Shown piece by piece: positions 1 through 64,000 of a stretch of 64,000 bases of DNA. Where the stretch lies: contig QCKB01000001.1 in assembly GCA_003215655.1 (NCBI GenBank), positions 248,001 through 312,000 of the forward strand, given 5' to 3'. The stretch's first letter is position 1, and each line of letters opens with the position of its first letter. The notes beneath the pieces were generated by a model. The model ran no database searches. It saw only the letters and a program-made list of their open reading frames with translations, and was not told the origin of the DNA. A program made the position numbers and the translations under genes. The stretch is from Prochlorococcus sp. AG-409-J16. Its GTDB lineage: Bacteria; Cyanobacteriota; Cyanobacteriia; PCC-6307; Cyanobiaceae.

Positions 1-291
1 CTTAAGACCAGGCCTTATTTCAATGAGGTTCTCTTTAGCGGCCTCGGGGTATGGGAAATGTCCTAACAATCGACCATCATTTGATGGCACAGCTTGATAT
101 CGCCTTAACGAGCCTTTAAAAGAAAAAAAAGGGAAAAACTGGGAACCAAAAACAAAAAACAATAGAAATATTCCAACTATCACCAAAACTCTGGATCCCA
201 ATTTCAAATCAGCCAATCTTTGGGAGCTATCCCTTCGCGCGAAAGGGATCTCATCATTTGTTGAACTTCGAGCTCTATCTGCTCGAGCCAC
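1..291 (-). CDS. D-alanyl-D-alanine carboxypeptidase-like protein (M15), N-terminal part only
   Basis: An open frame on the minus strand runs off the left edge of the window. Reading from a GTG at 291, the protein has a charged N-terminal tail of about 30 residues, a single hydrophobic segment (about residues 32-46, VLVIVGIFLLFFVFG), then a periplasmic stretch containing LLGHFPYPEA. That HxPYPEA segment is typical of cyanobacterial VanY/DacB-type M15 carboxypeptidases just ahead of the catalytic domain. The zinc-binding part lies outside the window. The start codon is uncertain because no ATG is in frame. The family call comes from a short motif and is tentative. It would trim peptidoglycan side chains as a membrane-anchored periplasmic enzyme. 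Confidence 0.5.
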   Translation of the reverse strand, partial: MARADRARSSTNDEIPFARRDSSQRLADLKLGSRVLVIVGIFLLFFVFGSQFFPFFSFKGSLRRYQAVPSNDGRLLGHFPYPEAAKENLIEIRPGLK

Positions 292-404
292 GGACTTGAC
301 CCATAGTGATGTTTCGATCGTAACGGTCTAGGTTAAAACAACCCACAATGAAGCATTTGTCAGTGTTAGTTTTCAAATAGCACTTCAGGATTAGGTCTAC
401 AAAG

Positions 405-1769
405 ATGTTGCGTGTTGCTGTAGTTGGTGGTGGCCCTAGTGGTTCATGTGCCGCAGAAATTCTTGCTAAGGCCAATATAAAAACCTGGATTTTCGAAAGG
501 AAGCTAGACAATGCAAAACCCTGCGGAGGAGCAATACCTCTTTGCATGGTTGAAGAATTCGATCTCCCCGAATCAATAATCGACCGTAAAGTTAGAAATA
601 TGAAAATGATCTCTCCCTCAAACCGCGAGGTAGATATTCGTCTAGATAACGTTTATAGCAAAGATGACAAAAGCGAATACATAGGGATGCTTCGTAGAGA
701 AGTTATGGATGCCTTTATGCGTAATCGGGCAGCTGAGCTTGGAGCAAACCTGGTTAATGGTCTAGTTACCAAAATAGAAACTGGTACCAATCGAGAAGGT
801 CCATATACCCTCACCTACTCCGATTATTCAGCTGGAGAAGCTACAGGCGAGATGAAGACCCTTGAGGTTGATATCATCATTGGTGCTGACGGGGCAAATA
901 GCCGTGTAGCAAAAGCAATGGATGCAGGTGATTACAACTACGCAGTTGCTTTCCAGGAACGCATCAAACTACCTCCTGAAGAAATGAAATATTACGAAGA
1001 TCTTGCTGAGATGTATGTCGGCAGTGATGTTTCACCTGATTTCTATGGCTGGGTATTTCCGAAATATGACCATGTAGCTGTAGGGACTGGAACAATGAGA
1101 AAAAACCAATCACTTATTAAAGACTTACAAGAAGGCGTGCGTGATCGAGCCATGAAGAGGCTCGTTCATGGGGAGGTAATTAAAATAGAAGCACACCAAA
1201 TCCCTGAACATCCCCGTCCAAGAAGAGTTGTAGGCCGAATGGCTCTAGTTGGAGATGCTGCTGGATATGTCACAAAGAGTTCTGGAGAAGGAATCTACTT
1301 TGCTGCAAAAAGTGGAAGAATGTGTGCGGAACAAATTGTTGAATCCAGTAAAAGAGGGCAAACAATCCCAACAGAAGGAGATCTCAAAAAATACCTCAAA
1401 AAGTGGGATCGCAAATATGGCGCCACATACACAGTTCTATCAATCCTCCAATTCATTTTTTATCGCAGTGATGCGGCCCGAGAGGCCTTCGTTGCAATGT
1501 GCGATGACATGGATGTTCAACGTCTAACTTTTGACAGTTACCTTTACAAAAAGGTAGTTGCAATGAATCCATGGCAACAAATCAAACTAACCCTTCTAAC
1601 TATTGATGCAATTGCAAGAGGTTTAGTTAGGCCACCTTCTTCCTCTTACAAACCCGTACCTAGTGCCGTTCGCAGCGACGAAGAAGTCAATAAGATGCTT
1701 GCAATTAAAGGCATTACAGGAGGAATAAAAGTAGGGAACAAAAAGCCCTCTACTGCAAGCAAAAGCTAA
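405..1769 (+). CDS. chlP: Geranylgeranyl reductase ChlP
   Basis: ChlP reduces the geranylgeranyl chain of chlorophyll and geranylgeranyl diphosphate to phytyl using NADPH, at the thylakoid. The 454-residue protein opens with a Rossmann FAD-binding motif (VVGGGPSGSCAAEILA) and has the family's PCGGAIP segment near residue 46 and a second FAD motif (GRMALVGDAAGYVTKSSGEG) near residue 280. Length matches cyanobacterial and plant ChlP. The start is an ATG after an AT-rich 110-bp upstream region shared with the divergently oriented M15 gene. It ends 11 bp before the convergent glyS stop. Full length with no anomaly seen. Confidence 0.96.
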   Translation: MLRVAVVGGGPSGSCAAEILAKANIKTWIFERKLDNAKPCGGAIPLCMVEEFDLPESIIDRKVRNMKMISPSNREVDIRLDNVYSKDDKSEYIGMLRREVMDAFMRNRAAELGANLVNGLVTKIETGTNREGPYTLTYSDYSAGEATGEMKTLEVDIIIGADGANSRVAKAMDAGDYNYAVAFQERIKLPPEEMKYYEDLAEMYVGSDVSPDFYGWVFPKYDHVAVGTGTMRKNQSLIKDLQEGVRDRAMKRLVHGEVIKIEAHQIPEHPRPRRVVGRMALVGDAAGYVTKSSGEGIYFAAKSGRMCAEQIVESSKRGQTIPTEGDLKKYLKKWDRKYGATYTVLSILQFIFYRSDAAREAFVAMCDDMDVQRLTFDSYLYKKVVAMNPWQQIKLTLLTIDAIARGLVRPPSSSYKPVPSAVRSDEEVNKMLAIKGITGGIKVGNKKPSTASKS

Positions 1770-1780
1770 CCATTGCTCCT

Positions 1781-3952
1781 TTAACTAACTATTCGGCTGA
1801 AATCAGCCAACATACCAGCCTGATTTCGTAGGACTCCAAGCAAATTGAGACGATTTTGTCTTACTGCTAAGTCTTCTGCCATAACTAAAACACTTTCTTC
1901 CCCGTCAAAAAAGGCTTCTAAGGCCTTAGAACCTTCAATAAGACGTTGGGTTAAATCCCTATAACGGTTTAGAGATTTCTCCTGCAAAATTGGTTCTATC
2001 CCTTTGAGGACTTCAAGCATCCCAAATTCACTTGGCTTCTCAAATAGAGATGTGTCAACCGCTTCTAAAGGGCTAAGCAGATCTTTTGGAAGATTACCTT
2101 TTTCAGCTAATCGTGCCGCTCTCGTCACGACCATCTGAACAGCCTGAAGACCTCCTGTCTGACGCATCTCAACCAACAAATTTGCACGCTCTAGCAAATC
2201 TTCTGGGTCAGAAAGAATCCGATCTGATGGAATAGTCTCCCCTGCAACTGCTTGAGCAAGGTCTATATCTACGCCTAATTCATCTAATAAAGTAAGGATT
2301 CGTTGGCGTAAGAAATCAACTAAATCACCGCAAAGAACCTCTGAATTAACTTCCAAACCGGGAAATATTTTCATCCAATTAATTGAGGCTTTAGAAAACA
2401 AATCAATAAGATTTACTTTCCAGCCCTTTGACCAAAGAATTTGCAAAAGACCATTCCCAGCTCGACGCAAAGCATATGGATCGGAAGAGCCACTAGGCCT
2501 CTCTCCTTTAGCGAAAATACTCAAAAGCAATTCAAGTCTTTCAACTATCGCAAGAGCCGCCCCCGCATCTGACTCAGGCAGAACAGCCCCAGCTCCTCGA
2601 GGTTGATAATGCTCTAAAACAGCAAGTGCAACATCAGAAGACTCACCCTCAGCAATTAAATATTTAGCACCTATAACCCCTTGGAGTTCAGGGAATTCCC
2701 CAACCATTTGACTTACTAAATCGTGTTTACAAAGAAGTACAGCTCTCCGCAAATGATTCGCCTTAGCATCGTCGAAATTAAGCTGATCAATTATCAAATC
2801 AGCCAGCCATCCCATTCTCTTAACCCTATCGAGCAATGAACCAAGCCCCTCCGCAAAAGTAACTGTCTCCAATTTCTCAACCCTGGATTCGCTTGTTATT
2901 CCTCTATCAACTTCAACGAAAAACTTTGCGTCTGAAAGTCTTGCTTTCAGAACCCTTTCATTTCCCTTTTTGATTTCATCTCTTGCTTGCTTAAGCCCAT
3001 TACTAATGCACAGAAAACGAGGATGAATAGTTTTTCGTGCATCTAGTGCAAGAGGATCTTTTAGAGCCTCTTGCCTATAAAGAGGCACATACCGCTGATG
3101 CACACGCATAACTGTGCTGAGTACTTCTGCTGGTAATTCCAAAAAAGATTCTGGGATTTCCCCTTCAACTAGAAGAGGAGCCTCAACTAAATCAGTGAGC
3201 TCTTCTAATAGCTCCTCAGGGAGATCTGGAAAAGCGTGAATTGATGAAGCAGCAGAATCAATTGCTTTCCGAATACTCGAGATTCGTTCTTTTCTATCTA
3301 CAACAACTCCACCTTTTGCAAGAGTCTCTAAATATGCCTCAGCCGAAGTGATGGGGAAAGGCTCTCCATTTCCATAAAGCCTGTGCCCAAAGCTTAGGTT
3401 TCCAGAACTTATTAGAGGATCACTCCCTTTCAAGGTGACAGGAACAACTTTTTGGCCTAAGAGAGCCAAAAGCCATCTAACAGGTCTTGGAAAGCGCAAA
3501 GAGCCTTCACCCCAGCGCATAAAACGACGGCCTTGAAGATTCCCAATCCATTGAGGAATCAATCCTCCAAGCAACTCAATGGCAGGAACTCCTTCTTTAG
3601 TTAATTTTGCAAAGACGAAAGGGCCTTTGGGCGTTTCTCGTATTTCCAAAGCCTCTACTGGTATCCCTATTCGACTAGCAAATCCAATTGCTGCTTGAGT
3701 TGGTTTCCCAGCTGTAAATGCATTAGTTGCAGGTGGTCCTTTACGGTCTTCCTCTAAATCCTTTGAAACGCTGGCTATATCCTCAACTAACACAACAATT
3801 CGACGCGGGGTACTAGTGCAATGAATACTTCCAAACTCCACATGGTGCTGCTTCAAATCACGGCTAACCATTTGTTCAAGCTGAAGTAGAGCTAAACGTG
3901 CAAAATCCGCAGGAAGCTCCTCAGTACCAATCTCAAGCAAGAAGGAAGACAC
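1781..3952 (-). CDS. glyS: Glycyl-tRNA synthetase beta subunit
   Basis: Beta subunit of the tetrameric alpha2beta2 glycyl-tRNA synthetase. It charges tRNA-Gly together with GlyQ, which is not in this window. The N-terminus FLLEIGTEELPADFARLAL is diagnostic, and the B3/B4-like and HD-type regions and C-terminal anticodon-binding helical domain follow over about 720 residues. The longest frame begins at a TTG at 3964. I prefer the GTG at 3952 because it gives the usual short leader (M-S-S-F-L-L-E). It is convergent with chlP and divergent from sir, with about 95 bp between the two starts. Confidence 0.95.
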   Translation of the reverse strand: MSSFLLEIGTEELPADFARLALLQLEQMVSRDLKQHHVEFGSIHCTSTPRRIVVLVEDIASVSKDLEEDRKGPPATNAFTAGKPTQAAIGFASRIGIPVEALEIRETPKGPFVFAKLTKEGVPAIELLGGLIPQWIGNLQGRRFMRWGEGSLRFPRPVRWLLALLGQKVVPVTLKGSDPLISSGNLSFGHRLYGNGEPFPITSAEAYLETLAKGGVVVDRKERISSIRKAIDSAASSIHAFPDLPEELLEELTDLVEAPLLVEGEIPESFLELPAEVLSTVMRVHQRYVPLYRQEALKDPLALDARKTIHPRFLCISNGLKQARDEIKKGNERVLKARLSDAKFFVEVDRGITSESRVEKLETVTFAEGLGSLLDRVKRMGWLADLIIDQLNFDDAKANHLRRAVLLCKHDLVSQMVGEFPELQGVIGAKYLIAEGESSDVALAVLEHYQPRGAGAVLPESDAGAALAIVERLELLLSIFAKGERPSGSSDPYALRRAGNGLLQILWSKGWKVNLIDLFSKASINWMKIFPGLEVNSEVLCGDLVDFLRQRILTLLDELGVDIDLAQAVAGETIPSDRILSDPEDLLERANLLVEMRQTGGLQAVQMVVTRAARLAEKGNLPKDLLSPLEAVDTSLFEKPSEFGMLEVLKGIEPILQEKSLNRYRDLTQRLIEGSKALEAFFDGEESVLVMAEDLAVRQNRLNLLGVLRNQAGMLADFSRIVS

Positions 3953-4047
3953 AGATATACCCAATACAAGTAGACACTTTATAAAATTAAAATGCAGAAA
4001 TGTTTTTTGAGTTCGCTAACGTTTAATTGGAAAGTAATTTCACCTTG

Positions 4048-5844
4048 ATGAATGGTGAGAAGACAACTGTTCAGATGACAGATACTAGCCTCGCTCCCTC
4101 TATTGCCACTGGAGCTGAACGTTCTAAGTTCGAGCAGTTCAAGGCTGATAGCAAATATTTATGCGACCCTCTGGCATCTGAACTCGAAAATGATCAGGAC
4201 CATTTCACTAATGATGCTGTCCAGTTACTGAAGTTTCACGGAAGCTATCAACAAGACAACCGAGAGAACAGGAAGAAAAACGAAGGAAAAGACTGGCAAA
4301 TGATGCTTAGGCTGAGGAGTCCTGGTGGACAGATCTCATCAGACCTATTTGTTGCATTAGATGATTTATCAAACAACTTAGGAAATGGAACTTTGCGTGC
4401 AACAACCAGACAGGCATTCCAAATGCATGGTATCCGCAAAGAAAACCTCAAAGAAGTTATAAGGACAATCATTGTTTCCATGGGATCAACACTTGCTGCC
4501 TGCGGAGATATCACACGAAATGTGATGTCTCCGGCCGCACCATATGAAACTGGTTCTTATCCGTTAGCTAGACAACTAGCAAATGAAATTGCTGATCTTT
4601 TATCCCCAAAAGCAGCCGAAGATTCCTATCTAGATCTTTGGGTTGATGGGGACCTGAGTTATCGCATATGTCCCTCTAAGACAGTAAAAGAAGTTCGAGC
4701 GAAACAAGAACTAGAAGGGATATTTAGTGGAGATCAACGCGAACCTCTATATGGGCCTACGTATATGCCTAGAAAGTTCAAATGTGCAGTTACGGTCCCT
4801 GGTGACAATTCCGTCGATCTTCTTACTCATGACATAGGGTTAGTAGTCTTTAAAGGAGCAAACGGCGAGTTAAAAGGGTGTAATGTCTACGTAGGTGGTG
4901 GTATGGGTAGAAATCATAATAATGAAGAAACTTTTGCTCGTATAGCTGACCCACTTGGATATGTAGACGCTGATCACATTTTGGACTTAGTGCAATCAAT
5001 TCTGGCCCTTCAAAGAGACTTCGGGGATCGAAAGATTAGACGTCATGCACGAATGAAATATTTACTAAATGATCAAGGGATTGAATGGTTCAAACATAAG
5101 TTAAAAGACTATTATTTTCCATACCCAATAAAAGAATTAAAAGCCGAAGGTATATCCACCCTAATGGACTATCTTGGATGGCACCGTCAATCTAAGAAAA
5201 AATGGTTTGTCGGAATCCCCCTAATGTCTGGCCGTTTAAAAGGAGAATTAAAAAGTGGTTTAAGAAATATAGTTGACACCTACAAGCTCGAAATACGGTT
5301 AACTCCTAATCAAGATATTCTCCTTTGCAATATTGGTTCCTACCAAAAAATAACAATAAAAAATGCTCTTGATGCCTTAGGAATAGATACCAAGAATGAT
5401 CCCTCTCCAATTGCAAAGCACGCAATTGCCTGCCCAGCATTGCCATTATGCGGACTTGCAATCACTGAAGCCGAGAGAACTTTACCGGAAGTTCTAAGTA
5501 GAATAGAGCGTCAGCTTCATCGACTCAAAATAAACAGGACAATCCTAATTCGGATGACTGGCTGTCCAAATGGATGTGCAAGACCCTATATGGCAGAACT
5601 CGCTTTAGTAGGAAGTGGTCCAAACTCTTATCAACTATGGCTAGGAGGAACTCCTAATCTTCAACAATTAGCAAAACCATTCATTCAGAGAATGTCTTTA
5701 GATGATCTCGAGTCGTCTATAGAGCCTTTACTCATAAGTTGGCAAAAAACATCAAAGTTCATAAGCTTTGGAGAACACATAACAAATCTTGGAGATCAAG
5801 CTGTCACATCTTTACTTTCTTCAAGACCACTACAGGAACCATAA
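4048..5844 (+). CDS. sir: Ferredoxin-sulfite reductase
   Basis: Six-electron reduction of sulfite to sulfide with reduced ferredoxin, the last step of assimilatory sulfate reduction. The protein has two nitrite/sulfite reductase ferredoxin-like half domains and the siroheme/4Fe-4S cysteine clusters near the C-terminus, seen as CPALPLCG and, about 40 residues on, TGCPNGCARPY. An RxxxR(Q)AFQMHG segment binds siroheme. The frame is open from a TTG at 4027; ATGs at 4048 and 4075 are better starts, and 4075 (MTDTSLAPS) gives the usual short leader before GAERSKFEQFKADS. The 3' end overlaps the convergent dipeptidase gene by 49 bp. Confidence 0.95.
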   Translation: MNGEKTTVQMTDTSLAPSIATGAERSKFEQFKADSKYLCDPLASELENDQDHFTNDAVQLLKFHGSYQQDNRENRKKNEGKDWQMMLRLRSPGGQISSDLFVALDDLSNNLGNGTLRATTRQAFQMHGIRKENLKEVIRTIIVSMGSTLAACGDITRNVMSPAAPYETGSYPLARQLANEIADLLSPKAAEDSYLDLWVDGDLSYRICPSKTVKEVRAKQELEGIFSGDQREPLYGPTYMPRKFKCAVTVPGDNSVDLLTHDIGLVVFKGANGELKGCNVYVGGGMGRNHNNEETFARIADPLGYVDADHILDLVQSILALQRDFGDRKIRRHARMKYLLNDQGIEWFKHKLKDYYFPYPIKELKAEGISTLMDYLGWHRQSKKKWFVGIPLMSGRLKGELKSGLRNIVDTYKLEIRLTPNQDILLCNIGSYQKITIKNALDALGIDTKNDPSPIAKHAIACPALPLCGLAITEAERTLPEVLSRIERQLHRLKINRTILIRMTGCPNGCARPYMAELALVGSGPNSYQLWLGGTPNLQQLAKPFIQRMSLDDLESSIEPLLISWQKTSKFISFGEHITNLGDQAVTSLLSSRPLQEP

Positions 5845-6530
5845 ATTGCCATAGATTTTTTTGCTCTCCATGCCCAAAGTTGATCTCCATAGCTGAAGTG
5901 CCACCATTCATTTGGATGCTGAACGAAACCAGCCTCTAACATCACCTCTGCAAGGATATTTCTCCTCTCATGAAATAAAGCTTCAGGCGAAGCCGGGTTC
6001 CTAATAGCAACATCTAAATAATAATTTGGCTCTGATATAGAGCCAATTGCATCAATATCACCTCCCATATCAATTTGATACCCCGTGCCATCAGCAATAG
6101 TTATATCTATAGCACCTCCAGTGCTGTGAGGAGGAGGATTAGAAGGAGCATTGGTTGGTGGAGCCCAGAATTTAGCCACTTCATTAACAATCTCTTGTAC
6201 CTCAAACGCCTGTTTAGGTTCATTTCGATCAATTCCTCTAGCAATGCATTCCTGATTTATAGAATGTTCGACCATAAATGCTTGTACTTGAACAGGGCGC
6301 CAAGCATCAAAAACTGCTAATTGAAAGCCAGGAAGCTTAAGCTTTAACTCATTCTGAGCAATTAATAAACGATTGATGATTCCTCTTCTTAAGCAAAAAG
6401 GATCACTCCCTCCATATGGAGCTCCTAATGACTGATAAGGATGAGGTTCCAGACAATAAATTGATGATGGAATCCTTAGCAAAGGTTCCCCGCAATCATT
6501 TATCAAAAAAGTGGCCCAAGGTCGCAACAT
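5796..6530 (-). CDS. D-alanyl-D-alanine dipeptidase, VanX family (M15D)
   Basis: Zinc metallopeptidase of the VanX/DdpX family, which hydrolyses free D-Ala-D-Ala. The sequence shows the substrate-arginine region FDAWRPVQVQAF, a variant of the SxHxxGxAxD zinc motif (PPHSTGGAIDITI) with the His and Asp ligands kept, an MGGDIDAIG segment, and the C-terminal catalytic Glu and zinc His in NEWWHFSYG. At about 244 residues it is a normal length. The ATG at 6530 is preferred over the TTG at 6545. In non-resistant bacteria such enzymes probably recycle cell-wall dipeptides; that role is inferred. The 3' end overlaps sir antiparallel by 49 bp. Confidence 0.88.
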   Translation of the reverse strand: MLRPWATFLINDCGEPLLRIPSSIYCLEPHPYQSLGAPYGGSDPFCLRRGIINRLLIAQNELKLKLPGFQLAVFDAWRPVQVQAFMVEHSINQECIARGIDRNEPKQAFEVQEIVNEVAKFWAPPTNAPSNPPPHSTGGAIDITIADGTGYQIDMGGDIDAIGSISEPNYYLDVAIRNPASPEALFHERRNILAEVMLEAGFVQHPNEWWHFSYGDQLWAWRAKKSMAIYGSCSGLEESKDVTA

Positions 6531-6878
6531 GGCCGAATAGCTCAACAGTTAACTTTCCACAGCTATAGGCGATTTTTCCACAGGAGAAGATTCTTTGCTT
6601 TCACCTGAGATTTATACGCATTAATCGATTCCACGAGCAATTGTCGCCGAAAAAACAACGAAGGTAATCATATTTTATTGCTTGTGACAAATCCTTGAAA
6701 ACTGTTGCAAAGAGACACTTCCTCTACCGGTTCATGCTTTCAAAGGCTCACTCAAAATTGATGTCTCTAATTCTGCAGTTCTCCTACCAATCCATTCAAC
6801 AGCACAAGAATGAGACCCCAGCTAACAATCACCTCTGAAATTCATAATCAATTATGTGGAAAAGTATTTATATGTTTT
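6531..6878. other. Intergenic spacer of about 350 bp with DnaA-box-like sites
   Basis: Both flanking genes (recG and the VanX-type gene) lie on the minus strand, so this spacer should hold the promoter of the dipeptidase gene. No reading frame longer than about 25 codons is open on either strand, and no tRNA or known small RNA is recognisable. It contains three TTTTCCACA-like nonamers, two at its left end and one inverted at its right end. Confidence 0.6.
6553..6582 (+). promoter_or_regulatory. Two DnaA-box-like nonamers, with a third inverted at 6855-6863
   Basis: CTTTCCACA at 6553-6561 and TTTTCCACA at 6574-6582 are direct repeats 21 bp apart, two helical turns. TGTGGAAAA at 6855-6863 is the inverted copy across the spacer. 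TTTTCCACA is close to the DnaA box consensus TTWTNCACA. The sites sit just upstream of the dipeptidase start, so they could be DnaA-responsive promoter sites or a DnaA-titrating cluster. In short AT-rich DNA such matches can also arise by chance. Confidence 0.3.
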
Positions 6879-9419
6879 TTAATTGAGATGAGCATTTTCA
6901 CTCCATTTCTGCCAATGCTCATCAATTAATTCCCTCAAAAGTGGATTCTCCCTTAACTCAGGATCATTAGCTAGAAGGTTAAATGCTTCATCTCTAGCTT
7001 CTTGAAGTATTTCCCCATCATCAGCCAAACTTGCAAGAACAAAATCAGGAAGGCCAGACTGCCTAGTTCCTAGGACCTGTCCAGGGCCTCGAAAACGAAG
7101 GTCAATATCAGCTATTTCGAATCCGTCTTGTGACCTTACAAGAACTTCTAATCGTTCTCTAGCAAGAGGATTATTACTGTCATTAACAAGAAGGCAATGC
7201 GCCAATATTGAACCACGGCCTACTCGACCACGTAATTGATGCAATTGAGCCAAACCAAAACGATCTGCGTGTTCAATAACCATCACAGTTGCCTGTGGGA
7301 CATCAACACCTACCTCAATAACAGTTGTAGATACCAATACCTGACATTCACCATTTTGAAATGCCCTAATAATATTTTGCTTTTCAAAAGAACTCATACG
7401 CCCATGTAACAGTCCAACGTCGAGTTCGGAGAAAACGTTCTCAGAGAGATCCTTGTGCACCATTACGGCTGAACGCAAATCAAGCTTCTCCGAGTCCTCT
7501 ATTAATGGCAAAACCACATAGGCCCTATTACCTCTATGAACCTCATCTCTAATCAGTTGGTAAGCCTGCTCTCGATCAGAACCTGCTATTAAACGAGTTT
7601 GAATAGGTATTCGACCAGGAGGCAGCTCATCAATTTGACTTAAATCCAAATCCCCATGCATAGAAAGCGCAAGTGTTCGAGGAATTGGTGTTGCAGTCAT
7701 TGTCAACAAGTGAGGTTGAAGACCTTTGCTCAGAAGCCTGTTCCTTTGATGTACCCCAAACCGATGTTGTTCATCAACAACAACAAGGCCTAGACGTGCG
7801 AAAGTGACAGGATCCTCTATTAGCGCATGAGTTCCAACTAATATCTTTAAAGATCCATTTGCAAGATCATCAAGTGTCTTCCTCCGAAGACGTTTAGGAG
7901 TTGAACCAGTCAACAAATCAACTGTGACATTTAACTGGGGCAACCAATTTGAAATTGTTTGATAATGTTGCTCTGCCAATACTTCAGTAGGAGCCATTAA
8001 TGCTCCTTGCCAACCAGCCTGAACAGCATTTAATAGCGCAGCCAAAGCAACAACAGTCTTACCACTACCAACGTCTCCTTGAACCAAACGAGCCATTGGT
8101 TCTGGACGTGTTAGATCTGACTCAATTTCATTTAAGACACGCTCTTGCGCCTTTGTAAGGGTAAATGGCAACAGTTTCAAAAATAGGCCGACCAACCCAT
8201 CTCTATGACCTACCTTCTCCAAAGGCGGGGCAGCGCTAATCCGAAGTAATGCCCGTCGGCGCAAAAAGCTAAGTTGCAAGAACAAAAACTCATCAAAGAC
8301 AAGCCTTCTTCTTGCTTTCTTCAAAATCTCCTGACTTTCTGGTCGATGAATAAGGACCAAGGCCTCTCTCTTCTCGAGTAATTGCATTTTTTCTCTTCTC
8401 GCTTTCGGTAATGGATCTCTATATTGACTAGCCAAAGGAAGAACATTGTCTACTAAGATACGAAAACGATCAGCAGTAAGTCCTTCTGTTAACGAATAAA
8501 CTGGTATTAATCGTCCTATATTTCTCGAACGCAATTGAGAATAAGGACTTTCCATCACCTCAATAAGAGGATCTTGAACAGTAATTCCAAATGGACCTTC
8601 TTTGACCAGGCCACTAATAGCCACCGTGGCCCCAGGTAAATAATTAGCAGCTTGTTTCTTTAAGTATGCAAAATTACTAAATCTTCGTCCAGCAAGAAAG
8701 CGTGTAACCTTTAACCGACCTGTAGGGTCTTCAACCTGGATTTCAAGGATAGACAAATTAGAATTCTTTGGACTCTTAAAAGCATTGCAACGACGCACAG
8801 TTGCAACAATCGTGGCTGTTTTACCTACTTCTAAAGACTCAATCCTTTGCATATGAGAGTAATCAACATAATCTCTCGGGTAGTAATTAATAAGATCGCC
8901 GACCACAAAAAGTCCAAGCCCAGCAAGACGCTCTGCATAATTTGGACCAATACCCTTTATTTTCGTCAATGGAGAACTCAGGCTGAGTTGACATACTTCC
9001 TTAGATATCCCGGAAAGAGGAGACATCTCTATATTTGAAAGTCTCAGCCTTGGAGGTGACATCTTATTTCTAGGCTCAAACTCCTTCCTAAGACGATGCA
9101 TAAGGTGTCGAGAGTCAACGACCAAACGACATCGCTCTTTCTCTCTAAGGTCTTGATAAATCTTGAATTTCTCCACTAACTGATCTATACGATCCTGCAT
9201 ATCAACGGGAAGTAATTTCGAGGGAGAGTCAACAAGTTTTCTTGACAGAAAAAGACTAAATCTCTCTTCTCTCCCATACAAATCAACAAATCCATTCTCA
9301 GCTTCTACCGTTAAAGCCTGCTGTATCAAGCTTATCCAGCCAACAAACTCTTTGTGTTGATCCTTATTCAGTGCTCGCCTACACCTCCCATTTGTTCTGC
9401 TGAAGAAGTCTTCCACCAC
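6879..9419 (-). CDS. recG: ATP-dependent DNA helicase RecG
   Basis: RecG remodels stalled forks and Holliday junctions. The 846-residue protein carries an N-terminal extension of about 150 residues typical of cyanobacterial RecG, an OB-fold wedge domain starting near LTKIKGIGPNYAERLAGLG, helicase motif I (GDVGSGKTVVA), motif II DEQH (VVVDEQHRFGVHQR), motif III (TMTATPIPRTLALS), motif VI (QLRGRVGRG) and the C-terminal TRG-type region. The start at 9419 is a GTG inside the 3' end of the upstream gene (52-bp overlap), suggesting translational coupling. It belongs to the leftward block after rpsB, tsf and the unknown protein. Confidence 0.95.
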   Translation of the reverse strand: MVEDFFSRTNGRCRRALNKDQHKEFVGWISLIQQALTVEAENGFVDLYGREERFSLFLSRKLVDSPSKLLPVDMQDRIDQLVEKFKIYQDLREKERCRLVVDSRHLMHRLRKEFEPRNKMSPPRLRLSNIEMSPLSGISKEVCQLSLSSPLTKIKGIGPNYAERLAGLGLFVVGDLINYYPRDYVDYSHMQRIESLEVGKTATIVATVRRCNAFKSPKNSNLSILEIQVEDPTGRLKVTRFLAGRRFSNFAYLKKQAANYLPGATVAISGLVKEGPFGITVQDPLIEVMESPYSQLRSRNIGRLIPVYSLTEGLTADRFRILVDNVLPLASQYRDPLPKARREKMQLLEKREALVLIHRPESQEILKKARRRLVFDEFLFLQLSFLRRRALLRISAAPPLEKVGHRDGLVGLFLKLLPFTLTKAQERVLNEIESDLTRPEPMARLVQGDVGSGKTVVALAALLNAVQAGWQGALMAPTEVLAEQHYQTISNWLPQLNVTVDLLTGSTPKRLRRKTLDDLANGSLKILVGTHALIEDPVTFARLGLVVVDEQHRFGVHQRNRLLSKGLQPHLLTMTATPIPRTLALSMHGDLDLSQIDELPPGRIPIQTRLIAGSDREQAYQLIRDEVHRGNRAYVVLPLIEDSEKLDLRSAVMVHKDLSENVFSELDVGLLHGRMSSFEKQNIIRAFQNGECQVLVSTTVIEVGVDVPQATVMVIEHADRFGLAQLHQLRGRVGRGSILAHCLLVNDSNNPLARERLEVLVRSQDGFEIADIDLRFRGPGQVLGTRQSGLPDFVLASLADDGEILQEARDEAFNLLANDPELRENPLLRELIDEHWQKWSENAHLN

Positions 9420-10612
9420 TGTTGATGAGCTTCTTTGGACTTAAAGCGACCCTGCCAGTGCCTATATTGACGAACCATTTTTATTAATTGAGTGTGACGC
9501 TGTTTTAGCTGAAGGCGACAACGACGAAGTTGAGGGCAAGCAAACTCCAACTCTGAAGTTCTTAAGAGAACACAAACAACCTCCATCCCACCCTCTAATA
9601 ATTGATTTTGAACTGGAATATGAAGAGTCAAAAGGTTAGGTGCTACATGCTGAGAATCCAGTCGGCCTTCCAATGCAGTATCTAAAAGGCCTATAGGGAG
9701 AAGACTATTTACAATGCCAACTCGCAGCATCTCAACATTAAGAGCATGAGAAAGATTCCTAAGTCTGCGAGAGAGTGCTAACTCAAGTGATTCGACCCAA
9801 GCTGCAAGTTCTGAAGGGTTCTCAGGCAAGAATCCTTCATCTACTTCTTTAAGTTCATTCCCAATAGAACTATCACTAATTAAAGGCTTCTGGTCTCTGT
9901 TAGAGGAACTCTTCTCACTCCCTATGACATCACCAGCCATCGCAAAAAGAGAACGTAAAACATCAAACCCTTGCCTATCTTCTTCCCTACCTTCTTCCAT
10001 TTGAATATTTTCTCTTTCAGGTCCATATGATTTCTTCAAATCAATCATTTCTTCTTCTATTGATTGACTGGTCCCTAAAGCATCGTCGGATAAATCAAAA
10101 TCAAAATTGGATCTTTTACTATTTTCTTTGTCGGAATCAATAAAGCTTCCTTTAAATCTCTCAGGATTCTCAAGAGGTGGGCTAAGACTTAGGTTTACTG
10201 AACCTTCAGGCTCTTCTAGAAAACTTGCAGGGGTTTTCATTGATGCCAGAAACTCCCGCCTGGCTTCTTCCTGCTTAAGTTCTTGTTCCTTTTCCATTTG
10301 ACGAGCCAAATCCATCAATTGCTCTACAGTCAACAAAGCACAGCAACGCCCAACTAATTTCTCAACTTGAGATTGAAAAGAAGCTCTCATTTCAGGAGCA
10401 AGTTGCTCTAAAAGGTTTTGACCTCGGTGTGTAATCAAGGAAAAAATTGTCTGCCTTACAACAGCTAGCAACTCTTCTCTTAAAACCTGCAAATAAAGCG
10501 CATATTCCTTATAAAGAACCTCCCCTATCACCTGACTCTGATCACAGAGTAATGAAATCTGATCAGCAGGGTCAAACTTTGGCACAGTCTCTTTATGAGA
10601 AATCAATGTCAA
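9368..10612 (-). CDS. Conserved picocyanobacterial protein of unknown function, tsf-recG linked
   Basis: A 414-residue soluble protein that I do not recognise as any named family. It has a helical N-terminal half (about residues 1-140, rich in Glu, Gln and Leu, with a coiled-coil-like stretch [19 protein letters not shown]), a low-complexity acidic middle (about 140-260), and a conserved-looking helical C-terminal domain (about 265-414) containing [20 protein letters not shown]. There is no signal peptide or membrane segment. The TTG start overlaps the tsf stop by 4 nt, and its 3' end overlaps recG by 52 bp, so it is probably co-translated with both. The position suggests a translation or repair link, but nothing in the sequence proves it. 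Confidence 0.8.
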
Positions 10613-11265
10613 GAAGCACTAATCGAAGCGACTTCAGTAGCAAAATCAACTTTCTCTTGCTCAATCCCCTCTCCGAGAGTGTATCTAGTAAAGCGACGAA
10701 CTTTCACGTTCTCCCCAATCTGACCAGCCGCCTGTTTAACACGCTCAGCAACTGAAATTGAGTTATCACGAATAAATGGTTGTTCCATTAAGGCTAGCTC
10801 TTTAAGGCGTTTGCCTATTCTTCCTTCCACAATCCTAGTTTTCATTTCATCTGGTTTACCTGCAAGGTCATCTCTTCCCATCTCTATAGATTTCTCTTTT
10901 TCTACAACATCAGAGGGGATTTCGTCAGTAGAAACATATTCAACGTTTGGGCAAGCCGCTACCTGCATTGCCACATCCCTTAAAAGCTCTTGGAATAAAT
11001 CGCCTCGAGCTACAAAATCAGTCTCACAATTAAGCTCTATTAAGACGCCAACCCTGGCGCCTGTATGGATATAACTCCCAACTGCTCCTTCAGCAGCTAC
11101 TCGACCTGATTTCTTCTCAGCACTTGCTATACCTTTCTGTCGCAACCATTCAACGGCCTTTTCCATTTCACCATTGGTTTCCCCAAGAGCCTTTTTGCAA
11201 TCCATCATTCCTGCACCAGTTTTATCACGCAGTGACTTGACAAGCTTTGCTGTTATTTCAGCCAT
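10609..11265 (-). CDS. tsf: Translation elongation factor Ts
   Basis: Guanine nucleotide exchange factor for EF-Tu. The N-terminal UBA-like domain holds the signature [20 protein letters not shown], and the core TDFVAR motif ([13 protein letters not shown]) is present. At 218 residues it is the shortened form usual in cyanobacteria and plastids. It lies 82 bp downstream of rpsB, the classic rpsB-tsf operon order. It overlaps the next gene by 4 nt (TTGA). Confidence 0.97.
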
Positions 11266-11347
11266 TTGAAGTTAGAGAGAGTTGGATTAATAACTAGACA
11301 AGAGGCTAGTAAGGAAGGCCCTTTGGGACTTGAAAGTTAGTTAATTC

Positions 11348-12061
11348 CTAACTTTCTTCAGTTCCTCGCTGATCATTGGATCCATGACGGCCTTCATTAA
11401 TAGCATCGGCAAGTCGTCCTAAAACAAGTTGAACTGAACGAACTGCATCATCATTACAAGGGATAGGGACTTCACAAAGGTCAGGATCACAGTTGGTATC
11501 AAGCATTGAAACAAGGGAAATATCTAGCTTGCGAGCTTCTAGGACTGCGTTAGTTTCTCGGCGTTGATCCACAAGGACAACAACATCAGGCAAACGCCTC
11601 ATCCCCTTAAGCCCCCCAAGATATTTCTGAAGTCTTTCAAGTTCTCGTCGTAATACCGCAGCTTCCTTTTTAGGCCTCATAGCGATCGCACCGCTTGATT
11701 CCATCCGTTCAAGATCCTTCAATCGATCAATACGTGCCTTCATAGTTGTCCAATTGGTCAACATTCCGCCCAGCCAGCGTTGATTGACATAAGAGGCACC
11801 ACATCTGGTTGCCTCTTGAGCAACGACTTCAGAAGCTTGTTTCTTAGTGCCTACAAAAAGAAATCTCTTACCGCTTCGAGCAGCTGTACGAGTCCATTTA
11901 TATGCATTATTCATGCATACAGCTGTCTTAACAAGATCAATAATGTGGACCCCATTTCGTGCGCAATAGATGTAACGAGACATCTTGGGGTTCCACCTTC
12001 GAGTTTGGTGCCCAAAATGGGCACCCGCCTCCATCATCTCAGCGAGAGTTACTACAGCCAT
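11348..12061 (-). CDS. rpsB: 30S ribosomal protein S2
   Basis: Small-subunit ribosomal protein that binds the head/platform junction and recruits S1. The N-terminus [20 protein letters not shown] and the internal [17 protein letters not shown] are characteristic. Length (237 residues) is normal for cyanobacteria. It is first in the leftward run rpsB-tsf-unknown-recG. The 138-bp spacer upstream (12062-12199) separates it from the glycosyltransferase gene and should hold the operon promoter. The coding sequence contains the window's only noticed HIP1 octamer (GCGATCGC, about 11682). Confidence 0.97.
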
Positions 12062-12199
12062 TTTTTAGGGTTTCGGGTTCGCCTCCACCTGCCAGGGATG
12101 CTGCCAATCAAGCCAGAAGGCATTGACTGAATTAAACATCACCCGAAACGGAACAGGTGTGCGGAATAAAGAACCCTATAAATTTATCAAAACGTGGGC

Positions 12200-13132
12200 T
12201 CAATTCAGTCCTTGTATTGCTGCCTCTCGATAAATCTCCCTGACACCAATGCGATTCAATGGCAGTCTCAAGATCTCAATTGCCAAGCCTGCCAGACCTC
12301 TCCTGATCAAGCACGCCAAAAGAGGGCGAAGAGTTCTTTCATTTAGCAAACCTCCAAAAGTTAGTAATTCCCACAAAATTCGATGTCCCCAAGTGAATTG
12401 AATCATCAAGCGGACCCTAAAAGTGGGATGTTTCCGATAGAAAATCAAACCCATCCTTGCCCTTTCCCTTTCAACCCTTATCAAATTGGGTATCTGTTCG
12501 AGAGTAAATGCAGGGTGCCAATGATAGCCAATTGCTTTAGGACACCGTACAATCTCAACACCCATCAACCTTAACCTCTCGCCTAGCTCTAGATCCTCCC
12601 AACCATAAAGGTTGAATCTAGTATCAAAAAGTCCAGAACTCTCTAGTACTTGCCTATCAATTGCAACGTTACCTGTTGCAAAATAAGCGAATGATATATC
12701 TCGAACTTTATACCTTTCTAAAGTTGGATTATCGAAATTAGAAGTATTAACAACAGCCCCATAAGTGAAGCAAAGTTTATCTTTACGACTAGTCCAAGTC
12801 CTTCTGAGAGACTTCATATGACTAGCTAAGAAAGAATTCGTTACGACCAAGTCACTATCAATAAAAACAATCACATCTCCTCGAGACATCTCAACTCCTT
12901 TATTCCTCCCTTCAGCAGGACCTGCATGCTCCTGCTGAACTAAATTCACATGAGGGAACCTTTTTGCCTCATTGCGCAGATTCAGCGTGGTCTGGTCTGT
13001 AGAACCATCATCAACAACTACAACTTCATATCCGTCAAATTCAGAATCAAATTCCTGATCTTCAAGTGCTTCTAAACACTTCTCGAGAATTGGCCAACGG
13101 TTATAAGTGGGTATTACGACGCTTACAAACAT
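12200..13132 (-). CDS. Family 2 glycosyltransferase
   Basis: A GT-A fold inverting glycosyltransferase of 310 residues. The N-terminus VSVVIPTYNRWPILEKCLEA, the nucleotide-binding VVVVDDGSTDQT and the metal-binding DSD (VIVFIDSDLVV) are clear, followed by the acceptor-side segment GWEDLELGERLRLMG with an ED acid pair. There is no transmembrane segment in the catalytic part; the C-terminal 60 residues are basic and amphipathic, suggesting peripheral membrane attachment. Donor and acceptor cannot be told from sequence. It lies downstream of devBCA on the same strand, so it may decorate a lipid or glycan handled by that exporter. That link is inference. Confidence 0.85.
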   Translation of the reverse strand: MFVSVVIPTYNRWPILEKCLEALEDQEFDSEFDGYEVVVVDDGSTDQTTLNLRNEAKRFPHVNLVQQEHAGPAEGRNKGVEMSRGDVIVFIDSDLVVTNSFLASHMKSLRRTWTSRKDKLCFTYGAVVNTSNFDNPTLERYKVRDISFAYFATGNVAIDRQVLESSGLFDTRFNLYGWEDLELGERLRLMGVEIVRCPKAIGYHWHPAFTLEQIPNLIRVERERARMGLIFYRKHPTFRVRLMIQFTWGHRILWELLTFGGLLNERTLRPLLACLIRRGLAGLAIEILRLPLNRIGVREIYREAAIQGLN

Positions 13133-13229
13133 CCTCTTCTAATCACAAAGCTCCTAAAGGGGGGAAAACTTAAAGCACTTAGAGAAATAACTCTTTTCAA
13201 AAAGGGAAATTGAATTACAGGACAAATGA

Positions 13230-13385
13230 TCAGTCAGCTGCACCGCCGTTATTAGCAGTCCCAGTAACACCGTTACCTGCTCCCTCACCTCTGCCATCAT
13301 TACGCAATTTGCGCTTCTTAAATTTCCGTGCATACGCACGATTGCGCTCTTGCTTTTCTTTCTTGAGATTTCTGCGCTTGGCCAT
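13230..13385 (-). CDS. Small basic protein of 51 residues, unknown function
   Basis: Translating the minus strand from an ATG at 13385 gives 51 residues. The N-terminal two-thirds is extremely basic and probably helical (MAKRRNLKKEKQERNR, then RKFKKRKLRND), and the tail is Gly/Ala/Asn-rich, ending TGA at 13230. The basic, Leu-poor composition is unlike random AT-rich DNA, and I recall similar small Arg/Lys-rich proteins in picocyanobacteria. It could bind nucleic acid or the ribosome; this is inferred from charge only. It sits 45 bp downstream of devA and about 100 bp upstream of the glycosyltransferase. Confidence 0.65.
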   Translation of the reverse strand: MAKRRNLKKEKQERNRAYARKFKKRKLRNDGRGEGAGNGVTGTANNGGAAD

Positions 13386-13429
13386 GCTTTTAAACTTGTT
13401 TGTTTAATTGTCTCAACCAACCTAACCAA

Positions 13430-14110
13430 TTAAGGAATTAAGCACCCATCTTCCATATTTAAAAGTCGATCTGCTACATCAAGAATCCTTGGGTCATGAG
13501 TGACGATAAGTACTGAGGAAGCTTGTTCCCGAGCTAATTTTTTTAGCAAATCCACAACTTCACGTCCTGTCACGCTATCAAGAGCAGCTGTTGGTTCATC
13601 TGCCAAAAGCAACTTTGGTCTTGCTGCCAAAGCCCTTGCTATTGCAACACGCTGTTTCTGCCCCCCTGATAGATCATGTGGAAGCTTTCTTAGCTCATCT
13701 TGTAAACCAACTTCTCTCAACCACTCTCTGGCTTGATCACGTCTAGACCGATAAGAAGTTCCTGGCAATAAGTCAGCACCCATCTGAACATTCTGCTCAG
13801 CAGTCAGACATCTCAATAAGTTATGACCTTGAAAAATCATTCCAATATGACGACGTAACTCTTGACGGGTTTTTCGACGTGACCCTCTTAATTGATTTCC
13901 AAAAACAAGCAAATCACCTTCTTGAACCTTACGAAGCGCTCCGATCAAAGTCAAAAGTGTTGTTTTTCCACATCCAGAAGGGCCGGTAAGAAGAACCACC
14001 TCTCCTGGAGCAATGTCGAAGGAAATAGAATTTAAAACTTTCCTCCGCATAGTTCCCTTGCCGAACCAGTGACTAACACTTTTAATCTGAACAGATGAAC
14101 TTATAGCCAT
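13430..14110 (-). CDS. devA: DevA-type ABC transporter ATP-binding protein
   Basis: ATPase of a DevBCA/MacB-like exporter. Walker A is LTGPSGCGKTTLL, the Q-loop is GMIFQGHNLL, the signature is LSGGQKQRVAIARAL, Walker B is LLLADEPTAALD, and the H-loop is VLIVTHDPRIL. The frame opens from a TTG at 14131, but the ATG at 14110 (MAISSSVQI) gives the normal N-terminus. It is third in the leftward order devB-devC-devA. It would pair with the DevC permease and the DevB membrane-fusion protein to push a glycolipid or other substrate across the envelope. Confidence 0.9.
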   Translation of the reverse strand: MAISSSVQIKSVSHWFGKGTMRRKVLNSISFDIAPGEVVLLTGPSGCGKTTLLTLIGALRKVQEGDLLVFGNQLRGSRRKTRQELRRHIGMIFQGHNLLRCLTAEQNVQMGADLLPGTSYRSRRDQAREWLREVGLQDELRKLPHDLSGGQKQRVAIARALAARPKLLLADEPTAALDSVTGREVVDLLKKLAREQASSVLIVTHDPRILDVADRLLNMEDGCLIP

Positions 14111-14152
14111 TTTCTTAAAAACAAACTCCAAAACTCCTTTTCAAAGTAATCA

Positions 14153-15325
14153 CTAAAAAATCTCTGCCGGATCAGCATCTACCAATCTCTTCATAGCAAG
14201 TACAGCCGAACCCATACACATAACAAGAATCAAAGTAAAAACTACCATTGCTCTTTCTGCATCCATTGCTACAGGCAACTTTGTCGAACCACGAACTAAA
14301 GCATACAGACCCTGAGCCGATAAATATGCTGGCAGATATCCCATTATAGAAAGAAAAATACCCTCACGAGCGACAACTCCTAGCAACGTTTTAAGTCCAT
14401 ATCCCATGGCCATCAATGTCGCATACTCAGGCAAATGATCGCTTACATCACTATATAAAATCTGATATACAATTACACATCCGACCACAAAACCCATCGC
14501 CGCACCAAGGCTAAAAATAAAGCCTATAGATGTACTCGTTCGCCAATAATTCTTTTCAAACTCTATAAAAGATTTACGAGTAAAAATCTTTACGTCACTT
14601 GGCAAACTAACAGTCAAAGACTTAAGAACATCGTCAGCATTTGCATCATCTCGCAATCTCACTAGTCCAATCTCAATACTTCCAGGTGGCATAGCAGGCA
14701 TTAAATCAAGGAATGTTTCCCGACTTGTAAGTAAATTCCCGTCTGCACCAAATGAAGGACCAAGGCTCACCAAACCTGCGACCCGTACCCTTTTTCCTGC
14801 TAATTCAGTTTCAACAATACGGCCCTCTCGATACCAATTAGCTATTGGGCCAAATTCCGGTCGAGAACGTTCATCAAACAAGACTCTTCCACGACTAGTA
14901 AGAGCCTTGGCTTTACTAGCAAGATCAGGGTCAAAGAAAAGTGGATCCCCAGGCTCAAACCCTAATGCAAGTATTGACCTTGTTGTAAGTGTCTTCGGGT
15001 TTCTCCAAAGCAAAAAATTCCAATTAACTGGTGTTATCCCAACTACATCAGGATGAGCCATCGCTTGTACAAGTCTCCTTTTAGGGAAGCCACTCATACT
15101 GATTGAGCTCATAGATCGTGGGCTCATCAAGACCAAGTCAGCATCAAATAATCGATGAACAGTCACACTTGCATCAAACAATCCATCTCTAAAGCCCAAC
15201 TGCATAAACATGAGGATCCCAGCAAAGCAAATACCCGCTAAAGCAACCAATAACCTCAAAGGTTGGCGAGTAAGCAACAACCAAGCCAATGGGATTCCTC
15301 TTTTTTGCCAGGTCCTTAACCTCAC
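14153..15325 (-). CDS. devC: DevC-type ABC transporter permease
   Basis: A 390-residue permease with the DevC/FtsX/MacB topology. It has one N-terminal membrane helix (about residues 26-44), a large periplasmic domain (about 50-265), and three C-terminal helices (about 270-295, 315-335 and 350-375). The N-terminus RIPLAWL(L)TRQPLRLL resembles DevC proteins. The start is a GTG whose GTGA overlaps the devB stop by 4 nt, showing translational coupling. It works with DevA and DevB. Confidence 0.9.
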   Translation of the reverse strand: MRLRTWQKRGIPLAWLLLTRQPLRLLVALAGICFAGILMFMQLGFRDGLFDASVTVHRLFDADLVLMSPRSMSSISMSGFPKRRLVQAMAHPDVVGITPVNWNFLLWRNPKTLTTRSILALGFEPGDPLFFDPDLASKAKALTSRGRVLFDERSRPEFGPIANWYREGRIVETELAGKRVRVAGLVSLGPSFGADGNLLTSRETFLDLMPAMPPGSIEIGLVRLRDDANADDVLKSLTVSLPSDVKIFTRKSFIEFEKNYWRTSTSIGFIFSLGAAMGFVVGCVIVYQILYSDVSDHLPEYATLMAMGYGLKTLLGVVAREGIFLSIMGYLPAYLSAQGLYALVRGSTKLPVAMDAERAMVVFTLILVMCMGSAVLAMKRLVDADPAEIF

Positions 15326-16242
15326 AATGGCTGAAACCTAGCTATTACCTTCATACCAGTGAGATGACTCACCAAAGAAGCTGATGATGGATCCAAGCTC
15401 ACTCTTACCTCAACAATCCTTGCATCTGCATCACCAGTTGGATCAGTCGACAAAACCTTCCTTTGACGGACCTGAGGACTAATAAGGTCTACTTTCCCCT
15501 TTAAGGTTCCTTTAAACCCACCATTCTCACTGGTTAAAGTAACTAACTGTCCCACCTTCACCCTATTGACATCAGACTCATAAACCTCAATTAAGGCTTC
15601 CATCGTCTGATTAGCTCCCACCTCCAAAACGCCATCAGCACTTGGACGTTCACCTACACGAGCATGAACACGAAGAACAACCCCATCAATAGGAGCTTTC
15701 AACTCGCTATCTGACAAGTCAGCTTCTAGCCCCATCCGCTCAGCAATAGCCTCCTTATATTGGCCTTTAATCTTTATAAGCTCATCTTGTTTCTCCTCTA
15801 GGAAAACCAATGAAGTCGCACCCTCACTAGCTGCCTCCTGATAACGCTTAACCTCCCTTTCCTGAATACGAATCTCTATTTCCAAAGTTTGTAAACGTGC
15901 CTTCAAAACTTCCAAATCAGCAAGAATTCTTCGTCGGTTATCAAATACAGCTAATACCTGACCCTCCTTAACAACATCTCCCTCTCTAATGCTCAAAGAA
16001 GCAACTCTTGGAGTTCCACCAAAACCACTAACAGGTGCAGCCAACCTTCGAACATCTCCAGCGGGCTCAAGTTGACCAAGAGCAGCAACCGCCTCAATTG
16101 GCCGAACTACTGGATCACTGAAGACCTGCTCAGATGGAGAGTAAACGCGACGAATAGTCCCACATCCAAGAAGTGATAAAACAACTATCCCTCCAGCCAT
16201 ATTTAAAACCGACTTAACAGTCACTAAGAAAGAGGAGGGCAT
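15322..16242 (-). CDS. devB: DevB-type membrane fusion protein (HlyD family)
   Basis: Periplasmic adaptor of the DevBCA exporter. It has an N-terminal hydrophobic segment ending in a lipobox-like LSLLGCG, a lipoyl/biotinyl-like half motif (SIREGDVVKEGQVLAVFDN), a coiled-coil hairpin (about residues 105-175) and a beta-barrel domain (SDLKAPIDGVVLRVHARVGE and onward). The longest frame begins at 16341, but that would overlap pcyA by 118 bp. The ATG at 16242 (MPSSFLVTVKSV) leaves a 19-bp overlap and gives a sensible signal or anchor. It may be a lipoprotein processed by the LspA encoded at 20409, if the Cys is lipidated. Confidence 0.88.
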   Translation of the reverse strand: MPSSFLVTVKSVLNMAGGIVVLSLLGCGTIRRVYSPSEQVFSDPVVRPIEAVAALGQLEPAGDVRRLAAPVSGFGGTPRVASLSIREGDVVKEGQVLAVFDNRRRILADLEVLKARLQTLEIEIRIQEREVKRYQEAASEGATSLVFLEEKQDELIKIKGQYKEAIAERMGLEADLSDSELKAPIDGVVLRVHARVGERPSADGVLEVGANQTMEALIEVYESDVNRVKVGQLVTLTSENGGFKGTLKGKVDLISPQVRQRKVLSTDPTGDADARIVEVRVSLDPSSASLVSHLTGMKVIARFQPL

Positions 16243-16949
16243 TCGAACAAAACCTCCTCTATATAACGATCGGCCCATTGAGGAGTGAATGCTTTCTCTA
16301 GAACGCTTCTCGTTTTGTCGTTGTTTTTCTGCTGAAGACAATATGAGGTTTGAAAGCTATGTCTTTGGATAGTAGAGGCATCTGTCAAAGAATTAGGGCT
16401 ACTACAAAACACAGCTTGATGAAGTATCTCAAGGAAGTTATCTACAAGATCCAAGAAGTGTCTCTCTTCCGTAAGATCAACCGGACGTATGAATTGCACA
16501 TAAGGTGAAAATATTGTTCCCCAAGAAGGCAATTCCCTTACCTGCTTAAAACATGGAATAGATAGTTCCTCAAGTCCTTTTAGGATTTTGGTAGATAAGA
16601 CTGGAGCAACTGGAGAAAGATCAACTATTGCGGCAGAAATACCAGCTGGACCAACAACAACATCAACTCCAAAAATCGGCAGGTCAAACCTAGGGTCAGG
16701 GAAAAAAACACAATGAAGAATTTGCAGCCCTAGACCTATTTGGGCAATCTCCAAATGCAACTTTCGAAATCCCTTGCATCGATAAAGTTCATTCGATATG
16801 AATACCTCTCCCTCATCTGCAACGCCTCTGATGGCTTCGATTTTGGGATCAAAAGCAAGCGGACACAATCCAGGGAAGGCATCAATTCGATGCCTTAACA
16901 GCCTTGCCAAGGACCCCAAGAAAGGATGGAGTTCAAGTCCGCTAATCAA
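16224..16949 (-). CDS. pcyA: Phycocyanobilin:ferredoxin oxidoreductase
   Basis: PcyA reduces biliverdin IX-alpha by four electrons to phycocyanobilin with ferredoxin. The protein aligns along its length with known PcyA: HPFLGSLARLL at the N-terminus, FRKLHLEIAQIG (with the catalytic Glu that follows HL), LQILHCVFFPDPRFDLP (catalytic His), FGVDVVVGPAGISAAIVDL (catalytic Asp) and KNDKTRSVLEKAF near the C-terminus. All three catalytic positions (E76, H88 and D105 in Synechocystis numbering) appear intact. No ATG start exists: a TTG at 16949 gives the usual short leader, while a GTG at 17018 would overlap the divergent M16 gene. In Prochlorococcus, which lacks normal phycobilisomes, the product probably serves residual phycobiliprotein or sensing. 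Confidence 0.93.
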   Translation of the reverse strand: MISGLELHPFLGSLARLLRHRIDAFPGLCPLAFDPKIEAIRGVADEGEVFISNELYRCKGFRKLHLEIAQIGLGLQILHCVFFPDPRFDLPIFGVDVVVGPAGISAAIVDLSPVAPVLSTKILKGLEELSIPCFKQVRELPSWGTIFSPYVQFIRPVDLTEERHFLDLVDNFLEILHQAVFCSSPNSLTDASTIQRHSFQTSYCLQQKNNDKTRSVLEKAFTPQWADRYIEEVLFECPPLS

Positions 16950-16983
16950 AGAAAAAAGTAAAAAGTTGATGTTAAGGGACAGA

Positions 16984-18276
16984 ATGGAACTTTGCCATGC
17001 CCCTCTGAAAAGCAACACATCAGAGCCAAACCTTCAGCATTGGTCTCTTGAGAATGAGGCCAAATGCGTAATTGCACAAATGCCAGACGTCCAGTTAACT
17101 TGTTTGGATTTTTGGTGCAAGGCTGGGAGCTCAAAAGAAAGACATGGGGAAGAAGGCCTGGCTCATTTCCTCGAACACATGGTTTTCAAAGGAAGCAATA
17201 CTTTGAAGCCAGGTGAATTTGACCTCAAGGTCGAAGCCTTGGGTGGGAGCAGCAATGCAGCGACCGGATTTGACGATGTTCACTTTTATGTATTAGTTCC
17301 TTCAAAAGAAGCGATACCAGCTCTTGAACTACTCCTTGAACTTGTATTAAATCCAGCAATTAAAGAGAAAGAATACTTCTTAGAGAAAGAAGTTGTAATA
17401 GAAGAAATTGCTCAATTTAAAGATCAGCCCGAAGAAAGAATCTTCCAAAAGCTACTTGAAAACTGCTGGGGCAAACATCAATATGGCAGGCCAATCCTAG
17501 GCTTCAAGACATCACTTAACAAAATGTCCTCGCAACAAATGAAGCTTTTCCACAAAAGAAATTACACAGGAGAAAACTGTTGTCTATCAATAGCAGGAAA
17601 TATCCCTAAAGGCATAGAAGAATTTATCTCAAATAGTCGTCTTTCTAAACTCCCTAAAAAAAGCAATAACGAATCTTCAGAAGGTGGAAGATTTATTCTT
17701 AATTTCAATAGAAGAAGAGACATCTATCATATCAAAAGATTAGAGTCTGCTCGTATTTTAATGGCATGGCAAATGCCTGGAGCAAAGCACCAAGAAATAC
17801 TTATGGGTGCAGATATTGCAACGTCTCTTCTTAGTGAAGGCCGTCGTAGTCGATTGGTACAACATCTCGTTGAAGACTTGCAAATAGTTGAATCAATTGA
17901 AATGGATCTAACTACTCTTGAACAAGGAAGTATCGTAATGCTTGAAGCATGCTGCGCAGAAAATAAAGTAGCTTTAGCAGAAAAGCAAATCAAATATATA
18001 TTGAGAGAAAGCATGAGCAAATTAGCAAGCTCGCAAGAAATATCTCGCGCTCAGCGCCTAGTAAGCAATGGCCTCTGCTTTGGGCTTGAAGCCTCTAGCC
18101 AAGTTGCTGGAATGGCTGGAGCACAAGCCCTTTGGAACCGAAAACAAAACCTATTAGCCCCTATTAATTTCATAAACTCTTGGACGGCCAGCCGACTACA
18201 AATAGAAATGTTCTCAAAGCTCCAACCCGAGTTAAGTTGCACTCTTATTGCGAAACCTTCTGAGGGCTCAGAATGA
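16984..18276 (+). CDS. M16-family zinc peptidase, catalytic subunit (pitrilysin/processing-peptidase type)
   Basis: The inverted zinc motif HxxEH is intact at residues 61-65 (LAHFLEHMVFKGS), with the distal Glu expected in KEVVIEEIAQFKDQ about 75 residues on. This is the core of bacterial M16B peptidases related to mitochondrial processing peptidase beta. At about 430 residues it is the normal single-unit length. The frame extends upstream to a GTG/ATG-type codon at 16798, but that part lies antisense to pcyA, so ATG 16984 (or 16969) is preferred. Its ATGA overlap with the next gene points to a co-translated heterodimer with the non-catalytic partner. Confidence 0.9.
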   Translation: MELCHAPLKSNTSEPNLQHWSLENEAKCVIAQMPDVQLTCLDFWCKAGSSKERHGEEGLAHFLEHMVFKGSNTLKPGEFDLKVEALGGSSNAATGFDDVHFYVLVPSKEAIPALELLLELVLNPAIKEKEYFLEKEVVIEEIAQFKDQPEERIFQKLLENCWGKHQYGRPILGFKTSLNKMSSQQMKLFHKRNYTGENCCLSIAGNIPKGIEEFISNSRLSKLPKKSNNESSEGGRFILNFNRRRDIYHIKRLESARILMAWQMPGAKHQEILMGADIATSLLSEGRRSRLVQHLVEDLQIVESIEMDLTTLEQGSIVMLEACCAENKVALAEKQIKYILRESMSKLASSQEISRAQRLVSNGLCFGLEASSQVAGMAGAQALWNRKQNLLAPINFINSWTASRLQIEMFSKLQPELSCTLIAKPSEGSE

Positions 18277-19553
18277 GTCCGCTAAATCTCGTATTAGATC
18301 CAATTGCATCACCAGGTGTAATTTCCACAAAGCTTTGGATCAAAGAAGGCAGCCGAGCTGATCCAGTAGGTCAAAAAGGAGCACATCAACTATTAGCTTC
18401 ATTATTAACGAGAGGTTGTGGTCCTTATGACAATGTTTCTCTAGCAGACCTAGTTGAAGGATGCGGCGCAGGACTTCGCTGTGACACGAATGAAGATGGA
18501 GTACTAATCAGCCTAAAATGTTCAAGTAATGATGCCGATCAATTAATACCCTTACTTGGGTGGATGATGATTGATCCTCATCTAAATCCAAAACAAATAC
18601 ACCTTGAAAAGGAACTAAGTATCCAAGCCTTACAAAGGCAAAAAGAAAACCCTTTTCATTTGGCATTTGATAGCTGGCGCAAACTCGCATATGGAGAAGG
18701 CCCTTATGGCCATGACCCATTAGGTGTAAGTGAAGATTTGAAGGGATTAGAACGCAAAGAGCTCCTCCCTCTAGCCAAAAGTCTTATTCAAAGAGATTCT
18801 TTTTTAGTAATCGCAGGAGCTGTAAATCAAGATCTTGAAAAACAACTAAAAGCAGCTAGCCCCTTCAAAGACAAGCCAATTCTTTCAACTAAAGGACCTT
18901 CCTCTCACCACACATCAATTCTCAATCACTCAAGTATTGCAGAAGCGAATATCAGCCTCGAATATCAAGAGACTGAACAAGTAGTGATAATCCTTGGGAA
19001 ACCAACACTCTCTCATTTTCATATAGAAGATATTCATCTACGTCTTCTTAATTCACATCTTGGGATAGGAATGTCAAGCATCTTATTTAGACAATTAAGA
19101 GAAGAGCATGGTGTTGCATATGAGGTTGGCGCACATCACCCAGCGAGAGAAGGGGCTTCGCCCTTTTTGCTTCATGCCTCGACAAGTGAAGAGAAAGCCT
19201 CTCTGACTCTTCAACTTTTAATGGAAATCTGGAACAGACTTAGCAAAGAACCTATTTCCGAAAAAGACCTTTCATTAGCAAAGGCAAAGTTCCAAGGTCA
19301 GGTTGTACTTTGTACTCAAACAAGTAGCCAGAAAGCAGAAAGGAAGGCGCAATTGAAGAGTTTGAATCTGCCAGACAACTATGACAATGAGTGCATAAAC
19401 AGAATGAAATCAATTACCAGTAAAAGCCTACAAGTCGCAGCTATCAAGCATTTATCAAGTCCCTTACTTAGCTTATGTGGCCCAAAGAGGTGTCTAGAGG
19501 CACTCTCTGAACAATGGCAGAAAACCAATGCGACCCTTTCAATTCAGGCCTAA
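18273..19553 (+). CDS. M16-family protein lacking the zinc motif (non-catalytic partner)
   Basis: It has the fold features of M16B peptidases, but the HxxEH position reads HQLLA (residues 38-42), so the catalytic Glu and second His are gone. The C-terminal domain keeps substrate-binding features of the non-catalytic R/Y type: REEHGVAYEVGAHHP, with the Arg and Tyr of the RxxxGxAY-like motif. Paired M16B proteins in bacteria form heterodimers of one active and one inactive subunit, and the 4-nt overlap with the upstream gene fits that. Substrate unknown. Confidence 0.88.
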   Translation: MSPLNLVLDPIASPGVISTKLWIKEGSRADPVGQKGAHQLLASLLTRGCGPYDNVSLADLVEGCGAGLRCDTNEDGVLISLKCSSNDADQLIPLLGWMMIDPHLNPKQIHLEKELSIQALQRQKENPFHLAFDSWRKLAYGEGPYGHDPLGVSEDLKGLERKELLPLAKSLIQRDSFLVIAGAVNQDLEKQLKAASPFKDKPILSTKGPSSHHTSILNHSSIAEANISLEYQETEQVVIILGKPTLSHFHIEDIHLRLLNSHLGIGMSSILFRQLREEHGVAYEVGAHHPAREGASPFLLHASTSEEKASLTLQLLMEIWNRLSKEPISEKDLSLAKAKFQGQVVLCTQTSSQKAERKAQLKSLNLPDNYDNECINRMKSITSKSLQVAAIKHLSSPLLSLCGPKRCLEALSEQWQKTNATLSIQA

Positions 19554-19567
19554 GAAGCACCCTTATA

Positions 19568-19783
19568 TCAAGAAGGTTTAACGTCTAAGCGCTCAGAAGG
19601 AATTAAAAAAGTTCCTCTTCTAAAACGAACAGCAACAATTCCCTTAGGTCGAATCTCTACTACCTCTCCACTCTCATCTGGAGAGACAAGATCGGACGGC
19701 CTAAGCATAGGCATCGGTTCTGATGTCTTTAAATAGGGAAGTGGGGCCCTTAGGAAAACCTTAGTCCCAATTATTAGATCCAT
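19568..19783 (-). CDS. sipA: SipA/Ssl3451-like protein (DUF3148)
   Basis: A small beta-rich protein of about 71 residues. The segment LPYLKTSEPMPMLRP, then GEVVEIRPKGIVAVRFRRG, matches the DUF3148 family that includes Synechocystis Ssl3451 and Synechococcus SipA. In established work SipA binds the NblS/Hik33 histidine kinase and increases its autophosphorylation, in control of light-stress and phycobilisome genes. The ATG at 19783 is preferred over the TTG at 19795. Its 3' end lies 15 bp from the convergent M16 gene, and its start faces bioY. The family call is fairly sure; the role is by analogy. Confidence 0.7.
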   Translation of the reverse strand: MDLIIGTKVFLRAPLPYLKTSEPMPMLRPSDLVSPDESGEVVEIRPKGIVAVRFRRGTFLIPSERLDVKPS

Positions 19784-19839
19784 ATAACTATCCAACTTAA
19801 CTGAACTAATGCAGGATGGTATTAGATGAATTCACTTAA

Positions 19840-20412
19840 TTGCGGGCATTGGCTACTTGGAGCGGCGCTCTTACGGGTTTATTCCTGATCCTTATAGGAG
19901 GGTTCATCCCTGCTGCACTTGTTTTACCTGATAAAGACTTCTCTATAAGCATTTTGAACCTGCCAAGCACTTGGCAGGTTCCTGCTCTATTGCTATGTGC
20001 ACTTGTCTGCGGCCCAAGAGCAGGAGTAATTGCTTCAGTCGCTTATATAACTATTGGCTTGTTCCATCTACCAGTTTTCCATGGGGGAGGAAGCATCGAA
20101 TATCTACTAACTCCAGGCTTTGGATATCTCGCAGGCTTTATTCCCGCCGCATGGCTATGTGGAAGGCTAGCTCAGCAAGAGGGAATGAATAATCTATTAG
20201 GGTTATCACTATCTTCTATTTCTGGCTTGGTTTTACTTCAACTATGCGGAATCATAAATTTAATTCTAGGATCAATCTTTTCACGCTGGCCAGATGGATT
20301 TCCTGATCTTTTATTCAGCTATACCATTGGTCCATTACCTGCACAACTCATCCTTTGCGCAGGCATTAGCTTAATAGCACTTCCTTTGAGGCTACTTCTA
20401 TTTATAGAATGA
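19840..20412 (+). CDS. bioY: Biotin transporter substrate-binding component BioY
   Basis: Integral membrane S component of the biotin ECF transporter. About six hydrophobic segments fill the 190 residues. Diagnostic segments are GPRAGVIASVAYITIGLFHLPVF and TPGFGYLAGFIPAAWLCGRL, the latter the BioY G-x-L-x-G region. The start is TTG (TTG CGG GCA), as no ATG is available. The gene overlaps lspA by 4 nt (ATGA). A perfect 12-bp inverted repeat lies inside the coding sequence at 19956-19981. Confidence 0.92.
   Translation: MRALATWSGALTGLFLILIGGFIPAALVLPDKDFSISILNLPSTWQVPALLLCALVCGPRAGVIASVAYITIGLFHLPVFHGGGSIEYLLTPGFGYLAGFIPAAWLCGRLAQQEGMNNLLGLSLSSISGLVLLQLCGIINLILGSIFSRWPDGFPDLLFSYTIGPLPAQLILCAGISLIALPLRLLLFIE
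19956..19981. repeat. Perfect inverted repeat inside bioY (12-bp arms, 2-nt spacer)
   Basis: Left arm GAACCTGCCAAG at 19956-19967 and right arm CTTGGCAGGTTC at 19970-19981 are exact complements separated by CA. It encodes about residues 39-47 of BioY (N-L-P-S-T-W-Q-V-P). In mRNA a smaller loop would form, giving a GC-rich hairpin about 110 nt downstream of the start codon. Confidence 0.7.
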
Positions 20413-20885
20413 AAAGGCAAAGCATCAATAGAAGAATATTCATAATCAGTTTGTTGATAGTAGTGATTGATCAATTCAGTAAGGAATGGGTCACAGAAAA
20501 CCTTTATATAGATACAACTGCGCCATTAATCCCTGGAATAATTCAACTTCATCTCGTCAAAAACCATGGGGCTGCTTTTAGTCTTCTAAGCAATACTGGA
20601 CCTTTACTTGGACTCCTAAGCTTCTTAGCGACAATAGTTATAAGTGCATGGCTATGGAGATCCAAGCCACTAGCAATTTGGCAAGGCTTGGGAGTCGGCT
20701 TCCTTTTAGGAGGTACCATTGGCAACGGGCTAGATCGTTGGAGACTTGGATATGTAATTGATTTCCTCGACTTGATTCCTATCGATTTTCCAATTTTCAA
20801 CGGAGCGGATATAGCAATAAATTTGTCAGTTATCTGTTTCTTTATCGACCTAATCTCTAGAAAATATGGTCATAATTATTCCTAA
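20409..20885 (+). CDS. lspA: Lipoprotein signal peptidase (signal peptidase II)
   Basis: Aspartic protease in the inner membrane that cleaves the signal peptide of prolipoproteins after lipidation. Four hydrophobic segments in 158 residues. Conserved boxes are DQFSKEWV near residue 21, KNHGAAFSLL near 53, GNGLDRWRLGYVIDFLDL with a catalytic Asp near 105-120, and IFNGADIAINL with the second catalytic Asp near 132. Overlaps bioY by 4 nt; the pair is likely one transcript. Confidence 0.95.
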   Translation: MKRQSINRRIFIISLLIVVIDQFSKEWVTENLYIDTTAPLIPGIIQLHLVKNHGAAFSLLSNTGPLLGLLSFLATIVISAWLWRSKPLAIWQGLGVGFLLGGTIGNGLDRWRLGYVIDFLDLIPIDFPIFNGADIAINLSVICFFIDLISRKYGHNYS

Positions 20886-20950
20886 GTCGCAATCCTCAGT
20901 CCATCTGAGCATTGATTCGCCTATCTAAATAGAAAAGGTCTTTCTTAATA

Positions 20951-22549
20951 ATGCCGCATCTGCGTTTACTTCTATGGATAACCGTTGGATTAGCAGGTGT
21001 TGTAATTGGTGCAGCAATACTAATAGTCCTATCAGGCCTTTTTTGGATCATTAGTCACTTATTACCTTCATGGTTAATAGGAGGCATTGTCTTTCTATTA
21101 CTCGTATTAATAAGTGTTCTCTTTATAAAGCATCGGGAGAGTTGGTGGCAAAGCCTTCAACGAAGGTATTACTTAAAAAACAAACAAGCCAAGGCTGGAG
21201 AGTCAATCCTGAGTAATCGTCGTCAAGCTGCTGAACAAAGCCTTGCAAGCATTGATCGGTTGATAGAGCGTTTACATGACGATGTAGCACGCAAAGGGAT
21301 TGCAAGAGAACGAGAACGAGTCGCTCATGAGTTAGCTAGAGGAGACCTAATAATTGCTGTTTTTGGGACAGGTTCTAGTGGGAAAACCTCATTAATCAGA
21401 GCACTCCTAAATGAAATCGTTGGAGAAGTTGGTGCTCCAATGGGTTCAACAAGAAAAAGTCAAACCTATCGACTCAGGCTTAAAGAGTTTGATCGAGGTG
21501 TTCAACTGACTGACACCCCTGGGATTCTTGAAGCAGGCACTAAAGGTCTAAACAGAGAAAAAGAAGCCAAAGAGCAAGCTAGCTTTGCGGATTTGATCCT
21601 AGTTGTTATAGATAATGACCTTAGGGCTGCTGAACTAGAAACTATTCAAAGTCTCTCTAAACTTGGCAAGAAAATAATTTTAGCCTTAAACAAATGTGAT
21701 TTACGCGGACTGGAAGAAGAAAAAAGACTAATCGCTGTTTTAAGGGCTAGATGCAAAAATCTACTTACACCTGAAGATGTTCTAGCGGTAAGCGCATCTC
21801 CTCAATCAATTCCTCGCCCTGGCCTGAATCCTCTTCAACCTCAGCCAGAGATAGGAGCATTGTTGAGACGTTTAGCATCAGTAGTCCATGCTGATGGCGA
21901 TGAACTACTTGCCGACAACATACTTCTACAATGTCGAAGCCTAGGTGACAAAGGTCGCAAGCTTCTCAATAGGCAAAGACAAAAAGAAGCTCGGCTGTGC
22001 ATAGACCGATATAGCTGGATAAGTGGTGGGGTTGTAGCTGCAAACCCACTCCCTGCTGTAGATCTATTGGGAACAGCTGCAGTTAATGCGCAAATGGTGA
22101 TGGAAATTGCTCGGGTTTATGGAGTTCGACTTAACCGAGCACGTGCACAAGAACTTGCTGTTTCTGTAGGGAGAACACTTGCCGGTTTAGGCATTGTCAA
22201 AGGAGGTGTTTCATTAATTAGCGTTGCACTTCGTTTAAGCTTGCCTACCTTCTTGCTTAGTCAAGCAGTACAAGGTGTTGCAGCTGCATGGCTAACTAGA
22301 GTTGCAGGTGCAAGCTTTATAACTTATTTCCAACAAGATCAAGATTGGGGCGACGGAGGTGTTCAAGAAGTTGTCCAACACCACTATCAACTTAATAAGC
22401 GAGAAGAATCTTTAGAGCAATTTCTTACAACTGCATTCCGACGAGTGGTGCAACCTCTTCAGAAGGAAGATCGTTTACGGGAGCTTCCACCTCGCCATAG
22501 GCCTCTGGAGGAGGAGGGAGCATGGGACCTCGAGAATCCAAGAAAATAA
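20951..22549 (+). CDS. Membrane-associated Era-like GTPase with DUF697-type C-terminal region
   Basis: Two N-terminal hydrophobic helices (about residues 6-32 and 38-56) precede a GTPase domain. G1 is FGTGSSGKTSLI near residue 138, a G2-like TRKSQT follows, G3 is DTPG near 187, and G4 is NKCD near 248. The C-terminal part (about 330-470) contains helical segments with ANPLPAVDLLGTAAVNAQMV, typical of DUF697/YcjF-like proteins in cyanobacteria. Function unknown; such GTPases have been linked to envelope or thylakoid processes. Its last 125 bp overlap, antiparallel, a small membrane-protein gene. Confidence 0.88.
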   Translation: MPHLRLLLWITVGLAGVVIGAAILIVLSGLFWIISHLLPSWLIGGIVFLLLVLISVLFIKHRESWWQSLQRRYYLKNKQAKAGESILSNRRQAAEQSLASIDRLIERLHDDVARKGIARERERVAHELARGDLIIAVFGTGSSGKTSLIRALLNEIVGEVGAPMGSTRKSQTYRLRLKEFDRGVQLTDTPGILEAGTKGLNREKEAKEQASFADLILVVIDNDLRAAELETIQSLSKLGKKIILALNKCDLRGLEEEKRLIAVLRARCKNLLTPEDVLAVSASPQSIPRPGLNPLQPQPEIGALLRRLASVVHADGDELLADNILLQCRSLGDKGRKLLNRQRQKEARLCIDRYSWISGGVVAANPLPAVDLLGTAAVNAQMVMEIARVYGVRLNRARAQELAVSVGRTLAGLGIVKGGVSLISVALRLSLPTFLLSQAVQGVAAAWLTRVAGASFITYFQQDQDWGDGGVQEVVQHHYQLNKREESLEQFLTTAFRRVVQPLQKEDRLRELPPRHRPLEEEGAWDLENPRK

Positions 22550-22637
22550 TCAATACCAAATAGATCAAACCTATTGCCACAGAAATCAAACCAGCGATAA
22601 AAGCAACCCAACGGCTTCTAGAAGAAGATGAAGGCAT
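22425..22637 (-). CDS. Small single-pass membrane protein with Pro/Glu-rich tail
   Basis: A 70-residue protein with an N-terminal Ser/Arg leader, one strong transmembrane helix (about residues 10-33, VAFIAGLISVAIGLIYLVLI), then a DSRGPMLPPPPEAYGEV segment and an acidic tail. The DxRGPMLPPPPEA stretch resembles a conserved picocyanobacterial small protein, so I take it as real although its last 125 bp are antisense to the GTPase gene. Only 3 bp separate its start from the stop of the upstream decarboxylase, on the same strand. Function unknown. Confidence 0.7.
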   Translation of the reverse strand: MPSSSSRSRWVAFIAGLISVAIGLIYLVLIIFLDSRGPMLPPPPEAYGEVEAPVNDLPSEEVAPLVGMQL

Positions 22638-22640
22638 AAA

Positions 22641-24059
22641 TCAATTCTTTAAGGTCTTATTCAAAAGGTTTTCAAGCTTATCTAGATGCATCGTTTGAGT
22701 ATGAGGGTTACCTAAAACAGCCTTGAGATAATGACGCCCCTTATACCTACACCGTGAAAGCATAAATTGCTTATCAAGCAAAGTTTTACGTGCCAATAGT
22801 GACCATTCAGCACTTTCATGCTCATCTAAGCACTTAGGCGTAAAAGCAATTAGATGTAATGGACCACTTATTAAATCAAACCTTGAAGTGTCTAACTTAT
22901 TTTGAAAATAACAACGTCGTTCAATTGCACCTTCAAGTAAATCTAAAATCCCTTTATCTCCAAGCTGGCGAAGACCAAGCCATAACTTAAGTACCTCTGC
23001 AGATCGAGTACCTTGCAGTCCCAACTCTCCCCCATGAGCATCCCCCCAAGCCGGTTCCATATAAGGCAGACCAGTTGAGAAAGTAGAGACAAGGTGTGTT
23101 CTATCCGCGACTAACAGTAGAGATGATGTTTTAGTAATGCCTAAAACCTTCTGGGGGTTAACTGTGACGGAATTAGCCTTTGATATACCTTCCAAGAGAG
23201 GAGCTGTCTTTTGAGGAATTGCAAAAACCCCTCCGATAGCTCCATCGACGTGAAACCAAATCTCCTCACGGGTACAAAGTTCCCCCAAAGCCGCCAACGG
23301 GTCAATCGCCCCTCTGACAGTAGTACCGGCTGTAGCGACCAATGCAAAACATTTTTTCCCTACAGACCTAAAAGTTTCCAACTGATCCTTTAACGCCTCT
23401 ATGGATACCTTTCCTTCCTGATTCGTAGGCAACTTATATAGTGAGTCTCCAGACAATCCCATCACGTTAAGAGCCTTAGCAATTGAGACATGTGCATCTT
23501 CACTAGCTAAGACAACACCTGTTTGATCAAACTCCTTCCCTGCTTGTTTTCTCGCGACAACAAGAGCCATAAGGTTACTTAAACTGCCACCACTTGCTGC
23601 AACCCCACCAGATTCTTTTGGTAATCCAATACGCTCTGAAAACCATCTGCAAATTTCCCTTTCCAATCTAGAAAGGCTTGGAGAGAGTTCTTCTGCTAAA
23701 AGATTATTGTTAAGGCCTGCACAGATCAAATCAGCAGCTATTGAAGCTGTTAAAGGTGGAGGATCAAGGTGGGCCAAAGCCCCAGGATGTGAAGGATGAT
23801 AAGAACCGTCCATTACCAATTGAAGATCCTCAAGAAGGTTCTCAGCCGAACGACCCTCAAATGATGGGGCCACTTCTGGCAGGACACTTAAAGCAGGTAA
23901 AGGGCCACGCTGGGTCGCGCTACCCAACCAATTACAAAGCCGAGAAGTTGCCTCCTCTAAAAATGTCTGCAACTGAGGATCAAGTTGATCAGGCGAGACA
24001 AAGGGAGGAAGACACTCAACCTGACAAATTTGAGGAGTGCCAGCCAAAGGAAAATGCAA
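22641..24059 (-). CDS. PLP-dependent group II amino acid decarboxylase
   Basis: A 472-residue member of the aromatic-amino-acid/glutamate/diaminobutyrate decarboxylase superfamily. Visible features: ASGGSLSNLMALVVAR (phosphate-binding), ATAGTTVRGAIDPLAAL, FHVDGAIGG (Asp contacting the PLP ring nitrogen), and the PLP lysine in VNPQKVLGITK. Most relatives have His before that Lys; here it is Gln. The substrate cannot be assigned. The start is uncertain, since the frame opens with TTG at 24059. It is divergent from tadA, with about 60 bp between starts. Confidence 0.85.
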   Translation of the reverse strand: MHFPLAGTPQICQVECLPPFVSPDQLDPQLQTFLEEATSRLCNWLGSATQRGPLPALSVLPEVAPSFEGRSAENLLEDLQLVMDGSYHPSHPGALAHLDPPPLTASIAADLICAGLNNNLLAEELSPSLSRLEREICRWFSERIGLPKESGGVAASGGSLSNLMALVVARKQAGKEFDQTGVVLASEDAHVSIAKALNVMGLSGDSLYKLPTNQEGKVSIEALKDQLETFRSVGKKCFALVATAGTTVRGAIDPLAALGELCTREEIWFHVDGAIGGVFAIPQKTAPLLEGISKANSVTVNPQKVLGITKTSSLLLVADRTHLVSTFSTGLPYMEPAWGDAHGGELGLQGTRSAEVLKLWLGLRQLGDKGILDLLEGAIERRCYFQNKLDTSRFDLISGPLHLIAFTPKCLDEHESAEWSLLARKTLLDKQFMLSRCRYKGRHYLKAVLGNPHTQTMHLDKLENLLNKTLKN

Positions 24060-24122
24060 TTCAAGTTACATTCTCCCTCTTAATGGCATGGTTTAGAAAA
24101 ATGACGCCTTCAGGAGGTGCAA

Positions 24123-24641
24123 TTGAATAAACCCATTGAGCTAAGTGATATTGAGCGCCAAAGGTGGATGGCCAGACTAATTGCTAGGTCCAAACGCTTA
24201 GCATCATTAGCCGAGGTCCCTGTGGTTGCAGTAATTCTGGACTCTAGAGGCCGTTGTATAGGACGTGGAAGTAATTGGAGAGAACGGTCTAAAAATCCTC
24301 TGGGCCATGCGGAGCTAATGGCACTAAGACAAGCAGCATGGCTCAAAGGGGACTGGCGATTTAATGACTGCACCCTTATTACCAACCTTGAACCCTGTCC
24401 AATGTGCGCAGGGGCGCTTACTCAAGCAAGGATGGGACATGTAATTTTTGGGGCTTATGACTATAAGAGAGGTGGACTTGGCGGAAGTATTGATATTGCT
24501 AATCACTCAAGTGCCCACCATCGCATGAAGGTTTCAGGAGGGGTAATGGAAGATGAAGCTAAAACTGAATTACAGAATTGGTTTAAGCAGCGCAGACAGT
24601 TTTCTCGCGAAAACGAGGCAACTCAGAAGCAAATAGACTGA
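24123..24641 (+). CDS. tadA: tRNA-specific adenosine deaminase TadA
   Basis: Deaminates A34 to inosine in tRNA-Arg(ACG). Zinc/catalytic motifs are LGHAELMAL (HAE) and EPCPMCAGAL (PCxxC). Length is about 172 residues. The frame opens at a GTG at 24117, but an AGGAGG at 24112-24117 overlaps that codon and lies 5 nt ahead of the TTG at 24123, so TTG 24123 is the more likely start. Its 3' end overlaps the convergent aminotransferase gene by 59 bp. Confidence 0.92.
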   Translation: MNKPIELSDIERQRWMARLIARSKRLASLAEVPVVAVILDSRGRCIGRGSNWRERSKNPLGHAELMALRQAAWLKGDWRFNDCTLITNLEPCPMCAGALTQARMGHVIFGAYDYKRGGLGGSIDIANHSSAHHRMKVSGGVMEDEAKTELQNWFKQRRQFSRENEATQKQID

Positions 24642-25803
24642 GAACTCTATCTACGTTCTCAGGAGTGGAATTATGTCCCATTAAGCCAATTCTCCAAACC
24701 TTACCAGCCAGACTTCCAAGTCCAACACCTATCTCAATACCAAATTCATTTAACAAATGGAGACTAAAAGCTTTCCCATCTACACCTTCAGGGATTCTTA
24801 CCGTAGTTAAAGTGGGAAGCCGTAATTCTTCTGCTACATGAAGATCAATACCCATCAATTCTAGGCCTTTCCATAGCTGTTGAGCATTAGAACTGTGACG
24901 TTCCCAAGCCTTCTCTAAACCCTCCTCTGCAAGTATTCGCAGTGCTTCTCGCATACCAAAATTCATATTTACTGGTGCAGTGTGATGATATACACGATCA
25001 CTACCCCAGTATTTATTTAGCAATGAAACATCTAAATACCAATTAGGAACCTTTTCGACTCGCCTTGAGAGCTTTTCCTCTGCTCGCGGACCCATAGTGA
25101 ATGGTCCCAGCCCTGGTGGGCAACTTAATCCTTTCTGACTACAGCTATAAGCAAGATCAACCTTCCATTCATCTATAAAAAGAGGGACCCCACCTAATGA
25201 GGTAACTGTATCCAAGAGAAGCAAGCAATCGTATTTCCTACAGAGATCTCCTATTCCATCCATTGGCTGACAAACTCCAGTAGAAGTTTCAGCATGGACC
25301 ATCGCCAAAATTGAAGGTTTATATTTTTTCAGAGCATCTTCCAGCTCATCAAGCGTAAAAGCCTCACCCCAATTTTTCTCTATAACCTTCACATCTGCCC
25401 TATACCTGCTCGCCATATCTGCGAGACGATTCCCGAAATAACCCTTTATTGCTACAAGTACTTTGTCCCCTGGCTCAACAGTATTTGCAAGTGTTGCCTC
25501 CATAGCAGCACTGCCTGTTCCACTCATTGGGAGAGTAAGTCGATTATCCGTCTGCCAGGCATAACGAAGCAATTCCTGCACCTCGCTCATCAAATCCACA
25601 TAAAAGGGATCTAAATGCCCAACAGGAGGCTGTCCTAAAGCCTTAAGCACTAAAGGATGTGCATTAGAAGGGCCTGGCCCTAATAAAAGTCTTTCTGGTG
25701 TTGAAAGAGGCCCGAAAGCCTTTTTGTGATTTTTATCAACAGGGGGAAGGGATTGCGTCTTCGCCAAGGCCCTGAAAAGCTCATTCGATGGGAGCCTAGG
25801 CAT
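24583..25803 (-). CDS. Class V aminotransferase (serine/alanine--glyoxylate type)
   Basis: PLP enzyme of the serine-glyoxylate/alanine-glyoxylate aminotransferase group, probably in photorespiratory 2-phosphoglycolate recovery. Seen: LLLGPGPSNAHPLVLKAL at the N-terminus, SGTGSAAMEATLAN, MVHAETSTGVCQPM, LLDTVTSLGG (PLP Asp), and the PLP Lys in SCSQKGLSCPPGLGP. The ATG at 25803 (MPRLPSNELF) is preferred over a TTG at 25860. It overlaps tadA antiparallel by 59 bp. The exact amino donor (Ser or Ala) is not decided by sequence alone. Confidence 0.9.
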   Translation of the reverse strand: MPRLPSNELFRALAKTQSLPPVDKNHKKAFGPLSTPERLLLGPGPSNAHPLVLKALGQPPVGHLDPFYVDLMSEVQELLRYAWQTDNRLTLPMSGTGSAAMEATLANTVEPGDKVLVAIKGYFGNRLADMASRYRADVKVIEKNWGEAFTLDELEDALKKYKPSILAMVHAETSTGVCQPMDGIGDLCRKYDCLLLLDTVTSLGGVPLFIDEWKVDLAYSCSQKGLSCPPGLGPFTMGPRAEEKLSRRVEKVPNWYLDVSLLNKYWGSDRVYHHTAPVNMNFGMREALRILAEEGLEKAWERHSSNAQQLWKGLELMGIDLHVAEELRLPTLTTVRIPEGVDGKAFSLHLLNEFGIEIGVGLGSLAGKVWRIGLMGHNSTPENVDRVLSLFASELPRFREKTVCAA

Positions 25804-26261
25804 CCGCCTATAGGTACGCGAAGTTCTTTGAAAGTTTGCAATGGACTTAAAAAGAAGCAATCCGCACTAAATACCTGGCCAATTCCTTGTCGCAACCTTA
25901 AAAAACACGCCCCTTTGGCCTTTCATACTTCGTTATACAAATATCTGGAATATTCAAAAAAAAATACAAAAAAAGTCTTTTTTTAGACCTTTTATCCAAA
26001 AAAACAAAAAAATCTGACCATTTGAATAATGATTTCGCGCTCTTTCAATTGGTTTCTTAAGGCAAGCCTAAAAGACCTAATGCAAGGAATTGCTCCTCAA
26101 AAAGAGACTCCTTCAAGGAAAGATTTCACTCCCTCAAAAAATGACTCAACGTTTTTTGATCAAAAGCAAACAAAAAACAAAACAAAAAAGACACAAAAAA
26201 AACCTCTTAAAGGCTAAAAGATTCGAAAACCAGTCAATTCAATCGCTACTGTGTCAAAAAA
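25804..26261. other. AT-rich spacer between the aminotransferase gene and glnA
   Basis: About 460 bp with very A-rich tracts at 25957-26015 and 26155-26220. Two overlapping frames are open here (26029-26217 and 26090-26272, plus strand). Their Lys-dominated products follow from the A tracts and look non-coding. A short A/T inverted repeat (AAAAAAAG, one base, CTTTTTTT) lies near 25970. The region should hold the promoter of the leftward aminotransferase gene and upstream elements of glnA. No RNA gene was recognised. Confidence 0.5.
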
Positions 26262-26303
26262 GTACTTGTTGATACAAAACCAAGGAGAAGGGGTAACTAC
26301 GTT
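26262..26303 (+). promoter_or_regulatory. NtcA-activated (class II) promoter of glnA
   Basis: GTACTTGTTGATAC at 26262-26275 is a perfect GTA-N8-TAC NtcA site. Exactly 22 nt further, TACGTT at 26298-26303 fits the -10 form TA-N3-T. This is the canonical arrangement GTA-N8-TAC-N22-TA-N3-T of NtcA-dependent cyanobacterial promoters. NtcA (CRP family, 2-oxoglutarate-sensing, PipX-assisted) would activate glnA under nitrogen limitation. The predicted transcript start is about 26310, leaving a leader of about 30 nt before the ATG at 26340. Confidence 0.88.
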
Positions 26304-26339
26304 CAGTTGATTATCAACATTTAGGTCACACCTCCTCTC

Positions 26340-27761
26340 ATGGGCAAATCTCCCCAGGACGTTCTCCGCCAGATCAAGGACGAGAATATCGAACTTATTG
26401 ACCTTAAATTCACTGACCTACATGGCAAGTGGCAGCACCTCACTGTGACCTCAGACATGGTTGACGAAGAGGCTTTCCTGTCAGGGCTTGCATTTGACGG
26501 GTCTTCCATTCGTGGATGGAAAGCTATAAATGAATCTGACATGGCAATGGTTCCAGATTCGGCAACAGCCTGGATAGATCCTTTTTATCGCCATAAGACA
26601 CTTAGTCTTATCTGTTCAATTCAAGAGCCTAGATCTGGCGAACCTTATGAAAGGTGCCCTAGAGCGTTAGCTCAAAAGGCTCTTGCATATTTATCAAGCA
26701 CTGGTTTGGCTGACACGGCATTCTTTGGCCCAGAGCCGGAATTCTTCCTTTTTGATGATGTTCGATATGACTCAAGTGAAGGAGGTTGCGCATATAGCGT
26801 TGACACAATCGAAGCTCCATGGAATTCAGGCAGAATTGAAGAAGGAGGAAACCTTGCCTACAAAATTCAATTAAAGGAGGGATACTTTCCAGTTTCACCA
26901 AATGACACTGCTCAAGATATTCGCTCTGAAATGCTTCTATTGATGGGACAGCTTGGTATCCCTATAGAGAAACACCATCATGAAGTTGCTGGTGCTAGTC
27001 AGCATGAGCTTGGGATGAAATTTGCAGAGCTTATTCAAGCTGCTGACAACGTAATGACTTACAAATATGTAGTTAGAAATATCGCCAAGAAATATGGCAA
27101 AACTGCTACTTTCATGCCAAAGCCAGTTTTCAATGACAATGGGACTGGAATGCATGTCCACCAAAGTCTTTGGAAAGGAGGTCAACCCCTTTTCTTTGGT
27201 GAAGGAACATACGCAAACCTTTCCCAAACAGCTCGTTGGTATATAGGTGGAATCCTTAAACATGCTCCTTCTTTCCTTGCCTTCACAAACCCTTCTACCA
27301 ACAGTTACAAGCGTCTGGTACCTGGCTTCGAAGCACCAGTAAATCTTGTTTATTCTCAAGGCAACCGTTCTGCAGCTGTTCGGATACCTCTGACAGGCCC
27401 AAGCCCAAAAGCAAAGAGACTAGAATTCCGCTCAGGAGATGCCTTAGCAAACCCCTATTTAGCCTTTAGCGCAATGATGATGGCAGGCATTGACGGAATA
27501 AAGAACCAAATAGACCCTGGAGAGGGCGTAGATGTGGATTTATTTGAACTTCCAGAAGAGCAATTATCTAAAATCGATACAGTACCTTCATCCTTAAACG
27601 GAGCGCTAGAAGCACTAAACTCAGATAAAGGGTATTTAACTGAAGGTGGAGTATTTACTGAAGATTTCATCAACAACTGGATTGAAATCAAATACGAAGA
27701 AGTACAGCAACTTAGGCAACGTCCTCATCCTTATGAGTTCAGCATGTATTACGACGCATAA
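26340..27761 (+). CDS. glnA: Glutamine synthetase type I
   Basis: ATP-dependent ammonium assimilation, feeding the GS-GOGAT cycle. The 473-residue dodecamer-forming subunit shows [24 protein letters not shown], the metal-binding [36 protein letters not shown] and NRSAAVRIP. The tyrosine adenylylated in enterobacterial GS is replaced by Phe402 (VDLFELPEE), so covalent adenylylation at that site is not possible. Cyanobacterial GS is controlled instead by NtcA and, in many species, inactivating factors. Preceded by the NtcA promoter and followed by a long palindrome. Confidence 0.98.
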
Positions 27762-27808
27762 TGTCTTAATCAATTCACCACTTAATACTCAACGTTAGTA
27801 AGAATTAA

Positions 27809-27862
27809 TTAAAGTAATGAGCTCCAGCTAACTTTAAAGTTAGCTGGAGCTCATTACTTTAA
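27809..27862. repeat. 54-bp perfect palindrome downstream of glnA, possible terminator
   Basis: The left half (27809-27835) and right half (27836-27862) are exact reverse complements with no spacer, centred in ACTTTAAAGT. In RNA this forms a stem of about 25 bp with a minimal TTAA-centred loop, including the GC-rich core AGCTCCAGCTAAC. It lies 48 bp after the glnA stop and about 130 bp before the next rightward start. No long U tract follows, so it is not a typical intrinsic terminator. It may act as a 3'-end stabiliser or block, or be a cruciform-type repeat. Confidence 0.8.
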
Positions 27863-27996
27863 GTTTGCGAAGAAATTGCTAAACAAGCTTTTCTCCTTTA
27901 CGCTCTTAAGTCAAATCTAGCACCCAAGCAAGCAGCTTATATTACCAACTATTTATCGACTTGGATGTTAACTACATAACTGAGCTTTTATATGTC

Positions 27997-28401
27997 ATGG
28001 AAACTTTTAAAGACATCCTTTTCGGCATAAGCGGAGTAAGCATGATCTTCTGGGTAGCAGTAATAGGAATTTGGCATGTTGATATGTTCCCAAGATTTTT
28101 TAAGGATGCTGATATAGCCATCACCGATATGCAATCAACCTATAAAAAGGTTGCCTCATCATCAAAAGAAAGTGACCTCTTAGACAAAGGCTCACTACGT
28201 CCACATATCAAAGGGACAGGTCTTAAAGACAGAGGGACCTATACACGTAAAAGCTTTGTAATAGCTGATTTCCGGCCTGTCGAAGAAAGCTACCAAACAG
28301 ACAGGCTCTATACAACAATATTATTAAGTCTTGGGGTAATGTCTTTTATCATGATTTCATATGCATTCCGTGGTGGTCTAACTATGCTGCTCAATGGGTA
28401 A
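27997..28401 (+). CDS. Unknown membrane protein with two predicted helices
   Basis: About 134 residues from ATG 27997; a TTG at 27961 would add 12. There is an N-terminal hydrophobic helix (about residues 8-30, ISGVSMIFWVAVIGIW) and a C-terminal one (about 108-128, TILLSLGVMSFIMISYAF). They flank a soluble loop rich in Lys, Asp and Ser with a central GTGLKDRGTYTRKSF. Not recognised as a named family. It follows the palindrome downstream of glnA, and whether it is co-transcribed with glnA is unknown. Confidence 0.65.
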   Translation: METFKDILFGISGVSMIFWVAVIGIWHVDMFPRFFKDADIAITDMQSTYKKVASSSKESDLLDKGSLRPHIKGTGLKDRGTYTRKSFVIADFRPVEESYQTDRLYTTILLSLGVMSFIMISYAFRGGLTMLLNG

Positions 28402-28499
28402 GCATTGATGCTTTAATCACCTTTTAACTCCTTATATTTACTAAGAAAAAATACTATTTAGATACTACAAAAAGGATAATAAACAAAAAAAATTCAGAG

Positions 28500-28781
28500 C
28501 TATTCTTGACAAGTAATCTTATTTGCAATCGCATTCAGCATTGCTTGACGCTCAAGTGGTGGTATTGGTAAACATAGCAACTCATCAACCAAATCAATCC
28601 GCCACAGAATTTGACTATTAGGGTCATCTGGATCCTCCAATCTGTAATGAACACCTTCATTAAAGTCTCCAGATTGCTGCTCAAGCTCAGATTCTGAAAT
28701 TCCTAGATATTCCAAAAGTTCCGATGTCGAGAACCATTGATTCGGGGTGCCCATGAAAATCTGACTGGTAGATGCAGTCAT
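28500..28781 (-). CDS. Small conserved acidic protein, helix-turn-helix-like
   Basis: A 93-residue acidic protein. The segment WFSTSELLEYLGISESELEQ looks like the start of a MerR/excisionase-type winged helix, followed by FNEGVHYRLEDPDDPNS, which fits a wing, and a Leu-rich helical end. No enzyme motif or membrane segment. A second in-frame ATG (MGTPNQWFS, residue 10) could be the true start. It lies alone between convergent and divergent neighbours. Function unknown; DNA binding is only suggested. Confidence 0.65.
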   Translation of the reverse strand: MTASTSQIFMGTPNQWFSTSELLEYLGISESELEQQSGDFNEGVHYRLEDPDDPNSQILWRIDLVDELLCLPIPPLERQAMLNAIANKITCQE

Positions 28782-29196
28782 AAGCTTGGATTCCCAATCT
28801 TGCTTAAAGGATCCCTCTTAAATGGAAAGAAGCAAGGCTTGGAATAGATATTATATTAGCTGCCAACAAGCAAAACAGCCTTGAAAATATTTAAGATTAG
28901 ATCCCAGAGAATCATTATCCATAACAATAATTGAATCCCCCTATATTGCACATATCCCTAAATTAATTGTATAAAGGTTTAAAAAAATGGCCTAAACATA
29001 TTCACTTAAGTGGTTTGCAAATACACTTCTTTATAAATAAAGGATAAATTAATCAGTATACATATCTAGAGTAGAATGCCTAAGTAAATAAAAAATTTTC
29101 TTCAATATATAATTGGATTTTATTTCCCTCAAATTGGATCGCTCTCACAAATAGAAAGTACACCCAACTTGAACATCGCTCTTTAGAACCAATCCC
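28782..29196. other. AT-rich intergenic region of 415 bp
   Basis: Lies between two divergent genes and should hold both promoters. No supported reading frame and no tRNA-like structure. An imperfect hairpin is visible around 28789-28845 (CCCAATCTTGCTT against AAGCAAGGCTTGG). The rest is low-complexity AT. Confidence 0.5.
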
Positions 29197-30261
29197 ATGA
29201 CGCCACCAAACGTCACCAAGCTTGCTTACAAGACCCTTCAACAAGGCAAAAGTCTTGCCGGTTTGGCGCATAAAGGGTTGAGCACGAAATTAATGGAAAT
29301 AATGGCTCCTGGGGCAATGCCATCTACGAATCCAATACCCCCTGACTTACTTTTGGAGTTAAAAAGGTCAATGACAGCCTTAGAGCAGGTCGACTGGCTG
29401 GAAGCTGAGCAAGGACTTTATCCAAAATCGCAATTATTTGAAGCTCCTTGGATCGAATGGGCAATTCGATATCCATTGATTTGGCTTGACCTCCCATCCA
29501 CCTGGAGACGTCGCCAAGCAAGAAGGTTTCAAGATCTTCCAAAGCAAATCGATCAAGAGATTTACCCCAACTACTACCTTCAGAACTTCCATCACCAAAC
29601 AGATGGTTACCTTAGTGATCACTCTGCAGAACTATATGACCTTCAAGTAGAGATCCTTTTTAACGGTACAGCAGACAGCATGAGGAGACGCGTGCTCGCT
29701 CCACTCAAAAGAGGTCTAAAAAAATTCAAGAGCCGTAGGCCTGGCAATATCAGGGTCCTCGACATTGCTACTGGTACAGGAAGGACACTTCAACAGATCC
29801 AAGGAGCAATCCCAAATGTAGAACTTTTGGGGATAGACCTTTCACAATCTTATTTACGTGAAGCCACTCGCTATCTAAATCACAAAAGGAAAGGTTTGGC
29901 TCAGCTCATTCGTGCTAATGCTGAAGAACTCCCCTTCGCAAGTAACAGCATGCAAGGTGTTACTTGCGTATTTCTTCTTCATGAACTGCCAAGAGAAGCA
30001 AGAAAAAACGTCTTAAATGAGGCCTTTAGGGTCCTTGAGCCAGGCGGAGTAATGATCTTGGCTGACTCAATTCAAATAGCCGATTCTCCTCAGTTCAGCT
30101 ACTTATTAGAAAATTTTCCCAAGATTTTCCATGAACCTTTCTACCGTGATTATATAAACGATGATATTGAATCCAGGCTAATGTCCAGTGGTTTTCTAGG
30201 GGTAACTGCTGAGTCCCATTTCATGACACGAGTATGGAATGCGACGAAACCTCTCGATTAG
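29197..30261 (+). CDS. SAM-dependent methyltransferase with N-terminal extension
   Basis: The C-terminal half is a class I methyltransferase of the UbiE/MenG-like type. SAM motif I is VLDIATGTG near residue 188, the acidic loop is ELLGIDLSQSYL, motif II-like is NAEELPFASNSM, and motif III is RVLEPGGVMILAD. The first 170 residues (including YPNYYLQNFHHQTDGYLS) form a cyanobacterial extension that I do not recognise. Total 354 residues. The substrate is unknown; quinone or lipid methylation is possible but unproven. ATG start, no clear operon partner. Confidence 0.85.
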   Translation: MTPPNVTKLAYKTLQQGKSLAGLAHKGLSTKLMEIMAPGAMPSTNPIPPDLLLELKRSMTALEQVDWLEAEQGLYPKSQLFEAPWIEWAIRYPLIWLDLPSTWRRRQARRFQDLPKQIDQEIYPNYYLQNFHHQTDGYLSDHSAELYDLQVEILFNGTADSMRRRVLAPLKRGLKKFKSRRPGNIRVLDIATGTGRTLQQIQGAIPNVELLGIDLSQSYLREATRYLNHKRKGLAQLIRANAEELPFASNSMQGVTCVFLLHELPREARKNVLNEAFRVLEPGGVMILADSIQIADSPQFSYLLENFPKIFHEPFYRDYINDDIESRLMSSGFLGVTAESHFMTRVWNATKPLD

Positions 30262-30352
30262 CAAAAATAAGCTTGTTCCCTGACACGTTGTTTTCTCATT
30301 CAAGAATAACCAATAGTGTGGAATAGTAATCCAAAGTCAAGTAAGGGAATAA

Positions 30353-30643
30353 ATGGTAAATCCCTACAGATTACGTTGGTTAAAAGGTTGGAACTTCCAG
30401 ATTGTATTAATAGGAAGTGAAGTCAAAATTGAAGCATATGGCTTTGGAGTTTGTCTGCAAACAGAGCTTAGACAAGGCGAGAGCCCAAGTTCTGCTGCAG
30501 ATCGACTAGTCATAGATGAAGATAGGAGAAGGAAATCTCTTCATAAATCCTGGAGCCAGAACAAATTAAATATAAAACCTATCTCCCACCAAGATCAATC
30601 TAATAAAGACCATATAAATGTCGAGACGAAGGCCTTTATTTAA
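30353..30643 (+). CDS. Conserved picocyanobacterial hypothetical protein
   Basis: A 96-residue protein with a conserved-looking N-terminal half (NPYRLRWLKGWNFQIVL, then YGFGVCLQTELRQGESP and AADRLVIDEDRRR) and a variable polar tail. No membrane segment or known motif. It lies 92 bp after the methyltransferase on the same strand, so the two may share a transcript. Function unknown. The following 219 bp (30644-30862) are AT-rich and show nothing recognisable. Confidence 0.7.
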   Translation: MVNPYRLRWLKGWNFQIVLIGSEVKIEAYGFGVCLQTELRQGESPSSAADRLVIDEDRRRKSLHKSWSQNKLNIKPISHQDQSNKDHINVETKAFI

Positions 30644-30862
30644 TCGATATTAAAACAAGAGCAATTCAACAAAGATTCTCCTTTTATTTATCGAAATCAA
30701 TACATATACACACAATTTGATCAGTATCCTAAAAGAAGAACTTGATATTTAAAACCCTTACAAAAGGCATACTAAAAGTAATTTAAATAATAATGTACTA
30801 GGCTTAAAATAAATCTTTAATCTCAATTTTTCAAAAAGAAGCCATTTCCTTCAATAAACAGA

Positions 30863-31126
30863 ATGACTAAAAGAAAAGACTACTGGCCCACTGAAGCAAT
30901 CAGCCTTTCAAAGGAACTTCACTCTCAGCTAAGTATTAATGACAAAGATTGGCATGCTCTAAAAGGAATTTCTAATCGCAGAGCTGCTGAACTCCTATCA
31001 GGAGCATTAACTCAACTGCTTCAAGGAGGGAGCATCTCAGAAGTAAGTGCAATGGTTGAACAAGGAATACTTTGGCTTAATCAGGAAATAAGCGATCCTG
31101 GGTGCCCTCACCGACAAGGTAAGTAG
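30863..31126 (+). CDS. Small helical cyanobacterial protein, unknown function
   Basis: An 87-residue helical protein. Features are TEAISLSKELHSQL, WHALKGISNRRAAELLSGAL and a C-terminal EQGILWLNQEISDPGCPHR. Similar small proteins occur across cyanobacteria (I believe DUF6439, not certain). No catalytic motif visible. The last 50 bp are antiparallel to the 3' end of the HATPase gene. Confidence 0.7.
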   Translation: MTKRKDYWPTEAISLSKELHSQLSINDKDWHALKGISNRRAAELLSGALTQLLQGGSISEVSAMVEQGILWLNQEISDPGCPHRQGK

Positions 31127-31613
31127 ACCTTTTACAAGCAAGTTGGAGTCGATTACCTCTACGACTCCAACGCACATCATCAAAGCATTGATATATCAAA
31201 AAAAGTCCTCTTCCACTATTAGCATCCAACTCTTCTGGCAGGCATCCAACTCTTGCTTGCTCAGGCAAACCAGAGCCTTCATCCTGTATCTGCCAAATCA
31301 ACCATTTAGGACTAAGAATTCTCCGAATCCTTAACGACTTACTTGTATCACCATTATTCCCATGGCGAACAGCATTTACAAGGGCTTCCTGAAGTCCTAA
31401 CTGTAACCTTTTAGAGGCTGTCGTACTCCTAACAGGCTCTAAGAGGACTTCGATAAGTGGATTTAGTTGCAAAGTCGAAGGGACTCTGAAATCCGTCCAT
31501 CTCAAAATAGAAGCCCGCCTAAAAAGAACAGAACTTATGATCTTTTTGTAAGCGAAATATGGTTTGAAGGGCAGAGAGATCTCCTTAAACCTTTTTTGAA
31601 CATACCGACTCAT
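31077..31613 (-). CDS. Anti-sigma regulatory factor-type Ser/Thr kinase (HATPase_c, RsbW-like)
   Basis: A single GHKL ATPase domain of the RsbW/SpoIIAB type. N box GLQEALVNAVRHGN, G1 box IQDEGSGLP, and G2 box SGRGLFLIYQCFDDV near the C-terminus. The first 45 residues are basic and variable, and the true start may be an internal codon. Such kinases bind sigma factors or other targets and phosphorylate a STAS-domain antagonist. The STAS protein at 59357-59746 is a possible partner, though it is far away. The 3' end overlaps the small gene at 30863 by 50 bp. Confidence 0.85.
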   Translation of the reverse strand: MSRYVQKRFKEISLPFKPYFAYKKIISSVLFRRASILRWTDFRVPSTLQLNPLIEVLLEPVRSTTASKRLQLGLQEALVNAVRHGNNGDTSKSLRIRRILSPKWLIWQIQDEGSGLPEQARVGCLPEELDANSGRGLFLIYQCFDDVRWSRRGNRLQLACKRSTYLVGEGTQDRLFPD

Positions 31614-31649
31614 TGTTTATAAGCCACCACGAAAGCATGAAGCCTTTAC

Positions 31650-32366
31650 TTATGTGCGCTTAAAAACAGCTGGGTGATTAAGAATTGCATTTATAAGGCG
31701 AACACCCCTTAATTGATTAGTTAAAGGCATATGGCCCTCTGGCGCATCAAGAGACCAATTAAAAGCTGAAGGATATCTAGTCCAAACACCTTCCTGCTTC
31801 CATCCAATCCTTCCCCACAACCTGTCATAGCGTCCTGCCATAGAGGCCAAGAGACGGCCTTGAACAGAAAAACCAAATTTTCCCTGTGAATAAGCAATCC
31901 AAAGGCGGTCCAATGTGGTCAGATCTATTTCAGGAATTGAATTCACTTCTGAGTAATAGATATAACCCCGATTTTGAGCTGTCTCACCAACTAGTTGCCT
32001 AAGGACTGAACTAGTAAAGCGATCTGCCTCTTCAAACCTTTCAGCAAGCAAGTCTTCTTGCAAAGGGCCATAATCTATTCCTACTGCTGAAGGTGACTTA
32101 AACCATCCATTAGCGGAGAGAGACAGAATATCCGATAAAACCTGAGGTTGATGTCGCTTAAAAACTTGCAAAAGCCATCCAGCCGCCCAATCATCACCTT
32201 CAGGATCAAATTGCTGAAGGAATTTCAATGCCAAGTCAGCGATTTCCTCAACTCTTGATTCCACAGAGTCAAGGAGAGCACGACGTTGTCGACTAGAACC
32301 CTTCGAAAAGCGCTCTAAAAGCTCTTCTGCTGTCAAATTTGATTCTGGGGTATTACTGGAGAGCAC
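31650..32366 (-). CDS. gun4: GUN4-domain protein, Mg-chelatase activator
   Basis: Gun4 binds protoporphyrin IX and Mg-protoporphyrin and stimulates Mg-chelatase in chlorophyll synthesis. The N-terminal helical bundle (about residues 10-90) precedes the Gun4 core (about 100-238) with RFEEADRFTSSVLRQLVG, IDLTTLDRLWIAYSQGKFGF and GWKQEGVWTRYPSAFNWSL. The start is GTG at 32366. It is divergent from mnmH with about 40 bp between starts. Length and domain order match cyanobacterial Gun4. Confidence 0.95.
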   Translation of the reverse strand: MLSSNTPESNLTAEELLERFSKGSSRQRRALLDSVESRVEEIADLALKFLQQFDPEGDDWAAGWLLQVFKRHQPQVLSDILSLSANGWFKSPSAVGIDYGPLQEDLLAERFEEADRFTSSVLRQLVGETAQNRGYIYYSEVNSIPEIDLTTLDRLWIAYSQGKFGFSVQGRLLASMAGRYDRLWGRIGWKQEGVWTRYPSAFNWSLDAPEGHMPLTNQLRGVRLINAILNHPAVFKRT

Positions 32367-32407
32367 GGATCGGAATCGTCCACGTATTACTCAATCGTTG
32401 GCACAAT

Positions 32408-33481
32408 ATGTCAGGCATGGCACTAAACCCTCTGGATTCAATAGAAAGATTCCGAAATGCAAGCGGACCATTAGTCGATGTTCGTAGTCCTTCTGAGTAC
32501 AAAAAAGGACATTGGCCAGGTGCTGTCAACCTCCCATTATTTAATGACGACGAGAGAGCAAAGGTAGGAACTACTTATAAACAAAAAGGAAGAGATAAAG
32601 CTATCGAACAAGGGCTTAGATTCACTGGTACCAAGCTTCTTGAGCTGTCTAAAGGATTGAAAAATATAGTTAACAAACAGGCTGCAACAAAATCAAATAC
32701 CTGCCCAAATAGTCTTCGAATCTATTGTTGGCGTGGAGGGCTGCGCTCATCAAGTGTTGCCTGGCTTGCTGAACTTGTTGATTTAAATCCTTCCCTTCTT
32801 GAAGGAGGATATAAGAGCTACAGACGTTGGGTTCTGCAACAATTTGAGAAAAAGCTAGCTCTCCGATTACTCGGAGGGAGAACAGGCACAGGAAAAACCG
32901 ATCTTCTCAAAGAATTCAAGAAGAAAGGACTCTACGTAGTGGATTTAGAAGGGCTGGCCAATCATAGAGGTAGCAGTTTTGGAGCCCTTGGGCTCTCAGA
33001 GCAACCAAGTACCGAACATTTCGAAAATCTACTGGCCGAAGAACTGCAAAACTTCCAAACAATTGCTTCGAAAGAAATCTGGCTTGAAGCTGAAAGTGCA
33101 AATTTAGGCCGTTGCAGAATCCCAGAAGCACTTTTCAAACAAATGAAGGAGGCTCCTCTACTTGAGATAAGTCGACCATTAGAGGAACGAGTAAATCAAC
33201 TAATCAAGGTCTATAGCCAATATGGGGCAGAGGCCTTACATGAAGCGACCGTTCGCATCAGCCGCAGACTCGGACCACAACGCACTAAAGAAGCCCTCAA
33301 TGCCCTCTCTTTACATAAATGGGACCAAGCCTGCTTAGCGATGCTTGACTACTACGATCGATGTTATGACCATGAATTAACCAGAACACTACACAAAGAA
33401 AGCATTGATATATCAACCCTTAGCCCAGTTGAGGCCACAGAAACCCTTATTGAAAAAGGAGTTATATCCAAACATGACTAA
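32408..33481 (+). CDS. mnmH: tRNA 2-selenouridine synthase / geranyltransferase MnmH (SelU)
   Basis: Modifies the wobble 2-thiouridine of certain tRNAs: geranylation and then selenation when selenophosphate is available. It has an N-terminal rhodanese domain (PLVDVRSPSEYKKGHWPGAV, catalytic Cys in IYCWRGGLRSSS) and a C-terminal P-loop domain (LLGGRTGTGKTDLLKEF). The frame runs up to 32339, but ATG 32408 (MSGMALNPLDS) avoids overlap with divergent gun4. No selD is in this window, so whether it selenates here is unknown. Confidence 0.92.
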   Translation: MSGMALNPLDSIERFRNASGPLVDVRSPSEYKKGHWPGAVNLPLFNDDERAKVGTTYKQKGRDKAIEQGLRFTGTKLLELSKGLKNIVNKQAATKSNTCPNSLRIYCWRGGLRSSSVAWLAELVDLNPSLLEGGYKSYRRWVLQQFEKKLALRLLGGRTGTGKTDLLKEFKKKGLYVVDLEGLANHRGSSFGALGLSEQPSTEHFENLLAEELQNFQTIASKEIWLEAESANLGRCRIPEALFKQMKEAPLLEISRPLEERVNQLIKVYSQYGAEALHEATVRISRRLGPQRTKEALNALSLHKWDQACLAMLDYYDRCYDHELTRTLHKESIDISTLSPVEATETLIEKGVISKHD

Positions 33482-33539
33482 CGCAATAAACAACTTAGCC
33501 CCGTAGAGTTGTTGAAACTTCATTTCGTCGCCAGGATCA

Positions 33540-33908
33540 ATGCCTCAAGCCAACTCCAATGCGACGATCCAGTTTTTCAAAGGAATTGATGAGTCAGTAG
33601 TTCCTGAAATTCGTCTCACAAGAAGCAAAGACGGCAGAACTGGTCAAGCTATTTTCATTTTCGAACAACCTGATGCTTTATCCCAAGAAGTCATAGGCGA
33701 GATTACCGGGATGTATTTGATCGATGAAGAAGGCGAACTCTCAACAAGAGAGGTAAGCGCACGTTTTGTAAATGGGAACCCAAGCGCTCTCGAGGGTACT
33801 TATGTATGGAAATCTGAAACTGATTTTGAACGTTTCATGCGATTTGCACACCGATATGCAAGTAGTCACGGCCTTGGATATTCAGATTCTTCTGTTGAAA
33901 ACACTTAA
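33540..33908 (+). CDS. psb28: Photosystem II assembly protein Psb28
   Basis: Psb28 associates transiently with RC47/CP47 intermediates during PSII assembly and repair on the stromal side. The 122-residue protein shows [48 protein letters not shown] and the C-terminal [19 protein letters not shown], all typical. No membrane segment. Starts 58 bp after mnmH and is followed 17 bp later by the first AI-2E permease gene. Confidence 0.95.
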
Positions 33909-33925
33909 CCACAGGAATAAAGCAG

Positions 33926-35008
33926 GTGAGATTCTCCCAATGGCTTGCATTAGCCGCCTTGATGGCCTCAGGGATACTGCTTTGGAACCTTAGAGATGTA
34001 CTCATTCATATTTTCGCAGGCGTAGTTCTCGCAACAGGCCTTTGTTCCCTTGTGGATCAACTGCGAGCCAAGTTGCCTATGCCAAGACCTCTTGGACTAT
34101 TCATTTGTTTAGCCAGCTTATTTTTAATCTTCAGCGTGGCATTAGCAGTTTTAGTGCCTCCATTCATAGAAGAGTTTCAGGAATTACTTATGCAATTACC
34201 TGAGGCCGCTAAAGAATTATGGAAGCTTCTTATCAAAAGCACTGAGAACATATCAGGCATTGTTTATAGAGACAGCCCAAAAGACATCTTGGATCAACGA
34301 CTATTCCCAAACAACTTTAATCCAATTCCAGATGGGGCCGCCTTGGCATCAGGTCTTAGCGAAGGAATCCAAAAGATTCTAGGCCTAGCAGGGGATCTAG
34401 GCAGCGGATTAGTTCAACTTTTATTCGTACTTGCAGTCACACTGATGGTTGCAATGCAACCAAAGGCTTACAAGGAAGTTGCCATAATCTTATTCCCTTC
34501 CTTCTATAGGCGTCGAGCAAATTTCATTTTAAAACAATGCGGCGAATCACTTAGTAATTGGATGGTTGGTGTACTAATTAGCTCGTTTTGTGTTGCCTTG
34601 CTGGCAGGGATTGGGCTATCACTTTTAGGGGTAAAACTAGTAATAGCGAATGCTCTTCTTGCAGGATCATTAAACATTATCCCCAATGTTGGACCAACAC
34701 TAAGCACTGTTTTCCCAATGTCAGTCGCTCTACTTGATGCACCTTGGAAGGCTCTTACTGTAGTTGGCCTATACGTAATAATTCAGAATCTGGAATGCTA
34801 CTTAATTACGCCATCAATAATGCAGCATCAGGTGAAATTACTTCCTGGCCTTACACTCGCAGCACAATTTATCTTCACTGTAATATTTGGCCCAATAGGG
34901 CTACTACTTGCCCTACCACTTGCTGTAGTACTACAGGTATTTATTCGTGAAATTGTAGTGCACGATTTATTAGATCAGTGGAAGAAAAAACGTTTGACAA
35001 ATGGATAA
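33926..35008 (+). CDS. AI-2E family (UPF0118/PerM) transporter, copy 1
   Basis: A polytopic membrane protein of 360 residues with about 7-8 helices. The typical C-terminal block has a proline/glycine-rich re-entrant region (LNIIPNVGPTLSTVFPMSVA) and FGPIGLLLALPLAVVLQVF. The start is GTG. Members of this family are exporters or Na+/H+ antiporters; an autoinducer-2 role is doubtful in cyanobacteria. It overlaps the next gene, a paralogue, by 8 bp. Confidence 0.88.
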   Translation: MRFSQWLALAALMASGILLWNLRDVLIHIFAGVVLATGLCSLVDQLRAKLPMPRPLGLFICLASLFLIFSVALAVLVPPFIEEFQELLMQLPEAAKELWKLLIKSTENISGIVYRDSPKDILDQRLFPNNFNPIPDGAALASGLSEGIQKILGLAGDLGSGLVQLLFVLAVTLMVAMQPKAYKEVAIILFPSFYRRRANFILKQCGESLSNWMVGVLISSFCVALLAGIGLSLLGVKLVIANALLAGSLNIIPNVGPTLSTVFPMSVALLDAPWKALTVVGLYVIIQNLECYLITPSIMQHQVKLLPGLTLAAQFIFTVIFGPIGLLLALPLAVVLQVFIREIVVHDLLDQWKKKRLTNG

Positions 35009-35996
35009 TAAAAACCTCCTATTAATTCTTACACTCCTGTTATTAGGAATATTAACCTGGCAACTTAGATGGGCATTAATGATATTATTTGGAGCAATAG
35101 TTATAGCTGTTGCTTTAGATGTATTAATCCAACGCCTCCAAAAGATAGTTCCGCTACCTAGGCCTTTAGCTTTATCTTTTGTAGTATCCTCACTAATACT
35201 TATTGGCTTCTTTGTATTTAAACTTTTAGTCCCAGAATTGATTATTCAAATCGACGAACTGGGATCTCTTTTCCCAACTCTAATAAATAAGTTTAACTCA
35301 TTAATTACAACAGACGAAAGGTTCTCTAATCTATCAATAGCCGAGAAATTTAACTGGGGAGATATACAGCCATTTGGTGCCAAATTATTGGACTTTGCTG
35401 GGGGGGCTGCCAATAGTGTTCTTCAGTTAATCCTAATAAGTCTACTTGCGTTATTAATTGCTCTTGATCCTAGTCCGCATCGAAGAATTGTCATCTCAGC
35501 TACTCCATTGCGCGCAAGGAAGGGAATGGATGAACTCCTAGATGATTTTCGTTTGGCACTTGGAGGATGGCTGACTGGAATGACAATTTCTGCCTTAAGC
35601 ATTTTTGTACTTACATGGATAGGCCTCTCTCTCCTAAACGCACCTCTTGCACTCTTAAGTTCTCTTGTATGTGGGCTTTTAACCTTCATTCCAACAATAG
35701 GTCCTACAGCAGCAACCCTGCTTCCTTTGGGAGTCGCAATACTTAGTTCACCAACTCTAATGTTTCAAGTTTTAATCCTTAGGGTTGTTTTACAGAATTT
35801 TGAAGCTTTTATCCTTACGCCACTACTACTTCGAAGGACTGTCAATCTTTTACCAACTGTTGCACTAATGTCTCAACTAAGTCTAGGCATATTACTAGGC
35901 TTACCAGGTGTATTAATTGCCCTACCCCTGGCGGTGGTTTTACAAGTAAGTGCTCAGAAAATCTTAGTCACTCAAATCATGAATGAGTGGAGATAA
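35001..35996 (+). CDS. AI-2E family (UPF0118/PerM) transporter, copy 2
   Basis: A 331-residue paralogue of the preceding protein, with the same membrane layout and the block LLTFIPTIGPTAATLLPLGVA, then GLPGVLIALPLAVVLQVS. The 8-bp overlap and shared orientation indicate a tandem duplication translated from one mRNA. It may form a heteromer with copy 1, which is inference. It ends 24 bp before the convergent small gene at 36021. Confidence 0.88.
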   Translation: MDNKNLLLILTLLLLGILTWQLRWALMILFGAIVIAVALDVLIQRLQKIVPLPRPLALSFVVSSLILIGFFVFKLLVPELIIQIDELGSLFPTLINKFNSLITTDERFSNLSIAEKFNWGDIQPFGAKLLDFAGGAANSVLQLILISLLALLIALDPSPHRRIVISATPLRARKGMDELLDDFRLALGGWLTGMTISALSIFVLTWIGLSLLNAPLALLSSLVCGLLTFIPTIGPTAATLLPLGVAILSSPTLMFQVLILRVVLQNFEAFILTPLLLRRTVNLLPTVALMSQLSLGILLGLPGVLIALPLAVVLQVSAQKILVTQIMNEWR

Positions 35997-36020
35997 AAAA
36001 AATTGCCTCCGACGAACTAA

Positions 36021-36257
36021 CTATTCACTTCCACTAACTCTTAAAGTTGCCTTATAACGTCTCCAGATTGAAGGGCTAGACAATAAAACAATTACCGCCA
36101 ATGCGTGTTCACGCAAGGCAAAACCTAAAGCTGTAAAGGTGAAGTGATCTACAAGAAGACTTATCTCGGATTTTAGATCCCAAATAGCTAACACAAGCAA
36201 TACCTTAGGTAACCATGGCTCTAAAAACTGGCCTATAGATCTGTGGTAGTCATTCAT
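36021..36257 (-). CDS. Small conserved membrane-associated protein downstream of secF
   Basis: About 78 residues from ATG 36257 (MNDYHRSIGQFLEPWLPKV); a longer frame to 36308 exists but runs inside secF. It has one or two moderately hydrophobic helices (WLPKVLLVLAIWDLK and FTALGFALREHALAVIVLLS) and a basic tail. It overlaps the secF stop by 8 bp, so it probably belongs to the secD-secF transcript. Function unknown. Confidence 0.65.
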   Translation of the reverse strand: MNDYHRSIGQFLEPWLPKVLLVLAIWDLKSEISLLVDHFTFTALGFALREHALAVIVLLSSPSIWRRYKATLRVSGSE

Positions 36258-37272
36258 CTGAAGAGTATTGCCCTCCACTGTTAGGGCCGTACGTAGAAGG
36301 TCTCTCAAACAGAACTAACAAAGATGGCGCGAGAGCAATACTGGACCAGCTACCAACAACAACACCCAAAGCCAAAGCAACCGCAAACCAATACAGAGTT
36401 GCTCCACCAAAGAAAATCAAGGCAATTAATGGCAACAAAGTAGTGCCACTGGTGTAAAGAGTACGCGTCAACGTCGCAGACACAGCTCGGTCAACTTGCT
36501 CACGGAGAGTAATAGAAGTGTCAACACGAACGCGCTCCCTAATCCGGTCAAAGACAACTACTGTGTCATTTACTGAATACCCAGCAATAGTAAGTAGTGC
36601 TACAGCAAAAAGACTGTCAACTTCCACTTGCAGGCCAAGACCCAACCAAGCGAATATCCCACATACAATGACCACATCATGAGCCAAAGCGATAAGGGCA
36701 AGGAAAGCGTATCGTCGGTCGTAGCGAATACTTATATAAACGGCTATCCCAGTGAAGGCAAATAAAAGTGATATAACACTACTTTTCAATAACTGAGCGC
36801 CCAAGCTCGGGCCGATGGTTGTTAATGATTGACTACCATCTCTGAAGGGGCCTGCTATAGGCTCCAAGTTCTCAATGACCATTTGCCCTTGACGAGCAGT
36901 AAGAAAAGGAAGTCTTATAGCAAGAGACTCTCCACTATCAAGAATCTGAACACGTGCCCTTGAAAGGTTAGGCGCAGAGTTTCCTTTCTCCTGAGTGAAA
37001 GCAATCTCTTTAATTGCTTCAACAACAGTAGATGTATTTAGATCATCGCAAGAAGCCGTGCAACTTCTTCCAATTTCAAGCTGGGTACCACCTGTAAAAT
37101 CCAACCCTGGCCTAAGTGGAGCTCTAATGGAAGGATTCATCCATGAAAGAGTTAGACCAATCAAACTAACTACAATGAATACTGCAGAAAAAGACCAAAC
37201 CTTTCTTCGGTTTTTGGAAAGTTCTAATTTAAGTGGACGTACCAAAGTACCTGATGAATTTGAAACAGCCAT
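36250..37272 (-). CDS. secF: Protein translocase subunit SecF
   Basis: RND-type partner of SecD that uses the proton motive force to complete export through SecYEG. It has an N-terminal helix, a periplasmic domain starting PGLDFTGGTQLEIG, and five C-terminal helices with the motif GYSVNDTVVVFDRIRE. Length of 340 residues is normal. It lies 3 bp downstream of secD, as a separate polypeptide. Confidence 0.96.
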   Translation of the reverse strand: MAVSNSSGTLVRPLKLELSKNRRKVWSFSAVFIVVSLIGLTLSWMNPSIRAPLRPGLDFTGGTQLEIGRSCTASCDDLNTSTVVEAIKEIAFTQEKGNSAPNLSRARVQILDSGESLAIRLPFLTARQGQMVIENLEPIAGPFRDGSQSLTTIGPSLGAQLLKSSVISLLFAFTGIAVYISIRYDRRYAFLALIALAHDVVIVCGIFAWLGLGLQVEVDSLFAVALLTIAGYSVNDTVVVFDRIRERVRVDTSITLREQVDRAVSATLTRTLYTSGTTLLPLIALIFFGGATLYWFAVALALGVVVGSWSSIALAPSLLVLFERPSTYGPNSGGQYSSDE

Positions 37273-37275
37273 AAC

Positions 37276-38748
37276 TCACACAACTTTCGAAGGCAGCTGC
37301 TTTTCAGCTAAAAAATAAGTAGGTCGTCTAAGAGATGAATAACCCATAAGGAAACGAAGTAGAGTACGCGTACCAGTAAGAGCAGTGAACAAGCTAAGCA
37401 ACACGCCTATCCCAAGTGTCGCTGCAAAACCTTTTACAAATCCTGTACCAAGGAAAAATAAAGCAGAACAGCTAATAAGTGTCGTTAGATGACCGTCAAT
37501 AATTGAAGAAAATGCCTCAGAGAAACCCGTATCAATCGACCGAATAAGAGTATTGCCTCTTCTCAATTCATCTTTAAACCTCTCAAAGATAAGAACATTC
37601 GCGTCTACTGCCATACCAATACTCAAGATGAAACCTGCTATCCCTGGAAGAGTTAGTGTCACAGGGATCAAAACATAAACAGCCATATTAAAAAGCGCAT
37701 AGAGACTTAAAGCCATAACAGCTACAACACCTGCCAATCGATAGGCAAGAATCATAAAAATCGCGACAAGTCCGAGGCCAGAAAGCGCTGCGATAAGGCT
37801 TCTACGAACATTCTCCGAACCAAGAGTAGGGCCAATGGTTCTTATCTCAACGATTTTGACTGGCAAAGGCAAAGCACCTCCCCTTAGCTGGACCTCAAGA
37901 TCCCTAGCCTCTTCCGCACTGAAATTACCGCTAATAGTTGCTGCTCCACCCGTAATTCCAGCAGTCTTAAATTGTTCGCCAACACTAGCTTCACTAATTG
38001 AACGGCCATCCAAAACAATGCCGAGCAAGCGATCTGAACCGGCTATCAATTGAGTGATATTGGCAAATTTTTCACCTCCATCACTATTAAATGTCAAAGT
38101 AACCTCCCACCCCGAAACATTCTGTTCTTGTTGCCTACCTGCCGTTACTAAGTCCTTACCAGTTAACTCAGCAGGTTCAAAAAGTCCAACAATCTGATCG
38201 TTAACTTTCTTGAGTAATTGTTCAAGCTGCAGGCCAGTATCCCCAGCTTGAACTTTTATCCCAAGAATTTTTTGTGCTGTTGCAAGCTGCTCTCGGTTTA
38301 ATTGTTCTTCAAGAGAGATGTCTCCTGATTTATTCGATTTAATAATTCCTTGCAGCTGAGAACGTAGTCGCTTCAAATCTCGCATTTGCTGAAAAGTGCC
38401 TTGCTTCTGAATACGAAATTCAAGCAAAGCAGTATCCCCTAAAACCTTTGCAGCTCTTGAAGGGTCTTGCTCTCCAGGAAGCTGAAGAACCAACTGATTC
38501 TCCCCAATAGTTTGCAGAGTAGATTCAGCCACTCCTAAGCCATTTACTCTTCTATCCAAAACAGTCTTAACAGCATCAAGTTGCTCAGAGTTAACCCTTT
38601 TTATTTCCCCAGCAGGAAGCACCTCAAGCGTCAGCTGACTTCCTCCGCTTAAATCTAAACCTAAAAACAAAGAGTTCTTAACCAAGACCACCGCTGCCGC
38701 TATAGATAAAGCAAGTAGCAGGGCAAACCAACCCTGATAGCGACCCAT
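37276..38748 (-). CDS. secD: Protein translocase subunit SecD
   Basis: Has the N-terminal helix, the P1 head and periplasmic domains beginning at LGLDLSGGSQLTLEV, the middle VAESTLQTIGENQLVLQLPG, and the membrane block with FILSIGMAVDANVLIFERFKDE, which contains the Asp used in proton-driven function. 490 residues is usual for cyanobacteria. Translated just upstream of secF. The stop lies 4 bp after the pdhB gene's end region on the same strand, giving the order pdhB-secD-secF. Confidence 0.96.
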   Translation of the reverse strand: MGRYQGWFALLLALSIAAAVVLVKNSLFLGLDLSGGSQLTLEVLPAGEIKRVNSEQLDAVKTVLDRRVNGLGVAESTLQTIGENQLVLQLPGEQDPSRAAKVLGDTALLEFRIQKQGTFQQMRDLKRLRSQLQGIIKSNKSGDISLEEQLNREQLATAQKILGIKVQAGDTGLQLEQLLKKVNDQIVGLFEPAELTGKDLVTAGRQQEQNVSGWEVTLTFNSDGGEKFANITQLIAGSDRLLGIVLDGRSISEASVGEQFKTAGITGGAATISGNFSAEEARDLEVQLRGGALPLPVKIVEIRTIGPTLGSENVRRSLIAALSGLGLVAIFMILAYRLAGVVAVMALSLYALFNMAVYVLIPVTLTLPGIAGFILSIGMAVDANVLIFERFKDELRRGNTLIRSIDTGFSEAFSSIIDGHLTTLISCSALFFLGTGFVKGFAATLGIGVLLSLFTALTGTRTLLRFLMGYSSLRRPTYFLAEKQLPSKVV

Positions 38749-38752
38749 TTAC

Positions 38753-39736
38753 TCAAACTCCCTTTGCAATCATCTGCTTAGCAGTCTCAACAATTTGATG
38801 AGGCTGAATAATCGTCAAATTTTCTAATTGACCGTTATATGGAGTAGGTATGTCCTGACTAGAAAGTCTTACTGGCGGACAATCAAGCTCATCAAAACAC
38901 TGCTCAGTAATTAAAGCAATTAACTCTGCACCAATTCCACCTGTTTTCATACATTCTTCGACAATAATCACCCTATGAGTTTTGCGAATAGAAGCTGCGA
39001 TGGTCTTCATATCGAAAGGCTTCAAACTAATTAAATCAATAAGTTCAACATCAACGCCCTCTGAGTCAAGTTTTTCTACGGCTTTAAGGCAATGATGCCT
39101 CATCCTTGAATAAGTCAGGATTGTCACATCATTACCCTCTCGAACAATATCTGCCTGATCAAGTGCACAAATGTAATCACCACTTGGGAGGTCTTCACTC
39201 AAGTTGTAAAGCAATACATGCTCAAAGAACAACACTGGGTTGTCATCCCTTATTGCCGCTTTCATAAGTCCCTTAGCATTCGTTGGAGTACTACAAGCAA
39301 CAATCTTGATGCCAGGAACAGCATGAAAATAAGCTTCTAATCTCTGGCTGTGCTCTGCCCCAAGTTGACGGCCAACTCCACCTGGACCTCTAACCACAGT
39401 AGGAATAGTGAAATTCCCTCCGCTGGTATAACGAAGCATTCCCATGTTGTTCGAGATCTGATTAAAGGCAAGCAACAAAAAGCCCATATTCATACCCTCC
39501 ACAATCGGGCGTAGTCCCGTCATGGCAGCTCCAACAGCCATCCCTGTAAAGCTATTTTCAGCAATAGGGGTATCCAGAACACGAAGTTCCCCATATTTCT
39601 CATAAAGGTCCTTAGTGACCTTGTAGGAGCCCCCGTATTGGCCAACATCCTCCCCCATGACACAAACATTGGAATCTCTTGCCATCTCTTCATCGATGGC
39701 TTCTCGAAGTGCGTTAAATAGAAGCGTCCCTGCCAC
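38753..39736 (-). CDS. pdhB: Pyruvate dehydrogenase E1 component beta subunit
   Basis: Thiamine-diphosphate-dependent decarboxylation of pyruvate, with E1 alpha encoded elsewhere. Seen: [41 protein letters not shown] (with the ThDP-contacting Glu), [19 protein letters not shown], and the C-terminal transketolase fold [18 protein letters not shown]. Length (327) matches cyanobacterial and plastid types. A 193-bp spacer (39737-39929) upstream holds its promoter and a small hairpin (CTGAGT, four bases, ACTCAG at 39896-39911). Nothing else was found there. Confidence 0.96.
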
Positions 39737-39929
39737 GGCGTCGCTGTAATCCTGTATTAATAAGACAAGCTATATCAGCCTGGGCAGAATTAGCCTCCTG
39801 CGGCAAACGTGAAGAGGAGCAGAACAGATAGCAAAATGCCTGGACTCAAAAGCAATATCAACTGACCCAGATCATGCAATGTCATGAACAATTCTCTGAG
39901 TAAGGACTCAGCGTCAACATAAAGCGAGA

Positions 39930-40286
39930 CTAAACAGAATCAGGTTCTTTACCAACAAAAAGACTTTGAAGAAAGACAAGAATCAAACCCAGGCCTATAA
40001 AAGCGAAAGAGAATGTAGCCAAAAAAGAAATGCCAATTACAAGGGTTTTTAACCCTGAAGCAATACTCTGAGCAATTGGTGAACTGTAATCAGGTGAATG
40101 AATAGTGAAATAAACAATTAGTCGTTTACTAAGCCAAAAACTTAATAACGCAAAGAGCAAACTGGTTAAAGCACCTGATATAAAACTCAATGGTCCTTTA
40201 ACAGGTTCTTTAGCTTCCTTATCTTTCATGCTTGAAATAGAGATTTTTTTATTTGAGTCATCCAAACCTTTTCTTTCATTACTCAT
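39930..40286 (-). CDS. DUF3082 membrane protein
   Basis: A 118-residue protein with a charged Lys/Ser-rich N-terminal 30 residues and two transmembrane helices (FISGALTSLLFALLSFWL and TLVIGISFLATFSFAFIGLGL) joined by a short loop with YFTIHSPDYSSPIAQSIA. This arrangement is typical of cyanobacterial DUF3082 proteins. It overlaps the ispE stop by 4 nt (ATGA), so it is co-translated with ispE. Function unknown. Confidence 0.8.
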   Translation of the reverse strand: MSNERKGLDDSNKKISISSMKDKEAKEPVKGPLSFISGALTSLLFALLSFWLSKRLIVYFTIHSPDYSSPIAQSIASGLKTLVIGISFLATFSFAFIGLGLILVFLQSLFVGKEPDSV

Positions 40287-41242
40287 CTCTTAACCCTCGC
40301 TTCCTCGGTAAGTAAAGAGCAGCACCAGCATTCAAGGCCAGCAGATGAAAACTTAAATCGATTTTTCTCCTTAGCCGCAATAGCAGACTCCAAATCAGCG
40401 AAAAGAGCAAAACAGCTTGGTCCTGAGCCACTCATTGCCACTCCACGAACGCCAGGTAAATTCGAGAGTATTTCCAAGGCCTTTCTTATAGAAGGAACCT
40501 CAGCAGAGACAACCTTTTGAAGATCATTGCGCAATGGAAGTGGGTGATTCAAATTAATAGGATTTAACCAAGGCTGCTCTCTAAGCCTCTGTCGACGATC
40601 TTCAAAGTCATCCTCTGCATGAAGGTAACTATCCCGATTTAAGTCTTTAAACCGTCCATACGCCCAAGGAGTCGAAACACTTACCAAGGGATTCTTGACC
40701 AATAAAACAGCTATTGATGAACTCCCTAAAAAAACAGGCTCAAGTCTTTCTCCTCGACCAAAGCACAACTGAGAGCCTCCTGATAAACAAAACGGAACGT
40801 CAGATCCCAATTCCGCAGCAAGTTCCTCAAGGGTTTCTTTATGGAGTCCAAGGTTCCATAATGCATTTAGGCCTTTAAGAGCCGCAGCGGCATCACTTGA
40901 GCCACCAGCAAGGCCTGCTCCTATAGGAATTTTCTTCTCCAGCTGAATATCTGCGCCTAAATTTTCAACCCCTGACTTCTTACGCAAAAGGTAGGCGGCT
41001 CGAACAATCAGATTCTCATCTCCAACACTTAGCCCGTCGATATCACAGCCAAGCCTGATTTGGCCATCCACTCTTTTCTGAAAGTGAAGCCTGTCACAAA
41101 GGTCAATGCTTTGCATAAGCATTGCGAGTTCATGAAACTGATCCTTCCTTAAACCAAGTATCTCCAAATGAAAATTGATCTTGGCAGGAGCCACAAGAGT
41201 CAAAGAGCAACTTGATGCCTCAGAAGCCTGTCTCAAAATCAT
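40283..41242 (-). CDS. ispE: 4-diphosphocytidyl-2-C-methyl-D-erythritol kinase
   Basis: GHMP kinase of the MEP isoprenoid pathway. N-terminal substrate motif LVAPAKINFHLEILG, ATP-binding GAGLAGGSSDAAAALKGL, and C-terminal GVAMSGSGPSCFALF. Length of 319 residues is normal. The start lies 2 bp after the rsmA stop, so rsmA-ispE-DUF3082 form a tight leftward operon. Confidence 0.96.
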   Translation of the reverse strand: MILRQASEASSCSLTLVAPAKINFHLEILGLRKDQFHELAMLMQSIDLCDRLHFQKRVDGQIRLGCDIDGLSVGDENLIVRAAYLLRKKSGVENLGADIQLEKKIPIGAGLAGGSSDAAAALKGLNALWNLGLHKETLEELAAELGSDVPFCLSGGSQLCFGRGERLEPVFLGSSSIAVLLVKNPLVSVSTPWAYGRFKDLNRDSYLHAEDDFEDRRQRLREQPWLNPINLNHPLPLRNDLQKVVSAEVPSIRKALEILSNLPGVRGVAMSGSGPSCFALFADLESAIAAKEKNRFKFSSAGLECWCCSLLTEEARVKR

Positions 41243-41244
41243 GG

Positions 41245-42081
41245 TCAGCCTCTATATTGATCTGCCTTATTCAAGACCCTAGCGAGAGAGACCCATGCTT
41301 CCGGAGGGACTTCCTGAGGCCTTTGCTGAAGACTTATCCCTGCAAGCTTTGCCAGATCATTCATCTCAGCAAAACCTCGCATTCGCCCAATAGTGTTTCT
41401 CAACATCTTGCGTCTTTGCAGAAAAGCTTGATTAACAAGGGCTTCAACGCGTCTTGCTAGCACAGGTTCCAAATGCTGCTCAAGTCCTATGGGCTCCAAA
41501 ACAATTACCTCGGACTGAACCTTAGGAGGAGGTTGAAAGCAACTTGGAGGTACTTCGCAAACTTTCCTACAACTAGTCAGAAGCTGTAACCTCACACTCA
41601 TTGCGCTAAAGCTGCTATCCCCAGGTTTGGCACGAATACGTTCTGCCAATTCTTTTTGCACAAGCAATACAAGCAGCTTGAAATGGTTTTCCGAGGGTCT
41701 CCCTAAACGGCCAATTAACCGCTCCAAAAGAGGACCAGTAATGTTGTAAGGAATATTCGCTACAACCTTTGTCGCAGGTTTCTCACCTGACTGCGACAAA
41801 GGTACCGAAAGAACATCACCTTCTTCCAAAGTGAACCTCGGGTTCACCCCAAACCGTAACCGCAACCCTTCCACTAAATCCCTATCCAGTTCTATAGCGT
41901 GTACAGATTCAACTTGAGAGTCCAATAAACGTTCCGTCAGAGCTCCTCTCCCTGGTCCAATCTCAAGGACTCGATCTCCTGGCCGAAGATCTGCTGCAAA
42001 GAGAATTTTTTCTAACACAGCTCCGTCCTTCAACCAATGTTGCCCAAAGCGCTTGCGAGCAATATGTCCAGAGAAAATCAT
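41245..42081 (-). CDS. rsmA: 16S rRNA dimethyladenosine transferase (KsgA/RsmA)
   Basis: Dimethylates A1518 and A1519 of 16S rRNA late in 30S assembly. SAM motif I is VLEIGPGRGALTERLL, motif IV is NIPYNITGPLLERL, and the post-motif FxPPPKV is seen in PPSCFQPPPKVQSEV. The N-terminus KRFGQHWLKDGAVLEKI is typical. First gene of the leftward cluster leading to ispE. Confidence 0.96.
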   Translation of the reverse strand: MIFSGHIARKRFGQHWLKDGAVLEKILFAADLRPGDRVLEIGPGRGALTERLLDSQVESVHAIELDRDLVEGLRLRFGVNPRFTLEEGDVLSVPLSQSGEKPATKVVANIPYNITGPLLERLIGRLGRPSENHFKLLVLLVQKELAERIRAKPGDSSFSAMSVRLQLLTSCRKVCEVPPSCFQPPPKVQSEVIVLEPIGLEQHLEPVLARRVEALVNQAFLQRRKMLRNTIGRMRGFAEMNDLAKLAGISLQQRPQEVPPEAWVSLARVLNKADQYRG

Positions 42082-42225
42082 CCTATTCCCTTATCTCACT
42101 GATCAGACGAGAAGAAAGTGCAAGCCTCATAGGAAAAAATTACCTCTCAAATACGTAAAAAATAATTCTACTTTCATCTAAACTCGCTAGAGTTATTGAT
42201 ATTTTTTAAACTTCTCTTTTTTCTT

Positions 42226-42528
42226 TTAACCAATTCCAAAAATACTATGAGTAACGGGATCTCCCCCGAGTATCAATTCGGTAATAATCATCATTATAAA
42301 ACCCACCATTGCAGCTCTTCCGTTAACCAACTCTGCATTTTCATTGAATCCAAAAACCTCCTCAACCTCTTCTCCATTATTATCAATCCAATTCATCGGC
42401 AATCTATTCTCCTCTTCCGATAGATCATTAATTAATTCACTAGAAGGAACATCAGAATCATTCCCAAAAACTAAATCCTCTATATCCTTATCATCATCCC
42501 TATCATTATCATTCATAGAGGAATTCAT
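42226..42528 (-). CDS. hli: High-light-inducible protein (Hli / one-helix CAB-like) with acidic N-terminal extension
   Basis: A 100-residue protein whose C-terminal 40 residues carry the Hli signature ENAELVNGRAAMVGFIMMI, the ExxNxRxAMxGF-type chlorophyll-binding helix. The N-terminal 60 residues are unusually acidic (runs such as DNDRDDDKDIEDLVF and SEEENRLPMN), longer than common Hli proteins of 40-70 residues. Hli proteins bind chlorophyll and carotenoid in thylakoids and protect PSII under stress. ATG start at 42528. Upstream is a long spacer with no clear promoter signal. Confidence 0.88.
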   Translation of the reverse strand: MNSSMNDNDRDDDKDIEDLVFGNDSDVPSSELINDLSEEENRLPMNWIDNNGEEVEEVFGFNENAELVNGRAAMVGFIMMIITELILGGDPVTHSIFGIG

Positions 42529-43272
42529 AGAACAGTCAATCTAAAACAATTTAATTTAATCACACTTTACTCAATCAGCCCAATAAAAATTACCTAATTC
42601 AGGAGAAGCAAACATCTATCCCTCAGAAGCTTTATTCTCTGAACATGCAGCCAAGCCATAATCAGCCGAGGGCTGTCTCTTAATATTTGCTGAAGACAAA
42701 GGTCTAAATATAGAATTTTTTAAATCACTAAAAATATTGTTATTTCACTCCTCAAGTAATCTGACCTATCAGATATTTTTTTCTCTAGAGTTTATTTTAC
42801 GAGCCTTCTTCCTCCTTATTCTCTTGACCATTCTCCTTGAGCCATGTTTAAAGTTTAAAAGCTCTGCCTGATTTAAACGGAAGCCAATATAGGAAACGAA
42901 AAACACCAATAATATAAGCAAACTATATCCAATCATCTATTTAAATCGGCTAACATTAGCCTATTAGAAATTCTTCTAAAATACAAATATCGAATCGATT
43001 TTTAACAACTTGCCTATCTTTAATCATATTTAATAGATAGCACTCAACATAATGTCTCGACCTTCTCAGTTTCAGCTGTCAACAAGCAAAGAATCCGCAC
43101 CCTCAAGAGTTGAAACTAGCAATCGCCATTCATCCTAAAATGAGCCTCTACCATAAAATATCCCCAAGACGTTTATCAGAGCAACCAAACACTTCCCGGA
43201 AAACTGCCAATTATTTACATCATCTTTTTCCAACGTACTTCAAATACAACTAATGTTTCTCTGCCGTAACTC
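42529..43272. other. 744-bp low-density region between hli and a secreted small protein
   Basis: Mostly AT-rich and gene-poor. It contains the 55-residue candidate gene at 42769-42936. A minus-strand open stretch at about 42620-42760 (peptide SSANIKRQPSADYGLAA) has protein-like composition but no normal start, so it may be a gene remnant. Plus-strand frames of 28 codons (ATG near 43051) and 37 codons (ATG near 43140) are too short to support. No RNA gene recognised. Confidence 0.5.
42769..42936 (-). CDS. Candidate small membrane protein with basic tail, 55 residues
   Basis: From an ATG at 42936 to TGA at 42769. It has an N-terminal hydrophobic helix (MIGYSLLILLVFFVSYIGF) followed by a strongly basic C-terminus (MVKRIRRKKARKINSREK). 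This pattern of a membrane anchor and an Arg/Lys tail is coherent and resembles small picocyanobacterial proteins. The ribosome-binding site is weak. It could also be a chance frame. Function unknown. Confidence 0.5.
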   Translation of the reverse strand: MIGYSLLILLVFFVSYIGFRLNQAELLNFKHGSRRMVKRIRRKKARKINSREKNI

Positions 43273-43557
43273 ATGCTGATGAATAAATCCCTAATAGCCC
43301 TTGCCGCTTCTGTTCTCCTGTTGATACTTGCCCCAATATTGCCAAGCAATGCGACCATAATGAATAACAACTCATTCGATACCAACCAGCTATCAGAATC
43401 AGACTTCAACGAACTACCTACCGCTCTTGACGACGAGCTGTTCGACGATCTCCCCTTCGAGCAGAGGCGTCAAGCCCTAAGGGAAGAAGTTGAAAGAGGC
43501 CCAAAGAAATCCCCCTCCAAAAATTCTCCTGAGAAATACAACCTACTAATTCGATGA
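43273..43557 (+). CDS. Small exported protein of unknown function
   Basis: A 94-residue protein with a signal peptide (about residues 1-26, KSLIALAASVLLLILAPIL, then a likely cleavage after SNA). The mature part is acidic (LDDELFDDLPFEQRRQALRE) with a Lys/Ser-rich tail. Not recognised. Its stop overlaps the next start by 4 nt (ATGA), so the two are translated together. Confidence 0.6.
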   Translation: MLMNKSLIALAASVLLLILAPILPSNATIMNNNSFDTNQLSESDFNELPTALDDELFDDLPFEQRRQALREEVERGPKKSPSKNSPEKYNLLIR

Positions 43558-43931
43558 CCCTTAACGCACACAATCTCAAACGACTTAAAGAGCTAAGTCT
43601 TCGACTCCCCAAAGAGATGGTGCAAAAAAAAGAAGAGCCTCAAACAAAGTCTCCTCGACATCGCATAGAGGTCGAGACTGATCCAAGTATCCTCTTCCAT
43701 GAATTAATTAATGCAAGTACCGATGGCAATATCCCTCCTCACTTGATAACCCGTTTAAAGGAAGCCGAGATAAACAATCTCTCATCTAAATCTCCAACAC
43801 TCAACAACCCTAAAAAGCCTGGTCAAAACAACCTAAAACGTTCCGCCTCACCAAGCACAGAAGAAACTCTTTATATGGCTTTCGCGGACCTACTTCTTGA
43901 GGAGGAAGATAACCAGGATTCCCAACCTTAA
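43554..43931 (+). CDS. Hypothetical protein coupled to the exported protein, upstream of rlmH
   Basis: A 125-residue hydrophilic protein. The N-terminal helix ([15 protein letters not shown]) is basic, the middle has [13 protein letters not shown] and [14 protein letters not shown], and the C-terminus is acidic ([17 protein letters not shown]). No signal or membrane segment. Probably disordered in part. Coupled by ATGA to the gene before; rlmH starts 11 bp after its stop. Function unknown. Confidence 0.65.
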
Positions 43932-43941
43932 AGCCACTACC

Positions 43942-44379
43942 TTGCTCAACCCATCCCGATACCGCATTATCGCCATCGGAAAAGTACGAAAAACCTGGGT
44001 TCAAAACGGCCTGTCCATCTACCTAAAACGGCTACCCGGCCTGGAAATTACCGAACTGCGAGACAGCACACCTCAACGAGAGGCTGAAGCAATTCGAGCA
44101 TCGCTTAGAAGCAACGAATCATTAGCTGTCCTAACCGAAGAAGGACAGAACATTGATTCAATCCAATTCACCAAACGACTCCAAGAATTTGGCTCAACTC
44201 GCCTCGCCTTCGCCATAGGCGGAGCCAATGGCTTAACTCATGAACTCAAGGCGATTGCCAATTGGGAAATCAGCCTATCTGCAATGACTTTCCCTCATGA
44301 AATCGCCCGTCTACTGTTGATCGAACAAATCTATCGGGCTCAGGCGATTCTTCAAAACAGTCCATACCACCGTCGCTAA
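43942..44379 (+). CDS. rlmH: 23S rRNA (pseudouridine1915-N3)-methyltransferase RlmH
   Basis: SPOUT methyltransferase acting on helix 69 of 23S rRNA in 70S ribosomes. Seen: [21 protein letters not shown] at the N-terminus, [13 protein letters not shown], the trefoil-knot glycine motif FAIGGANGL, and the C-terminal [19 protein letters not shown]. The frame is open from a TTG at 43897. A TTG at 43942 gives the usual short leader and avoids the upstream gene. About 145 residues. Confidence 0.92.
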
Positions 44380-44407
44380 TAAGCCAGCAATCCGCGCATA
44401 GGCGCTA

Positions 44408-44427
44408 TAGTATATCTGTACTATCAT
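44408..44427 (+). promoter_or_regulatory. LexA-box-like operator and -10 element of umuDC
   Basis: TAGTATATCTGTACTA at 44408-44423 is a near palindrome. Its outer arms TAGTA and TACTA are exact, and the right half TGTACTA matches the cyanobacterial LexA box AGTAC-N4-GTACT type. TATCAT at 44422-44427 is a plausible -10 that overlaps the site, so a bound repressor would block RNA polymerase. It lies 41-60 bp before the umuD start. Confidence 0.65.
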
Positions 44428-44467
44428 CTTTCCTCGCGATATCGCTTGCCCTCGCTCAATTCTTCCC

Positions 44468-44872
44468 TTGGCACCTGCGAAGGTCTCAGCAGGATTCCCT
44501 TCACCTGCCGAAGATTTCCTAGAAACTAGGATCGACCTAAACGAACATCTAATCCAACACCCTGCCAGCACCTTCTTCCTGCGCGTAAGTGGTCACTCAA
44601 TGAAAAGTTCCGGAATCCACAATGGCGACCTCTTAATCGTTGACCGAAGTTTAGACCCAGTACCTGGCCACATCGTAGTGGCAGCACTAGATGATGGCTT
44701 TACAGTAAAACGACTTGCGCGCCACCACGAAGTCCTACGCCTAGAAGCCGACAACCCCGATTATCCACCACTTGAATTCCGAAACTACAACAATGTACAA
44801 ATTTGGGGAGTTGCAATTTATTCAATTCACAGTCTCACTCTCCCTCTCAAAAAACACTACTTACACAAATAA
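44468..44872 (+). CDS. umuD: UmuD, self-cleaving SOS polymerase subunit
   Basis: S24 peptidase-fold protein that becomes UmuD' after RecA-stimulated self-cleavage and joins UmuC to form Pol V. Cleavage site Ala8-Gly9 (KVSAGFPSPAEDF), catalytic Ser44 (VSGHSMKSSG) and Lys81 (DDGFTVKRLA). The Ser-Lys and cleavage-Ser spacings (37 and 36) equal those of E. coli UmuD. The arm before the cleavage site is only 8 residues, against 24 in E. coli, because the only in-frame start is TTG 44468. Followed 50 bp later by umuC. Confidence 0.92.
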   Translation: MAPAKVSAGFPSPAEDFLETRIDLNEHLIQHPASTFFLRVSGHSMKSSGIHNGDLLIVDRSLDPVPGHIVVAALDDGFTVKRLARHHEVLRLEADNPDYPPLEFRNYNNVQIWGVAIYSIHSLTLPLKKHYLHK

Positions 44873-44922
44873 ATCCCTAGTCAAATATATACAAATTTTC
44901 TCCTCCTGTTTGCCCTGTCCCG

Positions 44923-46197
44923 ATGGTCCAAGCGACAGCTTTAATCGATGGCAATAACTTCTACGCTGCCTGTGAGCAAAGTATCGATCCCAGTCTGGTT
45001 GGCAAGCCTCTAGTAGTTCTCTCCAATAATGATGGTTGCATTGTGGCTCGCAGTTCCGAAGCTCGTGCACTCGGCATCTCCATGGGCAAGCCATATTTCA
45101 AAATTCGTCACGAGCTAGACCGACTAGGAGTAGTTGTTCGTAGCTCTAATTACGCCCTTTATGGCGACATGAGCCAACGTCTCATGGAAACACTTAAAAG
45201 TAATTGTGAACAGTTAGAGATATATTCTATCGACGAAGCATTCGTCCACTTAAGCAGTCCCTTCTCATCTGACCTATGTACCTGGGCCCGTCAACTGCGT
45301 GCCAAAGTACATAGAGATCTAGGCTTACCAGTTTCTATTGGGCTCGGAACTAGCAAAGGCCAAGCAAAACTTGCCAACCACCTAGCCAAAGCCATCCCAG
45401 CTCATGCTGGTGTATTCAACCTACTAGCAACTAGCAACGCAGACCCGTGGCTTCAATCAATCGCGATCGAGAATGTATGGGGAGTTGGTCGAGAACTAGC
45501 CAAGTGGTGTCGCCTGAGAGGTATCAAAACAGCACTCCAGCTACGAGACATGCCAAGCCACGAACTATCCATGAAATGTGGCATCACCGGAATACGCTTA
45601 CAGCATGAACTACATGGCCAAGCATGCCTACCTTTAGTCCAAGCTCCAGCACCTAAAAAGGAAACCTGTGTAAGCCAAAGTTTTAGATACCCTATCAATA
45701 ACTTCATCGAACTCCGTCAAGCAATAGCTACTTACGTAGTACGTGCCAGCGAAAAGCTACGCCGCCAACGGCAACATGCTGGATCTATCACGGTATTCAC
45801 ACGTAGCAGCCCCTTCTCACCTTCTTTCTATAAAAAAACCGCTACCGCCTACCTAGACCTTCCCAGCAACAACACAGCCGATCTTTTACAGGCCTCCCTT
45901 CCATTGACAAAAGAGATTTTTCATCCACATCGCCGCCTAATCAAAGCAGGAGTAACAATGCGGAACCTACACAGCGCAAATTATTTACAACAACATCTAC
46001 TGCTTGGCTATAGCGAAGAGATGCAAGAGCGTCGTGAACAACTAATGAAAACAATTGATCACCTGAATCTCCAATATGGAAATGGCACGGTGAACTGGGC
46101 AATCTGTGGACTACAGCCAAAGTGGAGAATGCGTCGTGACTTGCTTAGCCATGCCTCTACAACATGTCTCAAGCAAATACCAATAGTGAAGGCCTAA
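44923..46197 (+). CDS. umuC: UmuC, Y-family DNA polymerase V catalytic subunit
   Basis: Translesion polymerase. Palm acidic residues are in ALIDGNNFYAACEQ (first Asp) and YSIDEAFVHL near residue 103 (Asp-Glu). The helix-hairpin-helix thumb is IENVWGVGRELAKWCRLRGI, and the little-finger region follows. At 424 residues it is full length. The 3' end overlaps the convergent small gene by 4 bp. SOS control is expected from the LexA-box-like site before umuD. Confidence 0.95.
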   Translation: MVQATALIDGNNFYAACEQSIDPSLVGKPLVVLSNNDGCIVARSSEARALGISMGKPYFKIRHELDRLGVVVRSSNYALYGDMSQRLMETLKSNCEQLEIYSIDEAFVHLSSPFSSDLCTWARQLRAKVHRDLGLPVSIGLGTSKGQAKLANHLAKAIPAHAGVFNLLATSNADPWLQSIAIENVWGVGRELAKWCRLRGIKTALQLRDMPSHELSMKCGITGIRLQHELHGQACLPLVQAPAPKKETCVSQSFRYPINNFIELRQAIATYVVRASEKLRRQRQHAGSITVFTRSSPFSPSFYKKTATAYLDLPSNNTADLLQASLPLTKEIFHPHRRLIKAGVTMRNLHSANYLQQHLLLGYSEEMQERREQLMKTIDHLNLQYGNGTVNWAICGLQPKWRMRRDLLSHASTTCLKQIPIVKA

Positions 46198-46493
46198 ATC
46201 TCTTGTAAAAGTTGTACAACTTTCTGTTTAGTACTGAGCAGTAAAACCAAACTTTCACCATGGCAAGCAAGACCCATTTGGCAACGCAATAGCTCCACAC
46301 TGACCAAGGCAATTCCACAAGTCTCAGACAGCAGGACTGGCAAAGTTCGGTCATCACCATGCATCCTCTGCAAGTCAAGTGCTTGAACTACAGCATATTT
46401 CGCTTTTTCCATCCCCAACCTTTCAACAAATTGAGGCCAGAGATGGTTGACATGACTGCACTCTGCAAAATCAACGAAAGAAGAATGGCCCAT
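46194..46493 (-). CDS. Conserved picocyanobacterial hypothetical protein convergent with umuC
   Basis: A 99-residue, partly helical protein with WPQFVERLGMEKAKYAVVQAL and a hydrophobic C-terminal half (LSETCGIALVSVELLRCQMG). No recognised domain and no certain membrane segment. A 16-bp perfect palindrome (AAAGTTGTACAACTTT, 46208-46223) lies at its 3' end. Function unknown. The 165-bp spacer 46494-46658 beyond its start shows nothing recognisable. Confidence 0.6.
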   Translation of the reverse strand: MGHSSFVDFAECSHVNHLWPQFVERLGMEKAKYAVVQALDLQRMHGDDRTLPVLLSETCGIALVSVELLRCQMGLACHGESLVLLLSTKQKVVQLLQEI

Positions 46494-46658
46494 GAAACAT
46501 CACTCTCTACCAACAATCAATTTGAATGACATTAAGGGGTAGCGTCTCTAGTACTAATGCGATCATCTAAATCCCATAAGGATCGTCTCAAAAAATTCGA
46601 CCTTATAAAGGTAGTCATCTAAATAAACATAAAAAAGTTAAAAAGATAAAAATTCTAT

Positions 46659-48716
46659 TTAAGCCGTGATGGGTTGATTCCCATCGAAGCCAGCACAACG
46701 TTGCTGATCAAGATGAAGGATATGTTTTCTTTCACTGTAATAAAGCTCCTGAAAACGCAACGCATCACCATTGAGTTCCTCAAACATTTTTTCTATACGC
46801 GTTTCCATATCAATTGAATCAACAGGGTTATTACGCTCTTCTTCAATTAAGGCAGCGATACATCGTTCAAGCGTTTCAATTCGCTGGCCACTCCAAGCCT
46901 CGATGAGATGTCTACAACGTTTAAGACTCTTTTGACGCTCTAAAACTGCTGCTGTGCCACGAAGCTGAAGCAACGGTTCCTCCATAGACGCTAATTGAAC
47001 TTCACTAGGCTTAAGCAAGGGAGTCAATCGAGCCAACAAAGAGTTGTTTTCCAATAGCAACTGATCAGTCAACAAACGTGGTAATTCAATCTTCTGAAGC
47101 TCCTCTCCTGATTGAGTGCCTCGACTGATTTCCTCAAGCTGTCCAGACCCGAGATTTGTTTCTTCCAAATCAGTAATCGCAGCCCATAACAAACGATGAT
47201 GCTGAAGAGCAAAATCCTCTAATTCACGTTCACGTAACTCCCTCCGAATAGCAGCTCGATGCTTTGGACAATGAAGATATAGGCAAAGGATCTCAAATTC
47301 ACTTCTCTCACGTTGATTACTCTCACCTGGTTGCTCATGCCGGCCAGAACGACCATGCCATCGCTGTCCCTTGACCTGTTGACGCAAGTCTTCCTCTAAC
47401 TGAAGCGATAGTCGACCATGTCCACCACTTAAACGCTCCGCAACCTGTTGCAAATAATGCGTACGGACAGCTGACTGAGGTAATTTCCCTAATAATTCAA
47501 CCAAGCCAGTAACTGCTTGCTGAAACTGATCAGAAAGGCTCAGGTCACGTCCTTCAAGAATCTGTTCAATCTGCCAATCAAGCCAAAGTGGCGCCTTATC
47601 AAGAAGAGCCCTGTACTCACCAGGTCCATGACTTTGAAGATACTCATCAGGATCCTTTCCAGAAGGCAGGTGAAGCACCCTTAACTCCAATTGTCCCTGA
47701 AGTGCCAATTGTTCTACTTCTCCTATAGCCCTATTAGCGGCTCGAACACCTGCACCATCTGCATCAAAGTTAAGAACAATTCGCTTCCTATCTGAGCAAC
47801 GACACAACTGTGTAATTTGCTGACCACTTAAAGCTGTGCCCAACGAAGCCACAGAATTTGTAACTCCTGATGAATGAAGAGCAATAACATCAAAATATCC
47901 TTCTACAACTACAGCTCTATCGTCAGAACGAATTGAATTAGCTGCACGATTAAGACCAAATAAATGCTTACCCTTCTCAAAAACTTCTGTCTCAGGGGAA
48001 TTCAAATACTTAGGTTCAGATCCATCAAGACTGCGTCCACCAAATCCAATAATCCTCCCTTGTCGATCATGAATTGGGACCATTACTCGATTACGGAAGC
48101 GATCGTAGAAACCATCCCCTCCCTTCCGAGCAACTAACAATCCGGCAGATGCAAGTAATTCAGGAGCAAGACCTTCCACCTTCTGCAGATGTTTTCCTAA
48201 GCCATCCCAGCTCTCAGGCGAATAACCTAACTCAAATGTATCAATGGCGGTTTCGGCCAAGCCCCTCTTCTGAGTTAGGTATTTCAATGCCTCTCTTCCA
48301 TCTGGAGATCGCAACTGACTTCGGAACCAGCCAGCAGCCAAAGAAAGAGCCCGGTGTAACTTCTCTCTTCTAGAAAGTTGTTGACGTAAACGTTCTTGCT
48401 GTGGGCCCTCAATCGTCTCTATTGGGAGCTGATACTTTCGAGCCAGCTCGAGTACAACATCCCCAAAACTTTGACGGTGGAACTCCATAAGGAATTTAAT
48501 AGAGTTGCCACCAGCTCCACAGGAAAAGCAGTAATAGAACTGTTTTGCAGGTGAAACCGTCATCGACGGTTTACTGTCATCATGAAATGGACAAATCCCA
48601 ACAAACTCTCGTCCTTTTTTTTTCAATACAACGTGCTCACCGACAACATCGACGATGTCTGCACGTTCCTTAACAGCCTCAATTGTTCGTGGGTGAAGGC
48701 GAGGTATTGACATCAT
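46659..48716 (-). CDS. dnaG: DNA primase DnaG
   Basis: Synthesises RNA primers at the fork. Zinc ribbon Cys42, His45, Cys63, Cys66 (GICPFHDDSKPSM, YYCFSCGAGG), RNA polymerase core from about residue 110, TOPRIM motifs VVVEGYFDVIALH and LNFDADGAG, and a C-terminal helicase-binding region. 685 residues is normal for cyanobacteria. Two adjacent ATGs (48716 and 48713) are possible starts. It is divergent from the EamA gene with a 110-bp spacer. Confidence 0.96.
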   Translation of the reverse strand: MMSIPRLHPRTIEAVKERADIVDVVGEHVVLKKKGREFVGICPFHDDSKPSMTVSPAKQFYYCFSCGAGGNSIKFLMEFHRQSFGDVVLELARKYQLPIETIEGPQQERLRQQLSRREKLHRALSLAAGWFRSQLRSPDGREALKYLTQKRGLAETAIDTFELGYSPESWDGLGKHLQKVEGLAPELLASAGLLVARKGGDGFYDRFRNRVMVPIHDRQGRIIGFGGRSLDGSEPKYLNSPETEVFEKGKHLFGLNRAANSIRSDDRAVVVEGYFDVIALHSSGVTNSVASLGTALSGQQITQLCRCSDRKRIVLNFDADGAGVRAANRAIGEVEQLALQGQLELRVLHLPSGKDPDEYLQSHGPGEYRALLDKAPLWLDWQIEQILEGRDLSLSDQFQQAVTGLVELLGKLPQSAVRTHYLQQVAERLSGGHGRLSLQLEEDLRQQVKGQRWHGRSGRHEQPGESNQRERSEFEILCLYLHCPKHRAAIRRELRERELEDFALQHHRLLWAAITDLEETNLGSGQLEEISRGTQSGEELQKIELPRLLTDQLLLENNSLLARLTPLLKPSEVQLASMEEPLLQLRGTAAVLERQKSLKRCRHLIEAWSGQRIETLERCIAALIEEERNNPVDSIDMETRIEKMFEELNGDALRFQELYYSERKHILHLDQQRCAGFDGNQPITA

Positions 48717-48826
48717 TCCATTCTGCGAGAATTCCTAAGATTGGGCTATAAGAAAGTGTCCCTAGCCCAGAACAAAAAAATAAAGTTCATAAATATCCAA
48801 TCAAACTATTACCTTTGTGAAGCTAA

Positions 48827-49738
48827 GTGCTGATGCCCTGGCCCATCTGGCTAACTGGCAGGACGAAAACAGGGAAAGGGAGTAGGGCCCTTATTTCAAG
48901 CGCCCTAGCTTTCAGCCTAATGACTGTTTGCGTCAAACACTTGAATGGTCGTATCCCTGTGGCAGAGATCGTCCTAGCAAGAGCCTGTATCAGTCTTGGA
49001 ATAACAAACATAATGCTCCGGAAACTTAAAGTCTCTCCCTGGGGGAAAAACAAACTCTTATTAGTAATAAGAGGCCTACTTGGAACAGTTGCTTTATTTT
49101 GCGTTTTTAAGGCTATAGAAGAATTACCTCTTGCATCAGCAACAGTCATTCAATACACTTACCCAACATTTACTGCATTAGCAGCTTGGGCTTTTTTAAA
49201 AGAAAAGCTTCGCAAAAGGATAATTACAGCTGTTCTTATAGGCTGGATAGGAATAACACTAGTTGTACAACAAAACTGGCTTGGAAGTGCAGCTACTAAT
49301 TCCATACCATTATCAGGCACTTCCATTGGCCTTACTGGCTCAATTCTTACGGCATTGGCATATGTTTGCGTAAGAAAGCTTTCAAAGAAAGAGCATCCTA
49401 TGGTTATTATTTATTACTTTCCTCTCATATCAATACCCATTACCTTACCTTTAATAGCAAATCAGGCAGTTATGCCAATAGGGGCAGAATGGCTTTGGAT
49501 TTTAGGAATAGGTTTATTTACTCAACTAGGGCAAATCTGGATCACGGAAGGACTCAGGCTGCTACCAGCGGCTCAAGCAAGTGCAATTAATTATGTACAA
49601 GTTCTATTCGCAACATTGTGGGGGATACTCATTTTTGGAGAAGCTGTAAATCTTTCAATGATCCTTGGAGCCCTTTGCGTACTAATCGCTACCTTGATCA
49701 GCCTCAGCTCCATAGATAGAACTTTACGAATGAGTTAA
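48827..49738 (+). CDS. EamA/DMT-family permease
   Basis: A ten-helix transporter of 303 residues built of two EamA repeats. The first holds LMTVCVKHLNGRIPVAEIVLARA and ASATVIQYTYPTFTALAAWAFLKE. The second holds GLRLLPAAQASAINYVQVLFA and WGILIFGEAVN. These two ...P-ALAA..FLKE and ...G..FGE patterns are classic for drug/metabolite exporters. Substrate unknown. Start is GTG 48827 or ATG 48833. Confidence 0.88.
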   Translation: MLMPWPIWLTGRTKTGKGSRALISSALAFSLMTVCVKHLNGRIPVAEIVLARACISLGITNIMLRKLKVSPWGKNKLLLVIRGLLGTVALFCVFKAIEELPLASATVIQYTYPTFTALAAWAFLKEKLRKRIITAVLIGWIGITLVVQQNWLGSAATNSIPLSGTSIGLTGSILTALAYVCVRKLSKKEHPMVIIYYFPLISIPITLPLIANQAVMPIGAEWLWILGIGLFTQLGQIWITEGLRLLPAAQASAINYVQVLFATLWGILIFGEAVNLSMILGALCVLIATLISLSSIDRTLRMS

Positions 49739-49780
49739 TTGGACAGCCAAGAAAAAAACAACATTCGGCCCGTCTAGTAG

Positions 49781-49794
49781 GTAGTAACACTTAC
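49781..49794. promoter_or_regulatory. Possible NtcA site (GTA-N8-TAC)
   Basis: GTAGTAACACTTAC at 49781-49794 matches GTA-N8-TAC exactly. It lies 120 bp before the secreted-protein start at 49914. Unlike the glnA site, the position 22 nt downstream (TGATGC at 49817) is not TA-N3-T, so a class II promoter is not supported. May be chance. Confidence 0.3.
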
Positions 49795-49913
49795 CAGCAT
49801 TTTAAAAACCTCTGCATGATGCTGCCATTTTTCGCAGAAGGAATATGCTTGCTTTTAAGACTAAAAGCCTAATCATTCTTCAAGCCAACCCAGATCACAT
49901 AGGAACCTCGACC

Positions 49914-50291
49914 ATGAAACTAATTCTTCTAGGCCTGCTTGCCTTTTGCCCACTCTCTCCGGCGGTTGCAGGTGAATACCAGGCAGGCTTCTCTACATCA
50001 AGAACATGTACAAGAAATGAATACAGAGAAGAATACGTTCCTGGAACAAAAAATTCACCCGGATATGTGAAGTCTTGGAATGAGGTAGTAGAAGTACCCT
50101 GCGACTCCTCCTCCCCCAAATCAGTCAATCAAAATACAGATACAAATGATTGCTCCGAAGGCACAGTTGCAGGAGGCCTGCTAGGTGGCGGCCTGGCTAC
50201 AGCAATCTCTAGAGGGAAAGATCGCTGGTGGGCAATCCCAGCAGGCGCTGTTGGTGGAGCAATGATTGGCTGCCAAGTTGATGGAGGTTAG
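49914..50291 (+). CDS. Secreted glycine-zipper protein
   Basis: From ATG 49914, about 125 residues. The signal peptide is KLILLGLLAFCPLSPAVA, cleaved before GEYQ. The mature part has cysteines (RTCTRNEYREEY, EVPCDSSS, DCSEGT, GCQVDGG) and a C-terminal glycine-zipper (GTVAGGLLGGGLATAI and IPAGAVGGAMIGC) like those of outer-membrane or 17-kDa-antigen proteins. The frame opens upstream at 49845, but a signal peptide requires the later start. Function unknown; envelope location likely. The 257-287 bp to ruvA hold no supported gene. Confidence 0.75.
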   Translation: MKLILLGLLAFCPLSPAVAGEYQAGFSTSRTCTRNEYREEYVPGTKNSPGYVKSWNEVVEVPCDSSSPKSVNQNTDTNDCSEGTVAGGLLGGGLATAISRGKDRWWAIPAGAVGGAMIGCQVDGG

Positions 50292-50578
50292 CCAAATAGA
50301 ATTAACCCCAAAAAGCAAAATACATTCTCGATAAAATCTTATTAGTAAGATCATCAATATTCTCATCTAAATAATTAACTTAATTATCAATTTATGAGTT
50401 AATTAATTCCAGTCTTAATAGAAGGAAAATCATATATCCCGATCTAAAAAACCTTTCCTGACAAAGATAGTAAAAATTAATACCATCTAGCTTTAGGGAG
50501 TTGGAACTCTAAAAAAGGTCTTCTGGCTCATATAGGACTGGACAGTACATGCACTATGGAAGAGTTTCAGGGGTATCT

Positions 50579-51253
50579 ATGATTGGCTGGCTAAAGGGGC
50601 AAAAAATTGAAAACTGGAGGAATAGCACAAAGCAAGGAATCCTTTTAGCTTGTGGTGGTGTGGGTTATGAAGTTCAAACAACACAACGGCATCTGGTCAC
50701 ACTAGAGAGTCAAGAAATATGTGTGCTATGGATTCACGAAGTACACAAAGACGATGGAATAACCCTTTTTGGATTTCAAAACAAAAATGAAAGAGACCTT
50801 TTTAGAGTTCTAATAGGGATAAATGGTGTGGGTCCTCAAACGGCCCTATCACTATTTGAGACCCTTAATCATGGAGATCTCATTCAAGCCATCTCCGAAG
50901 GAGACCACATAGCACTATGCAAAGCAGAAGGAGTAGGCAAACGAACTGCTGAAAGAATTTCCCTCGAATTACGAACCAAGCTCAGCTCTTACAATTTCGG
51001 CGATCATCCTGTTTCTCTTATAAAAGATGATCCGCTCTCTTCAATACAAATCAATTCCGAAGAGCTACAAGACCTCTTCTTGGCATTAAGAGGCCTTGGA
51101 TACGAAGACCTGGAAATTCGCCAAGCATTACTTTCCCTCTCAGAGGAAGCTTCTAAAGGCTCTCCGCAAAGCAATAGTGATTCATTAACACAAGGAAATA
51201 CTGAGAGCTTGATCAAGTCTGTCCTGTTGCGGCTATCACAAGAAGCTGCCTAA
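50579..51253 (+). CDS. ruvA: Holliday junction branch migration protein RuvA
   Basis: RuvA binds junctions and loads RuvB. N-terminal OB domain starts MIGWLKGQKIENW, the middle helix-hairpin-helix pair is FRVLIGINGVGPQTALSL and KAEGVGKRTAERISLELRTKL, and the RuvB-contacting C-terminal domain ends the protein. ATG 50579 is preferred over ATG 50549, whose 10 extra residues are not found in relatives. Likely in one rightward run with rpsO and the PAM68-like gene. Confidence 0.94.
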   Translation: MIGWLKGQKIENWRNSTKQGILLACGGVGYEVQTTQRHLVTLESQEICVLWIHEVHKDDGITLFGFQNKNERDLFRVLIGINGVGPQTALSLFETLNHGDLIQAISEGDHIALCKAEGVGKRTAERISLELRTKLSSYNFGDHPVSLIKDDPLSSIQINSEELQDLFLALRGLGYEDLEIRQALLSLSEEASKGSPQSNSDSLTQGNTESLIKSVLLRLSQEAA

Positions 51254-51312
51254 AAGGGTAAGCAAGGAGTTAAATTAGGCATCAACAAAACAGATCCAGC
51301 CAAACATCAAGC

Positions 51313-51582
51313 ATGTCGTTAGATACCACTCAGAAGCAACAACTAATCAACACTCATCAAACCCATGGAACTGATACGGGTTCAGTCGAGGTACAAGTTG
51401 CAATGCTTACTGAGCGAATTAGCAAACTCAGTGGGCACCTTCAGAACAACGATCACGACTTTTCCTCACGTCAAGGCCTTCTTAAAATGATTGGCAAACG
51501 CAAGCGGCTACTAACTTATGTACGAGGAAAAAGTGAACAGCGCTATAGCGATTTAATTACAAAACTAGGCATCCGTGGATGA
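51313..51582 (+). CDS. rpsO: 30S ribosomal protein S15
   Basis: 89-residue protein with the S15 signature [20 protein letters not shown] and [19 protein letters not shown]. Binds the 16S rRNA central-domain three-way junction. Standard length. Lies 60 bp after ruvA and 42 bp before the PAM68-like gene. Confidence 0.97.
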
Positions 51583-51623
51583 TCCTAAAGAAGGATTATT
51601 AGCCAACATCCATTCCTAAAAAA

Positions 51624-52067
51624 ATGGCCGAACCTCTCAAAGCTAAAAAATCCTTTCCTAAAAAGGCCAAGAATGGATTAGCTCCTAAGATCAAAAAAAA
51701 ACAATCCCTCAGTACCTCTACAAAAGCTAAAACCTCTAACAATCAAGCCTCAGGTATTCCTAAACCCGTAGCTAACAGAATGGCTAGAAGAATTGCCATT
51801 CTTACTGGAATACCAACAGTTACAGGTATGTGTGTATTCATAGCTAGTTATCTTGCTGTAAGTAAAGGGATTGCAGATATACCACCTGTTTTAACATTAA
51901 TAACGTCAGCCATATGTTTTTTAATTGGACTTCTTGGCCTTAGTTTTGGAATGCTTTCAGCCAGCTGGGAAGATACTCCTGGGAGCTTGTTAGGACTGGA
52001 GAATGTTCAACCAAACATCAAAAGGATGCGAGATGCATTCAAATTAGATCAACAAAATAAAACCTAG
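51624..52067 (+). CDS. PAM68-family protein (DUF3464)
   Basis: A 147-residue protein with a long Lys-rich N-terminus (about residues 1-50), the motif IPKPVANRMARRIAILTGIPT, two transmembrane helices (about 62-85 and 92-112), and the C-terminal SASWEDTPGSLLG signature. Plant PAM68 and its cyanobacterial homologue assist photosystem II assembly and chlorophyll-protein biogenesis. The C-terminus (NVQPNIKRMRDAF) is conserved. ATG start. Confidence 0.88.
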   Translation: MAEPLKAKKSFPKKAKNGLAPKIKKKQSLSTSTKAKTSNNQASGIPKPVANRMARRIAILTGIPTVTGMCVFIASYLAVSKGIADIPPVLTLITSAICFLIGLLGLSFGMLSASWEDTPGSLLGLENVQPNIKRMRDAFKLDQQNKT

Positions 52068-52084
52068 AACTATAATCATTAAGC

Positions 52085-55000
52085 TCAAACTAATAGGTTC
52101 TCTGTACAGCTGGCTTTAAAATTATTTTTCTCTAAAGAAGAAAGTGCTGCGTGTGCATCTCTAACACAAAATTGATCTCCAAAACGAACATACGCGACTT
52201 CTGATCCATTGCGAATAGAGGCAACTACAGGAACCCTTACTCCGGACTCATCATGAGCAGGCCGATGCTTTTGCAAACACTCTCTTAATCGATGTTGCAC
52301 TGAAATATCACTAGCCTCGTCTGGCAAAAGATCTACTAGCAAAAGTTGTAAATCATCAATCGCACGACAATCTTCAACTATTAACTGCACTCTGTCATCT
52401 CTACAATCTACTGAGGCCCAAACCAATAATCGAGCTTCCTCTAGAAGATGATCTGTCAAACGAGCAAAACTTTTTGGAAAAACCACACCCTCACAGCTAC
52501 CAGTAAGGTCCTCAAGCCGAAGAATTGCCATCCGATCACCTTTTCTTGTCGTCACATAGCGGATCTCAGTAACTATTGCCACAACACTTACCTTAGATTT
52601 ATCAAGCTGGTCATCAAGACTTCCTAGTCCAATAGGAGCAAGTAACCTTGCCGGGGGTGCCAGCTGTTTCAATGGGTGATCGGATAAATAGAAACCTACT
52701 AATTCCTTCTCTAGACGAAGTCTTTCAGTAGGGGAATAATCACTCACAGGAGAAGCCTTTGGTGCCGAGATAATGTCTGATTTTTCCTCTTCAACGGAAC
52801 TACCCATCAAATCAAATATATTTCCTTGACCACTAATTCGATCTCGTGAACGAGATGCAGCCCAATCAATAATCAAATCGAGATCTGCTATTAACTGTGC
52901 ACGATTTGCTGAAGGCTCCATAACATCAAGAGCACCACAATGGATCAAAGACTCCAAACCTCTTCTATTAAGTACATTCAAAGGTAGACGATCGCAAAGG
53001 TCAGCTAAAGACTTAAACACCCCATCAGATTCTCTGCTCATAATCAGTTGTCTTATTGCAGAATCACCAAGATTTCTGACAGCAGAGAGACCAAAAAGTA
53101 TTCTCTCCCCATCAGGTGTAAAGTCAATTCCAGAAGCATTTACATTAGGCGGCGTAACCTCAATTCCCATGGAATTACAATTAGATATATATCTCTGAAT
53201 CTTTTCGCTACTACTAGCGTTAACTGTTAACAATGCGGCCATATAAGCCACGGGAAAGTGTGCTTTTAGATAAGCAGTTTGATAGGTGACTGCTCCGTAA
53301 GCTGTTGAATGGCTTTTATTAAAGCAATATTCTGCGAATAGAACCATCTGGTCAAAAAGCTCATCCGCAACCTTAGAATTCACACCTTGATTAATTGATC
53401 CATTAACAAATATCTCGCGGTGTTTCTGCATCTCTTTCACCTTCTTCTTCCCCATCGCACGCCTTAACAGGTCGGCCTCTCCTAATGAGTATCCAGCAAG
53501 ATCTTGAGCTATCTTCATGATTTGCTCTTGATAAACCATAATCCCATAAGTTTCACTAAGTATTGGTTCAAGCGCTTCGTGGGCAAAATCTATTACCTCT
53601 CGTCCATGTTTACGATTGATGAATTTAGGTATTAATCCTGCATCCAAAGGTCCTGGCCTATATAAAGCCAAAATAGAAGAAATATCTTCTAATGATGAAG
53701 GCTTAAGATCTTTAACTATCTGTCTCATTCCAGTAGATTCTAGCTGAAATATACCTTCTAAATCTCCTCTAGTGAGAAGATCATATGTTTGATTGTCATT
53801 CAAAGGTATTGCATCAGGATCTACTCTTTCTCCTAAGCTTTTTTCTACAAGATCAATTGTTTTTTCTATCATAGTTAAGTTTTTAAGACCAAGAAAATCC
53901 ATTTTCAAAAGGCCCATCGATTCAACATCTTCCATGAAGTATTGAGTGATAACCTGACCATCATTATTACGCTGCAAAGGAACTAACTCATCTAATGGTT
54001 CTGCAGCAATAACAACACCAGCTGCATGTACTCCAAATGTCTTATTTGTACCTTCTATTCGCATTGCCATATCAACCCATTTTTTGACTAATTTTTCCTT
54101 TTGATATTTCTCTCTAAATTGAATATTTGGTGAGTCCTCCCCAATCATTTCAGAAAGTTTTGCTGGCTTACCTCGGACAACTGGAATCAATTTTGCAAGT
54201 CGGTCTGCCTCTCCATAAGGAATATCTAATACTCTTGCGACATCCTTCAGGACTGCCTTAGAGGTCATCCTATTAAAAGTAATAATTTGAGCAACCTTAT
54301 CTTCACCATAACGACGAGTTACATAGTCAATAACTTCTCCTCTCCTTTGTATGCAGAAATCGGTATCAATGTCAGGTAAAGACTTTCTCTCAGGATTGAG
54401 AAATCTCTCAAACAGAAGTCCATTAATAACTGGGTCTATGTTTGTAATGCATAGCGAAAATGCGACTAAAGATCCAGCTGCGGAACCCCTCCCAGGCCCT
54501 ACAGCAATACCTTTTTCCCTGGCAAAACGGATATAGTCCCAAACTACCAAGAAATAAGTTGGGAATCCCATTTGTCCCATTACATCTAGCTCATAGGAAA
54601 GCCGCTCTCGATAGGCTTCAGGTATTAAATCTGAATCAGAAAGACTCAATCTTTTGCGGAGTCCTTCCTCAGCTACTTCTTTTAGGTAGGAAGCAGGAGA
54701 ATGGCCTTCTGGAACTGGAAATCGAGGCATTTGATGACCTCCAAAAATGTCATAATCCTCTATCTTCTGAGCAACAACCTCTGTATTAGATACAGCCTTT
54801 TCCACAACATCTTTTTCCAGATGGTCTGCGAATAATCTTCTCATTTCCTCTTCAGATTTTATGTATTCTGTCCCGGTATATCTCAATCGTTTTTCATCAC
54901 TAATTAACTTTCCCGTAAGAACACATAGCAAAGCATCATGTGCTTCTACATCATATTTACTTAGGTAATGAGCATCATTAGTAGCAATAAGTTCTATCCC

Positions 55001-55597
55001 CAATTCCTTAGCTATCTGAGCTATTTCAGTATTTACAATGCGATCCTCAATTGCCCCATGATCTTGTATCTCAAGGTAAAAATCTCCTCCGAAAACATTT
55101 TTGTACCACTTAGCTACCTCCCTTGCAACATCCTTACGCCCTTTAAGTATTGCCTGAGGTATCTCACCTCCTAAGCAAGCAGTAGAAATAATCAATCCTT
55201 CACTATGAGCTTTAAGCAAATCCTTATCAATGCAAGCCCTGGAAAATATCCCACGCCCTCTCATCCCTCTAAGGTGGCTAATGCTTGTTAGCTTCACAAG
55301 GTTCTTATAACCAGTTACATTTTTCGCTAATACAACTAAGTGATACCTTTTTTCTTTCTTGGGCTGTGGATCATCAATTGACCCATTTATTACATACATC
55401 TCATTACCAATAATAGGCTTTATATCGGCGGCCTTGCAAAGCTTGAGCAACTCAACGGCTCCATACATAACCCCATGATCAGTTAGTGCAAGGGCGGGCA
55501 TTTTGAGCTCCTTTGCACGCCTAACCATCTTCGGGAGCTGACTGGCTCCATCTAAAAGGCTGTAATCACTATGGTTATGTAGAGGGACAAATGCCAT
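52085..55597 (-). CDS. dnaE: DNA polymerase III alpha subunit
   Basis: Replicative polymerase. N-terminal PHP domain ([17 protein letters not shown]), palm with catalytic acidic residues in [10 protein letters not shown], fingers, little finger with helix-hairpin-helix, and a C-terminal OB domain ([20 protein letters not shown]). At 1170 residues it is a single unbroken polypeptide. Many other cyanobacteria split dnaE with an intein, but picocyanobacteria generally do not. A dyad (55643-55669) lies in the 76-bp spacer upstream, between it and gatA. Confidence 0.97.
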
Positions 55598-55642
55598 AAA
55601 GACAGACTAAGCCCATACTCAAGATAAAGTGTAAAAATAATG

Positions 55643-55669
55643 CTGTGACACTACATATAGTGTTTACAG
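55643..55669. promoter_or_regulatory. Dyad-symmetric element between gatA and dnaE
   Basis: CTGTGACACTA (55643-55653), four bases CATA, then TAGTGTTTACAG (55658-55669). The inner arms ACACTA/TAGTGT are perfect, and the outer arms CTGT/ACAG continue the symmetry with a one-base offset. It could be an operator for dnaE or a hairpin at the 3' end of gatA mRNA. The T content after it is too low for an intrinsic terminator. Confidence 0.4.
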
Positions 55670-55673
55670 TTCC

Positions 55674-57134
55674 TCAGGGAATGAACTTGCCGTCTGGCTT
55701 ATTAGCCATAACATTCGCCGTCTGCTCATACTGGTAGGCCACCTGAAGCAAGCGTGATTCATCAAGGACGTTAGAAATCAACTGAAGTCCTATTGGCAAC
55801 CCTGCGCTATCAAATCCACAAGGGAGGCTGATTGCAGGCAAGCCTGCAAGGTTTGCAGGAATAGTAAGCAAATCCGCCAAATACATCGCCAGGGGATCAT
55901 CTAAATGAGCACCAGTCTGAAATGCAGTAGTAGGAGATGTTGGTGTTAGCAGTACATCCACTTGTTCGAATGCAGAATCAAAATCCCTTCGAATAAGAGT
56001 CCTAACTTGTTGAGCCTTCTTGTAATAAGCATCTACATATCCTGCTGACAAGGCATAAGTACCGATAAGAATTCTTCTTTGAACTTCACTCCCAAACCCC
56101 TCTGCTCGACTCCGAGACGTCATGGACAGCAAACTCTCTGCACCCTCTGAGCGAAACCCATATTTCACTCCGTCATATCTAGCTAAATTTGCAGAAGCTT
56201 CTGATGGTGCAATTACGTAATAAGTCGCGATTCCATCATTGAAGCGGGGACAACCTACTTCAATCAATTCTGCTCCAAGAGATCTCAAAGAGTCAGCTGC
56301 GGCAAGAACCGATTCCTTAACTTCAGAATTGAGCCCTTCCTGTTGAAAACATTCTTTGATCAAACCAATCCGTACACCTGCCAAGGGTTCTCTAAGTTTT
56401 TCGCAATAATCTGGTACTGGAGCCGTTAAAGAAGTTGAGTCATTTGAATCATGACCAGCTATTACATTCATTAATTCAGCAGCATCTGCTACGCAGCTAG
56501 TGAATGGGCCAATCTGATCCAATGAACTCGCGAAGGCCACCAAGCCCCATCGACTAACGCGTCCATAAGTTGGCTTTAACCCAACAACTCCACAAAACGA
56601 AGCAGGTTGACGGATAGAGCCTCCTGTATCAGAGCCCATCGCAGCTATGCATTCTCCTGATGCCACTGCCGCTGCACTACCCCCAGAACTGCCACCAGGC
56701 ACCCTGGTTATGTCCCATGGATTAGAAGTGGGTCCAAAAGCAGAAGTTTCTGTAGAACTCCCCATCGCAAACTCATCAAGATTTGTCTTCCCAAGGAGTA
56801 CTGCGCCAGCCTTCCAAAGCCTATTAGTTACTGTCGACTCATAAGGAGGCACAAAGTTTTCCAACATCTTGCTAGAGCAAGTCGTTCGAATACCTTTAGT
56901 GCATAGGTTGTCCTTTATCCCTAAAGGAACTCCAGCTAATGGAGGCAATTCCTCTCCTGCCATCCTTGCTTTATCTATTCGCTCAGCATCAGCAAGGGCA
57001 CGCTCAGCCGTTACATCCAAAAAAGCATGCAAAGTGCTATCAACAGCAGCAATCCTGTCCAATTGATCTTGAGTGACTTCTCTAGCAGAGACTTCCCCTC
57101 TTATTAATTGCTGCCGCAATTCAGCAATCGCCAT
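55674..57134 (-). CDS. gatA: Glutamyl-tRNA(Gln)/aspartyl-tRNA(Asn) amidotransferase subunit A
   Basis: Amidase of the GatCAB complex that converts Glu-tRNA(Gln) to Gln-tRNA(Gln). Catalytic Lys in [14 protein letters not shown], cis-Ser and Ser nucleophile in the [18 protein letters not shown] region, followed by [19 protein letters not shown]. 486 residues is standard. ATG at 57134. It lies 54 bp after the DUF1816 gene's stop on the same strand. Confidence 0.96.
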
Positions 57135-57188
57135 ACTTTTTTAGTGCTACTAAGAATTGACGCTATCAGTCACCAGTGAATATTTGGA

Positions 57189-57422
57189 CTAAATCGTTAG
57201 AGGCTCACCACGTCGGCAACGGATTACTGAATGATCCACGGATGCGCAACCTTCCCTAGCAAGGGTTTCCATAAAGACAGGGAGATGTCCTTTAAGACTC
57301 TTACGAGTTAAGAAAGGACCGAACCAATAAACCCCCTCGGGGCTATCGGTCTCAACCCTTGCCCACCAGGCGATTCCAAAGGTATTCCCAAGGCTTCTTA
57401 GCGCCCTAGTTAGAGGGCCCAT
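57189..57422 (-). CDS. DUF1816 protein
   Basis: A 77-residue protein of the cyanobacterial DUF1816 family, with AWWARVETDSPEGVYWFGPF and LTRKSLKGHLPVFMETLAREG. Homologues are often found near phycobilisome or linker genes; here it stands upstream of gatA. Function unknown. The 208 bp beyond its start (57423-57630) are AT-rich and hold its promoter; nothing else is recognised. Confidence 0.85.
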   Translation of the reverse strand: MGPLTRALRSLGNTFGIAWWARVETDSPEGVYWFGPFLTRKSLKGHLPVFMETLAREGCASVDHSVIRCRRGEPLTI

Positions 57423-57630
57423 AACAAATAAATATTAATTGTGTATTTATTGTCATTCCTAATGAACCTTTTGGGCAAGTTATTGCCATTTTTAATTGTT
57501 ATTGGTATCAAAAAACTCTTATCGTCATGAAGAAAAGAGCTCTCGGTCTGCAGACTTAATTAAAATCTCCAGATTTGCAAAAGGATTCTTCTAAGAGAGG
57601 TTATTGATTTATGCCTTTCCACTCTGCTTC

Positions 57631-58941
57631 TTAATCTAAAGCAGACTGCGATTCTCCAAGTGATAGTTGATCTTCCTCATTATCATTTTCTAAAACATGG
57701 TTGATTCGATCAGCATTCTGCTCGCTGTTTAAATCAAATTTTCTTGAAAGGCATTTTGCACGCACGAGTCTTGGAGAAGGATCTTGACCTCGTAATTTCT
57801 TCATCCAACTGCGGCGAGCAACTTCATACAGAAACATTGCTGTAGCCACTGACGCATTCAAGCTAGGCGTAACTCCCCTTAAAGGTATTCGTACTAAATG
57901 ATCACAATGTCTTCGAGTCAATAAAGAAAGGCCTTCTCCCTCAGAGCCTGTTACAACAACCAAAGGGCCTTCAAGATCCACCTCAGGGAGAGTTTTGTCT
58001 CCTTCATCAGCCAAACCAACAACTTGATATCCAGCTTGCTTGAGAGCTACAAGGGACCTATTCAGATTTACAACTCGTGCAACAGGTAAATGCTCAAGTG
58101 CTCCTGCAGCAACCTTTGCCACAGAACCAGTCAACCCTGCACTTCTTCTCTGAGGTAACAACAAACCATGAGCGCCCATAGCCTCTGCAGAACGAACAAT
58201 CGCTCCTAAGTTCTGGGGATCTGTAAGACCATCTAATGCCAGCAAAAGGGGAGATTCATTAAGTGCTGAGCAACCTTCAATAAGACTTTTCAAATCAAGA
58301 GTTTCTGCTGCTGCAATTTGCAAAACAATCCCTTGGTGAACAGCTCCACCTGTTAGTTGCCCTAACCGAGCCCAAGTAACCTCTTCAACCAAGACCCCTC
58401 TAGATTTGGCCTCCCTTAGAAGACGTAAGAACCTAGAAGAACTTCTCAACTCAGCGGTACACCAAATCCTATGAATCGGCCTACCTGATTCCAAACTGGC
58501 TTGAGTTGTATGTCGGCCCCATAAAAGATCCTTAGGAGGAGATTCTCCAAAAATTTCAGCTTCTGGTGGGGTCTTTTGCTTTATCTCATATTTTCCCTTC
58601 TCTGGATTACTTAGGCGGGGATCTGAACGACGGCCACCAGCCCTCTGAGCAAAACGCCTACCTGCTTCTCCCTCAAATAAAACCCTTTTTTGATTATCTT
58701 TATTAAACCGGCGCAAGCCTTTGGGGTTATTGAACTTCTGGTCCTTTTTAACAAAACCTTCGTCTGAAGGTGAACCTAACTCCTTTCTATCGGAATCAAA
58801 GCGATAACTAGCTTTAGAGCCAGATGAACGTCTTCCTAATGAACTTTTGCGAGAAGAAAAATCCCTACCCCTGCTCCCACCTCGAGCACTACGACCATCA
58901 CGAGAGGGCCTATTGGAACGTCGTTCAAATCCAGGAGCCAT
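57631..58941 (-). CDS. rlmB: SpoU/TrmH-family rRNA 2'-O-methyltransferase (RlmB type)
   Basis: The N-terminal 130 residues are a low-complexity, very basic Arg/Ser/Gly region (starts APGFERRSNRPSRDGRS), likely disordered and RNA-binding. A substrate-binding domain follows from about residue 140 (LLWGRHTTQASLES), then the SPOUT domain with motif 1 LALDGLTDPQNLGAIVRSAE, motif 2 VVVTGSEGEGLSLLTR and motif 3 IPLRGVTPSLNASVATAMFL. RlmB methylates G2251 of 23S rRNA. The C-terminal 55 residues are acidic and variable. It is followed in the operon sense by nothing on this strand before gatA's region. Confidence 0.9.
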   Translation of the reverse strand: MAPGFERRSNRPSRDGRSARGGSRGRDFSSRKSSLGRRSSGSKASYRFDSDRKELGSPSDEGFVKKDQKFNNPKGLRRFNKDNQKRVLFEGEAGRRFAQRAGGRRSDPRLSNPEKGKYEIKQKTPPEAEIFGESPPKDLLWGRHTTQASLESGRPIHRIWCTAELRSSSRFLRLLREAKSRGVLVEEVTWARLGQLTGGAVHQGIVLQIAAAETLDLKSLIEGCSALNESPLLLALDGLTDPQNLGAIVRSAEAMGAHGLLLPQRRSAGLTGSVAKVAAGALEHLPVARVVNLNRSLVALKQAGYQVVGLADEGDKTLPEVDLEGPLVVVTGSEGEGLSLLTRRHCDHLVRIPLRGVTPSLNASVATAMFLYEVARRSWMKKLRGQDPSPRLVRAKCLSRKFDLNSEQNADRINHVLENDNEEDQLSLGESQSALD

Positions 58942-58952
58942 TCCACCAAACC

Positions 58953-59360
58953 CTATTTGTGAGCATTTTCCGATCCCTCCAATCGATCCAACAATTGCGC
59001 AAGTCGCGCAGGATTATTCAAGAAGAGCCAGCCAATCATTGTCTCAAACCCTGTGGACTTGGCATACACAGAAGCTTGAGTTTTCCGAGGTCCACTACCA
59101 GACCTATTACGGCCCCTTCGTACAATATCCTTCTCAATCACTGAAAGATGGGGCTCTAATCGCTTAAGAGCATCTGCCTGAGCATCTGCCTTTACCTCAG
59201 CCACCACAGAAAGATGAAGTTTCTCTGGCCTTCCAGGTTTGCGGCAATGTCGTAGACGCTGATGCAATTCCCATACTGCATCCCCTAACCAGGCCAATTG
59301 CAACGGGCCTAATTCGTCGGAATGACCAGCTGGTTTTTGTACTCGGACCCAATCACTCAA
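58953..59360 (-). CDS. mrnC: Mini-ribonuclease III
   Basis: A 135-residue RNase III-type catalytic domain without a dsRNA-binding domain. The family motif is LAWLGDAVWELHQRLRH (in place of LGDAVYE), and the C-terminal acidic part holds GWLFLNNPARLAQLLDRL. Mini-III matures 23S rRNA ends in Bacillus and cyanobacteria. It overlaps the STAS gene by 4 nt and precedes rlmB by 11 bp, so STAS-mrnC-rlmB look like one transcript. Confidence 0.9.
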   Translation of the reverse strand: MSDWVRVQKPAGHSDELGPLQLAWLGDAVWELHQRLRHCRKPGRPEKLHLSVVAEVKADAQADALKRLEPHLSVIEKDIVRRGRNRSGSGPRKTQASVYAKSTGFETMIGWLFLNNPARLAQLLDRLEGSENAHK

Positions 59361-59746
59361 GCCGTTAATTTCTTCAAGGCTGTTGGAAGATCATCCACAA
59401 GGTGAAGGAACTCCTCAAGTCGTACAAGCCTAACTGTCTGAACAACCCTTGCATTGCCAACAACAAGAAAAGAGCGCTTTGAATCATTGCACTGCTTTGC
59501 AGTTTGGACCAAAGCCCCTAAACCGGAAGAATCGATAAAATCAATCTTGCTGAGGTCAATAACAACTGGAGAGGAATTCGCCAGCAGCACATCATCAACA
59601 TAATTCTTGAACTGCTTTTCCGAGTAAGCATCTAGCTGCCCAGTGAATTGGAACACAAGACAACCATCTCGACGTTCAAATCCACCTCTAAGTGAAACTG
59701 TTAGTCGTTGTAATTCGGTGATGAGATCAGTCCCCCGATATGCCAT
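59357..59746 (-). CDS. STAS-domain anti-sigma factor antagonist (RsbV/SpoIIAA-like)
   Basis: A 129-residue single STAS domain. The phosphorylation loop reads IDLSKIDFIDSSGLGALVQT, with the DSSGLG Ser available as phospho-acceptor. N-terminal beta strand region RRDGCLVFQFTGQLDA is typical. Such proteins bind or are phosphorylated by RsbW-type kinases. The kinase at 31077-31613 is a possible partner. It is translationally coupled to mrnC by a 4-nt overlap, an odd pairing of a regulator with RNA processing. Confidence 0.9.
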   Translation of the reverse strand: MAYRGTDLITELQRLTVSLRGGFERRDGCLVFQFTGQLDAYSEKQFKNYVDDVLLANSSPVVIDLSKIDFIDSSGLGALVQTAKQCNDSKRSFLVVGNARVVQTVRLVRLEEFLHLVDDLPTALKKLTA

Positions 59747-59786
59747 GGCACGAAGTGTAGTGATCCTGACCGATCCTCACCAGCCT

Positions 59787-60926
59787 TCATCGACGTTCTG
59801 CCATCAGATTGACAAAACGTGCAAAGTGATGGTCCGCATCATGTGGGCCTGGGCTTGCCTCAGGATGATATTGAACTCCAAATACAGGCCTGTCCTTTAA
59901 TTCCATAGCAGCCACTGTTCTGTCATTAAGGTTTAGATGAGTTACCACAGCTCCTTTGCGGATCAATGACTCTGCATCAAGTGCAAACCCATGATTTTGG
60001 CTGGTTATTTCTACACGTCCAACCTTCCCGCAGGGATGATTTAAACCTCTATGCCCATATGAAAGCTTAAAAGTGCTACCTCCCATAGCAAGCCCAAGGA
60101 TTTGATGCCCTAGACAAATCCCAAACAAAGGCAGGTCTACCTGTCTTAAAAGATTCCTAGCGAGCTCAATCCCAGACAGAACTGCAGCTGGATCACCTGG
60201 CCCATTAGAAAGAAAGACCCCTTCAGGCCCTTGGTTAAGAACCGTTTCAAGGTCTGTATTTGCTGGCATTACCAACACCTCACATCCATGTGAAACCAAA
60301 CGGTCGAGAATTGACCTCTTAATCCCAAAGTCAATTGCTACTACTTTGAAGGGGCTTTCGTTTAAATTCCTCAACCTCTTGTCAAAGCTTACTGAACAAG
60401 ATGTTGTCCATTTATAAGAAGTCTTAGTAGTTACTTTGTCCACCAAATTAAGCCCCTCCATTTGGGGGATACATTTCAACTTTTCAAGAAGAGATTGGGG
60501 ATTTTGTCCATCACTGCTAATAAAACCATTCATTGCCCCAAACTCTCTCAAATGCCTAACAAGTGCTCTTGTATCAACTCCACTAATCCCAACTACTTTG
60601 TTCCTTTGAAGCCAACTATCTAATGACTCTGTAGACCTCCAACTACTTGAAATTGATGAAAGCTGTCTTGAAATAACTCCCCTTACATGAGGTATGTCTG
60701 CTTCTTGATCTCCTTTATTAACTCCTGTATTGCCTAACTCGGGATAAGTAAAAGTAACAAGCTGTCCGTAATAACTGGGATCTGTTATGACTTCTTGATA
60801 ACCAGTCATTCCAGTATTAAAAACAACCTCGCCACAAATACTTCCTTCATATCCAAACGCAGAACCCTCTATGAAAGTGCCATCAGCTAACACCAAAAAA
60901 GCAGGTTTTGAGTTTTTGAAAGTCAT
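59787..60926 (-). CDS. carA: Carbamoyl-phosphate synthase small subunit
   Basis: Glutamine amidotransferase subunit that passes ammonia to CarB for arginine and pyrimidine synthesis. N-terminal domain begins [17 protein letters not shown] with the [15 protein letters not shown] signature. The class I triad is in [15 protein letters not shown] (Cys) and [15 protein letters not shown] (His, Glu). 379 residues is normal. ATG at 60926, 21 bp after the trpD stop on the same strand. Confidence 0.96.
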
Positions 60927-60947
60927 CTAAGACAATTTATTTCACAG

Positions 60948-61991
60948 TTAATCGCTTGTACCACCCAAAGCTTCCCGAAGCACAATCAATTGATCCCAAG
61001 GACGCCCCTCCTCTAGAACATTTTTAGCCATTTCCAATCCTTCTTTTAAATCTTCCTTGATCCCAGCAGCCCATAACACTAAAGCTGTATTTAGAGCGAC
61101 AACATCTCTTTGGGGATTCGTCCCTTTACCCTGCAATACGGATGTAAGAATTCTTTGATTAGCCAAGAGATCTCCCCCCTTAAGCTGCGATAAAGGTGCA
61201 TTAGCAAGCCCTAAGGAGGATGGATTAATTAAAGATTCTTTAATTAATCCATTTTCCAGAAACCTTATTAAATTTTCACCTTCCAAAGAAGCTTCATCAA
61301 TACCTCCTGCCCCATGAACAACAACTGCTCGATGCAACCCCAGCTTCTGTAGTGCTTCCGCCATTGGATCTAACAGTTCAGGCTTAGCGACTCCAAGCAC
61401 TTGAGAATTAGGTGCAAGAGGATTTACAAGTGGTCCCAATAGATTAAAAACAGTTCTTATCCCTAGGTTTTTTCTCAATGGTGCCAAATTAACCAATGCA
61501 GGGTGCCATGCAGGTGCAAATAAAAATGTAACCCCTGCTTTAGGCAAAGCTTCAACAACGACTTCGAGTGGTGCTTTGAGGTGAATTCCTAGTCCCTCAA
61601 GGACATCTGCCGAGCCAACCTTACCGCTTGCACTTCTATTCCCATGTTTTGCGACATTTGCACCACATGCTGCAGCCGTAAAGGCAACAGCAGTAGAAAT
61701 ATTGAATGTTTCAGCCCCATCACCTCCTGTTCCACAAGTATCGACCATCTCTAAAGAGGGGGGGGGGCAAGGTAATGGACAAAATTCCCTTAGGACCTTC
61801 GCCATAGCAGCTAGTTCTTCTCCAATTACACCTTTAGATCTAAGCGCTGATAAGAAAGCGCCAGTTTGCACTGGCGACAATTTTTCTTCAAGCCAGGCCT
61901 TCATTAATGACGCCGCTTGAATTTGAGAAAGATTGTGCCCATCAATAATCGACTCAAGCATTTGAGGCCAAGTGTTTTCTGTCAATTCCAT
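60948..61991 (-). CDS. trpD: Anthranilate phosphoribosyltransferase
   Basis: Second step of tryptophan synthesis. Conserved PRPP-binding segment [19 protein letters not shown], then [21 protein letters not shown], and [18 protein letters not shown]. 347 residues is normal. A run of ten G (C10 on the coding strand, 61758-61767) encodes Pro-Pro-Pro just before SLEMVDTCG. The ATG at 61991 has no Shine-Dalgarno, only a T7 tract and hairpin immediately upstream. Upstream of carA on the same strand. Confidence 0.96.
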
Positions 61992-61998
61992 ATCTCAG

Positions 61999-62027
61999 AA
62001 AAAAACCCGGGTGCTATGCACTCCGGG
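61999..62027 (-). terminator. Intrinsic-terminator hairpin at the 5' end of trpD, possible attenuator
   Basis: On the minus strand, CCCGGAGTGC (62027-62018), loop ATA, GCACCCGGG (62014-62006), then T7 (62005-61999). The stem is GC-rich with one bulged A. The T tract ends only 7 nt before the trpD ATG. Two more small hairpins lie just upstream: GGGGAT...ATCCCC at 62036-62056 and ATGGGT-AGA-ACCCAT at 62070-62084 (plus-strand reading). Either it terminates the DUF3288 gene transcript, or it is an attenuator in the trpD leader. Confidence 0.75.
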
Positions 62028-62105
62028 GAGGTGATGGGGATGTAAATACTATCCCCCAAAACTGCCCTTATGGGTAGAACCCATGAAATATTGCCAGACA
62101 TTTAT

Positions 62106-62429
62106 TCAAGATGAATCCCCATCAGATGTATCAAATCCAGACCCAACTGAAGTCTCCAAATCACTACCTGGACGATACCCCTGAGCCCAAAGGTGGCGTA
62201 CGCGTTCATTTAACTCTTCATGGGTTAACCCCCAGGCTCGCAAAACCTTAGTCAAATCCTCTTGGAGGTCACTAGCGCCTGGGAAACCGTCATAACGAAG
62301 TATTAATCTTGCAAGCTCAATAAAATCTTTACTCTCTGGTGCATCCTCACCTAAGAGCCTGTCAACGTTATCTCTATCAAGAGAATAAAGTGGATGATTT
62401 TGATCCTGAGTGAAATTTGAATCTTCCAT
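62106..62429 (-). CDS. DUF3288 protein
   Basis: From ATG 62429 (MEDSNFTQDQNHPLYSLDRD), about 107 residues. The family pattern is NHPLYSLDRDNVDRLL, then FIELARLILRYDGFPGASD and LRAWGLTHEELNERVR. The longer frame to 62486 adds 19 residues not seen in relatives. Small helical cyanobacterial protein of unknown function. It is divergent from the ABC exporter gene. Transcription continues toward trpD through the leader with three hairpins. Confidence 0.8.
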   Translation of the reverse strand: MEDSNFTQDQNHPLYSLDRDNVDRLLGEDAPESKDFIELARLILRYDGFPGASDLQEDLTKVLRAWGLTHEELNERVRHLWAQGYRPGSDLETSVGSGFDTSDGDSS

Positions 62430-62501
62430 CAAAAATCTTGAAGGCGGCAAACCACCTTCGCGCACTTCACCAACTAGGTTTAACACTTAATAGAAAAAGT
62501 G

Positions 62502-64000
62502 ATGAGCGCTTTTCGCCTTGATCTAATCAGTCGTTATCTCCGGCCCCACCGCCGCACTGTGCTCCTTGGCGCTTTAGCACTTGTAGTAGTGAATATCCTC
62601 AGCGTAACTATTCCAATGGAAGTGCGCCGTGTCATTGATGGTCTTCAAGAAGGATTCTCAATTGATTCTGTTCTCAAACAGGCTGGCTTAATTGTTGCAT
62701 TGGCGAGCAGTATGGGCTTCATTCGCCTCCTATCTAGGCAACTTGTTTTTGGAGTCGGTCGACAGGTTGAAGTCGAGCTCCGACAAAGACTCTTTGATCA
62801 AATGCTTAGGCAAGAGCCAGCATGGGTTCAAGAAATAGGTAGTGGAGAAGTAATTAGCCGAGCAACTAGTGATATTGAAAATATTCGACGATTACTAGGC
62901 TTCGCCATTTTGAGTCTTACCAATACTGCACTTGCATATTGTTTTACTCTCCCGGCAATGTTCGCCATAGACCCTTGGCTGACTCTAGCTTCGTTATCTC
63001 TTTATCCCTTAATGCTCGGCACGGTTGGCCTCTTTGGAGGGAGAATGGTCCGACAACGAAAGCGCCAGCAAGAAGCTCTATCTCTTCTTAGCGAACTTAT
63101 TCAAGAAGACCTTTCAGGTATTAGCGCTATAAAGATTTATGGACAAGAACCTGCTGAAGAAAAAGCTTTCGCTGAAAGAAATAATAAATATAGAGATTCT
63201 GCAATAAATCTTGCTCGTACTGCCAGCACTTTATTCCCTTTATTACAAGGAATCTCATCTGTTTCTTTATTGCTTCTAATTTCAATTGGAAGCAGCCAAC
63301 TTCAAAGAGGTGCTCTAAGTATTGGCGGTTTAGTTGCACTTATTCTCTATGTAGAACGTCTTGTTTTCCCCACAGCGCTGCTTGGATTCACTTTAAACAC
63401 TTTCCAACTTGGCCAGGTAAGTCTCGAACGAGTTGAAGAGCTTCTAAGGCGTATTCCACTAATAAGAGATCAAAACTCCTCTCCCCACATTAAAGAAAGC
63501 CTAAAAGGCCGAATAGAAGCAAGAGGGCTGTCAATTCGCTATGAGAATTCAAACCAATGCACTTTAAAAGATTTAAATTTCTCAATCGAACCAGGAGAAC
63601 TTATAGGAGTCGTAGGACCTGTTGGATGTGGAAAAACAACTTTAGCTAGGGCCCTAGGTAGAACTATTGAGGTCCCAATGGGACAGCTATTTTTAGATGG
63701 GAATGATGTAAACAATCTACGCTTAAATGATTTGCGTAAAAATGTCGCTCTTGTTCCGCAGGAAGGATATTTATTTACAACAACCCTTGCAGAAAATCTC
63801 AAATATGGAGATCCAAAAGCATCAATGAAAAGGCTTGAAGAATCTGCAACTCAAGCTCGACTTATTGATGATATAAAGAGTTTCCCTGATGGGTTCAATA
63901 CACTTGTAGGCGAAAGAGGGATAACTCTGAGTGGAGGACAAAGACAAAGGACAGCTCTTGGGAGAGCATTATTAAGCAGCTCCCAAGTATTAGTTCTAGA
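62502..64000 (+). CDS. ABC exporter, fused permease-ATPase (MsbA-like), 3' end outside the window
   Basis: About 500 residues are present. The N-terminal six-helix domain begins FRLDLISRYLRPHRRTVLL; the ATPase domain has Walker A VGPVGCGKTTLARAL, Q-loop ALVPQEGYLF, signature LSGGQRQRTALGRALLS and the start of Walker B (VLVL, cut at the window edge). The hydrophobic helices and the ATPase on one chain fit lipid or drug half-transporters. The start is ATG 62502, or GTG 62499 directly before it. Substrate unknown. Confidence 0.9.
   Translation, partial: MSAFRLDLISRYLRPHRRTVLLGALALVVVNILSVTIPMEVRRVIDGLQEGFSIDSVLKQAGLIVALASSMGFIRLLSRQLVFGVGRQVEVELRQRLFDQMLRQEPAWVQEIGSGEVISRATSDIENIRRLLGFAILSLTNTALAYCFTLPAMFAIDPWLTLASLSLYPLMLGTVGLFGGRMVRQRKRQQEALSLLSELIQEDLSGISAIKIYGQEPAEEKAFAERNNKYRDSAINLARTASTLFPLLQGISSVSLLLLISIGSSQLQRGALSIGGLVALILYVERLVFPTALLGFTLNTFQLGQVSLERVEELLRRIPLIRDQNSSPHIKESLKGRIEARGLSIRYENSNQCTLKDLNFSIEPGELIGVVGPVGCGKTTLARALGRTIEVPMGQLFLDGNDVNNLRLNDLRKNVALVPQEGYLFTTTLAENLKYGDPKASMKRLEESATQARLIDDIKSFPDGFNTLVGERGITLSGGQRQRTALGRALLSSSQVLVL

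Follow-up and report, generated by a model that had tools for sequence, protein, structure and literature searches.

A perfect palindrome shortly after the glutamine synthetase gene glnA of this Prochlorococcus genome (positions 27809-27862) probably acts, judging from its sequence and that of its relatives, as an RNA hairpin that sets or protects the 3' end of the glnA mRNA. Pairing in the glnA 3' flank is conserved among low-GC relatives even though the letters of the stem have largely been replaced. In most low-light lineages outside the NATL-like clade, this genome included, the stem is present without the U-tract of an ordinary terminator.

A perfect palindrome follows glnA

The window, that is, the whole stretch of 64,000 nucleotides that was analyzed, corresponds to G000:C1:248001-312000 of a 1.84 Mb picocyanobacterial genome, and its glnA is closest to those of Prochlorococcus-type genomes. 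The features around the palindrome are as follows.

26340..27761, + strand: glnA, glutamine synthetase, 473 aa (Pfam Gln-synt_C 3.8e-137, Gln-synt_N 5.7e-30)
27809..27862, + strand: perfect palindrome, predicted hairpin of the glnA transcript with 25 pairs and a UUAA loop (repeat search and RNA fold)
27858..27870, + strand: 3' tail of the hairpin, poor in U (at most 3 T in a row), terminator-like in the scan
27997..28401, + strand: next gene, 134 aa, without a Pfam match, with relatives in 20 of 101 genomes

An inverted-repeat search confirmed the exact 27-bp arms without spacer that a first-pass annotation of this DNA had reported downstream of glnA: the arms (27809-27835 and 27836-27862, 27 nt each) are 100% complementary with 0 nt between them, and the palindrome starts 47 nt 3' of the glnA stop codon. 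No other inverted repeat of the window with a distance of up to 60 nt is longer than 21 nt, and given the local composition ∼3e-11 palindromes of this kind would be expected by chance per 64 kb. When a stretch of 139 nt containing the palindrome was folded as RNA, a stem of 25 pairs with a UUAA loop was obtained (z -6.8). The same annotation had noted neither a mismatch nor a clear U-tract. The arms are indeed flawless, and the 3' arm with the 10 nt after it contains no more than 3 T in a row, but the second half of the statement has to be softened, since TTTAAGTTT comes after the GTAATG..CATTAC core and a simple terminator scan flags the palindrome on both strands, its rule of 5 T in 8 picking up the site once the stem is trimmed to 20 pairs.

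The gene at 27997-28401 had matches in 20 of 101 family genomes, its own genome counted, in a whole-genome search with its 134 residues, and a peptide-pattern search of the genome contigs with a 146-residue frame found no relatives of this ORF. Because it is conserved and on the same strand, it can be regarded as a real gene that is there to be insulated from glnA. It is a small gene between glnA and a methyltransferase gene, and its relatives sit elsewhere in their genomes. The terminator scan found no further terminator-like site on the + strand between 27858 and 29950. On the opposite strand, a 93-aa ORF (28503-28781) gave a below-cut-off match to DUF1233, a putative excisionase (E 0.0085).

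The palindrome in its own genome

To place the stem among others in this genome we surveyed 464 kb, consisting of the window and 20 further stretches and amounting to about a quarter of the genome. It contained 20 perfect stems with a minimum length of 12 nt and loops of at most 20 nt, versus one (13 nt) in a mirror-repeat control, and the glnA stem was the longest perfect short-loop inverted repeat of the survey. Nine of the 20 were intergenic; those stems follow glnA and genes that we take to be psaF-like, plastocyanin-like, groEL-like and psbB-like, among others. In the own-genome sample 231 genes had a gap of at least 40 nt behind them, and 18 of these are followed by a hairpin with a score of at least 14, some hairpins being shared by converging pairs.

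Several other stems in this survey are worth recording. A 24-pair perfect palindrome (L103:12358-12409, which is G000:C1 484358-484409) has an A5..GC..T5 terminator core inside, from which pairing continues outward; its neighbors are presumably a psaF-like gene region and a converging guanylate-kinase-like gene. An 18-pair perfect hairpin (L106:10097-10139, G000:C1 542097-542139) lies between converging genes and is U-poor on both sides. A 16-pair perfect inverted repeat with a 1-nt loop occurs at 61220-61252 of the window within a 347-aa minus-strand ORF, and several further perfect inverted repeats in the 464 kb sample are likewise inside ORFs.

In a whole-genome DNA search of both strands the palindrome matched only itself, apart from two 14-nt chance matches. 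The search for the arm sequence that had been suggested for this element thus returned a single copy, which means that it is not a mobile repeat, and a REP-like or MITE-like repeat was rejected because such repeats occur in many copies. A phage origin was also rejected, as a search for distant matches in 50,697 phage records turned up nothing beyond stretches of 21-42 nt (E 0.7). So was a known RNA family, since in Rfam 15 the palindrome matched just four miRNA precursor models, with scores well short of the cut-offs.

Pairing at the glnA 3' end is conserved in relatives

For comparison we assembled 151 distinct glnA 3' flanks, 79 from family genomes and 72 from other records. Of the 34 initial loci, L023 and L033 (cut by contig ends), L031, L032 and L034 were left out; 60 flanks were picked by genus from 151 matching genomes so as to cover mainly low-GC genomes, and among 80 further loci 6 were duplicates of flanks in the set and 2 were unusable. 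A hairpin was called strong at a score of at least 14, and this limit as well as those for T runs were set by us. With these settings a strong hairpin was present within the first 200 nt in 104 of 121 low-GC flanks (GC <0.40), compared with 7 of 605 dinucleotide shuffles and in contrast to the 18 of 231 genes counted in this genome's own sample. Stems of at least 20 pairs occurred in 15 of the 121 flanks and in none of the 605 shuffles, and the median stem in the other low-light rows (those outside the high-light-like, NATL-like and MIT9313-like groups) was 17 pairs. No strong hairpin was seen in 10 of these 44 other low-light rows, which indicates that the glnA hairpin is not indispensable.

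That the stem is an assembly artifact is highly improbable. The palindrome is known from assembled sequence, and inverted junctions can arise in amplified DNA, but similar glnA stems are present in four single-contig genomes (19 pairs in G010, 23 in G003, 26 in G080 and 21 in G075), and their position is conserved. The stem lengths also bear on a second alternative, in which RNase III would cut the 25-pair perfect stem and thereby make the mRNA 3' end. The stem exceeds two helical turns and the genome encodes RNase III (184 bits against a cut-off of 166 in a profile search), yet with so few flanks reaching 20 pairs and a low-light median of 17, we regard this route as unlikely.

The letters of the glnA stems are mostly unrelated between lineages, even within one genus label (for instance G010, G115 and G223), and the loops of the relatives' hairpins reach 19 nt. 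The glnA genes themselves align over their full length and gave a tree in which 24 of 48 inner branches were well supported. Two neighbors in this tree, G200 and G212, have visibly related stems in which, by eye, several pairs are altered on both sides. In the NATL-like group nine stems could be aligned: 96.9% of the cells pair, 6 of 19 pairs carry two-sided changes, a value that none of 500 shuffles equaled, and pairing falls to 42-47% when the partner is slid by one column. Retained pairing together with two-sided changes implies that pairing at the glnA site is selected, or copied from arm to arm, or both. The comparison with sister strains for conserved pairing, which could have gone against the hairpin, therefore came out in its favor.

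The turnover of letters also argues against a DNA element, be it a protein-binding palindrome, a cruciform or a mobile repeat. Although the symmetry in DNA is perfect, the element is present once in the genome, its counterparts have no common core and have loops of up to 19 nt, and it matches no Rfam family at cut-off; the earlier suggestion of a structural DNA element has found no support and is very hard to credit.

We then considered groEL. A strong hairpin was found in 4 of 19 low-light groEL rows, none with a U-tract, with the rows of G007 and G021 being misplaced (groEL off the contig or partial). The conservation seen at glnA is therefore not common to every highly expressed gene, and groEL could not be added to glnA as another gene whose hairpin is conserved. 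These data also concern the possibility that the palindrome arose through template switching as a neutral by-product without function. Such a by-product would be expected to have perfect arms and no spacer, and the psaF-like stem (L103:12358-12409) pairs well beyond a complete A5..T5 core, which is more than a terminator needs. However, pairing is kept position-specifically at glnA across lineages with unrelated letters, two-sided changes have accumulated, and groEL by contrast has few strong hairpins, so that we consider this neutral reading improbable. The statement that retention of the palindrome reflects selection or a recent origin can accordingly be kept in part: the relatives point to selection for pairing at this site, while for this particular copy the two are inseparable.

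The U-tract is missing at glnA in most low-light lineages

After strong glnA stems, a T run of at least 5 was found in the narrow window in 53 of 53 high-light-like, 12 of 14 NATL-like and 15 of 21 high-GC rows, and in 2 of 4 rows with the MIT9313-like genus label. Among the other low-GC (low-light) strong stems it was found in 5 of 34 in the narrow window and in 6 of 34 when the whole 3' arm plus 10 nt was used, which leaves 28 of 34 stems, that of this genome among them, without a U-tract. Rows were sorted into the high-light-like, NATL-like and 'other' groups on the basis of their genus label or of common stem letters, and the counts per group are therefore not blind to the sequence; in addition, L209 (Cyanothece) was counted in the 'other' group with the narrow T window and left out with the wide one. 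The clade names rest on genomes that we take to be MED4, MIT9312, NATL2A, SS120, MIT9211 and MIT9313.

The U-poor stems are followed by a mean best T count in 8 nt of 4.79, versus 3.65 nearby, and reach at least 6 in 9 of 34 cases. This weak bias makes the lack of a U-tract a matter of degree. When the U-poor label was mapped onto a tree of 51 glnA genes, it took 9 changes, compared with 17.3 for shuffled labels; the label is clustered and covers most of the low-light radiation. Stems with a U-tract belong chiefly to the high-light and NATL-like clades and to the outgroup, and to a small number of scattered rows. The U-tract may have been lost once and then regained, or it may have been lost many times.

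As a control gene we used psbB, for which 30 loci out of 53 matches were sampled, 16 of them low-light. All 16 low-light loci had a strong hairpin, and a T run of at least 5 was present in 16 of 16 (3' arm plus 10 nt) or 12 of 16 (narrow window). In the 12 low-light genomes that provided both genes, the U-tract was present at psbB in 12 of 12 and at glnA in 1 of 8 strong stems (Fisher p 1e-4). Normal terminators are thus present in the same genomes, and the loss of the U-tract is not general. Some psbB stems (L243, L242, L245 and L246 from G003, G007, G031 and G027, respectively) pair on past the U-tract, and the psbB stem L258 from G025 has 29 pairs without a T run.

These counts are central to the question whether the palindrome is a canonical intrinsic terminator whose U-tract (TTTAAGTTT) has degenerated and whose A-rich 5' flank pairs with the U-rich 3' flank, lengthening the apparent stem. 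Such a reading would account for the scan flagging the site, for the weak T bias after U-poor stems, and for the psbB stems of G003, G031, G027 and G007, in which U-tracts of 5-9 T are absorbed into a longer stem. Set against this are the mere 6 of 34 low-light strong glnA stems with a T run of at least 5 and the contrast between psbB (12 of 12) and glnA (1 of 8) in the same genomes, and on balance a canonical terminator appears somewhat unlikely.

A possible mechanism for glnA 3'-end formation

In the hairpin reading, transcription of glnA would cross both arms, the RNA would fold into the 25-pair stem, and the stem would fix the 3' end of the mRNA at or near this place. Two ways of doing so can be envisaged. 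The polymerase might be released with only a weak U-rich tail, which would make the element an I-shaped terminator, or the stem might halt the 3'-to-5' trimming by PNPase of a transcript that ended further downstream. PNPase is present (951 bits, cut-off 525), and a profile search of the genome for Rho gave only 22-bit matches against a cut-off of 509. U-poor 3'-end hairpins of E. coli are explained, in the portion of PMC13289151 available to us, by Rho-dependent termination followed by trimming; in a genome that lacks Rho, such a route would require transcription to be ended downstream by some other means. Moreover, the accessible text of PMC7406221 associates U-tract-free hairpins in Synechococcus PCC 7002 with shorter half-lives than hairpins that have a U-tract, which argues against a plain stabilizer.

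The earlier proposal of an mRNA 3'-end protector is supported as far as a 3'-end role is concerned, given the excess of hairpins over shuffles (104/121 versus 7/605) and the two-sided changes, while the choice between protector and terminator is not settled by sequence. We favor a mixed role in which the stem, and not the U-tract, is under selection at glnA in low-light Prochlorococcus lineages. A more far-reaching proposal, which we offer tentatively and consider rather doubtful in its entirety, is that the low-light glnA 3' end is made by a stem-only, U-tract-free mechanism without Rho, that photosystem genes use normal terminators, and that glnA lost its U-tract, which the NATL-like and high-light clades later regained.

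Template switching is described as creating and maintaining hairpins in the part of PMC8794818 at hand. We infer that arm-to-arm copying at replication by this process, plus selection for pairing, is the simplest explanation for perfect arms combined with full turnover of letters. Since a terminator needs no pairing beyond its core, the extended psbB stems and the psaF-like stem fit growth by template switching.

It is not yet settled how cyanobacteria, which lack Rho, end their transcripts. In Synechococcus elongatus, canonical terminator features were found at the ends of only 22% of transcription units, according to the available section of PMC13289151. The orthologous glnA 3' ends with and without a U-tract, together with the psbB control in the same genomes, make stem-only 3'-end formation directly testable. 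If true, the stem-only reading turns the low-light group into a natural experiment on U-tract-free 3'-end formation. Some of the genomes with these 3' ends presumably belong to cultured strains. Perfect stems that are kept while their letters are replaced also offer a case in which to test whether template switching makes hairpins.

Comparison with known systems

Among the literature matches listed, which consisted of titles and beginnings of abstracts with partial coverage, none described long hairpins poor in U from Prochlorococcus, be it at glnA or at another gene. The kind of element is already known; what is new is how long it is, that the U-tract is lacking in a gene-specific way, and that its letters turn over.

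With canonical intrinsic terminators the palindrome shares its position, symmetry and stem-loop, being a stable hairpin of 25 pairs that begins 47 nt past the stop codon, and the high-light-like and NATL-like relatives carry a U-tract at the same site. It differs in having no T run above 3 and in a stem whose length is roughly two to three times that of the psbB cores. The E. coli REP-type or Rho-dependent stabilizing 3' hairpins (as covered in the accessible part of PMC13289151) are similar in that a U-tract-free stem could block a 3'-to-5' exonuclease, but no Rho match in this genome reaches the cut-off, and the glnA element is not repeated.

A further comparison is with the I-shaped terminators, hairpins without a U-tract that form one of the WebGeSTer classes described in the text available from PMC7406221. 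The likeness lies in a hairpin soon after the stop codon without a U-tract, and the glnA hairpin falls within the limit of 270 nt from the ORF. The search in that source, as far as its accessible text goes, allowed stems of 4-12 nt, whereas the glnA stem has 25-27 pairs, is perfect, and varies in its letters by lineage. Compensatory evolution is known from Bacillus cereus terminators (PMC5381666, available part). With these and with template-switched hairpins (PMC8794818) the glnA hairpins have in common, on the portions of both sources at hand, two-sided changes that keep pairing and perfect stems. Compared with what those portions describe, turnover at glnA has gone further, to the point where the stems of sister lineages mostly have no letters in common.
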